From: Magnetococcales bacterium
GTDB taxonomy: Bacteria > Pseudomonadota > Magnetococcia > Magnetococcales > JADFWU01
Assembly (NCBI GenBank): GCA_015234045.1
Contig: JADFWU010000030.1
Location: forward strand, 1-38,957
Direction of reading: 5' to 3'
DNA length: 38,957 nt
Positions 1 to 38,957 of the stretch are shown one piece after another. The notes under the pieces are model-generated. The model was not told the DNA's origin and searched no databases. It saw only the letters and a program-made list of their open reading frames with translations. Position numbers and translations under genes: made by a program. How positions within the stretch are numbered: position 1 is the stretch's first letter; each line of letters begins with the position of its first letter.

Positions 1-3
1 AAA

Positions 4-79
4 TGGTGGGCGGAACAGGGCTTGAACCTGTGACCCTCGGCTTGTAAGGCCGATGCTCTCCCAGCTGAGCTACCCGCCC
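4..79 (-). tRNA. tRNA-Val (anticodon UAC)
   Basis: The minus strand folds as a complete 76-nt cloverleaf including an encoded CCA 3' end. The acceptor stem GGGCGGG pairs with TCCGCCC (one G-U), and the anticodon loop CTTACAA carries UAC, which reads GUA valine codons. It lies 72 nt downstream of hupB on the same strand. No T-tract terminator is visible in between, so hupB transcripts may read into it. Confidence 0.96.
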
Positions 80-151
80 GGAATCACTTGGGAGGCTGTT
101 TATACCACTAAATCGACAGTCCCCCAAGGATGAAAATCAATTCTTCCGGAA

Positions 152-427
152 TTATTTATTTACAGCGTCCTTAAGTTTCTTACCCGCTTTGAATTTGGGC
201 ACTGTAGAAGCTGGGATCTGCATTTCCGCACCCGTTTTAGGGTTACGGCCAGTTCTGGCAGCACGCTGTGACACAGAAAATGTTCCGAAACCAACCAAAC
301 TTACGCTGTCACCGGAAGACAACGCACCTTCGATGGAGGCTAAAACGGCTTCCACGGCTGGTGCAGCCTGTGCTTTTGTCAAGTTTGCAGCAGAAGCAAC
401 AGCATCGACGAGTTGCGATTTATTCAA
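152..427 (-). CDS. hupB: DNA-binding protein HU
   Basis: A 91-residue histone-like protein of the HU/IHF family that bends and compacts DNA in the nucleoid as a dimer. The whole fold is present: an N-terminal helical dimerisation half (residues 1-45) and the DNA-embracing beta arm around RTGRNPKTG (about residues 58-66), ending in the Lys-rich tail common in HU. The start codon is TTG, chosen because AGGA within a GGAGGGAGGA run lies 7 nt upstream and no in-frame ATG gives a full-length N-terminus. It lies downstream of lon, as in many proteobacteria, but has its own strong promoter at 478-506. It resembles HU rather than IHF; whether to call it hupB or another HU paralogue rests on synteny. 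Confidence 0.95.
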   Translation of the reverse strand: MNKSQLVDAVASAANLTKAQAAPAVEAVLASIEGALSSGDSVSLVGFGTFSVSQRAARTGRNPKTGAEMQIPASTVPKFKAGKKLKDAVNK

Positions 428-477
428 TGTACTATCCTCCCTCCAAATGGTGGCATTTCCTCTAACCCCTTCTTTGG

Positions 478-506
478 CTTATACGGGTTTGGGTGCATAG
501 TGTCAA
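478..506 (-). promoter_or_regulatory. sigma-70 promoter of hupB
   Basis: On the minus strand a perfect -35 box TTGACA (501-506) is separated by exactly 17 nt from a -10 box TATAAG (478-483). It lies about 50 nt upstream of the hupB start in the lon-hupB spacer, so HU can be expressed independently of the clp-lon transcript. Confidence 0.75.
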
Positions 507-554
507 CCTTGGGAAAGCCGTTGAATTACTGTTTTTTCTATAATCTTCTCTGAA

Positions 555-2996
555 TCAGTGAGTCACCACTGGGGCCACTTTTTCCTCAACGGTCGCCTCG
601 GAACTGGCCAGTGGCACTTTATCAACAGTATCCTTTTTGGACTGAAGAATTTCCTGGGTCAAGGCATTTTTCAAAACTTCATCCACATGCTGTACGGGAA
701 TAATTTCTATATCCTTGAGGACAGTTTGAGATATCTCTTTGAGATCTTTAACATTTTCCTTAGGAATAAGCACCCGTTTAATACAGCCACGGTGGGCGGC
801 CATTAATTTTTCTTTCAGGCCACCAATGATCAAAACCCGACCGCGTAGTGAGATCTCGCCTGTCATAGCGGTATCTTTACGCATGGGAATACCGGTAATC
901 AAACTGAAAATAGCACTACATATGGCAATACCGGCTGAAGGGCCATCTTTCGGCGTTGCACCTTCCGGAACATGGATGTGAATATCGCTCTTCTGGAAGT
1001 AATCATCAAGCTCCAGCAGCTTCCAATCCTCGGCCTGAGACCGGGCATAGGTCATGGCTGCCTGTATGGACTCCTGCATCACATCACCCAGCTTTCCGGT
1101 GATGGTCAGCTTACCTTTACCGCTGGTGCGAATCGCCTCAATCGAGAGCAATTCACCACCCACTTCGGTCCAGGCCAACCCAGTGGCCACACCCACCAGA
1201 TCCTCTTCCTCGGCCAATCCGTAACGAAAACGCTTAACACCCAGATATTTCGACAGATTATTAACACCATAAGCCATTTTCTTACGCTTGGCATTCGTGA
1301 GTAATATTCTGGCTGCCTTTCGGCATAAGCTGGCTATTTCACGCTCTAAATTTCGAACACCGGCCTCACGTGTATAGAAGCGGATAATATCGGTCAGAGC
1401 ACCATCCGAAAGACTGAATTCCTTGCTTTCCAGGCCATGGGCTTCACGCTGTCTGGGAACCAGATACCGCTTGGCAATGGAGACCTTCTCCTCTTCGGTA
1501 TAGCCCACCAGACGAATCACCTCCATACGATCCAACAAAGGTCGGGAGATATTCAGGCTATTGGCCGTGGTGAGAAACATCACATTGGAAAGATCGTAAT
1601 CCACTTCAAGATAGTGATCATTGAAGGTATTGTTCTGCTCGGGATCAAGGACCTCGAGCAATGCTGAAGAGGGATCACCGCGAAAATCAGAGCCAACTTT
1701 ATCTATTTCATCCAATAGAAACAACGGATTATTGCTACCCGCTTTTTTCATGGATTGAATGATCTTACCAGGCAGAGAGCCGATATAGGTTCGGCGATGT
1801 CCCCGGATTTCCGCCTCATCACGCACACCACCCAATGACATACGCACATATTCACGACCCGCTGCTCGAGCAATAGAGCGTGCCAATGAGGTTTTACCTA
1901 CACCTGGAGGGCCAACCAGACACAGAATAGGCCCTTTCATCTTCTTGACCTTAAGCTGTACCGCCAAATGTTCCAGAATGCGTTCTTTGACTTTCTGAAG
2001 GCCATAGTGATCCTCATCAAGGATCTCTTCTGCCTTAATCAGGTCATGCGCCAACTCTGTACTGACATTCCAAGGCAGACTGACCAACCAGTCAATATAG
2101 TTACGCACCACCGTCGCTTCCGCCGACATCGGTGCCATCTGACGTAGTTTTTTCAGTTCGGATTGGGCCTTTTTAGTGGCCTCTTCGCTCATACCAACTT
2201 CAGTGATCTTCTCAGCGAGCTCGTTCAGTTCGTCTTTTTCATCATCCCGCTCACCCAACTCTTTTTGAATCGCCTTCATCTGCTCGTTGAGATAGTAATC
2301 CCGATGGCTCTTCTCCATCTGTCGTTTAACTCGACCACGGATTCGTTTCTCAACCTGGAAAACCTCAATTTCCTGCTCCAGGGCAACATAGAGCCGCTCC
2401 AGACGCTGGTAAACATTGACAATTTCCAGAATAGACTGACGCTCAGTCACATTGAGGGTCAAATGTGCAGAAGCCACATCCGCCAACTGACCGGGGTCCT
2501 CAATGGCCTGTAAGGTCATCAAGGTTTCCGGTGGGATTTTCTTATTGAGTTTGGCGTAATTATCAAACTGGGCAATCACCGAACGCATCATGGCGTGGGC
2601 TTCGGTGACCGTGCACGACTCTTCTTCTACCAAATGCCCTTCAGCCATGAAGTAAGGATCCGTCTGAATATAGCTATCCAAATGAACCCGACTACCACCC
2701 TCAACCAGCACTTTTACAGTGCCATCAGGAAGCTTCAGCAATTGGAGAATCGTACCCACCACACCGAGGGTATAGATATCCTCAGGCTCTGGATTATCGT
2801 TGGTAGCATCTTTTTGGGTTGCCAGGAGAATTTTACGTCTCTCACCACCACCGACAGCTTCCAGAGCACGAATGGAGCGGTCCCGCCCAACAAACAGCGG
2901 AACAATCATATGGGGAAAAACGACAATATCCCGAAGGGGAAGAACCGGCTTGCGGATCAAGTCGGCTGAGGGGTTATCGTTTGACTCTTTTGTCAC
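555..2996 (-). CDS. lon: ATP-dependent protease La (Lon)
   Basis: An 813-residue cytosolic AAA+ serine protease that degrades misfolded and short-lived regulatory proteins. Visible in order: the N-terminal LON substrate-binding domain (about 15-215), a helical linker, the AAA+ module with Walker A GPPGVGKT at 362-369 and Walker B FLLDEID near 430, and the protease domain with the Ser-Lys dyad (S687 in DGPSAG and K730 in GGLKEK). Length is slightly above the E. coli enzyme because of a low-complexity tail after residue about 785. It starts with GTG preceded by GGGAGA at 7 nt. Only 15 nt separate it from clpX, so cotranscription with clpP-clpX is likely. Confidence 0.98.
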
Positions 2997-3011
2997 GGGG
3001 AAGTCTCCCTG

Positions 3012-4283
3012 TTACGCCTCTGCTTCCATAGGCGTTTCTGCGTAGATGAGAAGCGGTTCAGCACCCTTTTCAATCACTTCACGGCTGATCACCACTTCTT
3101 GAACACCTTCTGTGGATGGGATGTCAAACATCACATCAAGCAAGGCTTCTTCAAGAATGGCTCTCAACCCACGCGCACCAGTTTTGCGCTTAATGGCTTT
3201 GTCGGCCACAGCACCCAGTGCCTCGTCGGTGAATTTTAGCAGTACACTCTCCATGTCGAGAAGTTTTTTATACTGCTTAACCAGGGCATTTTTCGGCTCA
3301 GTAAGGATTTTAACCAATCCATCCCGATCCAACTCTTCAAGAGTGGCCACGACCGGTAAACGACCAACAAACTCCGGAATCAGACCGAATTGAAGCAGAT
3401 CTTCCGGCTCCAGATCTTCCAGCAGTTCATTGTATTTTTCTTCGGTATCGCCGCGTTTTTCAACCGAGGCACCAAACCCAATACCATGGTGTTTGGTGGA
3501 GCGTCGTTCGATCACTTTTTCCAGGCCGTTGAACGCACCACCGCATATCACCAGGATATTGGTGGTATCCACTTGTAGATACTCTTGCTGCGGGTGTTTG
3601 CGTCCACCTTGAGGCGGTACGCTGGCAACGGTGCCCTCAATGATTTTCAACAGGGCTTGTTGCACACCTTCGCCGGAAACATCACGCGTGATTGATGGAT
3701 TGTCCGATTTTCTGGAAATCTTATCGATTTCGTCAATGAAGACGATGCCGCGTTGGGCTTTTTCCACGTCATTATCCGCTGCCTGAAGAAGACGTAGAAT
3801 GATATTCTCAACATCTTCACCAACATAACCGGCCTCGGTGAGGCTGGTGGCATCAGTAATGGTAAAAGGCACATCCAGGATACGTGCCAGAGTTTGAGCC
3901 AACAGTGTCTTACCAGATCCGGTAGGTCCAATCATGAGGACATTGCTCTTGGCAACTTCCACTTCATCAACGCCCACCGGAACTTCTAAACGTTTGTAGT
4001 GATTGTAGACAGCAACGGAGATCACTTTTTTTGCATAGGCTTGACCAATGACGAACTCATCAAGTCTGCGCTTAATCTCTGCTGGAGGCGGCACACCATC
4101 CTTTTTTTTGTCGGACAGCGCGTTACGCTTATCCTCCTGGATGATATCCCGGCACAATGCCACACACTCATCACAAATATAGACGCTGGGACCGGCAATA
4201 AGCTTGCGGACATCGTTCTGTGATTTCCCACAGAAAGAGCAGTGCAGAACACTGCTGCCGGATTCCGATCTTTTCTTGGTCAT
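3012..4283 (-). CDS. clpX: ATP-dependent Clp protease ATP-binding subunit ClpX
   Basis: A 423-residue AAA+ unfoldase that recognises tagged substrates (including SsrA-tagged proteins in the family) and threads them into ClpP. The N-terminal zinc-binding domain has C15, C18, C37 and C40. The AAA+ domain has Walker A GPTGSGKT (about 117-124) and Walker [10 protein letters not shown]. The IGF loop that docks into ClpP (HHGIGFGA) is present, confirming ClpX rather than HslU. It is followed by lon after 15 nt and preceded by clpP, the usual arrangement. Nothing unusual is seen. Confidence 0.98.
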
Positions 4284-4354
4284 GGATCGCTATTCCCCGT
4301 TTTAACCGTCCATCAGGGATGAGGCGTTAATCGTTCGGCCCAATTGACTGCCAA

Positions 4355-4975
4355 TCAGGATTTTTCCTCTTTTTCTGACGGTTCTCGGTGTTCGATCAAA
4401 CTGTCTACCAACCCATAATCACAGGCTTCTTTGGCAGTTAGAAAGTAATCGCGTTCGGTATCGAGTTGGATCTGTTTTAGATCCTTTCCTGTATGTTTGA
4501 CAAGAATATCATTCAACCGTTCACGAATACGCAGCATTTCCCTGGCGTGAATCTCCACTTCAGTGGCTTGCCCCTGATAACCGCCCAATGGCTGATGGAT
4601 CATCACACGGGAGTTTGGCAACACCATACGCTTACCAGCGGCTCCAGCGGTGAGAATCAATGCGCCCATACTGGCGGCTTGTCCCAAGCACAACGTACTC
4701 ACATCAGGCCGAATGAACTGCATGGTATCATAAATGGCCAAGCCAGATGTTACCACGCCACCCGGGCTATTGATGTAAAGGTGGATATCCTTCTCAGGGT
4801 TCTCCGACTCCAGAAACAGCATTTGGGCGATGATAAGATTAGCCATGGCATCGTTTACCTGGCCAACCATGAAGATCACCCGCTCTTTGAGAAGTCGGGA
4901 GTAGATATCGTAAGCCCGCTCGCCCCGATTAGTGGTTTCAACCACCATGGGCACCAGATTCATGGATGTATCCAT
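4355..4975 (-). CDS. clpP: ATP-dependent Clp protease proteolytic subunit ClpP
   Basis: A 206-residue serine protease forming the tetradecameric barrel served by ClpX. The catalytic triad is complete: S102 in GQAASMGA, H127 in MIHQPLGG and D176 in TERDYF. The reading frame is open up to 5017, but ATG 4975 is preferred because the protein then begins [13 protein letters not shown], the usual ClpP amino terminus, with AGG 7 nt upstream. The 195-nt tig-clpP spacer suggests a promoter there, but I cannot point to a convincing one. Confidence 0.97.
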
Positions 4976-5170
4976 CTCTCTACCTGACACTCTCTTGAGA
5001 GCCTGCCTGAAACCCACCGGATCATCCCGGTTGTCTCACTCAGCTGTTTATTAAGTGTTTCAGAGCAGGGCATCAAAACCATTGTTCCGATTGGTTTTCT
5101 CCTAGCATTTTCCGCGCCAGGAGAGACACCCTACTCTCAATACTCTACGATTCTTCTCTAAACCAAGGCA

Positions 5171-6520
5171 CTACTCCGCTTTTTCTGCATCCTCTTCAGG
5201 CGCAGGGGGCGGTGCCATCAGTTCTTTATAACTCACGCTTTCTTCAGTCAAATCAGCCTTGGAAACAATAAAATCCATCACCTTTTGTTCCAGAACTGTT
5301 CCTTTTATCTCATCAAGCTGTTCTTTATTTTCTTTGACCCATTTTTTGATGGACTGGCCAACCCGCTCTTCCAGGTCGTCCAGATAAGCATCAATATCTG
5401 CCTCTTCAGTGGCAATTTTTTCTTTACGGGCAATGGCACCGATCACCAGACCAAGCAACACGCGCTCATTGGCAGTATCCTTAAACTGAGCGCCCCACTG
5501 TTCATCTGTGAGACCCAGTTTATCAGGATCTTGTCCCCGACCTTTAAGATCGTTCTTGCTTCGCTCGACCATGCCTTCGATCTCATGGTCTACCAACTGG
5601 CTGGGCAACTCCATGGCATTGGCTTTCAGCAGAGCATCAAGAATCTGCTGTTTAACCAATTTTTTCTGCTCGTCATCAGCCTGCTGTTCAAGCTGCTTAC
5701 GAATCATATTACGTAATTCGTCAACACCACCCTCTTGAATGCCCAGCTTTTCGGCCAGTGCATCGGTCATCTCTGCCTTGACCTTGCGACTAATGGAGCG
5801 AATCTTACATTTGAACAGCGCTTCCTTACCGGCCAAGTCATCATTGTGATAGTTGTCCGGGAAGCTGACTGTTACGTCTTTATCTTCACCAGCCGCGCAA
5901 CCGATAAGCTGATCTTCAAATCCGGGAATAAAGGTATTTGAACCGAGCACCAACTGATACCCATTTTCAGCGGATTTTCCACCAGCAAACGGTTCATCAT
6001 CGACAAAACCTTCGAAGTCCAGAAGAACTTGATCATCATTCTGGGCTTTAGCGTCCGCTTCTTCGACATATTCTGAATTGCGATCAAGGATACCCTCTTC
6101 AACTTCCTGAGCGTCCTGATCTGTAATTTCAGCACTTCTACGGGTAAGTGTAATCCCTTCGTAGCCTTGAGGATCCACTTCCGGGAAAATTTGGATTTTA
6201 GCGTGGTAAACAAATTCCTTATCACGCGCAACCTCTTCCAACTCAACAGTCGGACGACTCACAGGGGTCAATTTTGTCTCTTGTAGAGCCGAGACAAAAC
6301 TGCCATTCACCAGTTTGTCGGCCACTTCAACACTGAGTTCGGGCTTATAGCGCGACTCAACCACACCTTTGGGTGTTTTGCCGGGACGAAAGCCTGGAAT
6401 ACGGACAGTTTTCGCCAGCTTACCCACCTCCTCATTCAACGCTGTATTCACCTCTTCTGCGGGAATACGGACGGTGATGGTGCGGTCATAGACCCCTTTT
6501 TCTTCAACAGTGACTTCCAT
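5171..6520 (-). CDS. tig: trigger factor, ribosome-associated chaperone/PPIase
   Basis: A 449-residue chaperone that binds at the ribosome exit tunnel. The N-terminal ribosome-binding domain includes the GFRPGKTP signature (about 44-51). The FKBP-type PPIase domain follows, with QNDDQVLLDFEGFVDDE near 160-176, and then the helical C-terminal cradle with an acidic tail. It sits at the head of the tig-clpP-clpX-lon order typical of proteobacteria and lies downstream of a tRNA cluster. An intrinsic terminator at 6609-6643 separates it from tRNA-Leu, so it needs its own promoter; an extended -10 candidate lies at 6573-6581. Confidence 0.98.
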   Translation of the reverse strand: MEVTVEEKGVYDRTITVRIPAEEVNTALNEEVGKLAKTVRIPGFRPGKTPKGVVESRYKPELSVEVADKLVNGSFVSALQETKLTPVSRPTVELEEVARDKEFVYHAKIQIFPEVDPQGYEGITLTRRSAEITDQDAQEVEEGILDRNSEYVEEADAKAQNDDQVLLDFEGFVDDEPFAGGKSAENGYQLVLGSNTFIPGFEDQLIGCAAGEDKDVTVSFPDNYHNDDLAGKEALFKCKIRSISRKVKAEMTDALAEKLGIQEGGVDELRNMIRKQLEQQADDEQKKLVKQQILDALLKANAMELPSQLVDHEIEGMVERSKNDLKGRGQDPDKLGLTDEQWGAQFKDTANERVLLGLVIGAIARKEKIATEEADIDAYLDDLEERVGQSIKKWVKENKEQLDEIKGTVLEQKVMDFIVSKADLTEESVSYKELMAPPPAPEEDAEKAE

Positions 6521-6572
6521 GATTTCTCAACTTCAGCTCTGAAAGGGTGATGGGAACGGCTTGGCAGGCCAT

Positions 6573-6581
6573 ATAATACCA
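6573..6581 (-). promoter_or_regulatory. candidate extended -10 promoter of tig
   Basis: The minus strand reads TGG-TATTAT, an extended -10 element (TGn followed by a near-consensus -10), about 50 nt upstream of the tig start and just past the tRNA-Leu terminator. No good -35 box is visible, as is common for extended -10 promoters. Confidence 0.4.
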
Positions 6582-6608
6582 TGAATCTGCAAAATGCGTT
6601 TCACAGCA

Positions 6609-6643
6609 GAAAAAAGCGACAGCAATGGCGAAGCATCACTGTC
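6609..6643 (-). terminator. intrinsic terminator after tRNA-Leu
   Basis: On the minus strand a 10-bp stem (GACAGTGATG with CATTGCTGTC, two G-U pairs) with a 6-nt CTTCGC loop is followed by GC and six T residues. It lies 17 nt past the tRNA-Leu 3' end and isolates the tRNA from tig. Confidence 0.75.
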
Positions 6644-6659
6644 AATTCTTCGTAAAATT

Positions 6660-6744
6660 TGGTGCGAAAGGGGGGAGTCGAACCCCCACGCCTTACGGCA
6701 CTGGATCCTAAATCCAGGGCGTCTACCAGTTCCGCCACTTTCGC
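6660..6744 (-). tRNA. tRNA-Leu (anticodon UAG)
   Basis: An 85-nt class II tRNA with an encoded CCA. The anticodon stem CTGGA/TCCAG encloses loop TTTAGGA with UAG, reading CUN leucine codons. A variable arm (GTGCCGTAAGGCGT) and the T-loop GTTCGACTC are evident. It is the last member of the Pro-Arg-His-Leu series but is separated from tRNA-His by its own terminator and a 280-nt spacer. Confidence 0.96.
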
Positions 6745-6970
6745 ATAACTTTATTCCTCTAACATTTTTTAGAGGGTGAAGACCGATTGAGTGCGGTCTT
6801 TATCGTACTGTCCTCTGCATATCCACACAGCGGACCTATTTCAAACAATGGAATTCTAATTCACACAGTGTCACTGCCCATTAATGGAAAAAGTGTCTCA
6901 CCCATTCCAAAACCATGAATATCACATGGTGCAATTGACACTCACTTCGCAAGCAACCCGAGCTTACACG

Positions 6971-7008
6971 AAAAAACCCGGCCTAAGCAATTCTTATAGG
7001 GCCGGGTT
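6971..7008 (-). terminator. intrinsic terminator after tRNA-His
   Basis: On the minus strand a 9-bp GC-rich stem AACCCGGCC/GGCCGGGTT is followed by further T residues (TTTTTT run in total). It begins 18 nt past the 3' end of tRNA-His and ends the Pro-Arg-His transcript. Confidence 0.8.
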
Positions 7009-7026
7009 CACGAATCTTTGGGAAGA

Positions 7027-7103
7027 TGGGGCGAAGGACGAGATTCGAACTCGCGACCGCCGGAGCCACAATCCAGTGCTCTACCTACTGAGCTACCTCC
7101 GCC
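7027..7103 (-). tRNA. tRNA-His (anticodon GUG)
   Basis: A 77-nt tRNA including an encoded CCA. The anticodon loop TTGTGGC carries GUG. The extra 5' G(-1) opposite discriminator C73 is genomically encoded, the identity element of bacterial tRNA-His. Confidence 0.96.
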
Positions 7104-7244
7104 ATAACCCCTTGCCTTAACCCGTCCATTTATCACGGGACAGCGTCTTTATAAACCAATCCCTTCAGAATAACAACGGCCCTTCTGGTTAAAGCTCACC
7201 CTTTTTTCAAACGGTCACTGCCCAGAAGGCACCACATTTGAAAA

Positions 7245-7321
7245 TGGTACGCCCGGCAGGACTCGAACCTGCAACCTACGGCTTAGAAGGCCGTTGCTCT
7301 ATCCAGTTGAGCTACAGGCGC
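7245..7321 (-). tRNA. tRNA-Arg (anticodon UCU)
   Basis: A complete 77-nt cloverleaf with encoded CCA; anticodon loop CTTCTAA carries UCU, reading AGA/AGG arginine codons. It is the second member of the Pro-Arg-His transcript. Confidence 0.96.
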
Positions 7322-7351
7322 AAAACCGCCTTTTACTGCCTTTTGAAAAAA

Positions 7352-7429
<78 letters not shown>

Positions 7430-7459
7430 ATTGATCTTTCCTTCTGAAAAAGGGATTAG

Positions 7460-7488
7460 AATATACTGGCTATTCTTCTCCGACACAA
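7460..7488 (-). promoter_or_regulatory. promoter of the tRNA-Pro-Arg-His transcript
   Basis: The minus strand has TTGTGT (7483-7488), a 17-nt spacer and TATATT (7460-7465). The -10 box sits about 30 nt upstream of the tRNA-Pro 5' end, which suits a short leader removed by processing. I see no GC-rich discriminator strong enough to argue stringent control. Confidence 0.6.
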
Positions 7489-7629
7489 GGCACTCAATGC
7501 ACATTTTTAACTTCTTTTTTTCAGCACCCTTTTTCAGCACCGAGCAGACCAGCACTTGTGTACTTGTTTTTTTCAATATAAAACAACAATACTGAATATT
7601 ATGGACGCAAACCACACAGGATAGACATT

Positions 7630-8370
7630 ATGAAAAACAGTACAGGAATTACTGAACTGCAAAAAGTAGTTGAATCACTCTCCAATCAAGCCCAATTAAG
7701 CGAAGGACGCGCCCAACGCATGGAACGCTTCATGCGTTGGATGATGCTTGGATTTGCAGGAATATTCCTTTTGGTAGCGGGCCAGAACCTGTCTCTAATC
7801 CCGACAGTTTGGGCGGAAGATCCTGAACAATCGGCACAAATGAGTTCGATTTTGCCAGTTGATATCCTCAAACAGATGGACAAACTGCTCACAAACCTCA
7901 ACACCATGATGGAAGACCCGAAGACACGCGAGCAGGTCAGCACACTGGTGACCAACATCAACACCCTCACCGGTGGACTCAATTCAATCATGTCAGATGA
8001 AGAACTAAAACATGGGCTGAACACATTCTTCACGGATGCCACTATCCTCACGTCACGCCTTAAACAGGATTCTGACATGATGCGCGCCTTTGTTCTTAAC
8101 GACCCTGACTATCAACGTCTCACTCCGCCACAACAGCAACACTATAATCGCATTCTAACCACCATGAAAACGATTTCAGATGATCCATTTGGCACGACAG
8201 CACTCAGTCCAAATGCCTCTCCAGCCTTAGCACTTCACCAACTCCGCATGAGTGTTGATCGTTCTCTGAATCACATGATGCAGAATATGGACATCATGAC
8301 AGCGGATATGGATGGAACTGCCGGTCGAATGAGCCGTATGGGACATCGGATGATGCCCTTCTTCTGGTAA
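7630..8370 (+). CDS. Met-rich single-pass membrane-anchored protein of unknown function
   Basis: A 246-residue protein I do not recognise. A cytoplasmic-looking helix of 36 residues is followed by one hydrophobic segment (about 37-60, GFAGIFLLVAG) ending in WAEDP, so either an anchored type II protein or, less likely, a cleaved export signal. The rest should be periplasmic and looks alpha-helical, with heptad-like stretches (about 78-160). The C-terminal 35 residues are strikingly methionine-rich (MMQNMDIM, RMSRMGHRMM). The helical pattern recalls MCE/chemoreceptor-type stalks, but no domain can be claimed. It stands alone on the plus strand, with AGGA 9 nt upstream of the ATG, between the tRNA cluster and the convergent mutY. 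Confidence 0.75.
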   Translation: MKNSTGITELQKVVESLSNQAQLSEGRAQRMERFMRWMMLGFAGIFLLVAGQNLSLIPTVWAEDPEQSAQMSSILPVDILKQMDKLLTNLNTMMEDPKTREQVSTLVTNINTLTGGLNSIMSDEELKHGLNTFFTDATILTSRLKQDSDMMRAFVLNDPDYQRLTPPQQQHYNRILTTMKTISDDPFGTTALSPNASPALALHQLRMSVDRSLNHMMQNMDIMTADMDGTAGRMSRMGHRMMPFFW

Positions 8371-8382
8371 ACAGAACCACGC

Positions 8383-9465
8383 CTACATGAATATACTCTG
8401 ACCCTTCATGCCAATGCGTTCAATCACCTTGGCATGAAGGGTAGAAACCGGCTTGTCATCCAACGCTTTCTGCCCAACCCAGCAATAGGGACGCTCACAG
8501 TTCAAATTGGGACGATCCGATGCACTGCGTATCAACCAAGCATGAACGGTCAGATGAAAATGGGTAAACACATGGGTCACTAAAGGCAGTTTTTTTTCTT
8601 TTACACTGCCTTTGATTCCAAGCTGATCGACCTGAAGAAACAACTGATCTTTGTGCTCCGGAGAATCTGTCATATCGAGCCCAAATGGCTCCCACAATCC
8701 CGCCAGCAACCCTTTTTCAGGCCGTTGCAATAGAAGCAACCTATCTTGACTATCCAGGATCAATCCAACCAACTGATGACGTTTTGGCTTGGTTTTCTTT
8801 GGTCGCCGCACTGGATAGCGCTCTGGATTACCTGCTGAAGCCGCCTGACAGACCGCCAACCATGGACACGCATCACAGTGTGGTTTTTTTCGACTACAGA
8901 GCGTTGCGCCCAGATCCATAATGGCTTGCGCATAATCGCCAGGCCGATCAACAGGTGTCAACGCCCTGGCTATGCGCCACAATTCCTTCACCGTTGCCAA
9001 CTGCTCAATCGGTGAATCTATGCCTTTCAATCGAGTCAGAACCCGTTTGACATTGCCATCCAAAATAGCGTGAGGCTGATCATGACTGATGGCTAAAATC
9101 GCCGCTGCGGTACTGGGGCCAATGCCCGGCAGGGACTCCATCTCTTCCAATAACACAGGAAAACATCCGGCCCATTGTGACACGACCAAACCCGCACTTT
9201 TATGCAGATTTCGCGCACGCTGATAGTAACCCAACCCTTGCCAGAGTGAGAGGACCGAATCCAACGGCGCATCCGCCAGCTTTTCAACGGATGGAAACTG
9301 CTTTATAAATCTTTGATAATACGGAATAACTGTGGATACGGTGGTTTGTTGGAGCATGATTTCAGAGATCCATATGAGATACGGATCGTGCACACCGCGC
9401 CAAGGCAGCGAGCGACCATGCTGATCATAGTGAGCCAATAACGCTTTGGCTAAATCCATTGCCAT
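8383..9465 (-). CDS. mutY: A/G-specific adenine glycosylase
   Basis: A 360-residue base-excision enzyme that removes adenine mispaired with 8-oxoguanine. The N-terminal helix-hairpin-helix glycosylase domain shows catalytic E35 in SEIMLQQT and the Asp of ILDGNVKRV. The [4Fe-4S] ligands follow as C-X6-C-X2-C-X5-C (CSRKKPHCDAC...). The C-terminal NUDIX-like 8-oxoG recognition domain starts near LVGLILDSQDRLLLLQRP. It is complete and of normal length. The last codons contain a perfect 14-bp inverted repeat (8401-8442). It lies 48 nt downstream of an unknown gene in the thiC-unknown-mutY run. Confidence 0.97.
   Translation of the reverse strand: MAMDLAKALLAHYDQHGRSLPWRGVHDPYLIWISEIMLQQTTVSTVIPYYQRFIKQFPSVEKLADAPLDSVLSLWQGLGYYQRARNLHKSAGLVVSQWAGCFPVLLEEMESLPGIGPSTAAAILAISHDQPHAILDGNVKRVLTRLKGIDSPIEQLATVKELWRIARALTPVDRPGDYAQAIMDLGATLCSRKKPHCDACPWLAVCQAASAGNPERYPVRRPKKTKPKRHQLVGLILDSQDRLLLLQRPEKGLLAGLWEPFGLDMTDSPEHKDQLFLQVDQLGIKGSVKEKKLPLVTHVFTHFHLTVHAWLIRSASDRPNLNCERPYCWVGQKALDDKPVSTLHAKVIERIGMKGQSIFM
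8401..8442. repeat. 14-bp perfect inverted repeat inside the mutY 3' end
   Basis: ACCCTTCATGCCAA (8401-8414) and TTGGCATGAAGGGT (8429-8442) are perfect reverse complements around a 14-nt loop. It lies within mutY codons and 30 nt past the stop of the convergent plus-strand gene. There is no T-tract on either side, so it is not a canonical intrinsic terminator, but it could protect 3' ends or stop both convergent transcripts. Confidence 0.8.
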
Positions 9466-9513
9466 AGGGTCAAAGGTGCAGAGCCTGAATCAACAGGCCC
9501 TGCAATCACCCTT

Positions 9514-9984
9514 TTACTCACTGTATTTGCGAATAATGCGCATCAGATCATTATCAGTGGGATGGCCATCTGTTTCATCCAACACTTGCAGAATGTCATC
9601 ACGCAACCATTCTGGAAATTTCTTCTTACGATGATCACGACGCCAATGCATTTTGACACCAAACTCAGCATTTGGATTGATCAGGAAGTATGGTGCCAAA
9701 TTCCGGAACCGCTCATTAACATCATCGGGAATCTTAGTGCCTTTTTTCTCGACTTTACGGGCACGCATCCGCTCGCCTACCTTGCTTTCAAGATAGTCGT
9801 CCAGATTCATACCAATTCCGTTGAGCGCTGTCTCAACTGCTTCATCGGCCTGATCTTCTACCACCCGCTTTTTGCGGCGTTTATCTTCCGCTTCCACAAG
9901 CTGTAAAAACGGACGCCATAGCGAATCCGGTACGGATTCAATGATGGCATCCAGATCTGTTTGTTTATCAATTTCAAGGTACAT
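9514..9984 (-). CDS. highly charged protein of unknown function
   Basis: A 156-residue soluble protein with no signal peptide or membrane segment. It is rich in Lys, Arg, Asp and Glu and appears helical, with a basic patch (EDKRRKKRVV near 32-41 and RRDHRKKKFPEWL near 119-131). I do not recognise a family. The start is supported by AGAGGAA 7 nt upstream of the ATG. It lies between thiC and mutY on the same strand, 168 nt after thiC. Coding-like composition and a good ribosome binding site make it a believable gene. Confidence 0.75.
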   Translation of the reverse strand: MYLEIDKQTDLDAIIESVPDSLWRPFLQLVEAEDKRRKKRVVEDQADEAVETALNGIGMNLDDYLESKVGERMRARKVEKKGTKIPDDVNERFRNLAPYFLINPNAEFGVKMHWRRDHRKKKFPEWLRDDILQVLDETDGHPTDNDLMRIIRKYSE

Positions 9985-10152
9985 GCGTCTGTTCCTCTAG
10001 TACACGATCCATGGTGAGGTATGGGTTTGCCATGAAAGCTGAAAGCGTTGGGACACCCCCTTTTTCAGCTTCTACACGCCTGTCCATAAATCATACTTAT
10101 TAATCATAAACAGGCGTTGACAGCAATGCACTTTACAGGCCAAAACAGCTGC

Positions 10153-11610
<1,458 letters not shown>

Positions 11611-11654
11611 TCATTGTGCTTATCGTTCCAACCCAATGACAAGGGGTTTTTCAA

Positions 11655-12704
11655 TTGAGTCAGCTTCAAGATCATTTACCAAGCCATGTCCAGTGGGCAG
11701 ATGACCAAGGCCATCAGACCCCGGATCTCTTTTCTAGCTTCGCTGAAGAGTACACTGCTTTGCAAGAGGGCGCCGCTTTATTGGACCTCTCTCACAATGG
11801 CCTCATCACCGTATCCGGTGAAGAACGCGTCTCGTTCTTATCTGGATTAATCACAAATGAGATCAACAGAGTATCCAACACTCAGACCATCCATACCGCC
11901 ATGCTGACCGCCCAAGGTCGGTTTATCTGGGATTATACTATTCTCTCTCTGGACGACTCCCTGATGGTGGTCACAGAACCGGATCGTCTGGAGATGTTGG
12001 TCAACCAGTTCCGCTTCTACCTTCTGCGGACCAAGGCGGAAATTTCTTTAAATACTAATTATGCCCTACTCGGCGTTGCCGGCCCCAAAGCCACTGAGAT
12101 TCTCACAAAACTACATCCGGAGATGAATCTTGCCGATGCCCCGCTTGGACAGGTTTTCTCTCATGACAAGGTAAGAGTGTGGAAAGATCCCCGTCATGAG
12201 ACATTCGGTTGGCGGATTTTACTGCCCGTGGATCAACTGACCGAATTGTGGGACAAATTATCACATGTTATTACACCCGTTGGCCTGCAAGCCTGGACCC
12301 ACTACCGCGCTGTAAATGGCCTACCCAGAGGGGCCGTAGACCTGCCGCCCAACGGCTGTCTACCCCTGGAAGCCGGGTATCTGGAACTCAATAGTGTTGA
12401 CTTTAAAAAGGGCTGCTTCATCGGTCAAGAGACCACTGCACGTACCCATCATCGTGGCACTATAAAAAAACGGCTGTTCAAAATCACCTTCACCGAAGGA
12501 ACAGCACCGGATTCTGGCACCGATATTCTCGTGGATGAAGAAAAACAGGCAGGCACACTCACTACGGTTTCTTGCCAGAAAGGTCAATGCGTTGGCATGG
12601 CTCTATTGCGCGTCTCAGATGTTGCTTCTGGCAAGCCTCTGACAGCCGGTGGACACCCTTTGACAGCGACAAAACCAGACTGGGCGGAGTGGGATGTGGT
12701 CTGA
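11655..12704 (+). CDS. ygfZ: folate-binding Fe-S cluster assembly/repair protein YgfZ
   Basis: A 349-residue member of the GcvT-like aminomethyltransferase-fold family that acts on iron-sulfur proteins, including MiaB in E. coli. The diagnostic K-G-C-[FY]-x-G-Q-E motif is intact (KGCFIGQET, about 253-261). The N-terminal folate-binding half has the LDLSHNGLITVSGE type start. Translation begins at TTG, with AAGGGG 8 nt upstream. It is divergent from thiC, which is itself an Fe-S enzyme. Complete, with no anomalies. Confidence 0.93.
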   Translation: MSQLQDHLPSHVQWADDQGHQTPDLFSSFAEEYTALQEGAALLDLSHNGLITVSGEERVSFLSGLITNEINRVSNTQTIHTAMLTAQGRFIWDYTILSLDDSLMVVTEPDRLEMLVNQFRFYLLRTKAEISLNTNYALLGVAGPKATEILTKLHPEMNLADAPLGQVFSHDKVRVWKDPRHETFGWRILLPVDQLTELWDKLSHVITPVGLQAWTHYRAVNGLPRGAVDLPPNGCLPLEAGYLELNSVDFKKGCFIGQETTARTHHRGTIKKRLFKITFTEGTAPDSGTDILVDEEKQAGTLTTVSCQKGQCVGMALLRVSDVASGKPLTAGGHPLTATKPDWAEWDVV

Positions 12705-12862
12705 GATCCTTCTTTTTCTCTACGTTCTCAAGTATAAATGACCTGATGAGGATATGATATTAGTCGCGGTGATACTGAATCATTCGTGATCAAAGGTGAC
12801 GGCATCAGCATTTGGACAGACTTAGAACCCTGTCTGACAAACCACAAAGAAATGATCTTTAT

Positions 12863-13981
12863 ATGACTGAGAATACTCAGGAACTACAGCCTCTCCCCCC
12901 ACTTCAAATTGGTGAATGGACGCTTAATGTGCCAATCATCCAAGGCGGAATGGGTGTCCGTGTTTCCGCCCATGGCTTGGCAGGTGCTGTGGCGAATGAG
13001 GGCGGTGCGGGCATTATTGCTACCGTTGCCCTATCATTGGCTTCCAAGTACTACAAAAAAGCCAAGGATTACTATAAAGCCAATATCAAGGCCCTTATCG
13101 ATGAAATCGAAATGGCCCGGGAACTCAGTCCCAATGGTATTATCGGCACCAACTGCATGGTGGCGATTCGTGACTTTGAGGACATGGTACGCACCTCGGT
13201 TGAACATGGTGCACAGATGATCATCTCCGGTGCAGGACTGCCGTTGCGCTTGCCAGAGATGGCCTCTGCCAATCCCAAAACCGCACTGGTGCCTATCGTC
13301 TCTTCGGTTCGGGCTGCCAAACTGATCGCCAAACGGTGGAACAATCTGTATAAGCGTCTACCCGATGCGTTTGTTTTTGAAGACCCGAACAAGGCTGGTG
13401 GACATCTTGGCGTTAAACGGGAGCAACTATTTGATCCTCAGCACGCTTACGAGAATGTCGTTCCTGATCTGGCTGAGTGGTCGCGTAAATTTTATAATGA
13501 CGAAATTCCCATTATTACCGCTGGCGGTATCTGGGATCGTGCAGACATCGACAAAGCGTTTTCACTGGGTGCCAAAGGCGTTCAGATGGCCTCTCGGTTC
13601 ATCAGCACACACGAATGTGATGCCCATGAGCATTTCAAACAATCATTCATCGACTCCAAACCCGGCGATGTGGTGATTGTTGACTCACCCGCAGGACTGC
13701 CGTCCCGTGCGCTAAAAACCAACTTTACCGATACACTGTTTCGCGGTGGCGATGTGGCCCATAAGTGCATTGCAACCTGCCTGAGCCACTGCCGTTGCCG
13801 TGATGATAAAGAAACATTCTGTATCGCCGAAGCCCTTCATCATGCCCAGCAGGGCGATATGGAACGCGGTCTGATCTTTACCGGCACCAATGCCACACGC
13901 CATGATCGGATGATGCATGTATGGGAAATCTTTGAAGAACTGACCGGTCAGCGTTCACCCAATCATCCCCAGAACGCTTGA
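12863..13981 (+). CDS. NAD(P)H-dependent flavin oxidoreductase, nitronate monooxygenase family
   Basis: A 372-residue FMN-binding TIM-barrel protein of the 2-nitropropane dioxygenase/nitronate monooxygenase superfamily. The N-terminal PIIQGGMGVRVS (FMN-binding loop) and ITAGGIWD (phosphate-binding, near 225) motifs are visible, with GAKGVQMASRF following as in the family. The C-terminus has a Cys-rich stretch (C-x3-C-x3-C-x-C in ATCLSHCRC), which suggests metal or disulfide chemistry but is untested. The frame opens at TTG 12812; ATG 12863 fits the usual short N-terminus better. The physiological substrate cannot be told from sequence. It is probably cotranscribed with rsmC (27-nt gap). Confidence 0.88.
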   Translation: MTENTQELQPLPPLQIGEWTLNVPIIQGGMGVRVSAHGLAGAVANEGGAGIIATVALSLASKYYKKAKDYYKANIKALIDEIEMARELSPNGIIGTNCMVAIRDFEDMVRTSVEHGAQMIISGAGLPLRLPEMASANPKTALVPIVSSVRAAKLIAKRWNNLYKRLPDAFVFEDPNKAGGHLGVKREQLFDPQHAYENVVPDLAEWSRKFYNDEIPIITAGGIWDRADIDKAFSLGAKGVQMASRFISTHECDAHEHFKQSFIDSKPGDVVIVDSPAGLPSRALKTNFTDTLFRGGDVAHKCIATCLSHCRCRDDKETFCIAEALHHAQQGDMERGLIFTGTNATRHDRMMHVWEIFEELTGQRSPNHPQNA

Positions 13982-14008
13982 TTTCTGTTGTGAGTTTAGT
14001 GTCAAACT

Positions 14009-15115
14009 ATGGCCAATGATGCCCGTTCAATTCGTCGTTTTTTATCTGCTATTCCCGCGCACTGCCCGGTAGATAGCCTGGACTATCTGCACCTGCTTAA
14101 TTGGCCTGCGTCACTGCCACATCCGCTGGAATTTCTAACTGAGCACGGTTTCAGCGGCACACTGTCGGCTGGTCGTATCTCTGTTGCCCAGCAGGCGGAG
14201 CCTTACCTAAACAGACTGTCCACCATTGTCGTCAGCGATCACCCTTCTGACAACAAACCATCCAATGGCACTCTGTTGGAGCTACCCCAAGGCCGTACCG
14301 CTGCTTTAATGACCATTCAGGCGGGCCTTGATGCCTTAACGCCAAATGCCCGTCTATGGCTATTCGGTAACCGTGACACCGGCATTATGCGTATTGCAAA
14401 AAGTTTTTCCAACGTAGAGACAGTGTTCTATAAAGGCCACTATCGACTACTCTCTTTGAGCACGGAGTCACAGTGCCTGGACACAGGTTTTGAAGAACAG
14501 CGCAAAAAACTGGCCAAATCGGACTTTTTTCACCACATGACCGTGAAAGGGTTATCCCTGGCTACACTGCCGGGCACCTTCTCATGGCAAGAACCCGATT
14601 CCGCCTCTCTCATGCTGCTTGAAACAATTCAAGCACAGCAGGAGATTAAAGGCCCTGTTTTAGACTGGGGATGCGGCTGCGGCCTTCTGGGCCTTTCTCT
14701 TGCCATGACTGATCAACAGCTTGAGGTTACCCTGGCGGATGACCAATGGTCTGCCATTCGATCCACTGAACGCGCCATTCAGCTCAACGATCAATTGGGA
14801 CTCAGTGAACGTTGCACAGTGATCGCAGAAAATGGCATCGGCCCAAAACTTTCGGGCAGCCGCTTTCGTACAGTGATCACCAACCCGCCTTTCCATCGTG
14901 GTAACCGAATGGACCGCGAAACCACAAATCTGTTCATTCAACAGGTCAGCTCGGCCATGCATCTCAAAGGAACACTTTGGCTGGTGGGCAATCAATTTCT
15001 CAACTACACACCTTTGCTGGAAGCCGCATTCAAAGTGGTTTCAAAGCCCGCTGAAAATGAACGCTTTTGCGTGTGGCAGGCACAGGGTGTCCGATTGAAT
15101 AAATCACGCTACTGA
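14009..15115 (+). CDS. rsmC: 16S rRNA guanine-N2 methyltransferase RsmC-like
   Basis: A 368-residue SAM-dependent methyltransferase with two related Rossmann-like halves, as in RsmC/RlmG. The C-terminal catalytic half has motif I VLDWGCGCGLLGLSLA (near 217-232) and the catalytic NPPFHRG motif (near 294-300) used for exocyclic amino methylation. RsmC modifies G1207 of 16S rRNA; RlmG (G1835 of 23S) is the close alternative. Its 3' end overlaps the convergent RNA ligase gene by 7 nt, so this is the junction where the accessory operon begins. Confidence 0.85.
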   Translation: MANDARSIRRFLSAIPAHCPVDSLDYLHLLNWPASLPHPLEFLTEHGFSGTLSAGRISVAQQAEPYLNRLSTIVVSDHPSDNKPSNGTLLELPQGRTAALMTIQAGLDALTPNARLWLFGNRDTGIMRIAKSFSNVETVFYKGHYRLLSLSTESQCLDTGFEEQRKKLAKSDFFHHMTVKGLSLATLPGTFSWQEPDSASLMLLETIQAQQEIKGPVLDWGCGCGLLGLSLAMTDQQLEVTLADDQWSAIRSTERAIQLNDQLGLSERCTVIAENGIGPKLSGSRFRTVITNPPFHRGNRMDRETTNLFIQQVSSAMHLKGTLWLVGNQFLNYTPLLEAAFKVVSKPAENERFCVWQAQGVRLNKSRY

Positions 15116-15807
15116 GTATTTGTGCGTTGTGCCTGCATTTGATTCCACTGAATGTGACGATGACTCCAGTGGGTATCAATAGTTTGGGTAAACTCAGACC
15201 GGACTAATTTAGCCCGACTGTCACACCAATCAGATAATTCCTGACGGATAACAATACCTTCCAGCGCACCTTGACGGAAATGACTCCCTTTAACCTCTAA
15301 AAGAGCAATGAGTTCAGCCTTGGTAGCCGTACCTTGAAAAATCATGGGGGGCACAGGTAGCATTAATGAATTTGCAAGCTCATTGCGCCTCTGAGAACTC
15401 CAGAATCTCTCGCACTTCCTATCAAAAACATCAAAAACTAAAAACCAATCCGGCAATGCATCATAGTCTAAGGAGTGCTTTACTGCACACCATTCACCAA
15501 ACAGAATAAGCTCACTATCGAGTTGATCAATTAGGGAATAGCGGTGTTGATCCACCCATGCATTAAGACGAGAAAATTGCCCTTTAAATGGCTCAATCAG
15601 GTACTGACCACGATTTTGAAACTGTATGACACCTTCCTGAGATAGGGATATTCCCAGATTAGCACCATCAAGTTTTTCTTCTACTACCACCGCCCTTGAC
15701 AGCAATGCTTCCACTTCAGTGAGAGACAGTTTTTTATCGTCCCGAAGTTTTTCTTTTCCCAACCAAGCAAGATGTGGTGTATGTGGGAAACGGAAAAAAT
15801 CGCTCAT
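15109..15807 (-). CDS. RNA ligase family protein (Rnl2-like nucleotidyltransferase)
   Basis: A 232-residue ATP-dependent RNA ligase-type protein. The nucleotidyltransferase motifs appear in order: motif I EEKLDGAN with the predicted AMP-accepting K45, FQNRG (63-67), motif III LFGEW (102-106), IIIa FLVFDVFD (122-129), motif IV EGIVIR (183-188) and motif V RAKLVR (198-203). The family adenylates itself and then seals 5'-phosphate to 3'-OH ends in nicked or broken RNA. No kinase, phosphatase or cyclic-phosphodiesterase domain is attached. The start ATG overlaps the stop of the PIN nuclease gene by 4 nt (ATGA), indicating coupled translation. The RNA target is unknown; DNA sealing cannot be excluded. 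Confidence 0.88.
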   Translation of the reverse strand: MSDFFRFPHTPHLAWLGKEKLRDDKKLSLTEVEALLSRAVVVEEKLDGANLGISLSQEGVIQFQNRGQYLIEPFKGQFSRLNAWVDQHRYSLIDQLDSELILFGEWCAVKHSLDYDALPDWFLVFDVFDRKCERFWSSQRRNELANSLMLPVPPMIFQGTATKAELIALLEVKGSHFRQGALEGIVIRQELSDWCDSRAKLVRSEFTQTIDTHWSHRHIQWNQMQAQRTNTQ

Positions 15808-16340
15808 GGCCTATTTTTCTTCGCTTGCCATTTTTTATACAACCACGTCTCAATCAGTTGCTCCACTTCTACCCCATGTTCTATCAGTACATCAGCGCAA
15901 TCAAACCAATCCGTATCACAGGCATTTGTCAATTTACAGGGATGCCCCTCACGTTTTGCAGCCAAAACGGCGGCAACCATTTTGCGATCTGCACGATCAG
16001 TGACTGACGTTGAGAGAGATTCTTGCAAAACTGCGTGACCATCTGAATCCGTAGACAGGCTTATCCATACAACTTCACCACGGTCATGTTTGGCCATCAT
16101 AGAAAGGAGGCCGAAATCCTGTTCTGTCAACTTATTCTGATATTCTCCACAAATAAGCCAATCCCAGTCCATAACTGCATGACGTTCGGAATCTTTTTCA
16201 AAGTCTATCAGCCAATCTAACACATGTTTCCGTAAACTTTGTTCTTCTACAGGCGTTGCTCCAGGTTGAAAGGGAGAACCATCATCTGCTGCACTGGCGA
16301 CAATCAATACATTTGTATCCACAACGCGTGCGTCAATCAT
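15804..16340 (-). CDS. PIN-domain nuclease-like protein
   Basis: A 178-residue protein with the acidic constellation of PIN ribonucleases: D8 in VVDTNVL, E66 in CGEYQNK, D118 (with D115) in TDRADRKMVAA, and D142/D144 in CDTDW. These would bind the two divalent metals. The family cleaves single-stranded RNA or tRNA and leaves 5'-phosphate and 3'-OH ends; VapC toxins are the best-known members. It is longer than VapC (about 130 residues) because of an insert after strand 1 (residues 15-55). No VapB-like antitoxin is next to it; instead it sits between an ATPase (8-nt overlap) and an RNA ligase (4-nt overlap). Confidence 0.8.
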   Translation of the reverse strand: MIDARVVDTNVLIVASAADDGSPFQPGATPVEEQSLRKHVLDWLIDFEKDSERHAVMDWDWLICGEYQNKLTEQDFGLLSMMAKHDRGEVVWISLSTDSDGHAVLQESLSTSVTDRADRKMVAAVLAAKREGHPCKLTNACDTDWFDCADVLIEHGVEVEQLIETWLYKKWQAKKNRP

Positions 16341-17643
16341 GTGCTATTTCTTTCAACCGCTGCCCACGGGCAAGGGCCTTAGCACGGGCCAAGGCCCTTG
16401 CCCGTGCTTCTCCCACGCTGTCTCCAAAAAAATTTGGTGGCCAATTTCTTACTGCACCAAATTCATCAACATCCAAAGGACGTAAGACAGCATCAGATTT
16501 ATCTCGTTCAACAAAAAACATAGAGCACGTATTCGTATCAGTTTCATCTTGAGCAATTAGAGTCTGCATCCGGCGAAACAAATGCTCAGAATGGGTCTCA
16601 ACCAAAAACTGAATTTCTCGTTCGCGACTAACGTAAAAAAACATCTCTGCCAATAAAGACTGAGCCAAAGGGTGTAGGTGGATTTCTGGCTCTTCCAAAA
16701 TAATAGTGCTTCCTCGTTGAGCAAAATAGGCCACTGCCAATACGGGTAAGACCTGAGAAACACCAATACCAACATCTCGAAGGTTTGCTACGACACCATC
16801 ACGATGCACGACAACCTCATAGCGGTTGGAACCGCCCAGTTGACGTACCTCCAACTTTTCAGCAACATCCATCCGACGAAGCCATTCAGAAACACCATCA
16901 ATAACCTGACGATGCTCTTCTCCTCGGATCAGAGCACTGGATAGCAAAACATCAATGGCCTTATGCCCATCGCTTCCAATCTCGCCAGGCTTGGACTTAT
17001 TCCATACATAGTCCCGCTCAGGTTTACGGCGAAGCGGTCCCAAATAGACGATACCTTCAAGTTCTCGACGGATTGCCAGACTTATATCTTCAACCAATTC
17101 ACCATCTTGACCAAGATGCCGAATAGCCTCTGAAGAAAAAGCAATAGACCTTTCTGGAGCAAACCCCCGCCCCTTTCCTCTTGTTTGCGTTTCATCATCA
17201 ACGTACAAAGCGTAGGCATCACGCTGACTGCGTTTGACTCGGAAATGATGCTCAGCAGAAGAAAGGATAAGCTCCCTTATTACTATAGCTCCTCTGGAAT
17301 CAGTTCCGTAAATGCAACGAAAACCACCTTGGGATACACGTTCCCCCATATTCTGACGTTCGAATTGAAAAGCCAATTCAAACGCGCGTTTGCCTTTTGT
17401 ACCTGATCTATAAATGTTGTGAAAATCACCAAAAGTGAATAGATCACTGACCTCATCACCACCCAAATTTAGATGTATGGTGCGATCAGGTGACTGGATT
17501 GTCTGTTTTAGGAGAAGCAGGCTTTGAATGAGAGAAGATTTTCCAGACGAATTTGTACCCAGCAAAATTGTGACCGGAGTCATCGGAATCTCACTGGTAT
17601 CACGCCATATCTTGAAATTTTTCAGTCGCAAGAGTGATAGCAT
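16333..17643 (-). CDS. RecF/OLD-like AAA ATPase with DUF3696-type C-terminus
   Basis: A 436-residue ABC-class ATPase. Walker A GTNSSGKS (29-36) follows the typical LKNFKIWRDT start. A signature-like DVGIGVSQVLPVL lies at 290-302, Walker B STIILEEPEIHLHP at 312-325 and the switch ETHSEH at 349-354. The region after 376 (FFVERD...GAVRNWPPNFF) looks like a DUF3696 tail. Such ATPases act as sensors or activators in several anti-phage and toxin pairs (family knowledge). The last 25 residues are an Ala-Arg-Leu repeat encoded by a palindrome (16365-16406), an apparent add-on. The start has AGAGG 9 nt upstream, lying in a predicted hairpin. First gene of the ATPase-PIN-ligase operon; base composition looks slightly more AT-rich than neighbours by eye. 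Confidence 0.88.
   Translation of the reverse strand: MLSLLRLKNFKIWRDTSEIPMTPVTILLGTNSSGKSSLIQSLLLLKQTIQSPDRTIHLNLGGDEVSDLFTFGDFHNIYRSGTKGKRAFELAFQFERQNMGERVSQGGFRCIYGTDSRGAIVIRELILSSAEHHFRVKRSQRDAYALYVDDETQTRGKGRGFAPERSIAFSSEAIRHLGQDGELVEDISLAIRRELEGIVYLGPLRRKPERDYVWNKSKPGEIGSDGHKAIDVLLSSALIRGEEHRQVIDGVSEWLRRMDVAEKLEVRQLGGSNRYEVVVHRDGVVANLRDVGIGVSQVLPVLAVAYFAQRGSTIILEEPEIHLHPLAQSLLAEMFFYVSREREIQFLVETHSEHLFRRMQTLIAQDETDTNTCSMFFVERDKSDAVLRPLDVDEFGAVRNWPPNFFGDSVGEARARALARAKALARGQRLKEIAHD
16365..16406. repeat. 16-bp perfect palindrome at the 3' end of the ATPase gene
   Basis: CACGGGCAAGGGCCTT (16365-16380) and AAGGCCCTTGCCCGTG (16391-16406) are perfect reverse complements around a 10-nt loop. 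It is translated in frame as Ala-Arg-Leu-Ala-Lys repeats of the ATPase C-terminus and ends 25 nt before the PIN gene start. It is much more GC-rich than the flanking operon and resembles a REP-type insertion. In the mRNA it would form a very stable hairpin between the ATPase and nuclease cistrons. Confidence 0.9.
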
Positions 17644-17652
17644 GTTTTGTTA

Positions 17653-17709
17653 CCTCTGGTTGTGCTTTTCAGCCAGAGGAACGGCACAACAAAAATCCAG
17701 ATCCTCTGG
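17653..17709 (-). promoter_or_regulatory. leader with alternative hairpins around the ATPase Shine-Dalgarno
   Basis: In the minus-strand transcript, CCAGAGG (17709-17703), CCTCTGG (17679-17673) and CCAGAGG (17659-17653) occur in that order. The last copy contains the AGAGG ribosome binding site 9 nt before the ATPase ATG at 17643. Copy 2 can pair with copy 3 (7 bp, 13-nt loop, SD masked) or with copy 1 (SD free). A competing 7-bp stem GTTGTGC/GCACAAC (17690-17684 with 17665-17659) would also leave AGAGG open. Copy 1 also begins a small hairpin CCAGA-GGA-TCTGG followed by ATTTTT, a weak attenuator-like element. Confidence 0.5.
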
Positions 17710-17747
17710 CCTTCTAACCACTGATATTGCTAAAACTTTATACGCTA

Positions 17748-18881
17748 TTATCTGTAATAGTAGAGGTGCTTATACTCCAAAAACCGCTTCAGATAATGCA
17801 TCATCCGCGTTGGTGGCAGCATGAGCGAGAAGTTCGGGAAGCGAGATACCAACATACCGGAATCCAGCGTATCAACGATGCAGATCAACTCATTTTTAAA
17901 CGTTGCATCAGCATCCTGTCCTTTGAAAGTGCGATATACATTGGTGGCTGCTGTACGGGCCTGAATTTCCGCCATATGGGCCTGTTTGGCTTGCCATAAG
18001 GGACCGGGCATACTGCCCGCATCTCCGGCCACCCAGACCTGTTCGGCATTGCCTTGGACACGGCAACTTCCATCTGCCTTGAAAAAGCCACCTTCAGACA
18101 ATTCAAAATCAGTGCTGGCAAACCAGGGCTGCCCTGTCATTCCAGGTAGGAATACAGTCAAGTCCGAGTGAAAAGAACCGGCCTCGGTAGTGACACTGTC
18201 TGGACCAAACGAAACAATCTTGTGACCAAGATGTGTCTCCACATCCCGTTTTTTCATGGCTTTAAGCAGACCTTTCACCGCTTTGGTGCCCAACCGTTTT
18301 CCCGGTTGGCGCATGGGTGAGACAAAAGCCAACTTAAAATTATCGCGCCGCCGCTCCCGTTTCAGCTGGGTATGCAGACCAAACAGGAACTCAAACATCG
18401 GTCCACCACGCACCCCAGCAGCTTCTTTGGGATTACCAGAAAATCCCATGGCCACTGTTCCACCTGACATACAGGACAAACGCTTACGAATCGCCTGCGC
18501 TGCCGAAATACCAGAGCAAGGATTGATGGTATTCTCAATACCAGGGGCTTTTCTCAGATAACTGGCACCGGAAGCAATGATCAAAGCATCATTGTAAACC
18601 TCACCATGAGTGGTTTGGACAATGCGACCTTTATATTCAATAGAGGTCACTTCACCAGCGTGGTGATGTACACCCATCTCTTTGAAATAGCGCTCCAGAG
18701 ATACACGCAGGTCTTCGCCAGTGCGAATCCCGGAGGGCACCCAGATCAAACTCGGCAGATAGGTTAATGAAGCCTTAGGCGAGATTACCGTAATCTCCAG
18801 CCGTCTTCCGAGGTCCAAATCCCGTAACTTCCGCACAGCGGCCAGCGCCGCAAAACCACTGCCAATTATGGATACCTGCAT
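17748..18881 (-). CDS. SQR-like FAD/NAD(P)-dependent pyridine nucleotide-disulfide oxidoreductase
   Basis: A 377-residue flavoprotein resembling sulfide:quinone oxidoreductase and flavocytochrome c sulfide dehydrogenase subunits. The N-terminal FAD-binding GSGFAALAAV (7-16), the ATG-like IIASGASYLRKAPG (101-114) and the second FAD site VWVAGDAGSM (282-291) are visible. Cysteines are C122, C137, C273 and C334. C122 sits where many SQRs have a redox-active Cys, but the C-terminal third catalytic Cys of classical SQR is not evident, so the substrate is uncertain. A basic, aromatic C-terminus (KRFLEYKHLYYYR) could mediate membrane contact as in SQR. The frame opens at GTG 18929, but ATG 18881 has GGGAG 7 nt upstream and gives the standard start. 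Confidence 0.85.
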   Translation of the reverse strand: MQVSIIGSGFAALAAVRKLRDLDLGRRLEITVISPKASLTYLPSLIWVPSGIRTGEDLRVSLERYFKEMGVHHHAGEVTSIEYKGRIVQTTHGEVYNDALIIASGASYLRKAPGIENTINPCSGISAAQAIRKRLSCMSGGTVAMGFSGNPKEAAGVRGGPMFEFLFGLHTQLKRERRRDNFKLAFVSPMRQPGKRLGTKAVKGLLKAMKKRDVETHLGHKIVSFGPDSVTTEAGSFHSDLTVFLPGMTGQPWFASTDFELSEGGFFKADGSCRVQGNAEQVWVAGDAGSMPGPLWQAKQAHMAEIQARTAATNVYRTFKGQDADATFKNELICIVDTLDSGMLVSRFPNFSLMLPPTRMMHYLKRFLEYKHLYYYR

Positions 18882-18976
18882 CAGGACACTCCCAAAGGGT
18901 TTGCTGATTTGTTCAAGAGACGCGCTCACTCTGTCTCTATAGTCACCGTGACTGGCCCTTGATCAGAGCCATTCCA

Positions 18977-18982
18977 ATTATA
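18977..18982 (-). promoter_or_regulatory. candidate -10 box for the SQR-like gene
   Basis: A perfect TATAAT on the minus strand lies in the spacer between the ankyrin gene and the SQR-like gene, about 95 nt before the chosen start. The -35 region (TCGGTT at 17 nt) is poor, so this is a weak call. Confidence 0.35.
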
Positions 18983-19008
18983 TAGTAATCCAGGATGTTA
19001 ACCGATAT

Positions 19009-19317
19009 TCACAGATCCGCAAACCCTGCATTATTAGCTCCGTGATTTCTCAACAGGGACATCACCGCGTGATTGTCCCGCGCTACGGCACTGTGCATGG
19101 GTGTACGGCCAAGGTTATCGCGCACATTAACCGGCCCTATTTCAGCCAGAAATTGTACTGTTTTCAACTGGCCTTCATAGGCCGCTTCATGCAGTGCTGT
19201 CCAGCCATTTTCATCAACCAGACTATCTACCAACGATTGAGCGCTGGCCATCAATGATTTTAACTGAGCCACATTGCCTTCAGCCGCTGCTCGAAACAAT
19301 TTCTTGATATCTGACAT
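19009..19317 (-). CDS. small ankyrin-repeat protein
   Basis: A 102-residue protein consisting almost only of ankyrin repeats, recognisable by NGWTALHEAAYEGQ and LGRTPMHSAVARDNH with helix-loop spacing of about 33 residues, roughly three repeats. Ankyrin stacks bind other proteins; no catalytic domain is present and no partner is implied beyond the neighbouring SQR-like gene. ATG 19317 is chosen over the upstream frame because AGGAG lies 10 nt before it and the repeats start directly after. Cytosolic, with no signal peptide. Confidence 0.85.
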   Translation of the reverse strand: MSDIKKLFRAAAEGNVAQLKSLMASAQSLVDSLVDENGWTALHEAAYEGQLKTVQFLAEIGPVNVRDNLGRTPMHSAVARDNHAVMSLLRNHGANNAGFADL

Positions 19318-19400
19318 GAAACAGGTGCTCCTTTTCCGTTTACTGATCAACAGGTCAATAAAAGGAAACTGCCAGTTTCATGCCAAATAATAGCCTCGCC

Positions 19401-20159
19401 CTAGGCCCTATTGATCAGACTGGCCACATAACCTGCACCAAATCCGTTATCAATATTGACTACAGTCACATTGGCTGCACAGCTGTTAAGCATCCCCAAA
19501 AGCGCTGATAATCCACCAAAAGCAGCGCCATAGCCTTGAGAGGTTGGCACGGCTATAACCGGTCTATCAACCAATCCACCGACAACCGACGGCAACGCCC
19601 CTTCCATACCTGCCACGACAATAAATACACGGGCTTTTTTCAACAGGGCTTCAGCAGCCAATAAACGGTGCAAACCCGCCACACCGGCATCAAAATGACA
19701 CGATACTGTGGCACCCATCAATCGAGCAGTTAATACCGCCTCCTCGGCCACTGGCAGGTCTGCTGTACCTGCACAGAGTACGGCGACCAAGCCTATTGGC
19801 TCGGTCTGCGAATCTGGACGATAGAGACAGGACGCTGGTGTACCATCCTTTAATTCAGGGAATCGTTTTTTTAGTTTCTTACGCTTTTTTTTCGATACTC
19901 GGGTGAGTAATACAGCGCCAGGGTGGGATAAGGCATGCTTGGTAATCTTGATTAAATGGCTCGATTTTTTTCCTTGGGCCAGGATCACCTCTGGGAAGCC
20001 GTGTCTGATTGCACGGTGGGTATCTAGCCGACCTACAATAGCACCGTGATCACGTACGGTATCAGTTGGGAAGTGGCGCAATTTTTCCAGGGCACCTTCA
20101 ACATTCAATGTGCCGTTGGCCACCTCGGTTAGCAGATTTTGTAGATGTTTTGGCGTCAT
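19401..20159 (-). CDS. larB: nickel-pincer cofactor biosynthesis protein LarB
   Basis: A 252-residue member of the PurE-like AIR carboxylase family. LarB carboxylates and hydrolyses nicotinic acid adenine dinucleotide in making the nickel-pincer nucleotide cofactor of lactate racemase-type enzymes. The LarB N-terminus (LLTEVANGTLNVEGALEKL) and the PurE-like core (VVAGMEGALPSVVGGL, then VPTSQGYGAAFGGLSALL) are clear. No larA, larC or larE is nearby, so it is an orphan here. The stop codon lies within a 14-bp inverted repeat whose partner is at 20342-20355, downstream of a MITE-like element. Confidence 0.93.
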   Translation of the reverse strand: MTPKHLQNLLTEVANGTLNVEGALEKLRHFPTDTVRDHGAIVGRLDTHRAIRHGFPEVILAQGKKSSHLIKITKHALSHPGAVLLTRVSKKKRKKLKKRFPELKDGTPASCLYRPDSQTEPIGLVAVLCAGTADLPVAEEAVLTARLMGATVSCHFDAGVAGLHRLLAAEALLKKARVFIVVAGMEGALPSVVGGLVDRPVIAVPTSQGYGAAFGGLSALLGMLNSCAANVTVVNIDNGFGAGYVASLINRA

Positions 20160-20211
20160 TTGCTCTCACTTTTGGGACCAAAAACGCGCTGAATACTGAC
20201 GCGCCATATTT

Positions 20212-20353
20212 AGGGCGTATTGACATTCGCCAGATTTCGGTTCCTGGCAAGGCAAATCCAACGAAAAAGCGGAGCGTACTTGTAGTACGTGAGCATTTTG
20301 AGGCGGATTTAACGCCGCCAGGGGCCGAAAGATGGTGAATGTCAACAGGGCCT
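20212..20353. repeat. MITE-like repeat with imperfect 36-bp terminal inverted repeats
   Basis: The left end 20212-20247 and right end 20318-20353 are reverse complements at 28 of 36 positions, around a 70-bp core that has its own palindrome GTAC-TTGTA-GTAC. The element sits in the thiL-larB spacer and has no coding capacity. The layout resembles short repeats with an AAAGCGGAGCGTAC/GAGCATTTTGAGG-type core known from many proteobacterial genomes, but copy number cannot be judged from one window. Confidence 0.65.
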
Positions 20354-20357
20354 AGTA

Positions 20358-21377
20358 CTAAAAGTGCTTCCAGCCACCACGCTCCAACACCCACGGCTCT
20401 CCATCACGACAGACCGTAACCACTGACTCCCCTTTGACAATTTCACCAATCTCAGTCAACGCCACACCAGTCTGATCAGTAATGTCACTAATCGCATCAG
20501 CGATATCAGCAGAAGCCGTAAAAATCAGCTCATAATCCTCACCACCAGTAAGAACCATCTGCATCATGCGATTTGTATCGTCTCCATCAAGGACAGCCCT
20601 AGCCGCGTCCGAAAGCGGTACTTTATCCGCATGCAGACGCGCACCGACACCGGAAGCGCTACAAATATGCTCCAGATCAGCCACCAAACCATCAGAAACA
20701 TCTATGATACTACGCGCAATCGCCGTGTCCTGAAGCATCTTCCCCACCGATAAACGTGGTTCCGGTATCTGGTGTCGATGTTTTAGAAATTCAATATGAT
20801 GCGCATCAGATATTTTAACGCGCCCCAGCCGATGCGCCAATCCTAAGGCAGAATCACCAATGGTTCCAGTGACATAAATTCGATCACCAACCTGAGCCGA
20901 TGAACGCATAATCGCCCGCCCTTCACCGACTAGTCCGTTCAACGTAATGGTGATGATAATCGGACCCGTGCTGGCCACCATATCACCGCCCACCAGAGAC
21001 ACGTTAAACCGCTTGCCGGCCTCATCCAATCCACGGGCAAACTCTTCTGCCCACTTCAAAGACGTTGTACTGGGAATAGCCAAAGAGAGCACATACCAAT
21101 GGGGCACACCGCCCATCGCTGCAATGTCAGAAAGATTCACCCGCAACGCTTTTCGACCCAGGATGAAAGGATCAGTATCAGAGTTAAAATGAACACCTTC
21201 GATAAGCGTATCAGTGGTGGTGAGCAAATGTTGGGTGCGTGGAATATTCAGCACCGCGCTATCATCACCAACCCCTTTGATAATCCGTTTATCATCGGCC
21301 ATCACCAACCGAGAAAACAGCGTCTCAATGAGCTGAAACTCTCCTAAAGCGGATACGGTTTTCTCAATACTCATCAT
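20358..21377 (-). CDS. thiL: thiamine-monophosphate kinase ThiL
   Basis: A 339-residue kinase that phosphorylates thiamine phosphate to the cofactor thiamine diphosphate. AIR synthase-type ATP-grasp-like fold motifs are present: GVGDDSAVL (near 37), the DTLIEGVHF loop, LVGGDM (near 128) and TGGEDYEL near 275. Its ATG overlaps the nusB stop by 4 nt, so translation is coupled; the start could be either of two adjacent ATGs (21377 or 21374). nusB-thiL adjacency is widely conserved. Its product links functionally with thiC elsewhere in the window. Confidence 0.96.
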   Translation of the reverse strand: MMSIEKTVSALGEFQLIETLFSRLVMADDKRIIKGVGDDSAVLNIPRTQHLLTTTDTLIEGVHFNSDTDPFILGRKALRVNLSDIAAMGGVPHWYVLSLAIPSTTSLKWAEEFARGLDEAGKRFNVSLVGGDMVASTGPIIITITLNGLVGEGRAIMRSSAQVGDRIYVTGTIGDSALGLAHRLGRVKISDAHHIEFLKHRHQIPEPRLSVGKMLQDTAIARSIIDVSDGLVADLEHICSASGVGARLHADKVPLSDAARAVLDGDDTNRMMQMVLTGGEDYELIFTASADIADAISDITDQTGVALTEIGEIVKGESVVTVCRDGEPWVLERGGWKHF

Positions 21378-22264
21378 CCTTCTCCCTGATCTGCTATTGG
21401 CTCAGGTGTTTCTTCCGGTAGCTGAGGAGGTGTCTCAACCGGTGCTGACTTGGATTCCTGGACTGGCGCTGGTTCAGATTCTGGAACAGATGCTGATTTA
21501 GGTGTCACTTTCTCAACCGGTTCAGAAACCTGAACGGATGCAGGCTCAGAAACCTGAGCGGATGCCGGTTTAGACACCTTGTTTAATATGGGCCGACTAT
21601 CCCGAGCAACAGCAGGCCTGCTCTTTTTACGGAGTATTTGCCTTTGCCTAGGTGCTGGTTTAGTCGCACCTTCCAGTTCGGTAACAGAAAACTGATCAGG
21701 TGCCTGATCAGGTGAGATCCCAGCAGGTATCGCCACAGGCTCAGGTGCAAGCCTTGAGCGCGTTGCGCTTTCAGCGCTTTTACCCTGACGCAGATCTCTG
21801 GCAACACTATCCAGCACACCATTTACAAAACGGGCAGACCCTTTGCCGCCATAGCGTTTGGCTACTTCAATTGATTCATTGATAGCCACCTTGGCAGGCA
21901 CATCATCAATATCGGCGGTCAGTTCATAAATGCCCAGACGCAGGATATTTCGATCCACAGTGGAGATACGTTCCACATCCCAGCTATCGGTTTTGCTGGA
22001 GATCCATTTATCCAACTCTTCGCGTGTTTTCCAGCACCCTTCGGCCAACCGACGAAAATAGCTGATATCCGCCCGCTTTGCTTGCTGCGTTTCCAGTAAC
22101 TGATCAATCACCACACCCATGTAATCATCCGTTATTGCACACTGATAGAGTGCCTGAACAGCCAATTCACGGGCCTTACGTCGATTGCCGCGATTCTGCC
22201 GACCATCGGTCGTCCGTTCTACTTTGCCGCCCGATGACGAAACCCGGCCAGACCCTTTGGACAT
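21374..22264 (-). CDS. nusB: transcription antitermination factor NusB with long C-terminal extension
   Basis: A 296-residue protein; the NusB fold occupies about residues 28-160 (RRKARELAVQALYQ through RFVNGVLDSVARDL). NusB with NusE binds boxA RNA for rRNA antitermination. The usual protein is about 140-160 residues. Here a 28-residue basic Ser/Gly leader and a 136-residue tail rich in Pro, Ala, Ser, Val and Glu are added. The tail contains degenerate repeats of the type PASVQVSEP and is predicted disordered. ATG 22264 has AAGGA 7 nt upstream and is preferred to 22306. It lies in the ribH-nusB-thiL order. Confidence 0.95.
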   Translation of the reverse strand: MSKGSGRVSSSGGKVERTTDGRQNRGNRRKARELAVQALYQCAITDDYMGVVIDQLLETQQAKRADISYFRRLAEGCWKTREELDKWISSKTDSWDVERISTVDRNILRLGIYELTADIDDVPAKVAINESIEVAKRYGGKGSARFVNGVLDSVARDLRQGKSAESATRSRLAPEPVAIPAGISPDQAPDQFSVTELEGATKPAPRQRQILRKKSRPAVARDSRPILNKVSKPASAQVSEPASVQVSEPVEKVTPKSASVPESEPAPVQESKSAPVETPPQLPEETPEPIADQGEG

Positions 22265-22366
22265 TTCTGCTTCCTTATTGAGGTTACCACGAGCAGCGCT
22301 CAACACATTTCATGGTCGGAAGGTGGAGGGCTTTTTCCCTCCGTGTAGTAAAGTGAGGCGCAGAAA

Positions 22367-22840
22367 CTATAGCTGTTTGAGTAGATTAACCATCTCAACA
22401 ACACTGTGCGCACACTCCCACCCTTTATTTCCTGCCTTGGCACCAGCCCGATCAATGGCCTGTTCCACGGTATCTGTGGTCAACACACCAAAACCGATGG
22501 GCACACCACTATCCAATGAGACTTGAGCAACACCTTTGCTCACCTCAGAAGAAACATAGTCAAAATGCGGTGTGGAACCACGAATCACTGCACCCAGACA
22601 GAGAATACCATCATACTTGTCACTCTTTACCAGTTTCTGAGCAACCAAAGGGATCTCAAAAGCACCTGGCACCCGAACCCGTGTGATGTCCGATTCACTG
22701 GCACCATGGCGGATCAGAAAATCCATTGCCCCTTCCAACAAACGCTCAGTGATAAAGCTGTTAAAGCGGGCCACAACCAGGGCATAACGTCCACCGGATG
22801 CATCCAGCGTCCCTTCCAGATCTCGATTGGCTTGACTCAT
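22367..22840 (-). CDS. ribH: 6,7-dimethyl-8-ribityllumazine synthase
   Basis: A 157-residue enzyme joining 5-amino-6-ribitylaminouracil with dihydroxybutanone phosphate, the penultimate step of riboflavin synthesis; family members form icosahedral capsids or pentamers. Substrate-site motifs are intact: ARFNSFIT (24-31), VPGAFEIPL (57-65), [14 protein letters not shown] (82-95) and the FGVLTTDT strand. It lies 21 nt after ribBA and about 100 nt before nusB. Confidence 0.97.
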
Positions 22841-22861
22841 GATAACTTGATTCCCTTTATC

Positions 22862-24100
22862 CTAGTTTCTTGCCTTAGCGGCCTGTTCATCCGAGAACTG
22901 GCGCAGCAGGTGACCCATTTTATGTTTCTTGGTGGAGAGATAACGTGCATTGATATCACACGCATCTATTTCAATGGGCACACGCTCGGTAACTTCAATA
23001 CCATACCCTTCCAAACCAACAATTTTCTTTGGATTATTGGTCAGAAGCTTCAGCCGGGTTGCACCGATATCCATCAACATCTGTGCGCCAATACCGTAGT
23101 CACGCAGATCAGCATTAAAACCCAACTCTTCATTGGCCTGGACAGTATCCAATCCCTGATCCTGAAGATTATAGGCATGCATCTTGTTGATCAGGCCAAT
23201 TCCCCGGCCTTCTTGTCGAAGATAGAGTATGACACCGCGTCCTTCTTTACCGACCTGCTCCATGGCGGCGTGCAACTGATTGCCACAATCACAACGCATT
23301 GAGCCGAAAAGATCACCGGTCAGGCACTCAGAGTGAACCCGCACCAAAACCGGTTCACCATCATCCACCTCGCCCATTACCAAACCCACATGCTGGAACT
23401 CATCCACATCATTGGTGTAGACAATCAAATTCCATTCACCGCCAAAAATACTGGGCATGCGTGTCTCAACTGCCCGATGCACCAAACGCTGATTCTGCAA
23501 TCGATAGGAGATCAGATCAGCAATGGTAGCGATCTTGATGCCGTGTTTTTTGGCATACTCCATCAGATCGGGCACCCGCGCCATACTGCCATCATCCTTG
23601 AGGATCTCACAGATCACTGCGGAAGGGTTACGACCGGCCAGTTTAGCGAGATCCACCGAGGCTTCAGTATGACCAGCGCGCACCAGCACACCACCTTCAG
23701 AGGCCATCAAAGGAAAGATATGTCCGGGACGAACCAAATCATCCGGCGTGCTCTTTTCATCAATGGCCGCTTCAATGGTGCGTGCGCGATCATGAGCGGA
23801 GATACCAGTAGTGACACCGGTTTTCGCTTCCACGGAGACGGTAAACGCCGTTTTAAACTTGGCATCATTGTCCACCACCATCAGCGGTAATTTCATGTAC
23901 TCGACCCGCTCTTGGGTCATCGCCAGACAGATCAACCCACGGCCATGAGTGGCCATGAAGTTCACCATTTCCGGCGTACACGCATCCGCAGAGATGATTA
24001 GATCTCCTTCGTTTTCGCGGTCTTCATCATCGACAAGAATCACCATTTTACCTTGGCGAATGTCTTCGATGACCGAATCAATACTATCAAATTGTGCCAT
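22862..24100 (-). CDS. ribBA: bifunctional DHBP synthase / GTP cyclohydrolase II
   Basis: A 412-residue two-domain enzyme supplying both riboflavin precursors. The N-terminal RibB domain (1-200) makes 3,4-dihydroxybutanone 4-phosphate and shows [10 protein letters not shown] (25-34) and [11 protein letters not shown]. The C-terminal RibA domain (about 205-400) opens the GTP ring and shows the zinc ligands in [15 protein letters not shown] and [10 protein letters not shown]. Both active sites look intact, so it should be truly bifunctional. It lies 12 nt after ribE in the riboflavin cluster. Confidence 0.97.
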
Positions 24101-24112
24101 ATTTGCAGCCGA

Positions 24113-24772
24113 TCAGAGTATTCCCCTCTTCCGCAGCCAGGCTTCATCAACACCCCCTGTCGGACAGCGTGTACCACGGCCCATGAGCCGCTCTACATAC
24201 CGACCGATCAAGTCTGTTTCAATGTTGACATTCTGCCCGACACGCATGGTGGCGAGGGTGGTTTTTGTTTGTGTATGGGAGATGATGTTGACCGAAAAAC
24301 GGGTTTCAGAATCCATATCCTGAACCGCATTAACCGTCAGACTGACACCATCCACAGCGATGGAACCTTTGGCAACCACATAACGACCCGCGCTACTGGG
24401 CAGTTGAAACCAAACTTCGATGGATCGTCCGCGCGGTGTCATCCGACTCACCTGCCCGACAGCATCAACATGCCCTTGGACGAGGTGACCATCCAGACGA
24501 CCACCAACTTGTAGTGCCCGTTCCAGATTAACCCGGTTACCAGTCTGCATCTCCTGAAAGTGAGTGCGCCTTACTGTTTCTGCTGAAACTTGAACCGTAA
24601 AACGGTCGGCCGCTATATCCACGACGGTCAGACAAGCGCCGTTTACAGCAATGGAGTCACCAAGCGTGATCGCATCCATCGGCATGGCACATCCAACGGT
24701 CAGATTCCAATCTTCGGAACCTTTTTGAATGGCGTGAACCGTGCCCAGGTCCTCGATCAATCCAGTAAACAT
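24113..24772 (-). CDS. ribE: riboflavin synthase alpha subunit
   Basis: A 219-residue enzyme that dismutates two lumazines to riboflavin. The two internally duplicated lumazine-binding domains are visible: [12 protein letters not shown] with VNGACLTV in the first, and [10 protein letters not shown] with VDGVSLTVN in the second. The 142-nt spacer to ribD contains a TATAAT-like box at 24832-24837 but no FMN riboswitch (RFN) core that I can find. Confidence 0.97.
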
Positions 24773-24831
24773 CTACATCTCACAGGTAAGTGCCACACAG
24801 GTACAGGCTCCAGATTTACAGAAATCTCGAA

Positions 24832-24837
24832 ATTATA
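24832..24837 (-). promoter_or_regulatory. candidate -10 box upstream of ribE
   Basis: TATAAT on the minus strand, 60 nt before the ribE ATG, with TGG just upstream. The -35 match is poor (TTTCAA at 18 nt). It would allow ribE-ribBA-ribH to be transcribed separately from glyA-ribD. Confidence 0.35.
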
Positions 24838-24914
24838 ACCAGAAATAGAGGGAAATTGAAATGGAACGCAACAGCGGAATGAATCATTATTGCCCGAAAA
24901 GGCCGCACAGGACA

Positions 24915-26039
24915 TTAAATCGCGTCACCGGCACCCGGATAACAGAGAGATCCTTCCAGCAACAGATCAGGGCCAACCATGCGGGTCTGCATGTTACAGA
25001 GTGTCGGACACTCGCTCAACAAATTCACACCCACACCGGCCAACACGCCTTCAGCATCTTGGCCACCAATCAATTTAGGAGCCATAAACAACGCCAAACG
25101 ATCCGCAAGCCGATCTTCCAGCAAAGAAGCCGTCAACCGTCCACCAGCCTCGGATAGTACCGAAGTGACTTCCAATTCACCCAACCTCTGCATCAGATCG
25201 GAAAGATCAACCCGCCCCTGGCTATCCTGCCAACAGGTAAGAATACGCACATTATCGCGTAACTCTAACGCACGACGACGCGCAATCGGTGCTTGATCCG
25301 TCGTAGCAATCCACAACGGCGCATCACCGGAGTGAAACAACTTGGCAGAATCATCAATGGCAAGTTTGGAATCCACAACCAGGCGAATCGGATCTCGCCC
25401 CTTGGAAAGACGGCAGTTCAAACGCGGATCATCCGCCTTAACCGTACCACTACCCACCATCACCACATCATGGGTATCACGCATCCGCTGAACCCGCTGA
25501 CGCGCCGCAGGACCAGTAATCCACTGACTGTGACCGGTTCTCGTAGCAATTTTTCCATCCAGTGATGTCGCTGCTTTGAGGGTCACCATCGGTCTACCCC
25601 AAGTCACCCAGGTGACAAAGGGTTGGTTGAGCGCCTGCGCTTCACTTTCACACAATCCGACATCCACGGTGATACCGGCTTCCCGCAAACGCGCGACACC
25701 TCGGCCTGCCACTTTTGGATTGGGATCAACCATGGCGACCACAACACGACTGACACCCGCTGCAACCAAAGCATCCGCACAAGGCGGTGTACGCCCCTGA
25801 TGGCTGCATGGCTCCAAGGTGACATACGCCGTGGCACCACGTGCCGCGTCACCTGCCTCTCTCAGTGCAAACACCTCTGCATGTGGCTCTCCCGCCTTGG
25901 GATGAAACCCCTGACCGATCACCTGATCACCCTGCACGATGACACAACCCACCATGGGATTAGGTCGGGTGCGTCCTGCTGCCCGTGCAGCAAGACGCAA
26001 TGCCCGTTTCATCCGGTTGCGATCCTGAGACTTTGACAT
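24915..26039 (-). CDS. ribD: bifunctional deaminase/reductase RibD
   Basis: A 374-residue riboflavin enzyme acting after GTP cyclohydrolase II. The N-terminal cytidine-deaminase-like domain carries zinc motifs HAEVFAL (near 49-55) and PCSHQGRTPPC (near 76-86). The C-terminal reductase domain (about 150-370) shows KAATSLDGKIAT, the conserved start of the family, and the VLSEAGGRLTASLL loop that binds NADPH. It lies 9 nt after glyA, with no nrdR between them as would be usual in rpiB-glyA-nrdR-ribD clusters. Confidence 0.96.
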   Translation of the reverse strand: MSKSQDRNRMKRALRLAARAAGRTRPNPMVGCVIVQGDQVIGQGFHPKAGEPHAEVFALREAGDAARGATAYVTLEPCSHQGRTPPCADALVAAGVSRVVVAMVDPNPKVAGRGVARLREAGITVDVGLCESEAQALNQPFVTWVTWGRPMVTLKAATSLDGKIATRTGHSQWITGPAARQRVQRMRDTHDVVMVGSGTVKADDPRLNCRLSKGRDPIRLVVDSKLAIDDSAKLFHSGDAPLWIATTDQAPIARRRALELRDNVRILTCWQDSQGRVDLSDLMQRLGELEVTSVLSEAGGRLTASLLEDRLADRLALFMAPKLIGGQDAEGVLAGVGVNLLSECPTLCNMQTRMVGPDLLLEGSLCYPGAGDAI

Positions 26040-26048
26040 TACGCTGTC

Positions 26049-27323
26049 TTACAAGCCAACGTAGATAGGATATTTCTTACACAGAGCCAACGCTTCTTCG
26101 CGCACTTCCGCCTCAATGGCCGAATCGCCTTCTGGCCCTTTTTCGGAAACAGCATCTACAACCCGAACAATCATCCGGCCCACAGCGACAAAATCTTCAG
26201 CCACAAAACCACGGCTGGTGGCTGCTGGCGTACCCAAACGAACACCGGATGTGACAAACGGACTGCGTGGATCACCAGGAATCGCATTTTTATTACAGGT
26301 AATACCCGCACGCTCAAGCGCAGCTTCAGTATCTTTACCAGTAATATCCCGTGAGGTCAGATCAACCAGCATCAGATGATTTTCAGTACCACCAGAAACG
26401 ATCCTCAACCCCCCTTCCACCAAGGTATCTGCCAACGTGCTAGCGTTGATGCGGACCTGTTTACTATATTGGCGGAACTCCTCAGAGAGCGCCTCTTTGA
26501 ACGCAACCGCCTTAGCCGCGATCACATGCATCAGTGGACCACCCTGAATGCCAGGAAAAATCTTGGAATTGATCTTTTTGGCCAACTCTTCATTATTGGT
26601 CAGGATCAAACCACCACGTGGACCGCGCAACGTCTTATGCGTAGTACTGGTAACGATATCGGCATAAGGAAACGGACTGGGATGCTCACCTGCCGCAACC
26701 AATCCAGCGAAGTGCGCCATATCTACCATCAGGTAGGCACCCACTTCGTCACAAATCTCACGGAACCGATCAAATTGAATAATCTGGCTGTAAGCCGACG
26801 CACCCGCCACAATCACCTTGGGCTTATGCGCTAATGCCATGGCCCGAACTTCATCAAAATCAATGGTCTCTGTCTCAGACTTCAGGCCATATTGGTAGGC
26901 TTCAAACACTTGACCAGAGAAGTTGATCTTATAGCCATGCGTCAGATGACCACCAGCCGCCAGTGACATACCCAACAACCTGTCACCGGGCTGCATCATC
27001 GCCATATACGCGCCCATATTGGCCTGAGATCCAGAGTGCGGCTGCACATTGGCATACTGACAATCAAACAACGCTTTAGCCCGTTCAATAGCCAGATCTT
27101 CAGCCTTATCCACATATTCACAACCACCATAGTAGCGCTTGTGTGGATAGCCTTCGGCATATTTATTGGTCAGGACGCTGCCTTGGGCCTGTAACACCGG
27201 TTGGCTGACGATATTTTCCGAGGCGATCAGTTCAATCTGATCCTGTTGTCGGGTCAGTTCCTCACCAATGGCGCTGAACAGTTCGGGATCTGTCTGTTTA
27301 AGCTCTGTCATTGCGGGTGCCAT
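26049..27323 (-). CDS. glyA: serine hydroxymethyltransferase
   Basis: A 424-residue PLP enzyme that interconverts serine and glycine with transfer of a one-carbon unit to tetrahydrofolate. Typical motifs are present: [10 protein letters not shown], the [15 protein letters not shown] loop and the PLP lysine in [14 protein letters not shown]. The open frame reaches 27377, but ATG 27323 with AGGAG 9 nt upstream gives the standard N-terminus. It follows rpiB closely and is probably cotranscribed with it and ribD. Confidence 0.98.
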
Positions 27324-27397
27324 GCGGACACACTCCTTGCTTGATTTTTCAAGTGATGAGCGAACACACCCATCCATATAATAGTAGTTTCCCGGTA

Positions 27398-27859
27398 CTA
27401 TTTTCCGTCCCGGTAAGTTTGGGAAAGCACCTCAATTTTATTCAACCGTCCTTCATGCCGTCCACCTTCAAACGCGGTGCTCAACCAAGTATCCAAAATG
27501 CCTTCCGCCACAACCGGTCCTGTAGTACGACCGCCCAAAACCAAGACATTGGCGTTATTGTGTTCACGGCTCAAACGCGCCGTGCACTCATCATGGCACA
27601 GCGCAGCACGAATACCGGGATAGCGGTTTGCAGCAATGGAAATACCAATTCCAGTACCACAAAGTAAAATACCCCGAACAGCGTCAGACTCTGCCAACAC
27701 GCCTTTGCAAAGCGCATCCGCATAATCAGGATAATCTACCGAATCTGAACTATGTACGCCAAGATCATCCACAGTGACATCTTGCCGCTTTTGAAGGCTG
27801 GCCACCAAATAATCTTTCAACTCCAGAGCACCATGATCACAGGCAATCAGGATACGCAT
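27398..27859 (-). CDS. rpiB: ribose-5-phosphate isomerase B
   Basis: A 153-residue LacA/RpiB-type sugar isomerase that converts ribose 5-phosphate and ribulose 5-phosphate. The [13 protein letters not shown] start (binding D8 and H9) and the catalytic-loop [13 protein letters not shown] with the base Cys are intact, followed by the NDANVL-like [10 protein letters not shown] strand. rpiB-glyA adjacency is conserved in many proteobacteria. Confidence 0.96.
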
Positions 27860-27934
27860 CTGTTACTAACTCCACTATTATTGGATAATCGCCTGGAAAC
27901 CATTTCCAGACATACTGAATCCTAACCCAAACAA

Positions 27935-27998
27935 CCACCCTCTGAAGCGGATGGATTCATATTGCGGACTGAAAGCCCGGATACCGGCTAAAGCCGGT
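27935..27998. repeat. REP-like cluster of three hairpins
   Basis: In the lapB-rpiB spacer three short hairpins follow each other: CCACCC..GGATGG (27935-27954, one mismatch), CGGACT..AGCCCG (about 27965-27979, imperfect) and a perfect ACCGGC-TAAA-GCCGGT (27983-27998). The order and motifs (CCGGCTTTAGCCGG, CTGAAAG) are reminiscent of REP/IS200-associated palindromes. No transposase is present here, so it may be a remnant or a non-autonomous copy. Confidence 0.5.
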
Positions 27999-28041
27999 GG
28001 TTTGAACCTTGCACATGGATAATCAATAAATCATCCCAACG

Positions 28042-29214
28042 CTATATTGGTTCCATCATATCCCAACGGTGGCACTGAGGGCACTTCCAATAGATATCAT
28101 GAGATTTGAAACCACACTGGGCACATTGAAAATTATGGTGCCCTAGCGCCAACTGTTGCAGGCAATCATGTCCTGCATTAGTAGCTTCCTCCCAACGTTC
28201 AAGCTGGCTCAAGGCCCGTGTCAAGCGCCACGCCAGTTCAGCTGATTTTGGATGGTTCTCCAACCCTTTTTTCAAGACTTCAGCCGCTGACTCCCAGCGA
28301 GATTGCGACTCCAGGATGGCGCTCCATTGAACAAAAAGCTGTGCCGATGCCGTTGGTGCTTCAAGGGCACGCACGACACGCTTCTCAAAGCCAGCCGCAT
28401 CATTCCGTCTCTCGCACGCCTGCTGTAGCGGTTCCACCAATAGAAAAAAGTGGCTGGGCCGCGCTTTTTGCAGTGCGGTAAAGCGTTTCACTGCCGCCCG
28501 GTTCCGATCTTGTGCCAACATGGATTCACCCAACAATCGATGGGCTTCCACACAACCAGGAAAAATTCGAATTGCTTTTTCAAACAGCTTTTCAGCCGCA
28601 CGTTCATCGCCTTGTCGTTGGCTCTCCTGAGCGATTTTAACATGCAAATGCGCACTGCGGCGTGGATCTGCCGGATGGCCTGCTTTCTCCAATCGCACCA
28701 AAGCACGCAAGGCCCGATCCCAACGCCCTTCACTCTCATGCAGAGACAACAATCCGCTCAGTGCTTTTCGATGCTCCGGATCAATTTTGAGAACCCGCCG
28801 ATAGGTCTCTACCGCCCTATCAAGGAATCCACCTTGGCGATAATCTTCACCTAAAGCAAACAAAGCCGCTGCTTGAACGTCCTGTTCCAATTGTGGCCGT
28901 GCGATAATATTTTGATGAATCCGAATCGCCCGTCCGACCTCTCCACGATCCCGAAAAAGATTGCCCAGAGAAAGGTGTATCTCAACGGTTTCCGAATTGA
29001 TACGCAGCTCTTTAATCAGCTCTTCAATTGCCCTATCTGGCTCATCAGCAAGCAAAAACCCTAATCCACGATAGTAGGCCGCCGGGTTATGTTCGGGTTT
29101 ACTCTGATGAAATCCCACTCTATAACCAGAACGGAAACCGATATTATACAGGATGACACCTGTCGCCAACAGCGCGGCAATCCAGCCAATAAGCGCTGAA
29201 GGTTCCATGATCAA
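28042..29214 (-). CDS. lapB: lipopolysaccharide assembly protein LapB (TPR protein)
   Basis: A 390-residue protein, essentially the E. coli LapB (YciM) length. It has one N-terminal membrane helix (about 7-25), a long tandem of tetratricopeptide repeats (about 45-350), and a C-terminal rubredoxin-like metal site with two CxxC pairs (FQCAQCGFKS and WKCPQCHRWD). LapB regulates LpxC degradation by FtsH and so controls LPS level. It lies directly after lapA. ATG 29214 is preferred because AGGA lies 8 nt upstream. Confidence 0.95.
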   Translation of the reverse strand: MIMEPSALIGWIAALLATGVILYNIGFRSGYRVGFHQSKPEHNPAAYYRGLGFLLADEPDRAIEELIKELRINSETVEIHLSLGNLFRDRGEVGRAIRIHQNIIARPQLEQDVQAAALFALGEDYRQGGFLDRAVETYRRVLKIDPEHRKALSGLLSLHESEGRWDRALRALVRLEKAGHPADPRRSAHLHVKIAQESQRQGDERAAEKLFEKAIRIFPGCVEAHRLLGESMLAQDRNRAAVKRFTALQKARPSHFFLLVEPLQQACERRNDAAGFEKRVVRALEAPTASAQLFVQWSAILESQSRWESAAEVLKKGLENHPKSAELAWRLTRALSQLERWEEATNAGHDCLQQLALGHHNFQCAQCGFKSHDIYWKCPQCHRWDMMEPI

Positions 29215-29280
29215 ACCAATCCTATAAAGGGTATCAGTGTCATGCAGGTCTCCAAAAAGCGTCTCCTACCATCCAAACCA

Positions 29281-29598
29281 TCAAAATCCGGTATCACTCT
29301 CCAGCGGTAGATTCCTAAGGTTGGTCACCTCTTCGCGCAACGCGAGATTTGTGCGTAGCAATTCATCGCAACGATGCTGACTGTTACGTGCGTTCAACCA
29401 ACAAAAAAAAACACCGAGAAAAAAGCCCAAAAAGAGCGGTCCAAACACCAGCCCGAAAACAGGCAGGCGGACCTGGGATGGACCCATGGGGAAACCACCG
29501 GGAATGCTCAACACCACCTCAGATTGATTCGCCACAGCAAACAGTGCGATCAAAATCACCAAAGCAGCCAGCAACAGGAGATTGTACCAACGCAGCAT
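29281..29598 (-). CDS. lapA: lipopolysaccharide assembly protein LapA (DUF1049)
   Basis: A 105-residue inner-membrane protein with two hydrophobic helices (about 5-25 and 42-68, the latter FGLVFGPLFLGFFLGVFF), and a cytoplasmic tail with a short coiled-coil-like stretch. The NQSEVVLSIP segment after the first helix is typical of LapA. ATG 29598 with AGGAC 7 nt upstream gives the normal LapA length, although the frame opens to 29688. The 331-nt region upstream to ihfB holds a stem-loop (29786-29827) and no gene. Confidence 0.92.
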   Translation of the reverse strand: MLRWYNLLLLAALVILIALFAVANQSEVVLSIPGGFPMGPSQVRLPVFGLVFGPLFLGFFLGVFFCWLNARNSQHRCDELLRTNLALREEVTNLRNLPLESDTGF

Positions 29599-29785
29599 GT
29601 TCAACGTCCTAAAGGACATGTCCAGAAACGCATTGTATCGTACAGAGTGCAGCTGGAAAACAGGTTCACCGCCTCTATGTATTCGCATACAGTACGGTTA
29701 AAAAGCACTGTCCAGCTACAGCACTGTATTTTACGCGTGCCAAACAAGCTCTGAAATAAAACCATATACAAACCAGAAACAGTTA

Positions 29786-29827
29786 CGCCTGACAGACAAA
29801 ACCCCACGAGGTTTATCCTGTCAGGCG
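29786..29827 (-). repeat. 18-bp imperfect stem-loop between ihfB and lapA
   Basis: Arms 29786-29803 and 29810-29827 match at 15 of 18 positions, including 10 perfect outer pairs (CGCCTGACAG/CTGTCAGGCG), with a 6-nt loop. It lies about 100 nt past the ihfB stop in the 331-nt gene-free region. The outer 10 pairs would end transcripts or stabilise the ihfB 3' end, although no T-run follows. Nothing else recognisable lies in this spacer. Confidence 0.65.
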
Positions 29828-29929
29828 CGAACCAAAACCCATCCACTCAAATAAGATAATACACAGAGTAGGCAAGTCTTAACAGCTGACTGGCATTAGT
29901 TTGCAAATCAGAGAAATATCCGACTAATC

Positions 29930-30205
29930 TCAGCCGTCTACTCGCTGTCGCAACTCTTTACCGGCTTTAAAGAAAGGCACCCGCTTTTCGGAGACCTGAA
30001 CTTTATCACCTGTTTTCGGGTTGCGACCTTCCCGGGAGGGACGGACCTTAACGCTGAAGCTTCCGAACCCTCTCAGCTCTACGCGATCCTGCCGTCCAAG
30101 AGCATCACTAATCTCTTTGAGGACAGTACTCACCACGATTTCAGCTTCCTTACGGGAGAGATCTTTTCGCTGCGAAAGCGCATCAATCAATTCTGACTTG
30201 GTCAT
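29930..30205 (-). CDS. ihfB: integration host factor subunit beta
   Basis: A 91-residue HU/IHF-family DNA-bending protein. IHF-type features separate it from the HU at 152-427: [10 protein letters not shown] start, [12 protein letters not shown] in the core, and the arm [17 protein letters not shown]. It bends specific DNA sites as a heterodimer with an alpha subunit that is not in this window. The position right after rpsA is the classic one, supporting the beta assignment. Confidence 0.95.
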
Positions 30206-30324
30206 GGTTATTCCGATGAATCAAGCGAACTCAGGGTGAGCAACACCCAAGTTCTATTTCGATGGAATACATACCTGAATGGCACCAACCGGTGATCTAC
30301 CGACATCAGGCATGTTGCTCATAT

Positions 30325-30364
30325 GAGCCAGGAAGAGTAATAACAAAACACCTCTTCCTGACTC
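30325..30364 (-). repeat. strong stem-loop at the rpsA 3' end
   Basis: GAGCCAGGAAGAG (30325-30337) pairs with CTCTTCCTGACTC (30352-30364), 12 of 13 Watson-Crick with one G-U, around a 14-nt loop. It begins 16 nt past the rpsA stop. No U-tract follows, so it may act as a 3' stabiliser or as a partial terminator before ihfB. A neighbouring palindrome GCTCATATGAGC overlaps its base. Confidence 0.65.
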
Positions 30365-30379
30365 AATCACACTAGAGAA

Positions 30380-32122
30380 CTACTCTTCCTCTGCGGGTGT
30401 ACCACTACTGGCCCGCTCAAGGGCTTGGCTCAGCGCTTCACCAAGACTACTGGTTGCGGTGTTACCACCATCAGAAGAGTACTCTTTAATCGCTTTACGC
30501 TCTTGAGCCATTTCAAGGGCTTTGATGGAGAGTGAAAGTTTCCGCTTCTGCCGATCAACCTGCACGATGCGGACTTCAACATTTTCACCGACAACCAGTT
30601 TAGCGCCATCACGGTCATCCTGAGAGAACTCAGAACGACGGATCAATCCTTCAACACCTTCAGCAAGCGTCACAGCTACGCCAGAGTTGAACGCTTCCTT
30701 GACGACACCAGTTACCACAGAATTACGTGGATTGGCATCAACCCAGGTGGTCCACTCATCAGGTTGTGCTTGTTTCATACCAAGAGAGATACGCTCTTTA
30801 TCGGGATCCAAGGAGAGCACAACAACCTCAACCTCTTCACCTTTCTTAAACTGGCGCAACACCTCTTCGGTGGGGTTCGGATCCCAAGTCACATCTGAAA
30901 GATGGACCAGACCATCGATATCCCCTTCGAGGCCGACAAACAGACCGAATTCTGTGATATTTTTGATCTCACCACTGACTGTGGTATTCACAGGATTTTT
31001 GTCTGCAAAGGCTTTCCAAGGATTCTCCATGCACTGTTTAACACCCAGCGAGATACGACGACGCTCGGCATCCACATCCAGAACCATCACTTCCACTTCC
31101 TGACCCACTTCAAGGATCTTGGAGGGATGTACGTTCTTTTTGGTCCAGGCCAGTTCGGAGATATGAGCCAAACCTTCCACACCGGGTTCCAACTCAACGA
31201 ATGAGCCGTAATCGGTGATATTGGTCACAGTGCCCTTGAACTTGCTTCCCGGAGGATACTTGGCACCAATGCCTTCCCAAGGATCGGTCAACAGCTGTTT
31301 CATACCCAGGGAGATGCGTTGATTCTCTGGATTGAAACGGATTACCTGTACAGAAACGGTATCGCCCACATTCACGACGTTGGAAGGGTGTTTAACCCGC
31401 TTCCAGGACATATCAGTGATGTGCAGCAGACCGTCAAGGCCACCGAGATCGACAAAGGCACCATAATCGGTGATGTTTTTCACAACACCGTCAAGGATCA
31501 TACCTTCATGCAGAGTCTCGAGGAGTGCCTTCCGGGCATTCTCACGCTGCTTTTCAATAACCGTACGACGGGAAACAACGATATTACCGCGCCGGCGATC
31601 CATTTTGAGGATCTCGAACGGCTGTTCGCTTTCCTGCAAACGGCTGATATCGTGAACAGGACGTACATCCACCTGTGAACCGGGCAAGAAAGCCGCCAAA
31701 CGGTTAAGATCTACGGTGTAACCACCTTTAACCTTACCCATAATCCGACCAATAACTGTCTCCTGACTGTTAAAGGCAAGTTCAAGAGACACCCAAGCCT
31801 CTTCACGGATCGCTTTCTCGCGGGAGAGAACAGCCAGTCCATTTTGATCCTCACTCCGTTCCACAAACACCTGTACGGTGTCTCCCACAACGAGGGTAGA
31901 TTCTTCACCCCCTTCACGGAATTCGCGGATGGAGAGACGACCTTCGGACTTCAGGCCTACGTCAATGACGTATTCGTCTCCTTCACGTTGGATGATGGTA
32001 CCGGTGACAACTTGTCCCTCTTTACCAACACCTTGTTCAAAAAACTCTTCTAGCAGAGCATCAAAGTCCTCATTAAGGACCTCATCGTCGGCGGCACCCA
32101 GGCCTGGCTCTTCAGCAACCAC
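30380..32122 (-). CDS. rpsA: 30S ribosomal protein S1
   Basis: A 580-residue ribosomal protein that unfolds and docks mRNA on the 30S subunit. Six S1 OB-fold repeats are seen, with family signatures such as [41 protein letters not shown] and [21 protein letters not shown] spaced by about 87 residues. Slightly longer than E. coli S1 because of an acidic N-terminal extension. GTG at 32122 is the start, with GAGGA 7 nt upstream. Gene order cmk-rpsA-ihfB is conserved. Confidence 0.98.
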
Positions 32123-32206
32123 TGAGATTTCCTCGGAAAAACGGAAGGTTTAAATAGTTAACAATAGGATAGCCTTCATCAAGGTCCATCCAACCAATTG
32201 CTGCAT

Positions 32207-32881
32207 TTATCTCTTTTCTTCCACCAATTGAACCACTGAATCAACAGCCTGTTCTGGTGTCATTGAAGAGGTATCCACGACAATAGCGTCATCGGCTGGC
32301 AGCAAGGGAGCGTGTTTTCGCCCTGCATCCCGAGCATCCCGTTGTGCCATATCTTCGCGGATTCGAGTCAAATTAGCAGGTTCTCCGCGTTGATGCAACT
32401 CTCGAACACGACGATTTGCACGCTCTTCCAAAGAAGCTGTTAAAAATATCTTAAGATCGGCATCGGGAAAAACCACCGTGCCCACATCACGGCCATCCAA
32501 AACCACATCAACGCCAGCACCATATCCACGCTGAAATTCGAGCAACGCCGCCCGCACTGGCTGAAGCGCTGAAACCTGAGATGCCCGCTGACCAACATCC
32601 TCTTCCCGGAGTGATTGGGACACGTCCCTTTCACCAAGCCATGCTTTCCAGGCACCATTCCCATCCAGACGAAATTCAAAAGGCATGGTACGCGCGATTT
32701 CCGCCAGTGCTTCTACATTATCCTTCTCAACACCATGTTCCAGCGACGAGAGAGCAACCGCACGATAGATGGCACCGGTATCCAGATAGAGAAGACCACA
32801 GCGGGCGGCCACTCCACGACATACCGTCCCTTTACCCGCACCTGCTGGCCCATCCAAAGCCACAACCAACCGACTTTTCAT
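32207..32881 (-). CDS. cmk: cytidylate kinase
   Basis: A 224-residue NMP kinase that phosphorylates CMP and dCMP. The P-loop GPAGAGKGTV is at about 11-20 and the LYLDTGAIYRAV motif binds the nucleotide; the LDGRDVGTVVFPDADLK stretch is diagnostic of bacterial Cmk, and the LID region with REDMAQRDARD is intact. ATG 32881, with GGAG 6 nt upstream, is preferred to 32899. It lies between aroA and rpsA. Confidence 0.97.
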   Translation of the reverse strand: MKSRLVVALDGPAGAGKGTVCRGVAARCGLLYLDTGAIYRAVALSSLEHGVEKDNVEALAEIARTMPFEFRLDGNGAWKAWLGERDVSQSLREEDVGQRASQVSALQPVRAALLEFQRGYGAGVDVVLDGRDVGTVVFPDADLKIFLTASLEERANRRVRELHQRGEPANLTRIREDMAQRDARDAGRKHAPLLPADDAIVVDTSSMTPEQAVDSVVQLVEEKR

Positions 32882-32991
32882 GACGCTCTCCCGCACCACT
32901 TTTAGATGTTACGCAGTTGAATGAATTTCATACTTGTCATTCCCGCAAGCACGCCTTGCCACCACTGACAACGCACGCCACATGGCGCACG

Positions 32992-34335
32992 CTATGCTAA
33001 CAGCGCACGATTGATGTTTGCGCCCAATCCGCGCATTGAGCCGTCAAAACCGGGAAATGAGGTATTAATATTATCACACCGGGTCACGGTAACTGGCTTT
33101 TTGCAAGCCAATCCGGCCACCAGATGACTCATGGCAATCCGATGGTCGGTATGAGAATCCACCGTTGCACCACCGGACAAACCATCGGGTTGACCGATGA
33201 TGATGGCACCATCTTCGGTCTCGGTAAAATTAGAACCAATAGCCGTCAACCCCTTGGCCATGGCTGCAATCCGATCACTCTCTTTGACCCGCAACTCCTC
33301 TGCACCGGTAATAACGGTTTTTCCTTCGGCAAAAGAAGCGGCTGCAAACAGAACGGGAAACTCATCAATAGCGCTGGGCACCACATCCGGTGGCACTTCG
33401 ATCCCTTTAAGCTGTGAGTGCTGTACACGCAGATCCGCCACAGGCTCACCGCCCACGGTACGCGGATTCAACTTTTCGATCCGTCCGCCCATGGCGGTCA
33501 ACACATCAACGATACCACTGCGCGTGGGATTGAGTCCGACATTGGTTAGGGTAATATCTGATCCTGGCACCAGAAGTGCGGCAACAATTGGGAACGCCGC
33601 AGCGGAGATATCCGCTGGCACTTCTATGCTCTGTCCGGTGAGCGTTGGCCAACCGTCTATTGACACTGTCAGGCCATCGCGTTGCACGGTGGCACCAAAA
33701 GCCGACAACATCCGCTCGGTATGATCTCTTGAAACAGCCGGTTCAGTCACACGGGTCTCACCGGCGGTATTGAGTCCGGCCAGGAGAATCGCTGTCTTGA
33801 CCTGTGCAGAGGCTACTGGACTCTGGTAATGAATGGGCACCAATTCGGTTCCCTGAATCACCAAAGGCGCTAAACGACCATTATCACGCCCAAGAATTTG
33901 GGCTCCCATCTGAGTCAGTGGCTTGACAATGCGTCCCATGGGACGACCACGCAGGCTTCCATCACCTGTCAATACGGAAAGAAACGGCTGACTGGCCAAC
34001 AGACCGGCCAGAAGACGCATTCCCGTCCCGGAATTACCCATATCCAGCACATTATCCGGCTCACTCAGTCCATCCAGTCCAACACCATGAATCCGATAGG
34101 CACCTGCACCCTGACGGTCGATTTTCACACCCATGGTCCGAAAAGCCGCCACGGTACGCAGAACATCCTCACCTTCCAACAAATTGGTGGTATTGGTTTC
34201 TCCTTCGGCCAATGCACCAAAAATGATCGAACGATGTGAAATGGATTTATCACCCGGCGGTGAAAACTGCCCGGAAAGCGGTGTATCGCCCGCTTGAGCG
34301 GTCAGAGCCAGTCCGATTTGATCATCTGCCTGCAT
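32992..34335 (-). CDS. aroA: 3-phosphoshikimate 1-carboxyvinyltransferase (EPSP synthase)
   Basis: A 447-residue shikimate-pathway enzyme that joins PEP to shikimate 3-phosphate. The PGDKSISHRS motif (near 27-36) and the substrate-binding NSGTGMRLLAG (near 100-110) are intact, with RPMGR and the C-terminal D-x-H-TDHR loop. The NSGTGMRLLAG and RPMGRIVKPL forms look like the class II type found in several alphaproteobacteria and others rather than the E. coli type. It lies with tyrA and pheA, forming a cluster for aromatic amino acids. Confidence 0.97.
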   Translation of the reverse strand: MQADDQIGLALTAQAGDTPLSGQFSPPGDKSISHRSIIFGALAEGETNTTNLLEGEDVLRTVAAFRTMGVKIDRQGAGAYRIHGVGLDGLSEPDNVLDMGNSGTGMRLLAGLLASQPFLSVLTGDGSLRGRPMGRIVKPLTQMGAQILGRDNGRLAPLVIQGTELVPIHYQSPVASAQVKTAILLAGLNTAGETRVTEPAVSRDHTERMLSAFGATVQRDGLTVSIDGWPTLTGQSIEVPADISAAAFPIVAALLVPGSDITLTNVGLNPTRSGIVDVLTAMGGRIEKLNPRTVGGEPVADLRVQHSQLKGIEVPPDVVPSAIDEFPVLFAAASFAEGKTVITGAEELRVKESDRIAAMAKGLTAIGSNFTETEDGAIIIGQPDGLSGGATVDSHTDHRIAMSHLVAGLACKKPVTVTRCDNINTSFPGFDGSMRGLGANINRALLA

Positions 34336-34399
34336 GGATTTTCCTCAACAATGAGCTGCGTGTTTCCGATTATGGCGCATGGATTGGCGGCAAAGCTGC

Positions 34400-35293
34400 C
34401 TATTCGCCACGCAACACCTTATTTTCCTTTAATATTCGATCCCGAGTATTTTTTGAACGGGCAAAAATGCCATACAAGGCATCCATATCCCCTTCAGATA
34501 CCTTCTCAGTGAGTTTTTCGAGATCGACTTTAAAACGATTCAGCATCTCTACAATCGCTTCACGATTTTCCATACAGATATCCCGCCACATGGTAGGATC
34601 TGATGATGCAATCCGGGTAAAATCCCTAAAGCCACTGGCCGCATAGCGAAACACCTCAGAACGGATATCCTCCTCCAGATCTGACAAGGTATTCACAATA
34701 TTATAGGCCATAAGATGCGGCAAATGGCTGGTGGCTGCCAATACCCGATCATGATAATCCGCATTCATCACTTCTATTTGAGATCCGGCAGATTCCCACA
34801 CCAGACGAATCAACTCCAACGCCTGATCAGCGGTTTTATCGGTAGGCGTTAAAATCGTGCGACTGCCCTCATACAAGGAGGGAAACGAAGACGCTACGCC
34901 CACATGCTCACGTCCGGCAATGGGATGTCCACCAACAAAGTGACATCCTTCAGGCATGAGTGCTTCACACTGGCGGACAATATCGCCTTTGACACTACCG
35001 ACATCGGTGACAACAGCCCCTTTGACCAAATGTGGTGCGATATCCTCTACTATTGGAACAATGGTGCTGACCGGTGTGGAGATCAAAATCAAGGTCGCAT
35101 CAACCACGGCTTCTTTTGCTGAAAAATACCCTTTGTCAATGACACCCATCTCCAGCGCTTTCTCAACCGATGAGCGTCGGCGGGCGACACCTACCACCTC
35201 TCCAACCAGATCCTTCTGTCTGAGGGCCTGAGCCAGAGAACCGCCCATCAAACCCACACCGATTATCGCCATCCGTCTGATGAAAAAGGACAC
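34400..35293 (-). CDS. tyrA: prephenate/arogenate dehydrogenase
   Basis: A 297-residue enzyme oxidising prephenate (or arogenate) towards tyrosine. The Rossmann NAD(P) site IGVGLMGGSLAQAL is at 11-24, and GGHPIAGRE (near 122-130), which binds prephenate, is intact, with the SHLPHLMAYN helix following. No chorismate mutase or ACT domain is attached, so it is a monofunctional form. Cofactor and substrate preference cannot be told. Only 27 nt separate it from pheA. Confidence 0.95.
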   Translation of the reverse strand: MSFFIRRMAIIGVGLMGGSLAQALRQKDLVGEVVGVARRRSSVEKALEMGVIDKGYFSAKEAVVDATLILISTPVSTIVPIVEDIAPHLVKGAVVTDVGSVKGDIVRQCEALMPEGCHFVGGHPIAGREHVGVASSFPSLYEGSRTILTPTDKTADQALELIRLVWESAGSQIEVMNADYHDRVLAATSHLPHLMAYNIVNTLSDLEEDIRSEVFRYAASGFRDFTRIASSDPTMWRDICMENREAIVEMLNRFKVDLEKLTEKVSEGDMDALYGIFARSKNTRDRILKENKVLRGE

Positions 35294-35320
35294 CGTTGAT
35301 CTACTCCCTAGCGAATAATT

Positions 35321-36436
35321 CTAAAGCGCACGCAGTGGATAGGAACCCAACAACTTGGCAGAAACACCTGGAATATCTGCCAACGATGCCAACGCAGTGG
35401 CTACTGTGCCATTGTCGTGATGTCCTTCAAAATCCACGTAAAACAGATAATCCCACGCCTTCTTGCGGGAAGGACGGGATTCAATCCGTGTCAGATTAAC
35501 CTCTTGTTGGGCAAACACGCCCAAAACCCGATGCAGAAAACCAGGCTGATCCCGGAATGAAAGCATCAAACTGGTCTTATCCTGGCCCGATGGATCTGGA
35601 CTTTTATTGCCCACCACCAAAAAACGATTTTCCTTGTCCGCATCATCTTCCACATGCTCGGCCAACACATGAAGACCAAAATGATCCGCCGCATAGACAC
35701 CGGCAACAGCCGCCGAACGCTTTTTATCCGCAGCCCGTTTGGCTGCCTGCTCGGTTGAACTCACTGAAATGACCTCAGCCTCTGGCAGATGCTTGTCCAA
35801 CCAGCCGCGACATTGGCGAATCGCTTGAAAATGGCCAAACACCTTACGAATCCGACTAATCTCCATTTCACGAGACAGCAGAACATGCACTTCAGGCAAT
35901 AAAACTTCCGCACAAATTTTCAGCGGCGAATCCACAAAACAGTCGAGAGTATGGTTGACTACACCTTCAATGGAGTTTTCCACAGGCACCACACCATAAT
36001 CAGCGCGACCCACCTCAACTTCATGAAAAACTTCAGCAATGGTCTGCACTGCAAACGTGTCAAAAGCATTACCAAACTGCTTCAGAGCCGCCTGATGAGT
36101 AAATGTGGCTTCTGGTCCTAAATAGGCAACGGTGAGTTTTTTCTCCAGACTGAGCGAGGCAGAAATAATTTCCCGATAGATCCGATGCAATCCACTGATG
36201 GGCAAAGGTCCACGATGACGCTTTTCCAAGCGCCGGTGAATACGCGCTTCCCGCTCTGGACGATAAAAAGCCACTCCAGGCGCATGCCCTTTGACACGCC
36301 CTACCTGAAGCACATATTGGGCACGCTCCATCAACAGATCATGAATTTTATCATCTACCGAATCGATAGCATCCCGGAGCCCATCTAATGTTGTCGGAAG
36401 GGATGGATCTGGTTGCTTGCTATGATGATCATGCAC
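35321..36436 (-). CDS. pheA: chorismate mutase-prephenate dehydratase (P-protein)
   Basis: A 371-residue bifunctional enzyme for phenylalanine. An AroQ-type chorismate mutase (about 17-95, with R and K residues in LMERAQYVLQVGRVKG), a prephenate dehydratase domain (about 105-275, VPVENSIEGVVNHTLD) and a regulatory ACT domain (ESRPSRKKAWDYLFY) are visible. The dehydratase TRF motif reads NRF (KENRFLVVG), a change at the catalytic threonine. The frame opens at ATG 36484 with no ribosome site; GTG 36436 has AGAGGA 7 nt upstream and is listed. It is preceded by a terminator for the collagen-like gene. Confidence 0.94.
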   Translation of the reverse strand: MHDHHSKQPDPSLPTTLDGLRDAIDSVDDKIHDLLMERAQYVLQVGRVKGHAPGVAFYRPEREARIHRRLEKRHRGPLPISGLHRIYREIISASLSLEKKLTVAYLGPEATFTHQAALKQFGNAFDTFAVQTIAEVFHEVEVGRADYGVVPVENSIEGVVNHTLDCFVDSPLKICAEVLLPEVHVLLSREMEISRIRKVFGHFQAIRQCRGWLDKHLPEAEVISVSSTEQAAKRAADKKRSAAVAGVYAADHFGLHVLAEHVEDDADKENRFLVVGNKSPDPSGQDKTSLMLSFRDQPGFLHRVLGVFAQQEVNLTRIESRPSRKKAWDYLFYVDFEGHHDNGTVATALASLADIPGVSAKLLGSYPLRAL

Positions 36437-36540
36437 CGTATTATCCTCTGAATAAACGCCTTTGATGTCTGATTTTATCAGCATACCGTTTGAAGGGTAA
36501 TGGAGCCTGATTCAAATGGCAATGCACCACTCGAAAGAAC

Positions 36541-36570
36541 AAAAAGCCCAGGCGCGAGCCTGAGCTTTTT
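36541..36570 (-). terminator. intrinsic terminator of the collagen-like gene
   Basis: A 13-position stem AAAAAGCCCAGGC/GCCTGAGCTTTTT (one mismatch) with a GCGA loop, followed on the minus strand by the T-run TTTTTGTT. The flanking A and T runs make it usable in both directions. It lies 26 nt after the collagen-like stop. Confidence 0.85.
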
Positions 36571-36596
36571 GTACATTACCATCATACTGTGGTTAC

Positions 36597-38090
36597 TCAG
36601 TCATCATTACCACTTGATCCCTGAGGACCGGCTGGGCCTTGAGGACCGATATCACCTTGCGGACCTTGTGGACCAGCAGGACCACGCGGACCGGCAGGAC
36701 CTTGAGGACCGGCAGGACCCTGCGAACCAGCAGGACCACGCGGACCAACAGGACCCTCTGGCCCCAGATCGCCTTGCCCACCCTGTTCGCCGGTTTCACC
36801 CTGCTCACCTTTGTCACCCTTGTCGCCTTTTGGACCTTCAGGACCTTCAGGACCGACTTCACCCTGTACGCCCTGCTCGCCCTGGTCACCTTTTGGACCC
36901 TGCGGACCCAGGTCACCCTTCAGCCCCTGAGGACCAAGGTTACCCTGTGGACCTTCAGGACCAGGATCACCCTTTTCACCCTGATCACCCTTCGGACCTT
37001 CAGGACCCTCAGGACCCTCAGGACCCAACGGACCAACAGGACCGGCAGGACCGATTTTGTCTGGAACTACTGGACCAGGAGGTCCCTGTAGACCAGGCAC
37101 ACCCCGAGGACCAGGCGCACCCTGAGCACCGACAGGACCGGCTTTACCGATCGCGCCGAGTGGTCCTTGAGCACCTTGCGGACCTTGCGGACCTTGTGGA
37201 CCAGCGGGACCACGTGGACCCATAGGACCTTGCGGACCGGACTCACCATGTGGACCACGCGGACCTTGCGGACCTTGTGGACCAGGAGGCCCTTTTGGAC
37301 CAGCTGGACCAGCTGGACCGGTATCGCCTTTGGGACCAACCGGACCTTGTGGACCGATGGGGCCTTGTGGACCACGGGAGCCCGGCACGCCTTGCGGACC
37401 AGGCTCACCAGAAGGCCCTTGTGGACCAACAGGACCACGTGGACCCGGAGGACCAATAGAACCGGACGGACCTTGCGGACCCAATGGGCCTTGAGGACCG
37501 ACAGCACCTTGCGGACCAACGGCACCGCGTGGACCTTGAGGACCGGACGGCCCTTGCGGACCTGTTGGACCTGAAGGACCGACATCGCCTTTATCGCCTT
37601 TATCACCCTTGGGACCGAGGGGACCAGCGGGGCCAGTCTCACCTTGAGGGCCAGGCTGACGGGAAAGATCCACCAACCGTTGCGACAACATCTGAAGTTG
37701 CGCGGGGACCATATTTTCCAGAATCTGGAGCCGCTCCTCCAAAATCTCGACCCGGTTCCCAAGGCTATTCCGTTCCTTGCGCAGGGTGGTGACTGAATCT
37801 TCTAGTAAGGCAACCCGCTCCTTGGTTGCCCCGCCTTTCTTGCTGTTTTTATCGTTATTTTCCGCCATGGCATCCCCCTCGTTGTCTTTAGCGGATGACC
37901 CACCCATCAAGGCGGAATCATCCCCTGTACCGAGGATATCTTCGTTGTTAAAAATAGCTTCGATGTCCAAGCCCTGCTCAAATGCACGCGGATCATCGGG
38001 GAGAGGATTCCCGTCTGGACCAGTTTGGCCCTTCAACGCGATCCCACGCGCTTTTTTGCTTGATTTTTTCTTGTCGGAATTGCCACCCAT
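36597..38090 (-). CDS. collagen-like G-X-Y repeat protein with coiled-coil head
   Basis: A 497-residue protein. The first 146 residues contain a Lys-rich start ([11 protein letters not shown]), an acidic linker and a predicted trimerising coiled coil (about 92-140, leucine heptads in LLEDSVTTL...[15 protein letters not shown]). Then two collagen blocks follow: 65 uninterrupted G-X-Y triplets (147-341) and 49 triplets (347-493), separated by VPDKI. Many triplets are GPQ/GPA, and the second block is richer in charged GDK/GEQ/GPE. No signal peptide, transmembrane or sortase motif is visible and the last residues are GNDD, so localisation is unclear. It resembles phage tail-fibre or spore/surface collagens, but no such genes adjoin. 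AGGGG 6 nt upstream supports the ATG at 38090. Confidence 0.9.
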
Positions 38091-38112
38091 GAATTTCCCC
38101 TAAGCATACCAA

Positions 38113-38145
38113 ATTGAAGGGTGAGGCAACGTTTCACCCTTCAAT
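38113..38145. repeat. 12-bp perfect inverted repeat in the collagen-like gene leader
   Basis: ATTGAAGGGTGA (38113-38124) and TCACCCTTCAAT (38134-38145) pair perfectly around a 9-nt loop, 22 nt upstream of the collagen-like start. In the transcript it is a 5' leader hairpin, and it could also serve as an operator. Confidence 0.7.
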
Positions 38146-38184
38146 CCATGAAATTCACTCTGCGATTTTCACGGTAAATCCAAA

Positions 38185-38210
38185 TTGATGGGGAAAACAG
38201 CCCCCATCAA
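38185..38210. repeat. 9-bp perfect inverted repeat upstream of the collagen-like gene
   Basis: TTGATGGGG (38185-38193) and CCCCATCAA (38202-38210) are perfect complements with an 8-nt loop, about 95 nt upstream of the collagen-like ATG. Together with the 38113-38145 repeat it fills much of the 271-nt gene-free region, where no clear promoter could be found. Confidence 0.6.
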
Positions 38211-38361
38211 GTCAATAAATGCCGCTACATACTATTTCACGGCAATAAATATTGCTAACGCAATCAAATAGCTAAAAACACTCTGACCAGCGCCTCACAA
38301 ATGCGGCAAAATCACAGTTTGACTATTTGATTCAGCACTTAAACGCTTTGTAAAAGTTGAG

Positions 38362-38568
38362 TCACCAACCCATCAGATCTTTCATGCGGCTGATTGCTTC
38401 CTGCTCTGTAGCCGCTTGAACAGGCTGACAGACTTCCGCATCACTGGAAGCATTTGCTCTGAGGGAAGCAAACTCCTTTTCCGCCTCTATTTCTTCACGA
38501 AAAGGTTGCGTAATGATGACCTTTCGGTTTGACGTGTTGGGTCTTCGAATGGCAATCCACCAGTCCAT
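38362..38568 (-). CDS. small hypothetical protein
   Basis: A 68-residue protein with no recognisable family: MDWWIAIRRP start, an acidic Ala-rich middle (EEIEAEKEFASL) and a single Cys. ATG 38568 has AGAGGA 9 nt upstream, while the longer frame begins with TTG. The window end lies close, and no homologue is known to me; it may be a genuine small gene or a spurious frame. Confidence 0.45.
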   Translation of the reverse strand: MDWWIAIRRPNTSNRKVIITQPFREEIEAEKEFASLRANASSDAEVCQPVQAATEQEAISRMKDLMGW

Positions 38569-38678
38569 GGCCCTTAGTCCTCTGTTTTCAATCAAACCAA
38601 ATTGTAGATGTTCGAAATTTTATTCTCGCCCATCCGCTGCACCATCACAAGCAGAAAAACACATTTTCACCAACCTCC

Positions 38679-38957
38679 TCACAAAAGATCCTTATCCCAA
38701 GGGGTCTCTTTTTCCCAGGTTTCATACAATACGCGAATTCGCTCGCGTAGCCAAATACACGGCGGACTTTTATCCGTTCGCGGATGCCATGCCATAGCAA
38801 AACGCAGCTTGGGTGTATTCATCGGCAAACGACGTACTTTAAGCCCCAATGGTTTTGAAACGAAATGCGCGGTGCCATCAGGAAGGATGGTCACAAGGTC
38901 GCTGCCTGCCACCAGGAAAGGCACCATGCTCAATGTGGGGAAGCGGGCAACAATCTT
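38679..38957 (-). CDS. LysR-family transcriptional regulator, C-terminal part (cut by window end)
   Basis: The minus-strand frame stays open to the window edge and encodes 92 residues that match the end of a LysR effector-binding domain: VPFLVAGSDLVTILPDGTAHF, then LGLKVRRLP, and AMAWHPRTDKSPPCIWLRERI, where family members usually show WH-x-R...WLR. The DNA-binding N-terminus lies beyond 38957. The regulated gene cannot be inferred. Confidence 0.88.
   Translation of the reverse strand, partial: KIVARFPTLSMVPFLVAGSDLVTILPDGTAHFVSKPLGLKVRRLPMNTPKLRFAMAWHPRTDKSPPCIWLRERIRVLYETWEKETPWDKDLL

Follow-up and report, generated by a model that had tools for sequence, protein, structure and literature searches.

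A PIN nuclease-RNA ligase operon in Magnetococcales is a ligase-bearing variant of the candidate defence system HEC-03

Why would a bacterium encode a nuclease and an RNA ligase in a single operon? This question is raised by three minus-strand genes of a Magnetococcales bacterium (positions 15109-17643 of the window, the whole 38,957-nucleotide stretch of DNA that was analysed; coordinates below are on the minus strand unless stated). The ORF coordinates confirmed the arrangement described in the first-pass annotation: the gene for a 436-aa ATPase (16333..17643) overlaps by 8 nt the gene for a 178-aa PIN nuclease (15804..16340), which overlaps by 4 nt the gene for a 232-aa ATP-dependent RNA ligase (15109..15807). 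The ligase gene had also been described as abutting rsmC by 7 nt; instead, its stop end overlaps a convergent rsmC-type methyltransferase gene (14009..15115, plus strand; Pfam MTS domain) by 7 nt. The methyltransferase gene is host context outside the module, and the gcvT-like/NMO/rsmC gene order is conserved in Magnetococcales. The flanks of the trio in the window hold rsmC-type, oxidoreductase and ankyrin genes, with no recognisable defence neighbours.

The ATPase had been annotated as RecF/OLD-like with a DUF3696-type tail, and this was borne out by Pfam matches to AAA_15 (7e-23), AAA_21 (3.5e-21) and a C-terminal DUF3696 (2.5e-9). The protein is of the RecF/OLD/ABC type and has no Toprim domain; its nearest solved sequence is an OLD-family protein (6p74, 1e-8). 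The PADLOC model HEC-03B matched residues 1-417 (2.3e-85; profile positions 1-445 of 458). The Walker A motif GTNSSGKSS (residues 29-37; 17533..17559) has G34 and K35 in 81 of 82 relatives. The Walker B acidic pair is E317-E318 (16690..16695), with E318 at the catalytic Glu position; position 318 is Gln in 48 of the 82 relatives.

Because Pfam (zero matches up to E 1), NCBIfam and a sequence search of the PDB gave nothing usable for the PIN, we used fold comparison to identify it. A PDB candidate from the sequence search, 6wvs (0.0016), was rejected as a designed TIM barrel, and Foldseek alone gave no match to the structure model (pLDDT 96.6) at E <= 0.001. PDB matches to the model with Z >= 8 were all PIN proteins, VapC toxins among them; VapC21 aligned with Z 9.7 and rmsd 2.7 over 121 residues. 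The model thus confirms the second gene product as a predicted PIN-fold nuclease with an acidic cluster. Within the acidic set proposed in the first-pass annotation (D8, E66, D118, D142/144), four positions are near-invariant: D8 (16317..16319) in all 91 aligned relatives, E66 (16143..16145) in 93 of 95, D118 (15987..15989) in 94 of 95, and D142 (15915..15917), which is D in 87 and E in 8 of 95. D144 is not conserved (K in 57, D in 38 of 95). PIN nucleases cleave RNA in a metal-dependent manner, leaving 5'-phosphate and 3'-OH ends, and VapC toxins cut tRNA or rRNA. We ruled out a type II VapBC toxin-antitoxin system, since no small VapB antitoxin gene is present at the window locus and the partners of the PIN are an ATPase and a ligase. 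Membership of the HARP family was also ruled out, given the empty Pfam result and a fold match to HARP of just Z 6.6, against 9.7 for VapC21. PADLOC HEC-03A matched the window PIN marginally (1.4e-6), and in a six-frame HEC-03A search the window genome fell short of 1e-6. PINs of relatives in the same trio match HEC-03A at 1e-26 to 1e-28, and PINs of intermediate strength (such as L008, 1.3e-10) link the window PIN to these stronger matches. In the PLSDB plasmids checked, the PIN is labelled 'hypothetical protein'.

The ligase matches Pfam RNA_ligase (PF09414, 7e-35), and its structure model (pLDDT 91.5) resembles Naegleria RNA ligase (Z 16.9) and T4 Rnl2 (Z 15.9) more closely than DNA ligases (Z 10-12). 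The adenylation lysine K45 of EEKLDGAN (15673..15675) is present in 97 of 97 relatives, as is each of D47, G48, N50, E105, E183, G184 and K200, and NTase motifs I, III, IV and V are all present. The protein ends ~30 residues past motif V, so that it comprises the NTase core and a short tail with conserved residues F206, H213, W214 and N222. An Rnl2-type assignment therefore holds for K45 and for the RNA-ligase fold but not for the Rnl2 C-terminal domain, which is missing; for this reason, the ligase is Rnl2/Rnl5-like rather than T4 Rnl2 proper. T4 Rnl2 joins 5'-phosphate ends poorly once its C-terminal domain is removed, so an NTase-only ligase may need a partner for joining.

We sought the same triplet in other genomes and found it syntenic. 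All three genes occur in the same order at 60 of the 80 nearest ligase loci in GTDB genomes (56 of the 71 loci having >= 2.2 kb upstream), so we rejected a chance neighbourhood; the PIN is present at 74 of the 80. Spacing is almost always -22 to +12 nt between ATPase and PIN, and -7 to +15 nt between PIN and ligase. Median dN/dS values of 0.13-0.15 for ATPase, PIN and ligase indicate purifying selection on all three. The three genes form a conserved, translationally coupled module, and each of the encoded enzymes retains an intact active site.

The trio is horizontally mobile and patchy, being both plasmid-borne and island-borne. It occurs on conjugative plasmids and predicted viral contigs; a tblastn search of PLSDB with the ligase led to four plasmid trios, two of them on plasmids typed as conjugative, and the same search with the PIN gave no matches. 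Trios are present, for example, in Lelliottia nimipressuralis (L068) and on an Azotobacter plasmid (L160). A DNA search found no E. coli instance, GenBank phage ligases were <31% identical among the matches listed, and the distribution outside Pseudomonadota comes from a contig scan and one Rhodococcus plasmid. Neighbours of the relatives include short pAgo with a REase-PNTD partner (L045, L064), DrmMI/type IIG RM (L042, L053), a DruE-like helicase (L055), type I RM (L041), PglX or PglX-like proteins (L026) and HmaB (L024, L025). A position within or next to Hma or other defence genes, by which HECs were first recognised but which plays no role in defining their gene content, is thus seen in relatives (L024-L026, L041, L045, L064) but not at the window copy.

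Incomplete versions of the locus also occur. The ligase is missing at four loci (L009, L028, L156, L157), the PIN being still intact at L009, and three genomes (G031, G349, G059) were found to have no ligase of the trio's family elsewhere. The ATPase is missing at five PIN-ligase loci (L059, L073, L082, L084, L088), and such pairs are stable at one fixed chromosomal locus in Burkholderiales and at another in Pseudohongiella. Neither outer gene is therefore obligatory. The ligase is found alone at three loci (L076, L100, L102); at L065 it lies behind an XRE-IrrE protein and a PIN toxin of another kind, and at L039 behind another AAA protein. One genome, G044, has a decayed copy (L011).

Comparison with known systems showed that "undescribed", the term used in the first-pass annotation, is too strong, because the ATPase and PIN families and their gene order are those of HEC-03, a PADLOC Hma-embedded candidate (HEC-03A PIN, HEC-03B ATPase). 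What remains of the claim is the ligase: PADLOC has no model for it, the closest seed-like loci (L156, L157) lack it, and we found no paper describing the ATPase-PIN-ligase trio, although the HEC preprint or the Burroughs and Aravind survey could mention the ligase. We conclude that the trio is genuine and widespread, and that it represents a ligase-carrying variant of a defence candidate already on record. Several HECs, HEC-06 included, are active in assays (PMC12988326); our literature search found nothing on antiviral activity of HEC-03. PARIS (AriA/AriB) likewise combines an OLD/ABC-type ATPase sensor with a separate RNase effector (PMC12409363). However, PARIS has no ligase, its models for AriA match the trio ATPase weakly (5e-25, against 2e-85 for HEC-03B), and membership was ruled out because the partner is a PIN rather than the Toprim AriB. 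HARP, a PIN RNase P, co-occurs with the ATP-dependent RNA ligase Rnl3 (PMC12153264), but these belong to other PIN and ligase families, with no ATPase, usually opposite orientation and no overlapping operon. RNA damage in conflict followed by ligase repair is also seen in PrrC/RloC with phage Pnk-Rnl1 and in Pnkp-Rnl-Hen1; there the ends need healing first, whereas the trio places nuclease and ligase in one operon with no end-healing kinase or phosphatase. A sister group of related PF09414-type ligases in the same phylum lies instead beside an HD + AAA_33-kinase (HD-Pnk-like) protein (L205, L206, L207), a partner of the end-healing type rather than a PIN, where healing would be needed.

The relatives also suggest how the three proteins depend on each other. 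ATPase and PIN identities are correlated (Spearman 0.73), and median identity is 60% for the ligase, the most conserved gene, against 31-35% for ATPase and PIN; because loci were picked for their resemblance to the window ligase, ligase divergence appears narrower and the correlation figures are weakened. Two matched classes account for 74 of 77 trios, ATPase Q318 occurring with PIN K144, and E318 with D144; the window PIN is a divergent member of the D144 class. The classes interleave on the ligase tree, where supported branches require at least 10 switches, and in three locus pairs (L064/L086, L045/L050, L051/L038) similarity breaks sharply where the ligase begins. These sequence patterns indicate repeated replacement of the ATPase-PIN pair ahead of a conserved ligase. 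From the persistence of the ligase through these exchanges, we infer that an ATPase has to be compatible with its PIN. By the same reasoning, the ligase would recognise a feature shared by the various PINs, the simplest candidate being one common type of broken host RNA.

Our main reading, to which we give a probability of roughly 0.55, is that this form of HEC-03 would carry out ATPase-gated PIN cleavage of host RNA, which a dedicated ligase would reseal. The OLD/ABC-type ATPase would act as a switch that keeps the PIN inactive and, upon a phage or stress signal, releases or activates it, like AriA with AriB in PARIS. Like VapC toxins, the PIN would then cut a host RNA (tRNA or rRNA) in a metal-dependent reaction; the resulting 5'-phosphate and 3'-OH ends could be sealed directly by the ligase, without a kinase or phosphatase. 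Resealing would limit leaky cleavage and let survivors recover. For the trio, gating, phage protection, the RNA target and the chemistry of the ends are all predictions. Counting against this reading are the absence of the Rnl2 C-terminal domain from the ligase, the window copy's lack of defence neighbours, Gln in place of E318 in most ATPases, the ligase-less loci with intact PIN and the persistent ATPase-less pairs in Burkholderiales. More tentatively, at slightly worse than even odds, we suggest a built-in reversal, in which a resident ligase would serve interchangeable, matched ATPase-nuclease cassettes and repair self-inflicted RNA breaks without end healing.

Other functions would fit parts of these data. 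It is very improbable that the nuclease acts on DNA, with only an indirect link to the ligase: DNA cleavage is known for some PIN-like folds, and DNA-targeting systems are frequent among the neighbours, but the best fold matches are VapC ribonucleases and the partner ligase is closer to RNA than to DNA ligases. Fixed gene order, coupling and conservation would be compatible with the ligase as attacker, turning cleaved phage or host RNAs into useless joined products, whereby PIN plus ligase would do more damage than the PIN alone; however, HEC-03 loci without the ligase exist, and known conflict ligases are repair enzymes (PMC7824862), making this a distant prospect. The stably kept ATPase-less pairs in Burkholderiales and Pseudohongiella, together with the co-occurrence, often adjacent, of HARP and Rnl3 (PMC12153264), would suit an RNA-processing pair of the kind proposed for HARP with Rnl3: the PIN would trim one specific RNA, which the ligase would circularise or splice, and the ATPase would merely regulate. 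We consider this unlikely, as a fixed processing substrate fits poorly with the patchy plasmid and island distribution, the decayed copy and the repeated exchange of PINs before the same ligase, and the PIN, having no Pfam match, has none to the HARP family. Equally doubtful is a ligase that serves the host generally, in RNA repair or against ribotoxins, and tolerates varied nuclease neighbours, rather than being the antidote to its own PIN. Its high conservation and its occurrence alone or behind the XRE-IrrE/PIN and other AAA genes would be expected of such an enzyme, but not the presence of the PIN, coupled within a few nt, at 74 of the 80 nearest loci.

In conflicts with phages, RNA repair is commonly regarded as the phage's answer to a host nuclease, as with T4 Pnk/Rnl1 and PrrC. 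If ATPase-gated cleavage with resealing by the ligase is true, the host itself would encode the cutting and the sealing enzyme in a single operon, their end chemistries compatible, and a reversible rather than suicidal defence would be directly testable. The ligase supplies the third component missing from a candidate listed in a widely used tool for annotating defence systems, and the swaps of ATPase-PIN pairs before a constant ligase amount to a natural experiment on how sensors and effectors match and how targets are chosen.

The three genes lie on the minus strand exactly as the first-pass annotation had placed them, with an ATPase ORF (16333-17643; Pfam AAA_15/AAA_21 and DUF3696), a PIN ORF (15804-16340) and an RNA ligase ORF (15109-15807; Pfam RNA_ligase) overlapping by 8 nt and 4 nt. 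At the rsmC junction, the ligase gene overlaps the convergent rsmC-type gene by 7 nt rather than abutting it. The trio is an accessory insertion, since a gcvT-like/NMO/rsmC run is conserved across Magnetococcales, the window's oxidoreductase was not seen in the Magnetococcales flanks of that run that were examined, and genomes carrying the trio have their PIN and rsmC matches on separate contigs. A 19-nt inverted repeat (16365-16406; 95% perfect, 4-nt loop) within the 3' end of the ATPase gene codes for an ALARAKALARG-type insertion missing from aligned relatives, and a search of the window's genome found no further copy.

The PIN protein had no match in a Pfam search and was assigned from its predicted structure (pLDDT 96.6), for which structural matches with Z >= 8 were VapC toxins and other PIN proteins. 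The acidic set had been called complete; among 95 relatives there is almost no variation at D8, E66 or D118, and position 142 holds Asp or Glu, but D144 is not conserved. In the window ATPase, Walker A and H351 are intact. The position of its Walker B Glu318 is naturally Gln in 48/82 relatives among DUF3696 ATPases, and this substitution of the catalytic residue suggests slow or absent hydrolysis in one ATPase class. The ligase model (pLDDT 91.5) is closest to the Naegleria RNA ligase (Z 16.9) and T4 Rnl2 (Z 15.9), compared with Z 10-12 for DNA ligases. K45, singled out earlier, is conserved along with the other motif residues checked (96-97 of 97 relatives). The protein consists of an NTase core and a short conserved tail, and its absent C-terminal domain casts real doubt on sealing of ends.

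We searched genome contigs with the ligase, recovering at least 565 relatives, and scored gene content for the best 80 loci. All three genes were present in 60, confirming that the triplet is syntenic elsewhere; 14 had PIN and ligase, 5 ligase only, and 1 a ligase with a different ATPase. The trio keeps the window's gene order in genomes G042 and G040, as do an ATPase-PIN pair without ligase in G031 and a decayed remnant in G044. The remnant (L011:7075-7401) is flanked by the same surface-repeat and GAF-type genes as the intact trios in G040 and G042. The ligase of L037 (Magnetococcales bacterium DCbin4) is identical to that of G042, from the same class as the window genome. Further trios occur in a phylum-wide sample (G162, G178, G081, G111, G028 and G020), in G006, on Aeromonas salmonicida and Rhodococcus plasmids (both typed conjugative), on Azotobacter and Tistrella plasmids, and in three IMG/VR contigs (L110, L112 and L113). 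Each of the three genes has a median dN/dS of 0.13-0.15. PIN searches yielded 14 ATPase-PIN loci including the window, 10 with a ligase and four without (G031, G349, G195 and G059); no ligase of this family was found elsewhere in G031, G349 or G059, and G195 has only a member of a weaker-scoring, longer ligase group.

Across 77 trios, ATPase and PIN identities correlated (Spearman 0.73, 0/500 permutations), and 74/77 fell into two matched classes, ATPase E318 with PIN D144 or Q318 with K144. Ligase identity correlated weakly (0.15). Median identity was 0.60 for the ligase versus 0.35 and 0.31 for the other two proteins, in a set where most loci were chosen by ligase similarity, narrowing the ligase range. 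A like difference was seen at PIN-selected loci outside the window's close relatives, where identity to the window was 45-55% for ligases and 23-25% for PINs. Members of the two classes are intermixed across the ligase tree, with 19-23 changes, 10-11 of them forced by supported branches. In two Variovorax species (L064 and L086), the ligase and downstream flank share 88.6% DNA identity across 2414 nt, and identity is 89% in a stretch ~5 kb upstream, yet it is 33% between the ATPases and 21% between the PINs; similarity begins at the ligase start. The break falls likewise in L045/L050 and L051/L038. Other genes can also precede the ligase: in L065 (4814-6132, Pseudomonas alcaligenes), an XRE-IrrE gene and an unrelated PIN (PF01850, weak), possibly a second cut-and-reseal unit; in L039 (3975-6741), a different AAA ATPase and a protein of 190 aa that matched no family. 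The next L039 gene (6698-7420) resembles DUF3800 by eye only.

As to defence islands, defence genes do adjoin the trio at several loci in relatives. Neighbours include short pAgo with REase-PNTD (L045 and L064), DrmMI/type IIG (L042 and L053), DruE-like (L055), type I RM (L041), PglX (L026), HmaB (L025), HmaB with a PLD-helicase (L024), and HNH restriction-like genes (L086). Two successive HNH_2 genes lie downstream of the Variovorax trios (L086:6693-8410 and L064:6657-8407); one resembles a phosphorothioate-DNA restriction enzyme, and a relative adjoins a ligase fragment in L211.

The trio had been considered undescribed. Its ATPase and PIN are already PADLOC's HEC-03, HEC standing for Hma-embedded candidate (PMC12988326), but PADLOC contains no model for the ligase, and no description of the trio was found in the literature searched, which did not take in the HEC preprint or the main RNA-repair survey. 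RNA processing has been proposed for HARP-Rnl3 (PMC12153264), and for PIN-ligase pairs lacking the ATPase it suits equally well as toxin-antidote behaviour. In Burkholderiales, where such pairs include L059, L073, L082, L084, L092, L097 and L098, they make up a clade of eight; the members inspected occupy one fixed position next to an ExeA-like ATPase gene (the member L106 is truncated by its contig edge); in L059, L073, L082 and L084 the pair is divergent from that gene and stable in position. Pseudohongiella carries such a pair at a different locus.

As a family, VapC-type PIN nucleases cleave tRNA or rRNA, and the resulting ends can be ligated. A predicted ligase without a healing enzyme agrees with this end chemistry, and the HD and AAA_33-kinase protein adjoining the weaker-scoring, longer ligases in G108, G221 and G333 would be expected if those ends had to be healed first. 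The close co-variation of ATPase and PIN is consistent with a physical pair. In PARIS, the tRNase AriB is kept inactive by the ATPase AriA, and binding of a phage trigger lifts this restraint (PMC12409363); by this analogy, the ATPase of the trio probably gates the PIN nuclease, as AriA does AriB.

Follow-up and report, generated by a model that had tools for sequence, protein, structure and literature searches.

Can the short leader of an operon with a predicted nuclease turn translation on and off by refolding? The question is raised by a locus in a 38,957-nt stretch of DNA from Magnetococcales bacterium (contig JADFWU010000030.1; the whole stretch is here called the window). On the minus strand, an intergenic leader of 104 nt lies between an oxidoreductase-like gene, whose stop codon is 104 nt before the ATPase start, and the ATPase gene that heads the operon. 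An initial annotation had described three copies of a 7-mer in this leader as a translational switch controlling access to the ATPase Shine–Dalgarno (SD) sequence.

Repeats and competing helices of the leader

Reading of the minus strand and a repeat search located all three 7-mers (CCAGAGG, CCTCTGG and CCAGAGG; copies 1, 2 and 3 in transcript order) where the initial annotation had placed them (Table 1). The AGAGG ribosome site within the last copy, 9 nt ahead of the ATPase ATG, was likewise correct on sequence reading, and the repeat search recovered the 7-bp pair GTTGTGC/GCACAAC. The copies can also pair as proposed, over stretches longer than the 7-mers given. Copies 1 and 2 form a 9-bp perfect inverted repeat (GCCAGAGGA/TCCTCTGGC) with a loop of 21 nt, or 10 pairs with a flanking G·U. 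Copies 2 and 3 pair over GUUCCUCUGG/CCAGAGG-U-AAC, that is, 10 pairs with one bulge.

Table 1. Coordinates of the leader features and of the neighboring genes
Feature	Coordinates	Strand	Remarks
Oxidoreductase gene	17748-18929	minus	Pyridine nucleotide-disulphide oxidoreductase, sulfide:quinone reductase-like; upstream, co-oriented
Copy 1, CCAGAGG	17709-17703	minus	Inside 9-nt arm GCCAGAGGA (17710-17702)
Copy 2, CCTCTGG	17679-17673	minus	Inside 9-nt arm TCCTCTGGC (17680-17672)
Copy 3, CCAGAGG	17659-17653	minus	Includes the SD
SD, AGAGG	17657-17653	minus	9 nt ahead of the ATPase ATG (17643-17641)
GTTGTGC, first arm of 7-bp stem	17684-17690	minus	Inside the loop between copies 1 and 2
GCACAAC, second arm of 7-bp stem	17659-17665	minus	Last base shared with copy 3
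Mini-hairpin and ATTTTT	17691-17709	minus	CCAGA-GGA-TCTGG (17709-17697), then ATTTTT (17696-17691); weak terminator-like match
23-codon GTG frame	17650-17721	minus	Runs across the leader hairpins; TAA stop 6 nt before the ATPase ATG
ATPase gene	16333-17643	minus	AAA ATPase with DUF3696, HEC-03B-like; HEC-03B E 2.3e-85 (PADLOC model)
Second gene	15804-16340	minus	HEC-03A-like, 178 aa, predicted VapC-like PIN fold; HEC-03A E 1.4e-6 (weak)
RNA ligase gene	15109-15807	minus	PF09414 domain match

We folded the leader together with 54 coding nt. The best fold paired copies 2 and 3 (2:3), formed the mini-hairpin and hid the SD (-41.7 kcal/mol); a fold forced to pair copies 1 and 2 (1:2), which leaves the SD free, reached -40.6 kcal/mol, about 1 kcal/mol from the best fold. 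Minimum-energy and alternative folding had been proposed as a check, and the two states that it returned bear out the claim that copy 2 can pair with copy 3 or with copy 1 in competing helices of near-equal predicted energy. Mutually exclusive helices, one of which hides the SD, are one mark of an SD-sequestering switch, and the predicted folds contain them. As isolated elements, the two helices differ: 1:2 was stronger by 6 kcal/mol (-19.3 kcal/mol versus -13.0 kcal/mol for 2:3).

Which state was favored in the predicted folds flipped according to where the transcript was taken to start and end. For RNA running from just past the upstream stop codon to the start codon, the probability of 1:2 was 0.94; it fell to 0.24 once 54 coding nt were added. 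When the RNA started about 8 nt before copy 1 and ended at the start codon, 2:3 dominated (0.98), and the SD-hidden state prevailed in most folds with this 5' end that stopped near the start codon. In growing chains that included copy 1, the probability of 1:2 was about 1.0 once copy 2 had emerged, before copy 3 existed. Since 1:2 would be complete before copy 3 and is the stronger helix, co-transcriptional folding would favor an open SD, and closing it would need refolding; this preference is deduced from growing-chain folds and helix strengths rather than from folding kinetics.

The 7-bp stem had been put forward as a separate SD-free state. When forced, it gave -38.6 kcal/mol, and its ensemble probability as a nested state was about 0 in full-length folds, the tools used leaving pseudoknots unscored. 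The first arm of the stem falls within the loop of 1:2, and the second arm immediately precedes the SD. The stem is therefore compatible with 1:2 as an H-type pseudoknot rather than exclusive of it, and the claim of an alternative state is not borne out.

As for the weak attenuator that the initial annotation had suggested, both the hairpin and ATTTTT are present, and together they form the sole terminator-like match within 17500-18000. The stem, however, has just 5 pairs (3 G-C), and chance alone would produce 0.4 matches of this kind over the stretch scanned. The mini-hairpin cannot coexist with 1:2; it appears in the same fold as 2:3. No sigma-70-type promoter was found within 17500-18000, and no SD is visible ahead of the GTG of the 23-codon frame.

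Chance expectation and conservation

When the 104-nt leader was subjected to dinucleotide shuffling, a 7-mer triad (a 7-mer, its complement and the 7-mer again) arose in 30 of 20,000 shuffled sequences (0.15%). In real 104-nt windows its frequency was about 1.1%, an upper figure, as the windows overlap and the leader itself was counted several times. The 9-bp inverted repeat was less rare (1.2% of shuffles, 3% of real 104-nt windows). With the SD region held fixed and the rest shuffled, a 7-nt complement to the SD region appeared in 0.34%, and a second copy together with the SD complement in 0 of 20,000 shuffles. We also compared the leader with 110 mostly noncoding leaders out of 294 kb of the same genome. 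Triads were present in three of these, our leader included (two of the 109 others), and an upstream 7-nt SD complement in four of the 97 that carry an SD, again counting our own. Only the leader studied here combined both.

The folding energy of the leader lay between ordinary and mildly low (z -1.31; 23 of 200 shuffles folded at least as well). In a second design with the SD region fixed, about 5% of the shuffles folded as well; p for the folding energy is thus about 0.05-0.1. Opening the SD came at a typical energy cost, one that 55% of shuffles equaled or exceeded. The deviation from chance is real yet modest, and it was found by scanning the whole window. By our estimate the window holds roughly two dozen leaders, so that one such pattern is unusual, not astonishing.

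Relatives of the ATPase were drawn from 100 genomes, from genome contigs and from a 299-genome sample of the phylum. The closest was 69% identical, and none in the phylum sample was higher. Neither CCAGAGG, CCTCTGG nor any 7-mer triad was present in the 104-nt leaders of about 37 relatives that carry the ATPase, and SD accessibility in relatives' leaders ranged from 0.01 to 0.94 with no common pattern. The initial annotation had named beforehand the absence of the copies from other genomes with the operon as an outcome that would speak against a translational-switch architecture; the copies were absent from every sampled relative with the operon, and on this point the claim fails. The conservation of helices across the leaders of related operons, by which riboregulators are recognized, was not seen.

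No alignable homologous leader was found in genomes of the order, contig relatives, plasmids or phages. A search of 47 other genomes of the order with the leader DNA gave chance-level matches only (best E 0.05), and there were no matches in plasmids and none in phages. The ATPase itself was not found in a scan of viral contigs. The Nitrosomonas relatives have a mutually alignable leader of their own, which is SD-poor and lacks these features. In one same-order genome (G031, L003), the operon and leader sequence is the same as in record L038 (Magnetococcales bacterium). Because the leaders share nothing at an ATPase identity of 69% or below, a lineage-specific device is possible. Rfam searches of the window returned only tRNAs, with no credible match for the leader and none above the gathering score; at a permissive threshold, the leader gave implausible eukaryotic matches only. 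Four tRNA genes are clustered at 6663-7429 on the minus strand.

Alternative readings of the leader

On balance, we think that this is probably a lineage-specific, passively structured leader whose SD is open by default and which has no dedicated trigger. It would combine the inverted repeat of 9-10 bp formed by copies 1 and 2 with another stretch complementary to copy 2, one that takes in the SD and may be partly coincidental. The 1:2 hairpin, the stronger helix, would form on the emerging RNA ahead of the synthesis of copy 3. The SD would then be mostly free and the operon translated at a moderate constitutive level, with the 2:3 hairpin reached rarely or off the main folding path and reducing translation to some extent. 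We favor this reading because isolated 1:2 is the stronger element and forms first in growing chains; because the roughly 37 relatives lack the copies and the leader has no homologue in the order, in plasmids or in phages; and because triads and SD complements occur in other leaders of the same genome and exposing the SD takes an ordinary amount of energy. Several points stand against it. Among the 110 leaders, no other joins a triad to a copy that includes the SD, and a second copy together with the SD complement arose in none of 20,000 shuffles with the SD region fixed. The two states are close in energy, as a switch would need, and for a transcript that begins some 8 nt ahead of copy 1 the hidden state prevails in most folds that stop near the start codon. 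The absence of the copies at 69% identity or below would, moreover, be compatible with a lineage-specific regulator.

Those near-equal energies also speak for a genuine bistable translational switch between 1:2, with the SD free, and 2:3, with the SD hidden and the mini-hairpin re-formed as a weak terminator. The dependence of the preferred state on the assumed ends, the presence of the mini-hairpin and 2:3 in the same fold, and the probable nuclease operon downstream point the same way, and the trigger could be, for example, RNA polymerase pausing, a small RNA, or leader cleavage or ligation by the operon's own enzymes. We nevertheless judge such a switch unlikely: it is conserved in none of the sampled relatives, the folding statistics are close to chance, no Rfam family matched, and the interval 17500-18000 yielded no sigma-70-type promoter. 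What stands of the switch described by the initial annotation is the competing helices and a plausible PIN nuclease operon; the three-way architecture and the conservation do not.

The inverted repeat lies 37 nt past the oxidoreductase stop codon and could instead serve that gene, as a terminator or 3'-end stabilizer, and have nothing to do with how the operon is translated. The only terminator-like match in the interval scanned is indeed here, but its T-linked stem is just 5 bp and no T run follows the strong stem of 9-10 bp. The sequence downstream of the oxidoreductase differs among its relatives (21 genomes of the order, 52-63% identical), so that no ancestral terminator is seen, and we consider this explanation improbable. 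It is distinctly improbable that the three copies are half-sites of a DNA operator. Center-to-center distances of 30 and 20 bp approximate whole helical turns, and the position of the boxes would suit a repressor. Elsewhere in the genome, however, CCAGAGG-N(0-30)-CCTCTGG has just two further sites, of which one falls within an open frame and the other shortly past the end of a gene, and neither an adjacent regulator gene nor a promoter was identified. Translational coupling through the 23-codon frame, with ribosomes opening the hairpins, draws on the frame being open and its TAA stop following directly after the SD. The GTG has no SD, however, a frame so short is expected by chance and there is no relative to compare, which makes coupling very improbable. 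Barely credible in our view is an autoregulatory, lineage-specific RNA in which 1:2 and GUUGUGC:GCACAAC would together make an H-type pseudoknot. The pseudoknot would end right at the SD and hold it open, and cutting or resealing by the operon's PIN nuclease and ligase would flip the RNA to 2:3, with the SD hidden.

Known leaders offer partial parallels. Translational attenuation leaders of the ermC/cat type contain mutually complementary segments, the last of which hides the SD, and a short frame. The present leader resembles them in these respects but differs in having no leader-peptide SD and no identified stall motif, inducer or conservation. Closest in mechanism is the sequestration of the SD in the Helicobacter pylori aapA3/IsoA3 type I toxin–antitoxin system. 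There, metastable hairpins sequester the SD in the toxin mRNA; suppressor mutations, probing and translation assays demonstrated them, and the system includes an antisense RNA (PMC6733600). In both cases, a toxin-related gene has an SD that a short hairpin, formed locally and in competition with other structure, could hide. The hairpins described here, by contrast, are predicted and not conserved, and the leader precedes a protein operon and has no identified antisense RNA. If it were a switch, it would be an SD-sequestering leader of a new form, and RNA structure by itself would be restraining a nuclease-containing defense operon; otherwise the leader is an ordinary one.

The downstream cassette

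The HEC-03 system of PADLOC is defined by a HEC-03B ATPase adjoining HEC-03A, and this arrangement was found. The operon differs from HEC-03 in its third gene, an RNA ligase, and in its weak match to HEC-03A. The ligase also follows in 25 of the 30 relatives on contigs; among the remainder, some are truncated by a contig end soon after the second gene.

Six residues of the second protein are invariant (D8, N10, E66, D115, D118 and D144), and its structure model has a pLDDT of 95. VIA-align ranked VapC/PIN proteins highest, with Z from 9.6 down to 8.1 and an rmsd of 2.7-3.5 across 110-126 residues. By itself, Foldseek gave weak matches (best E 0.02); transaldolases in its top rows had low probability and TM and were set aside, the VapC/PIN rows covering the protein better. 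Sequence searches of the PDB gave nothing useful for the PIN protein or the ligase. Invariant residues, model and structure matches agree on a PIN fold with conserved acidic residues, and the second gene plausibly encodes a VapC-like PIN protein, a predicted nuclease. For the toxic nuclease operon of the initial annotation, the nuclease is a reasonable assignment on the PIN model and the invariant residues.

The operon represents a cassette that is widely conserved and related to the PADLOC candidate HEC-03, with a probable role in phage defense. Because it would unite probable RNA-cutting and RNA-sealing enzymes in one operon, the ATPase–PIN–RNA ligase cassette is the more promising subject.

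The DUF3696 AAA ATPase, the VapC-like PIN protein and the RNA ligase are adjacent and in this order in most relatives (15109-17643 in the window; L023-L052). The hosts include Nitrosomonas, Burkholderiales, Lelliottia and Geobacter, and the PADLOC HEC-03 models match the first two genes only. The G+C content of the operon region (14800-17600) is 0.44-0.47, compared with about 0.48-0.52 in the flanks, which is compatible with an acquired cassette. Finally, an apparent remnant of the cassette lies at 1501-1989 of L010 (G012:C14), where about 100 residues of the ATPase precede a short piece of the PIN protein.
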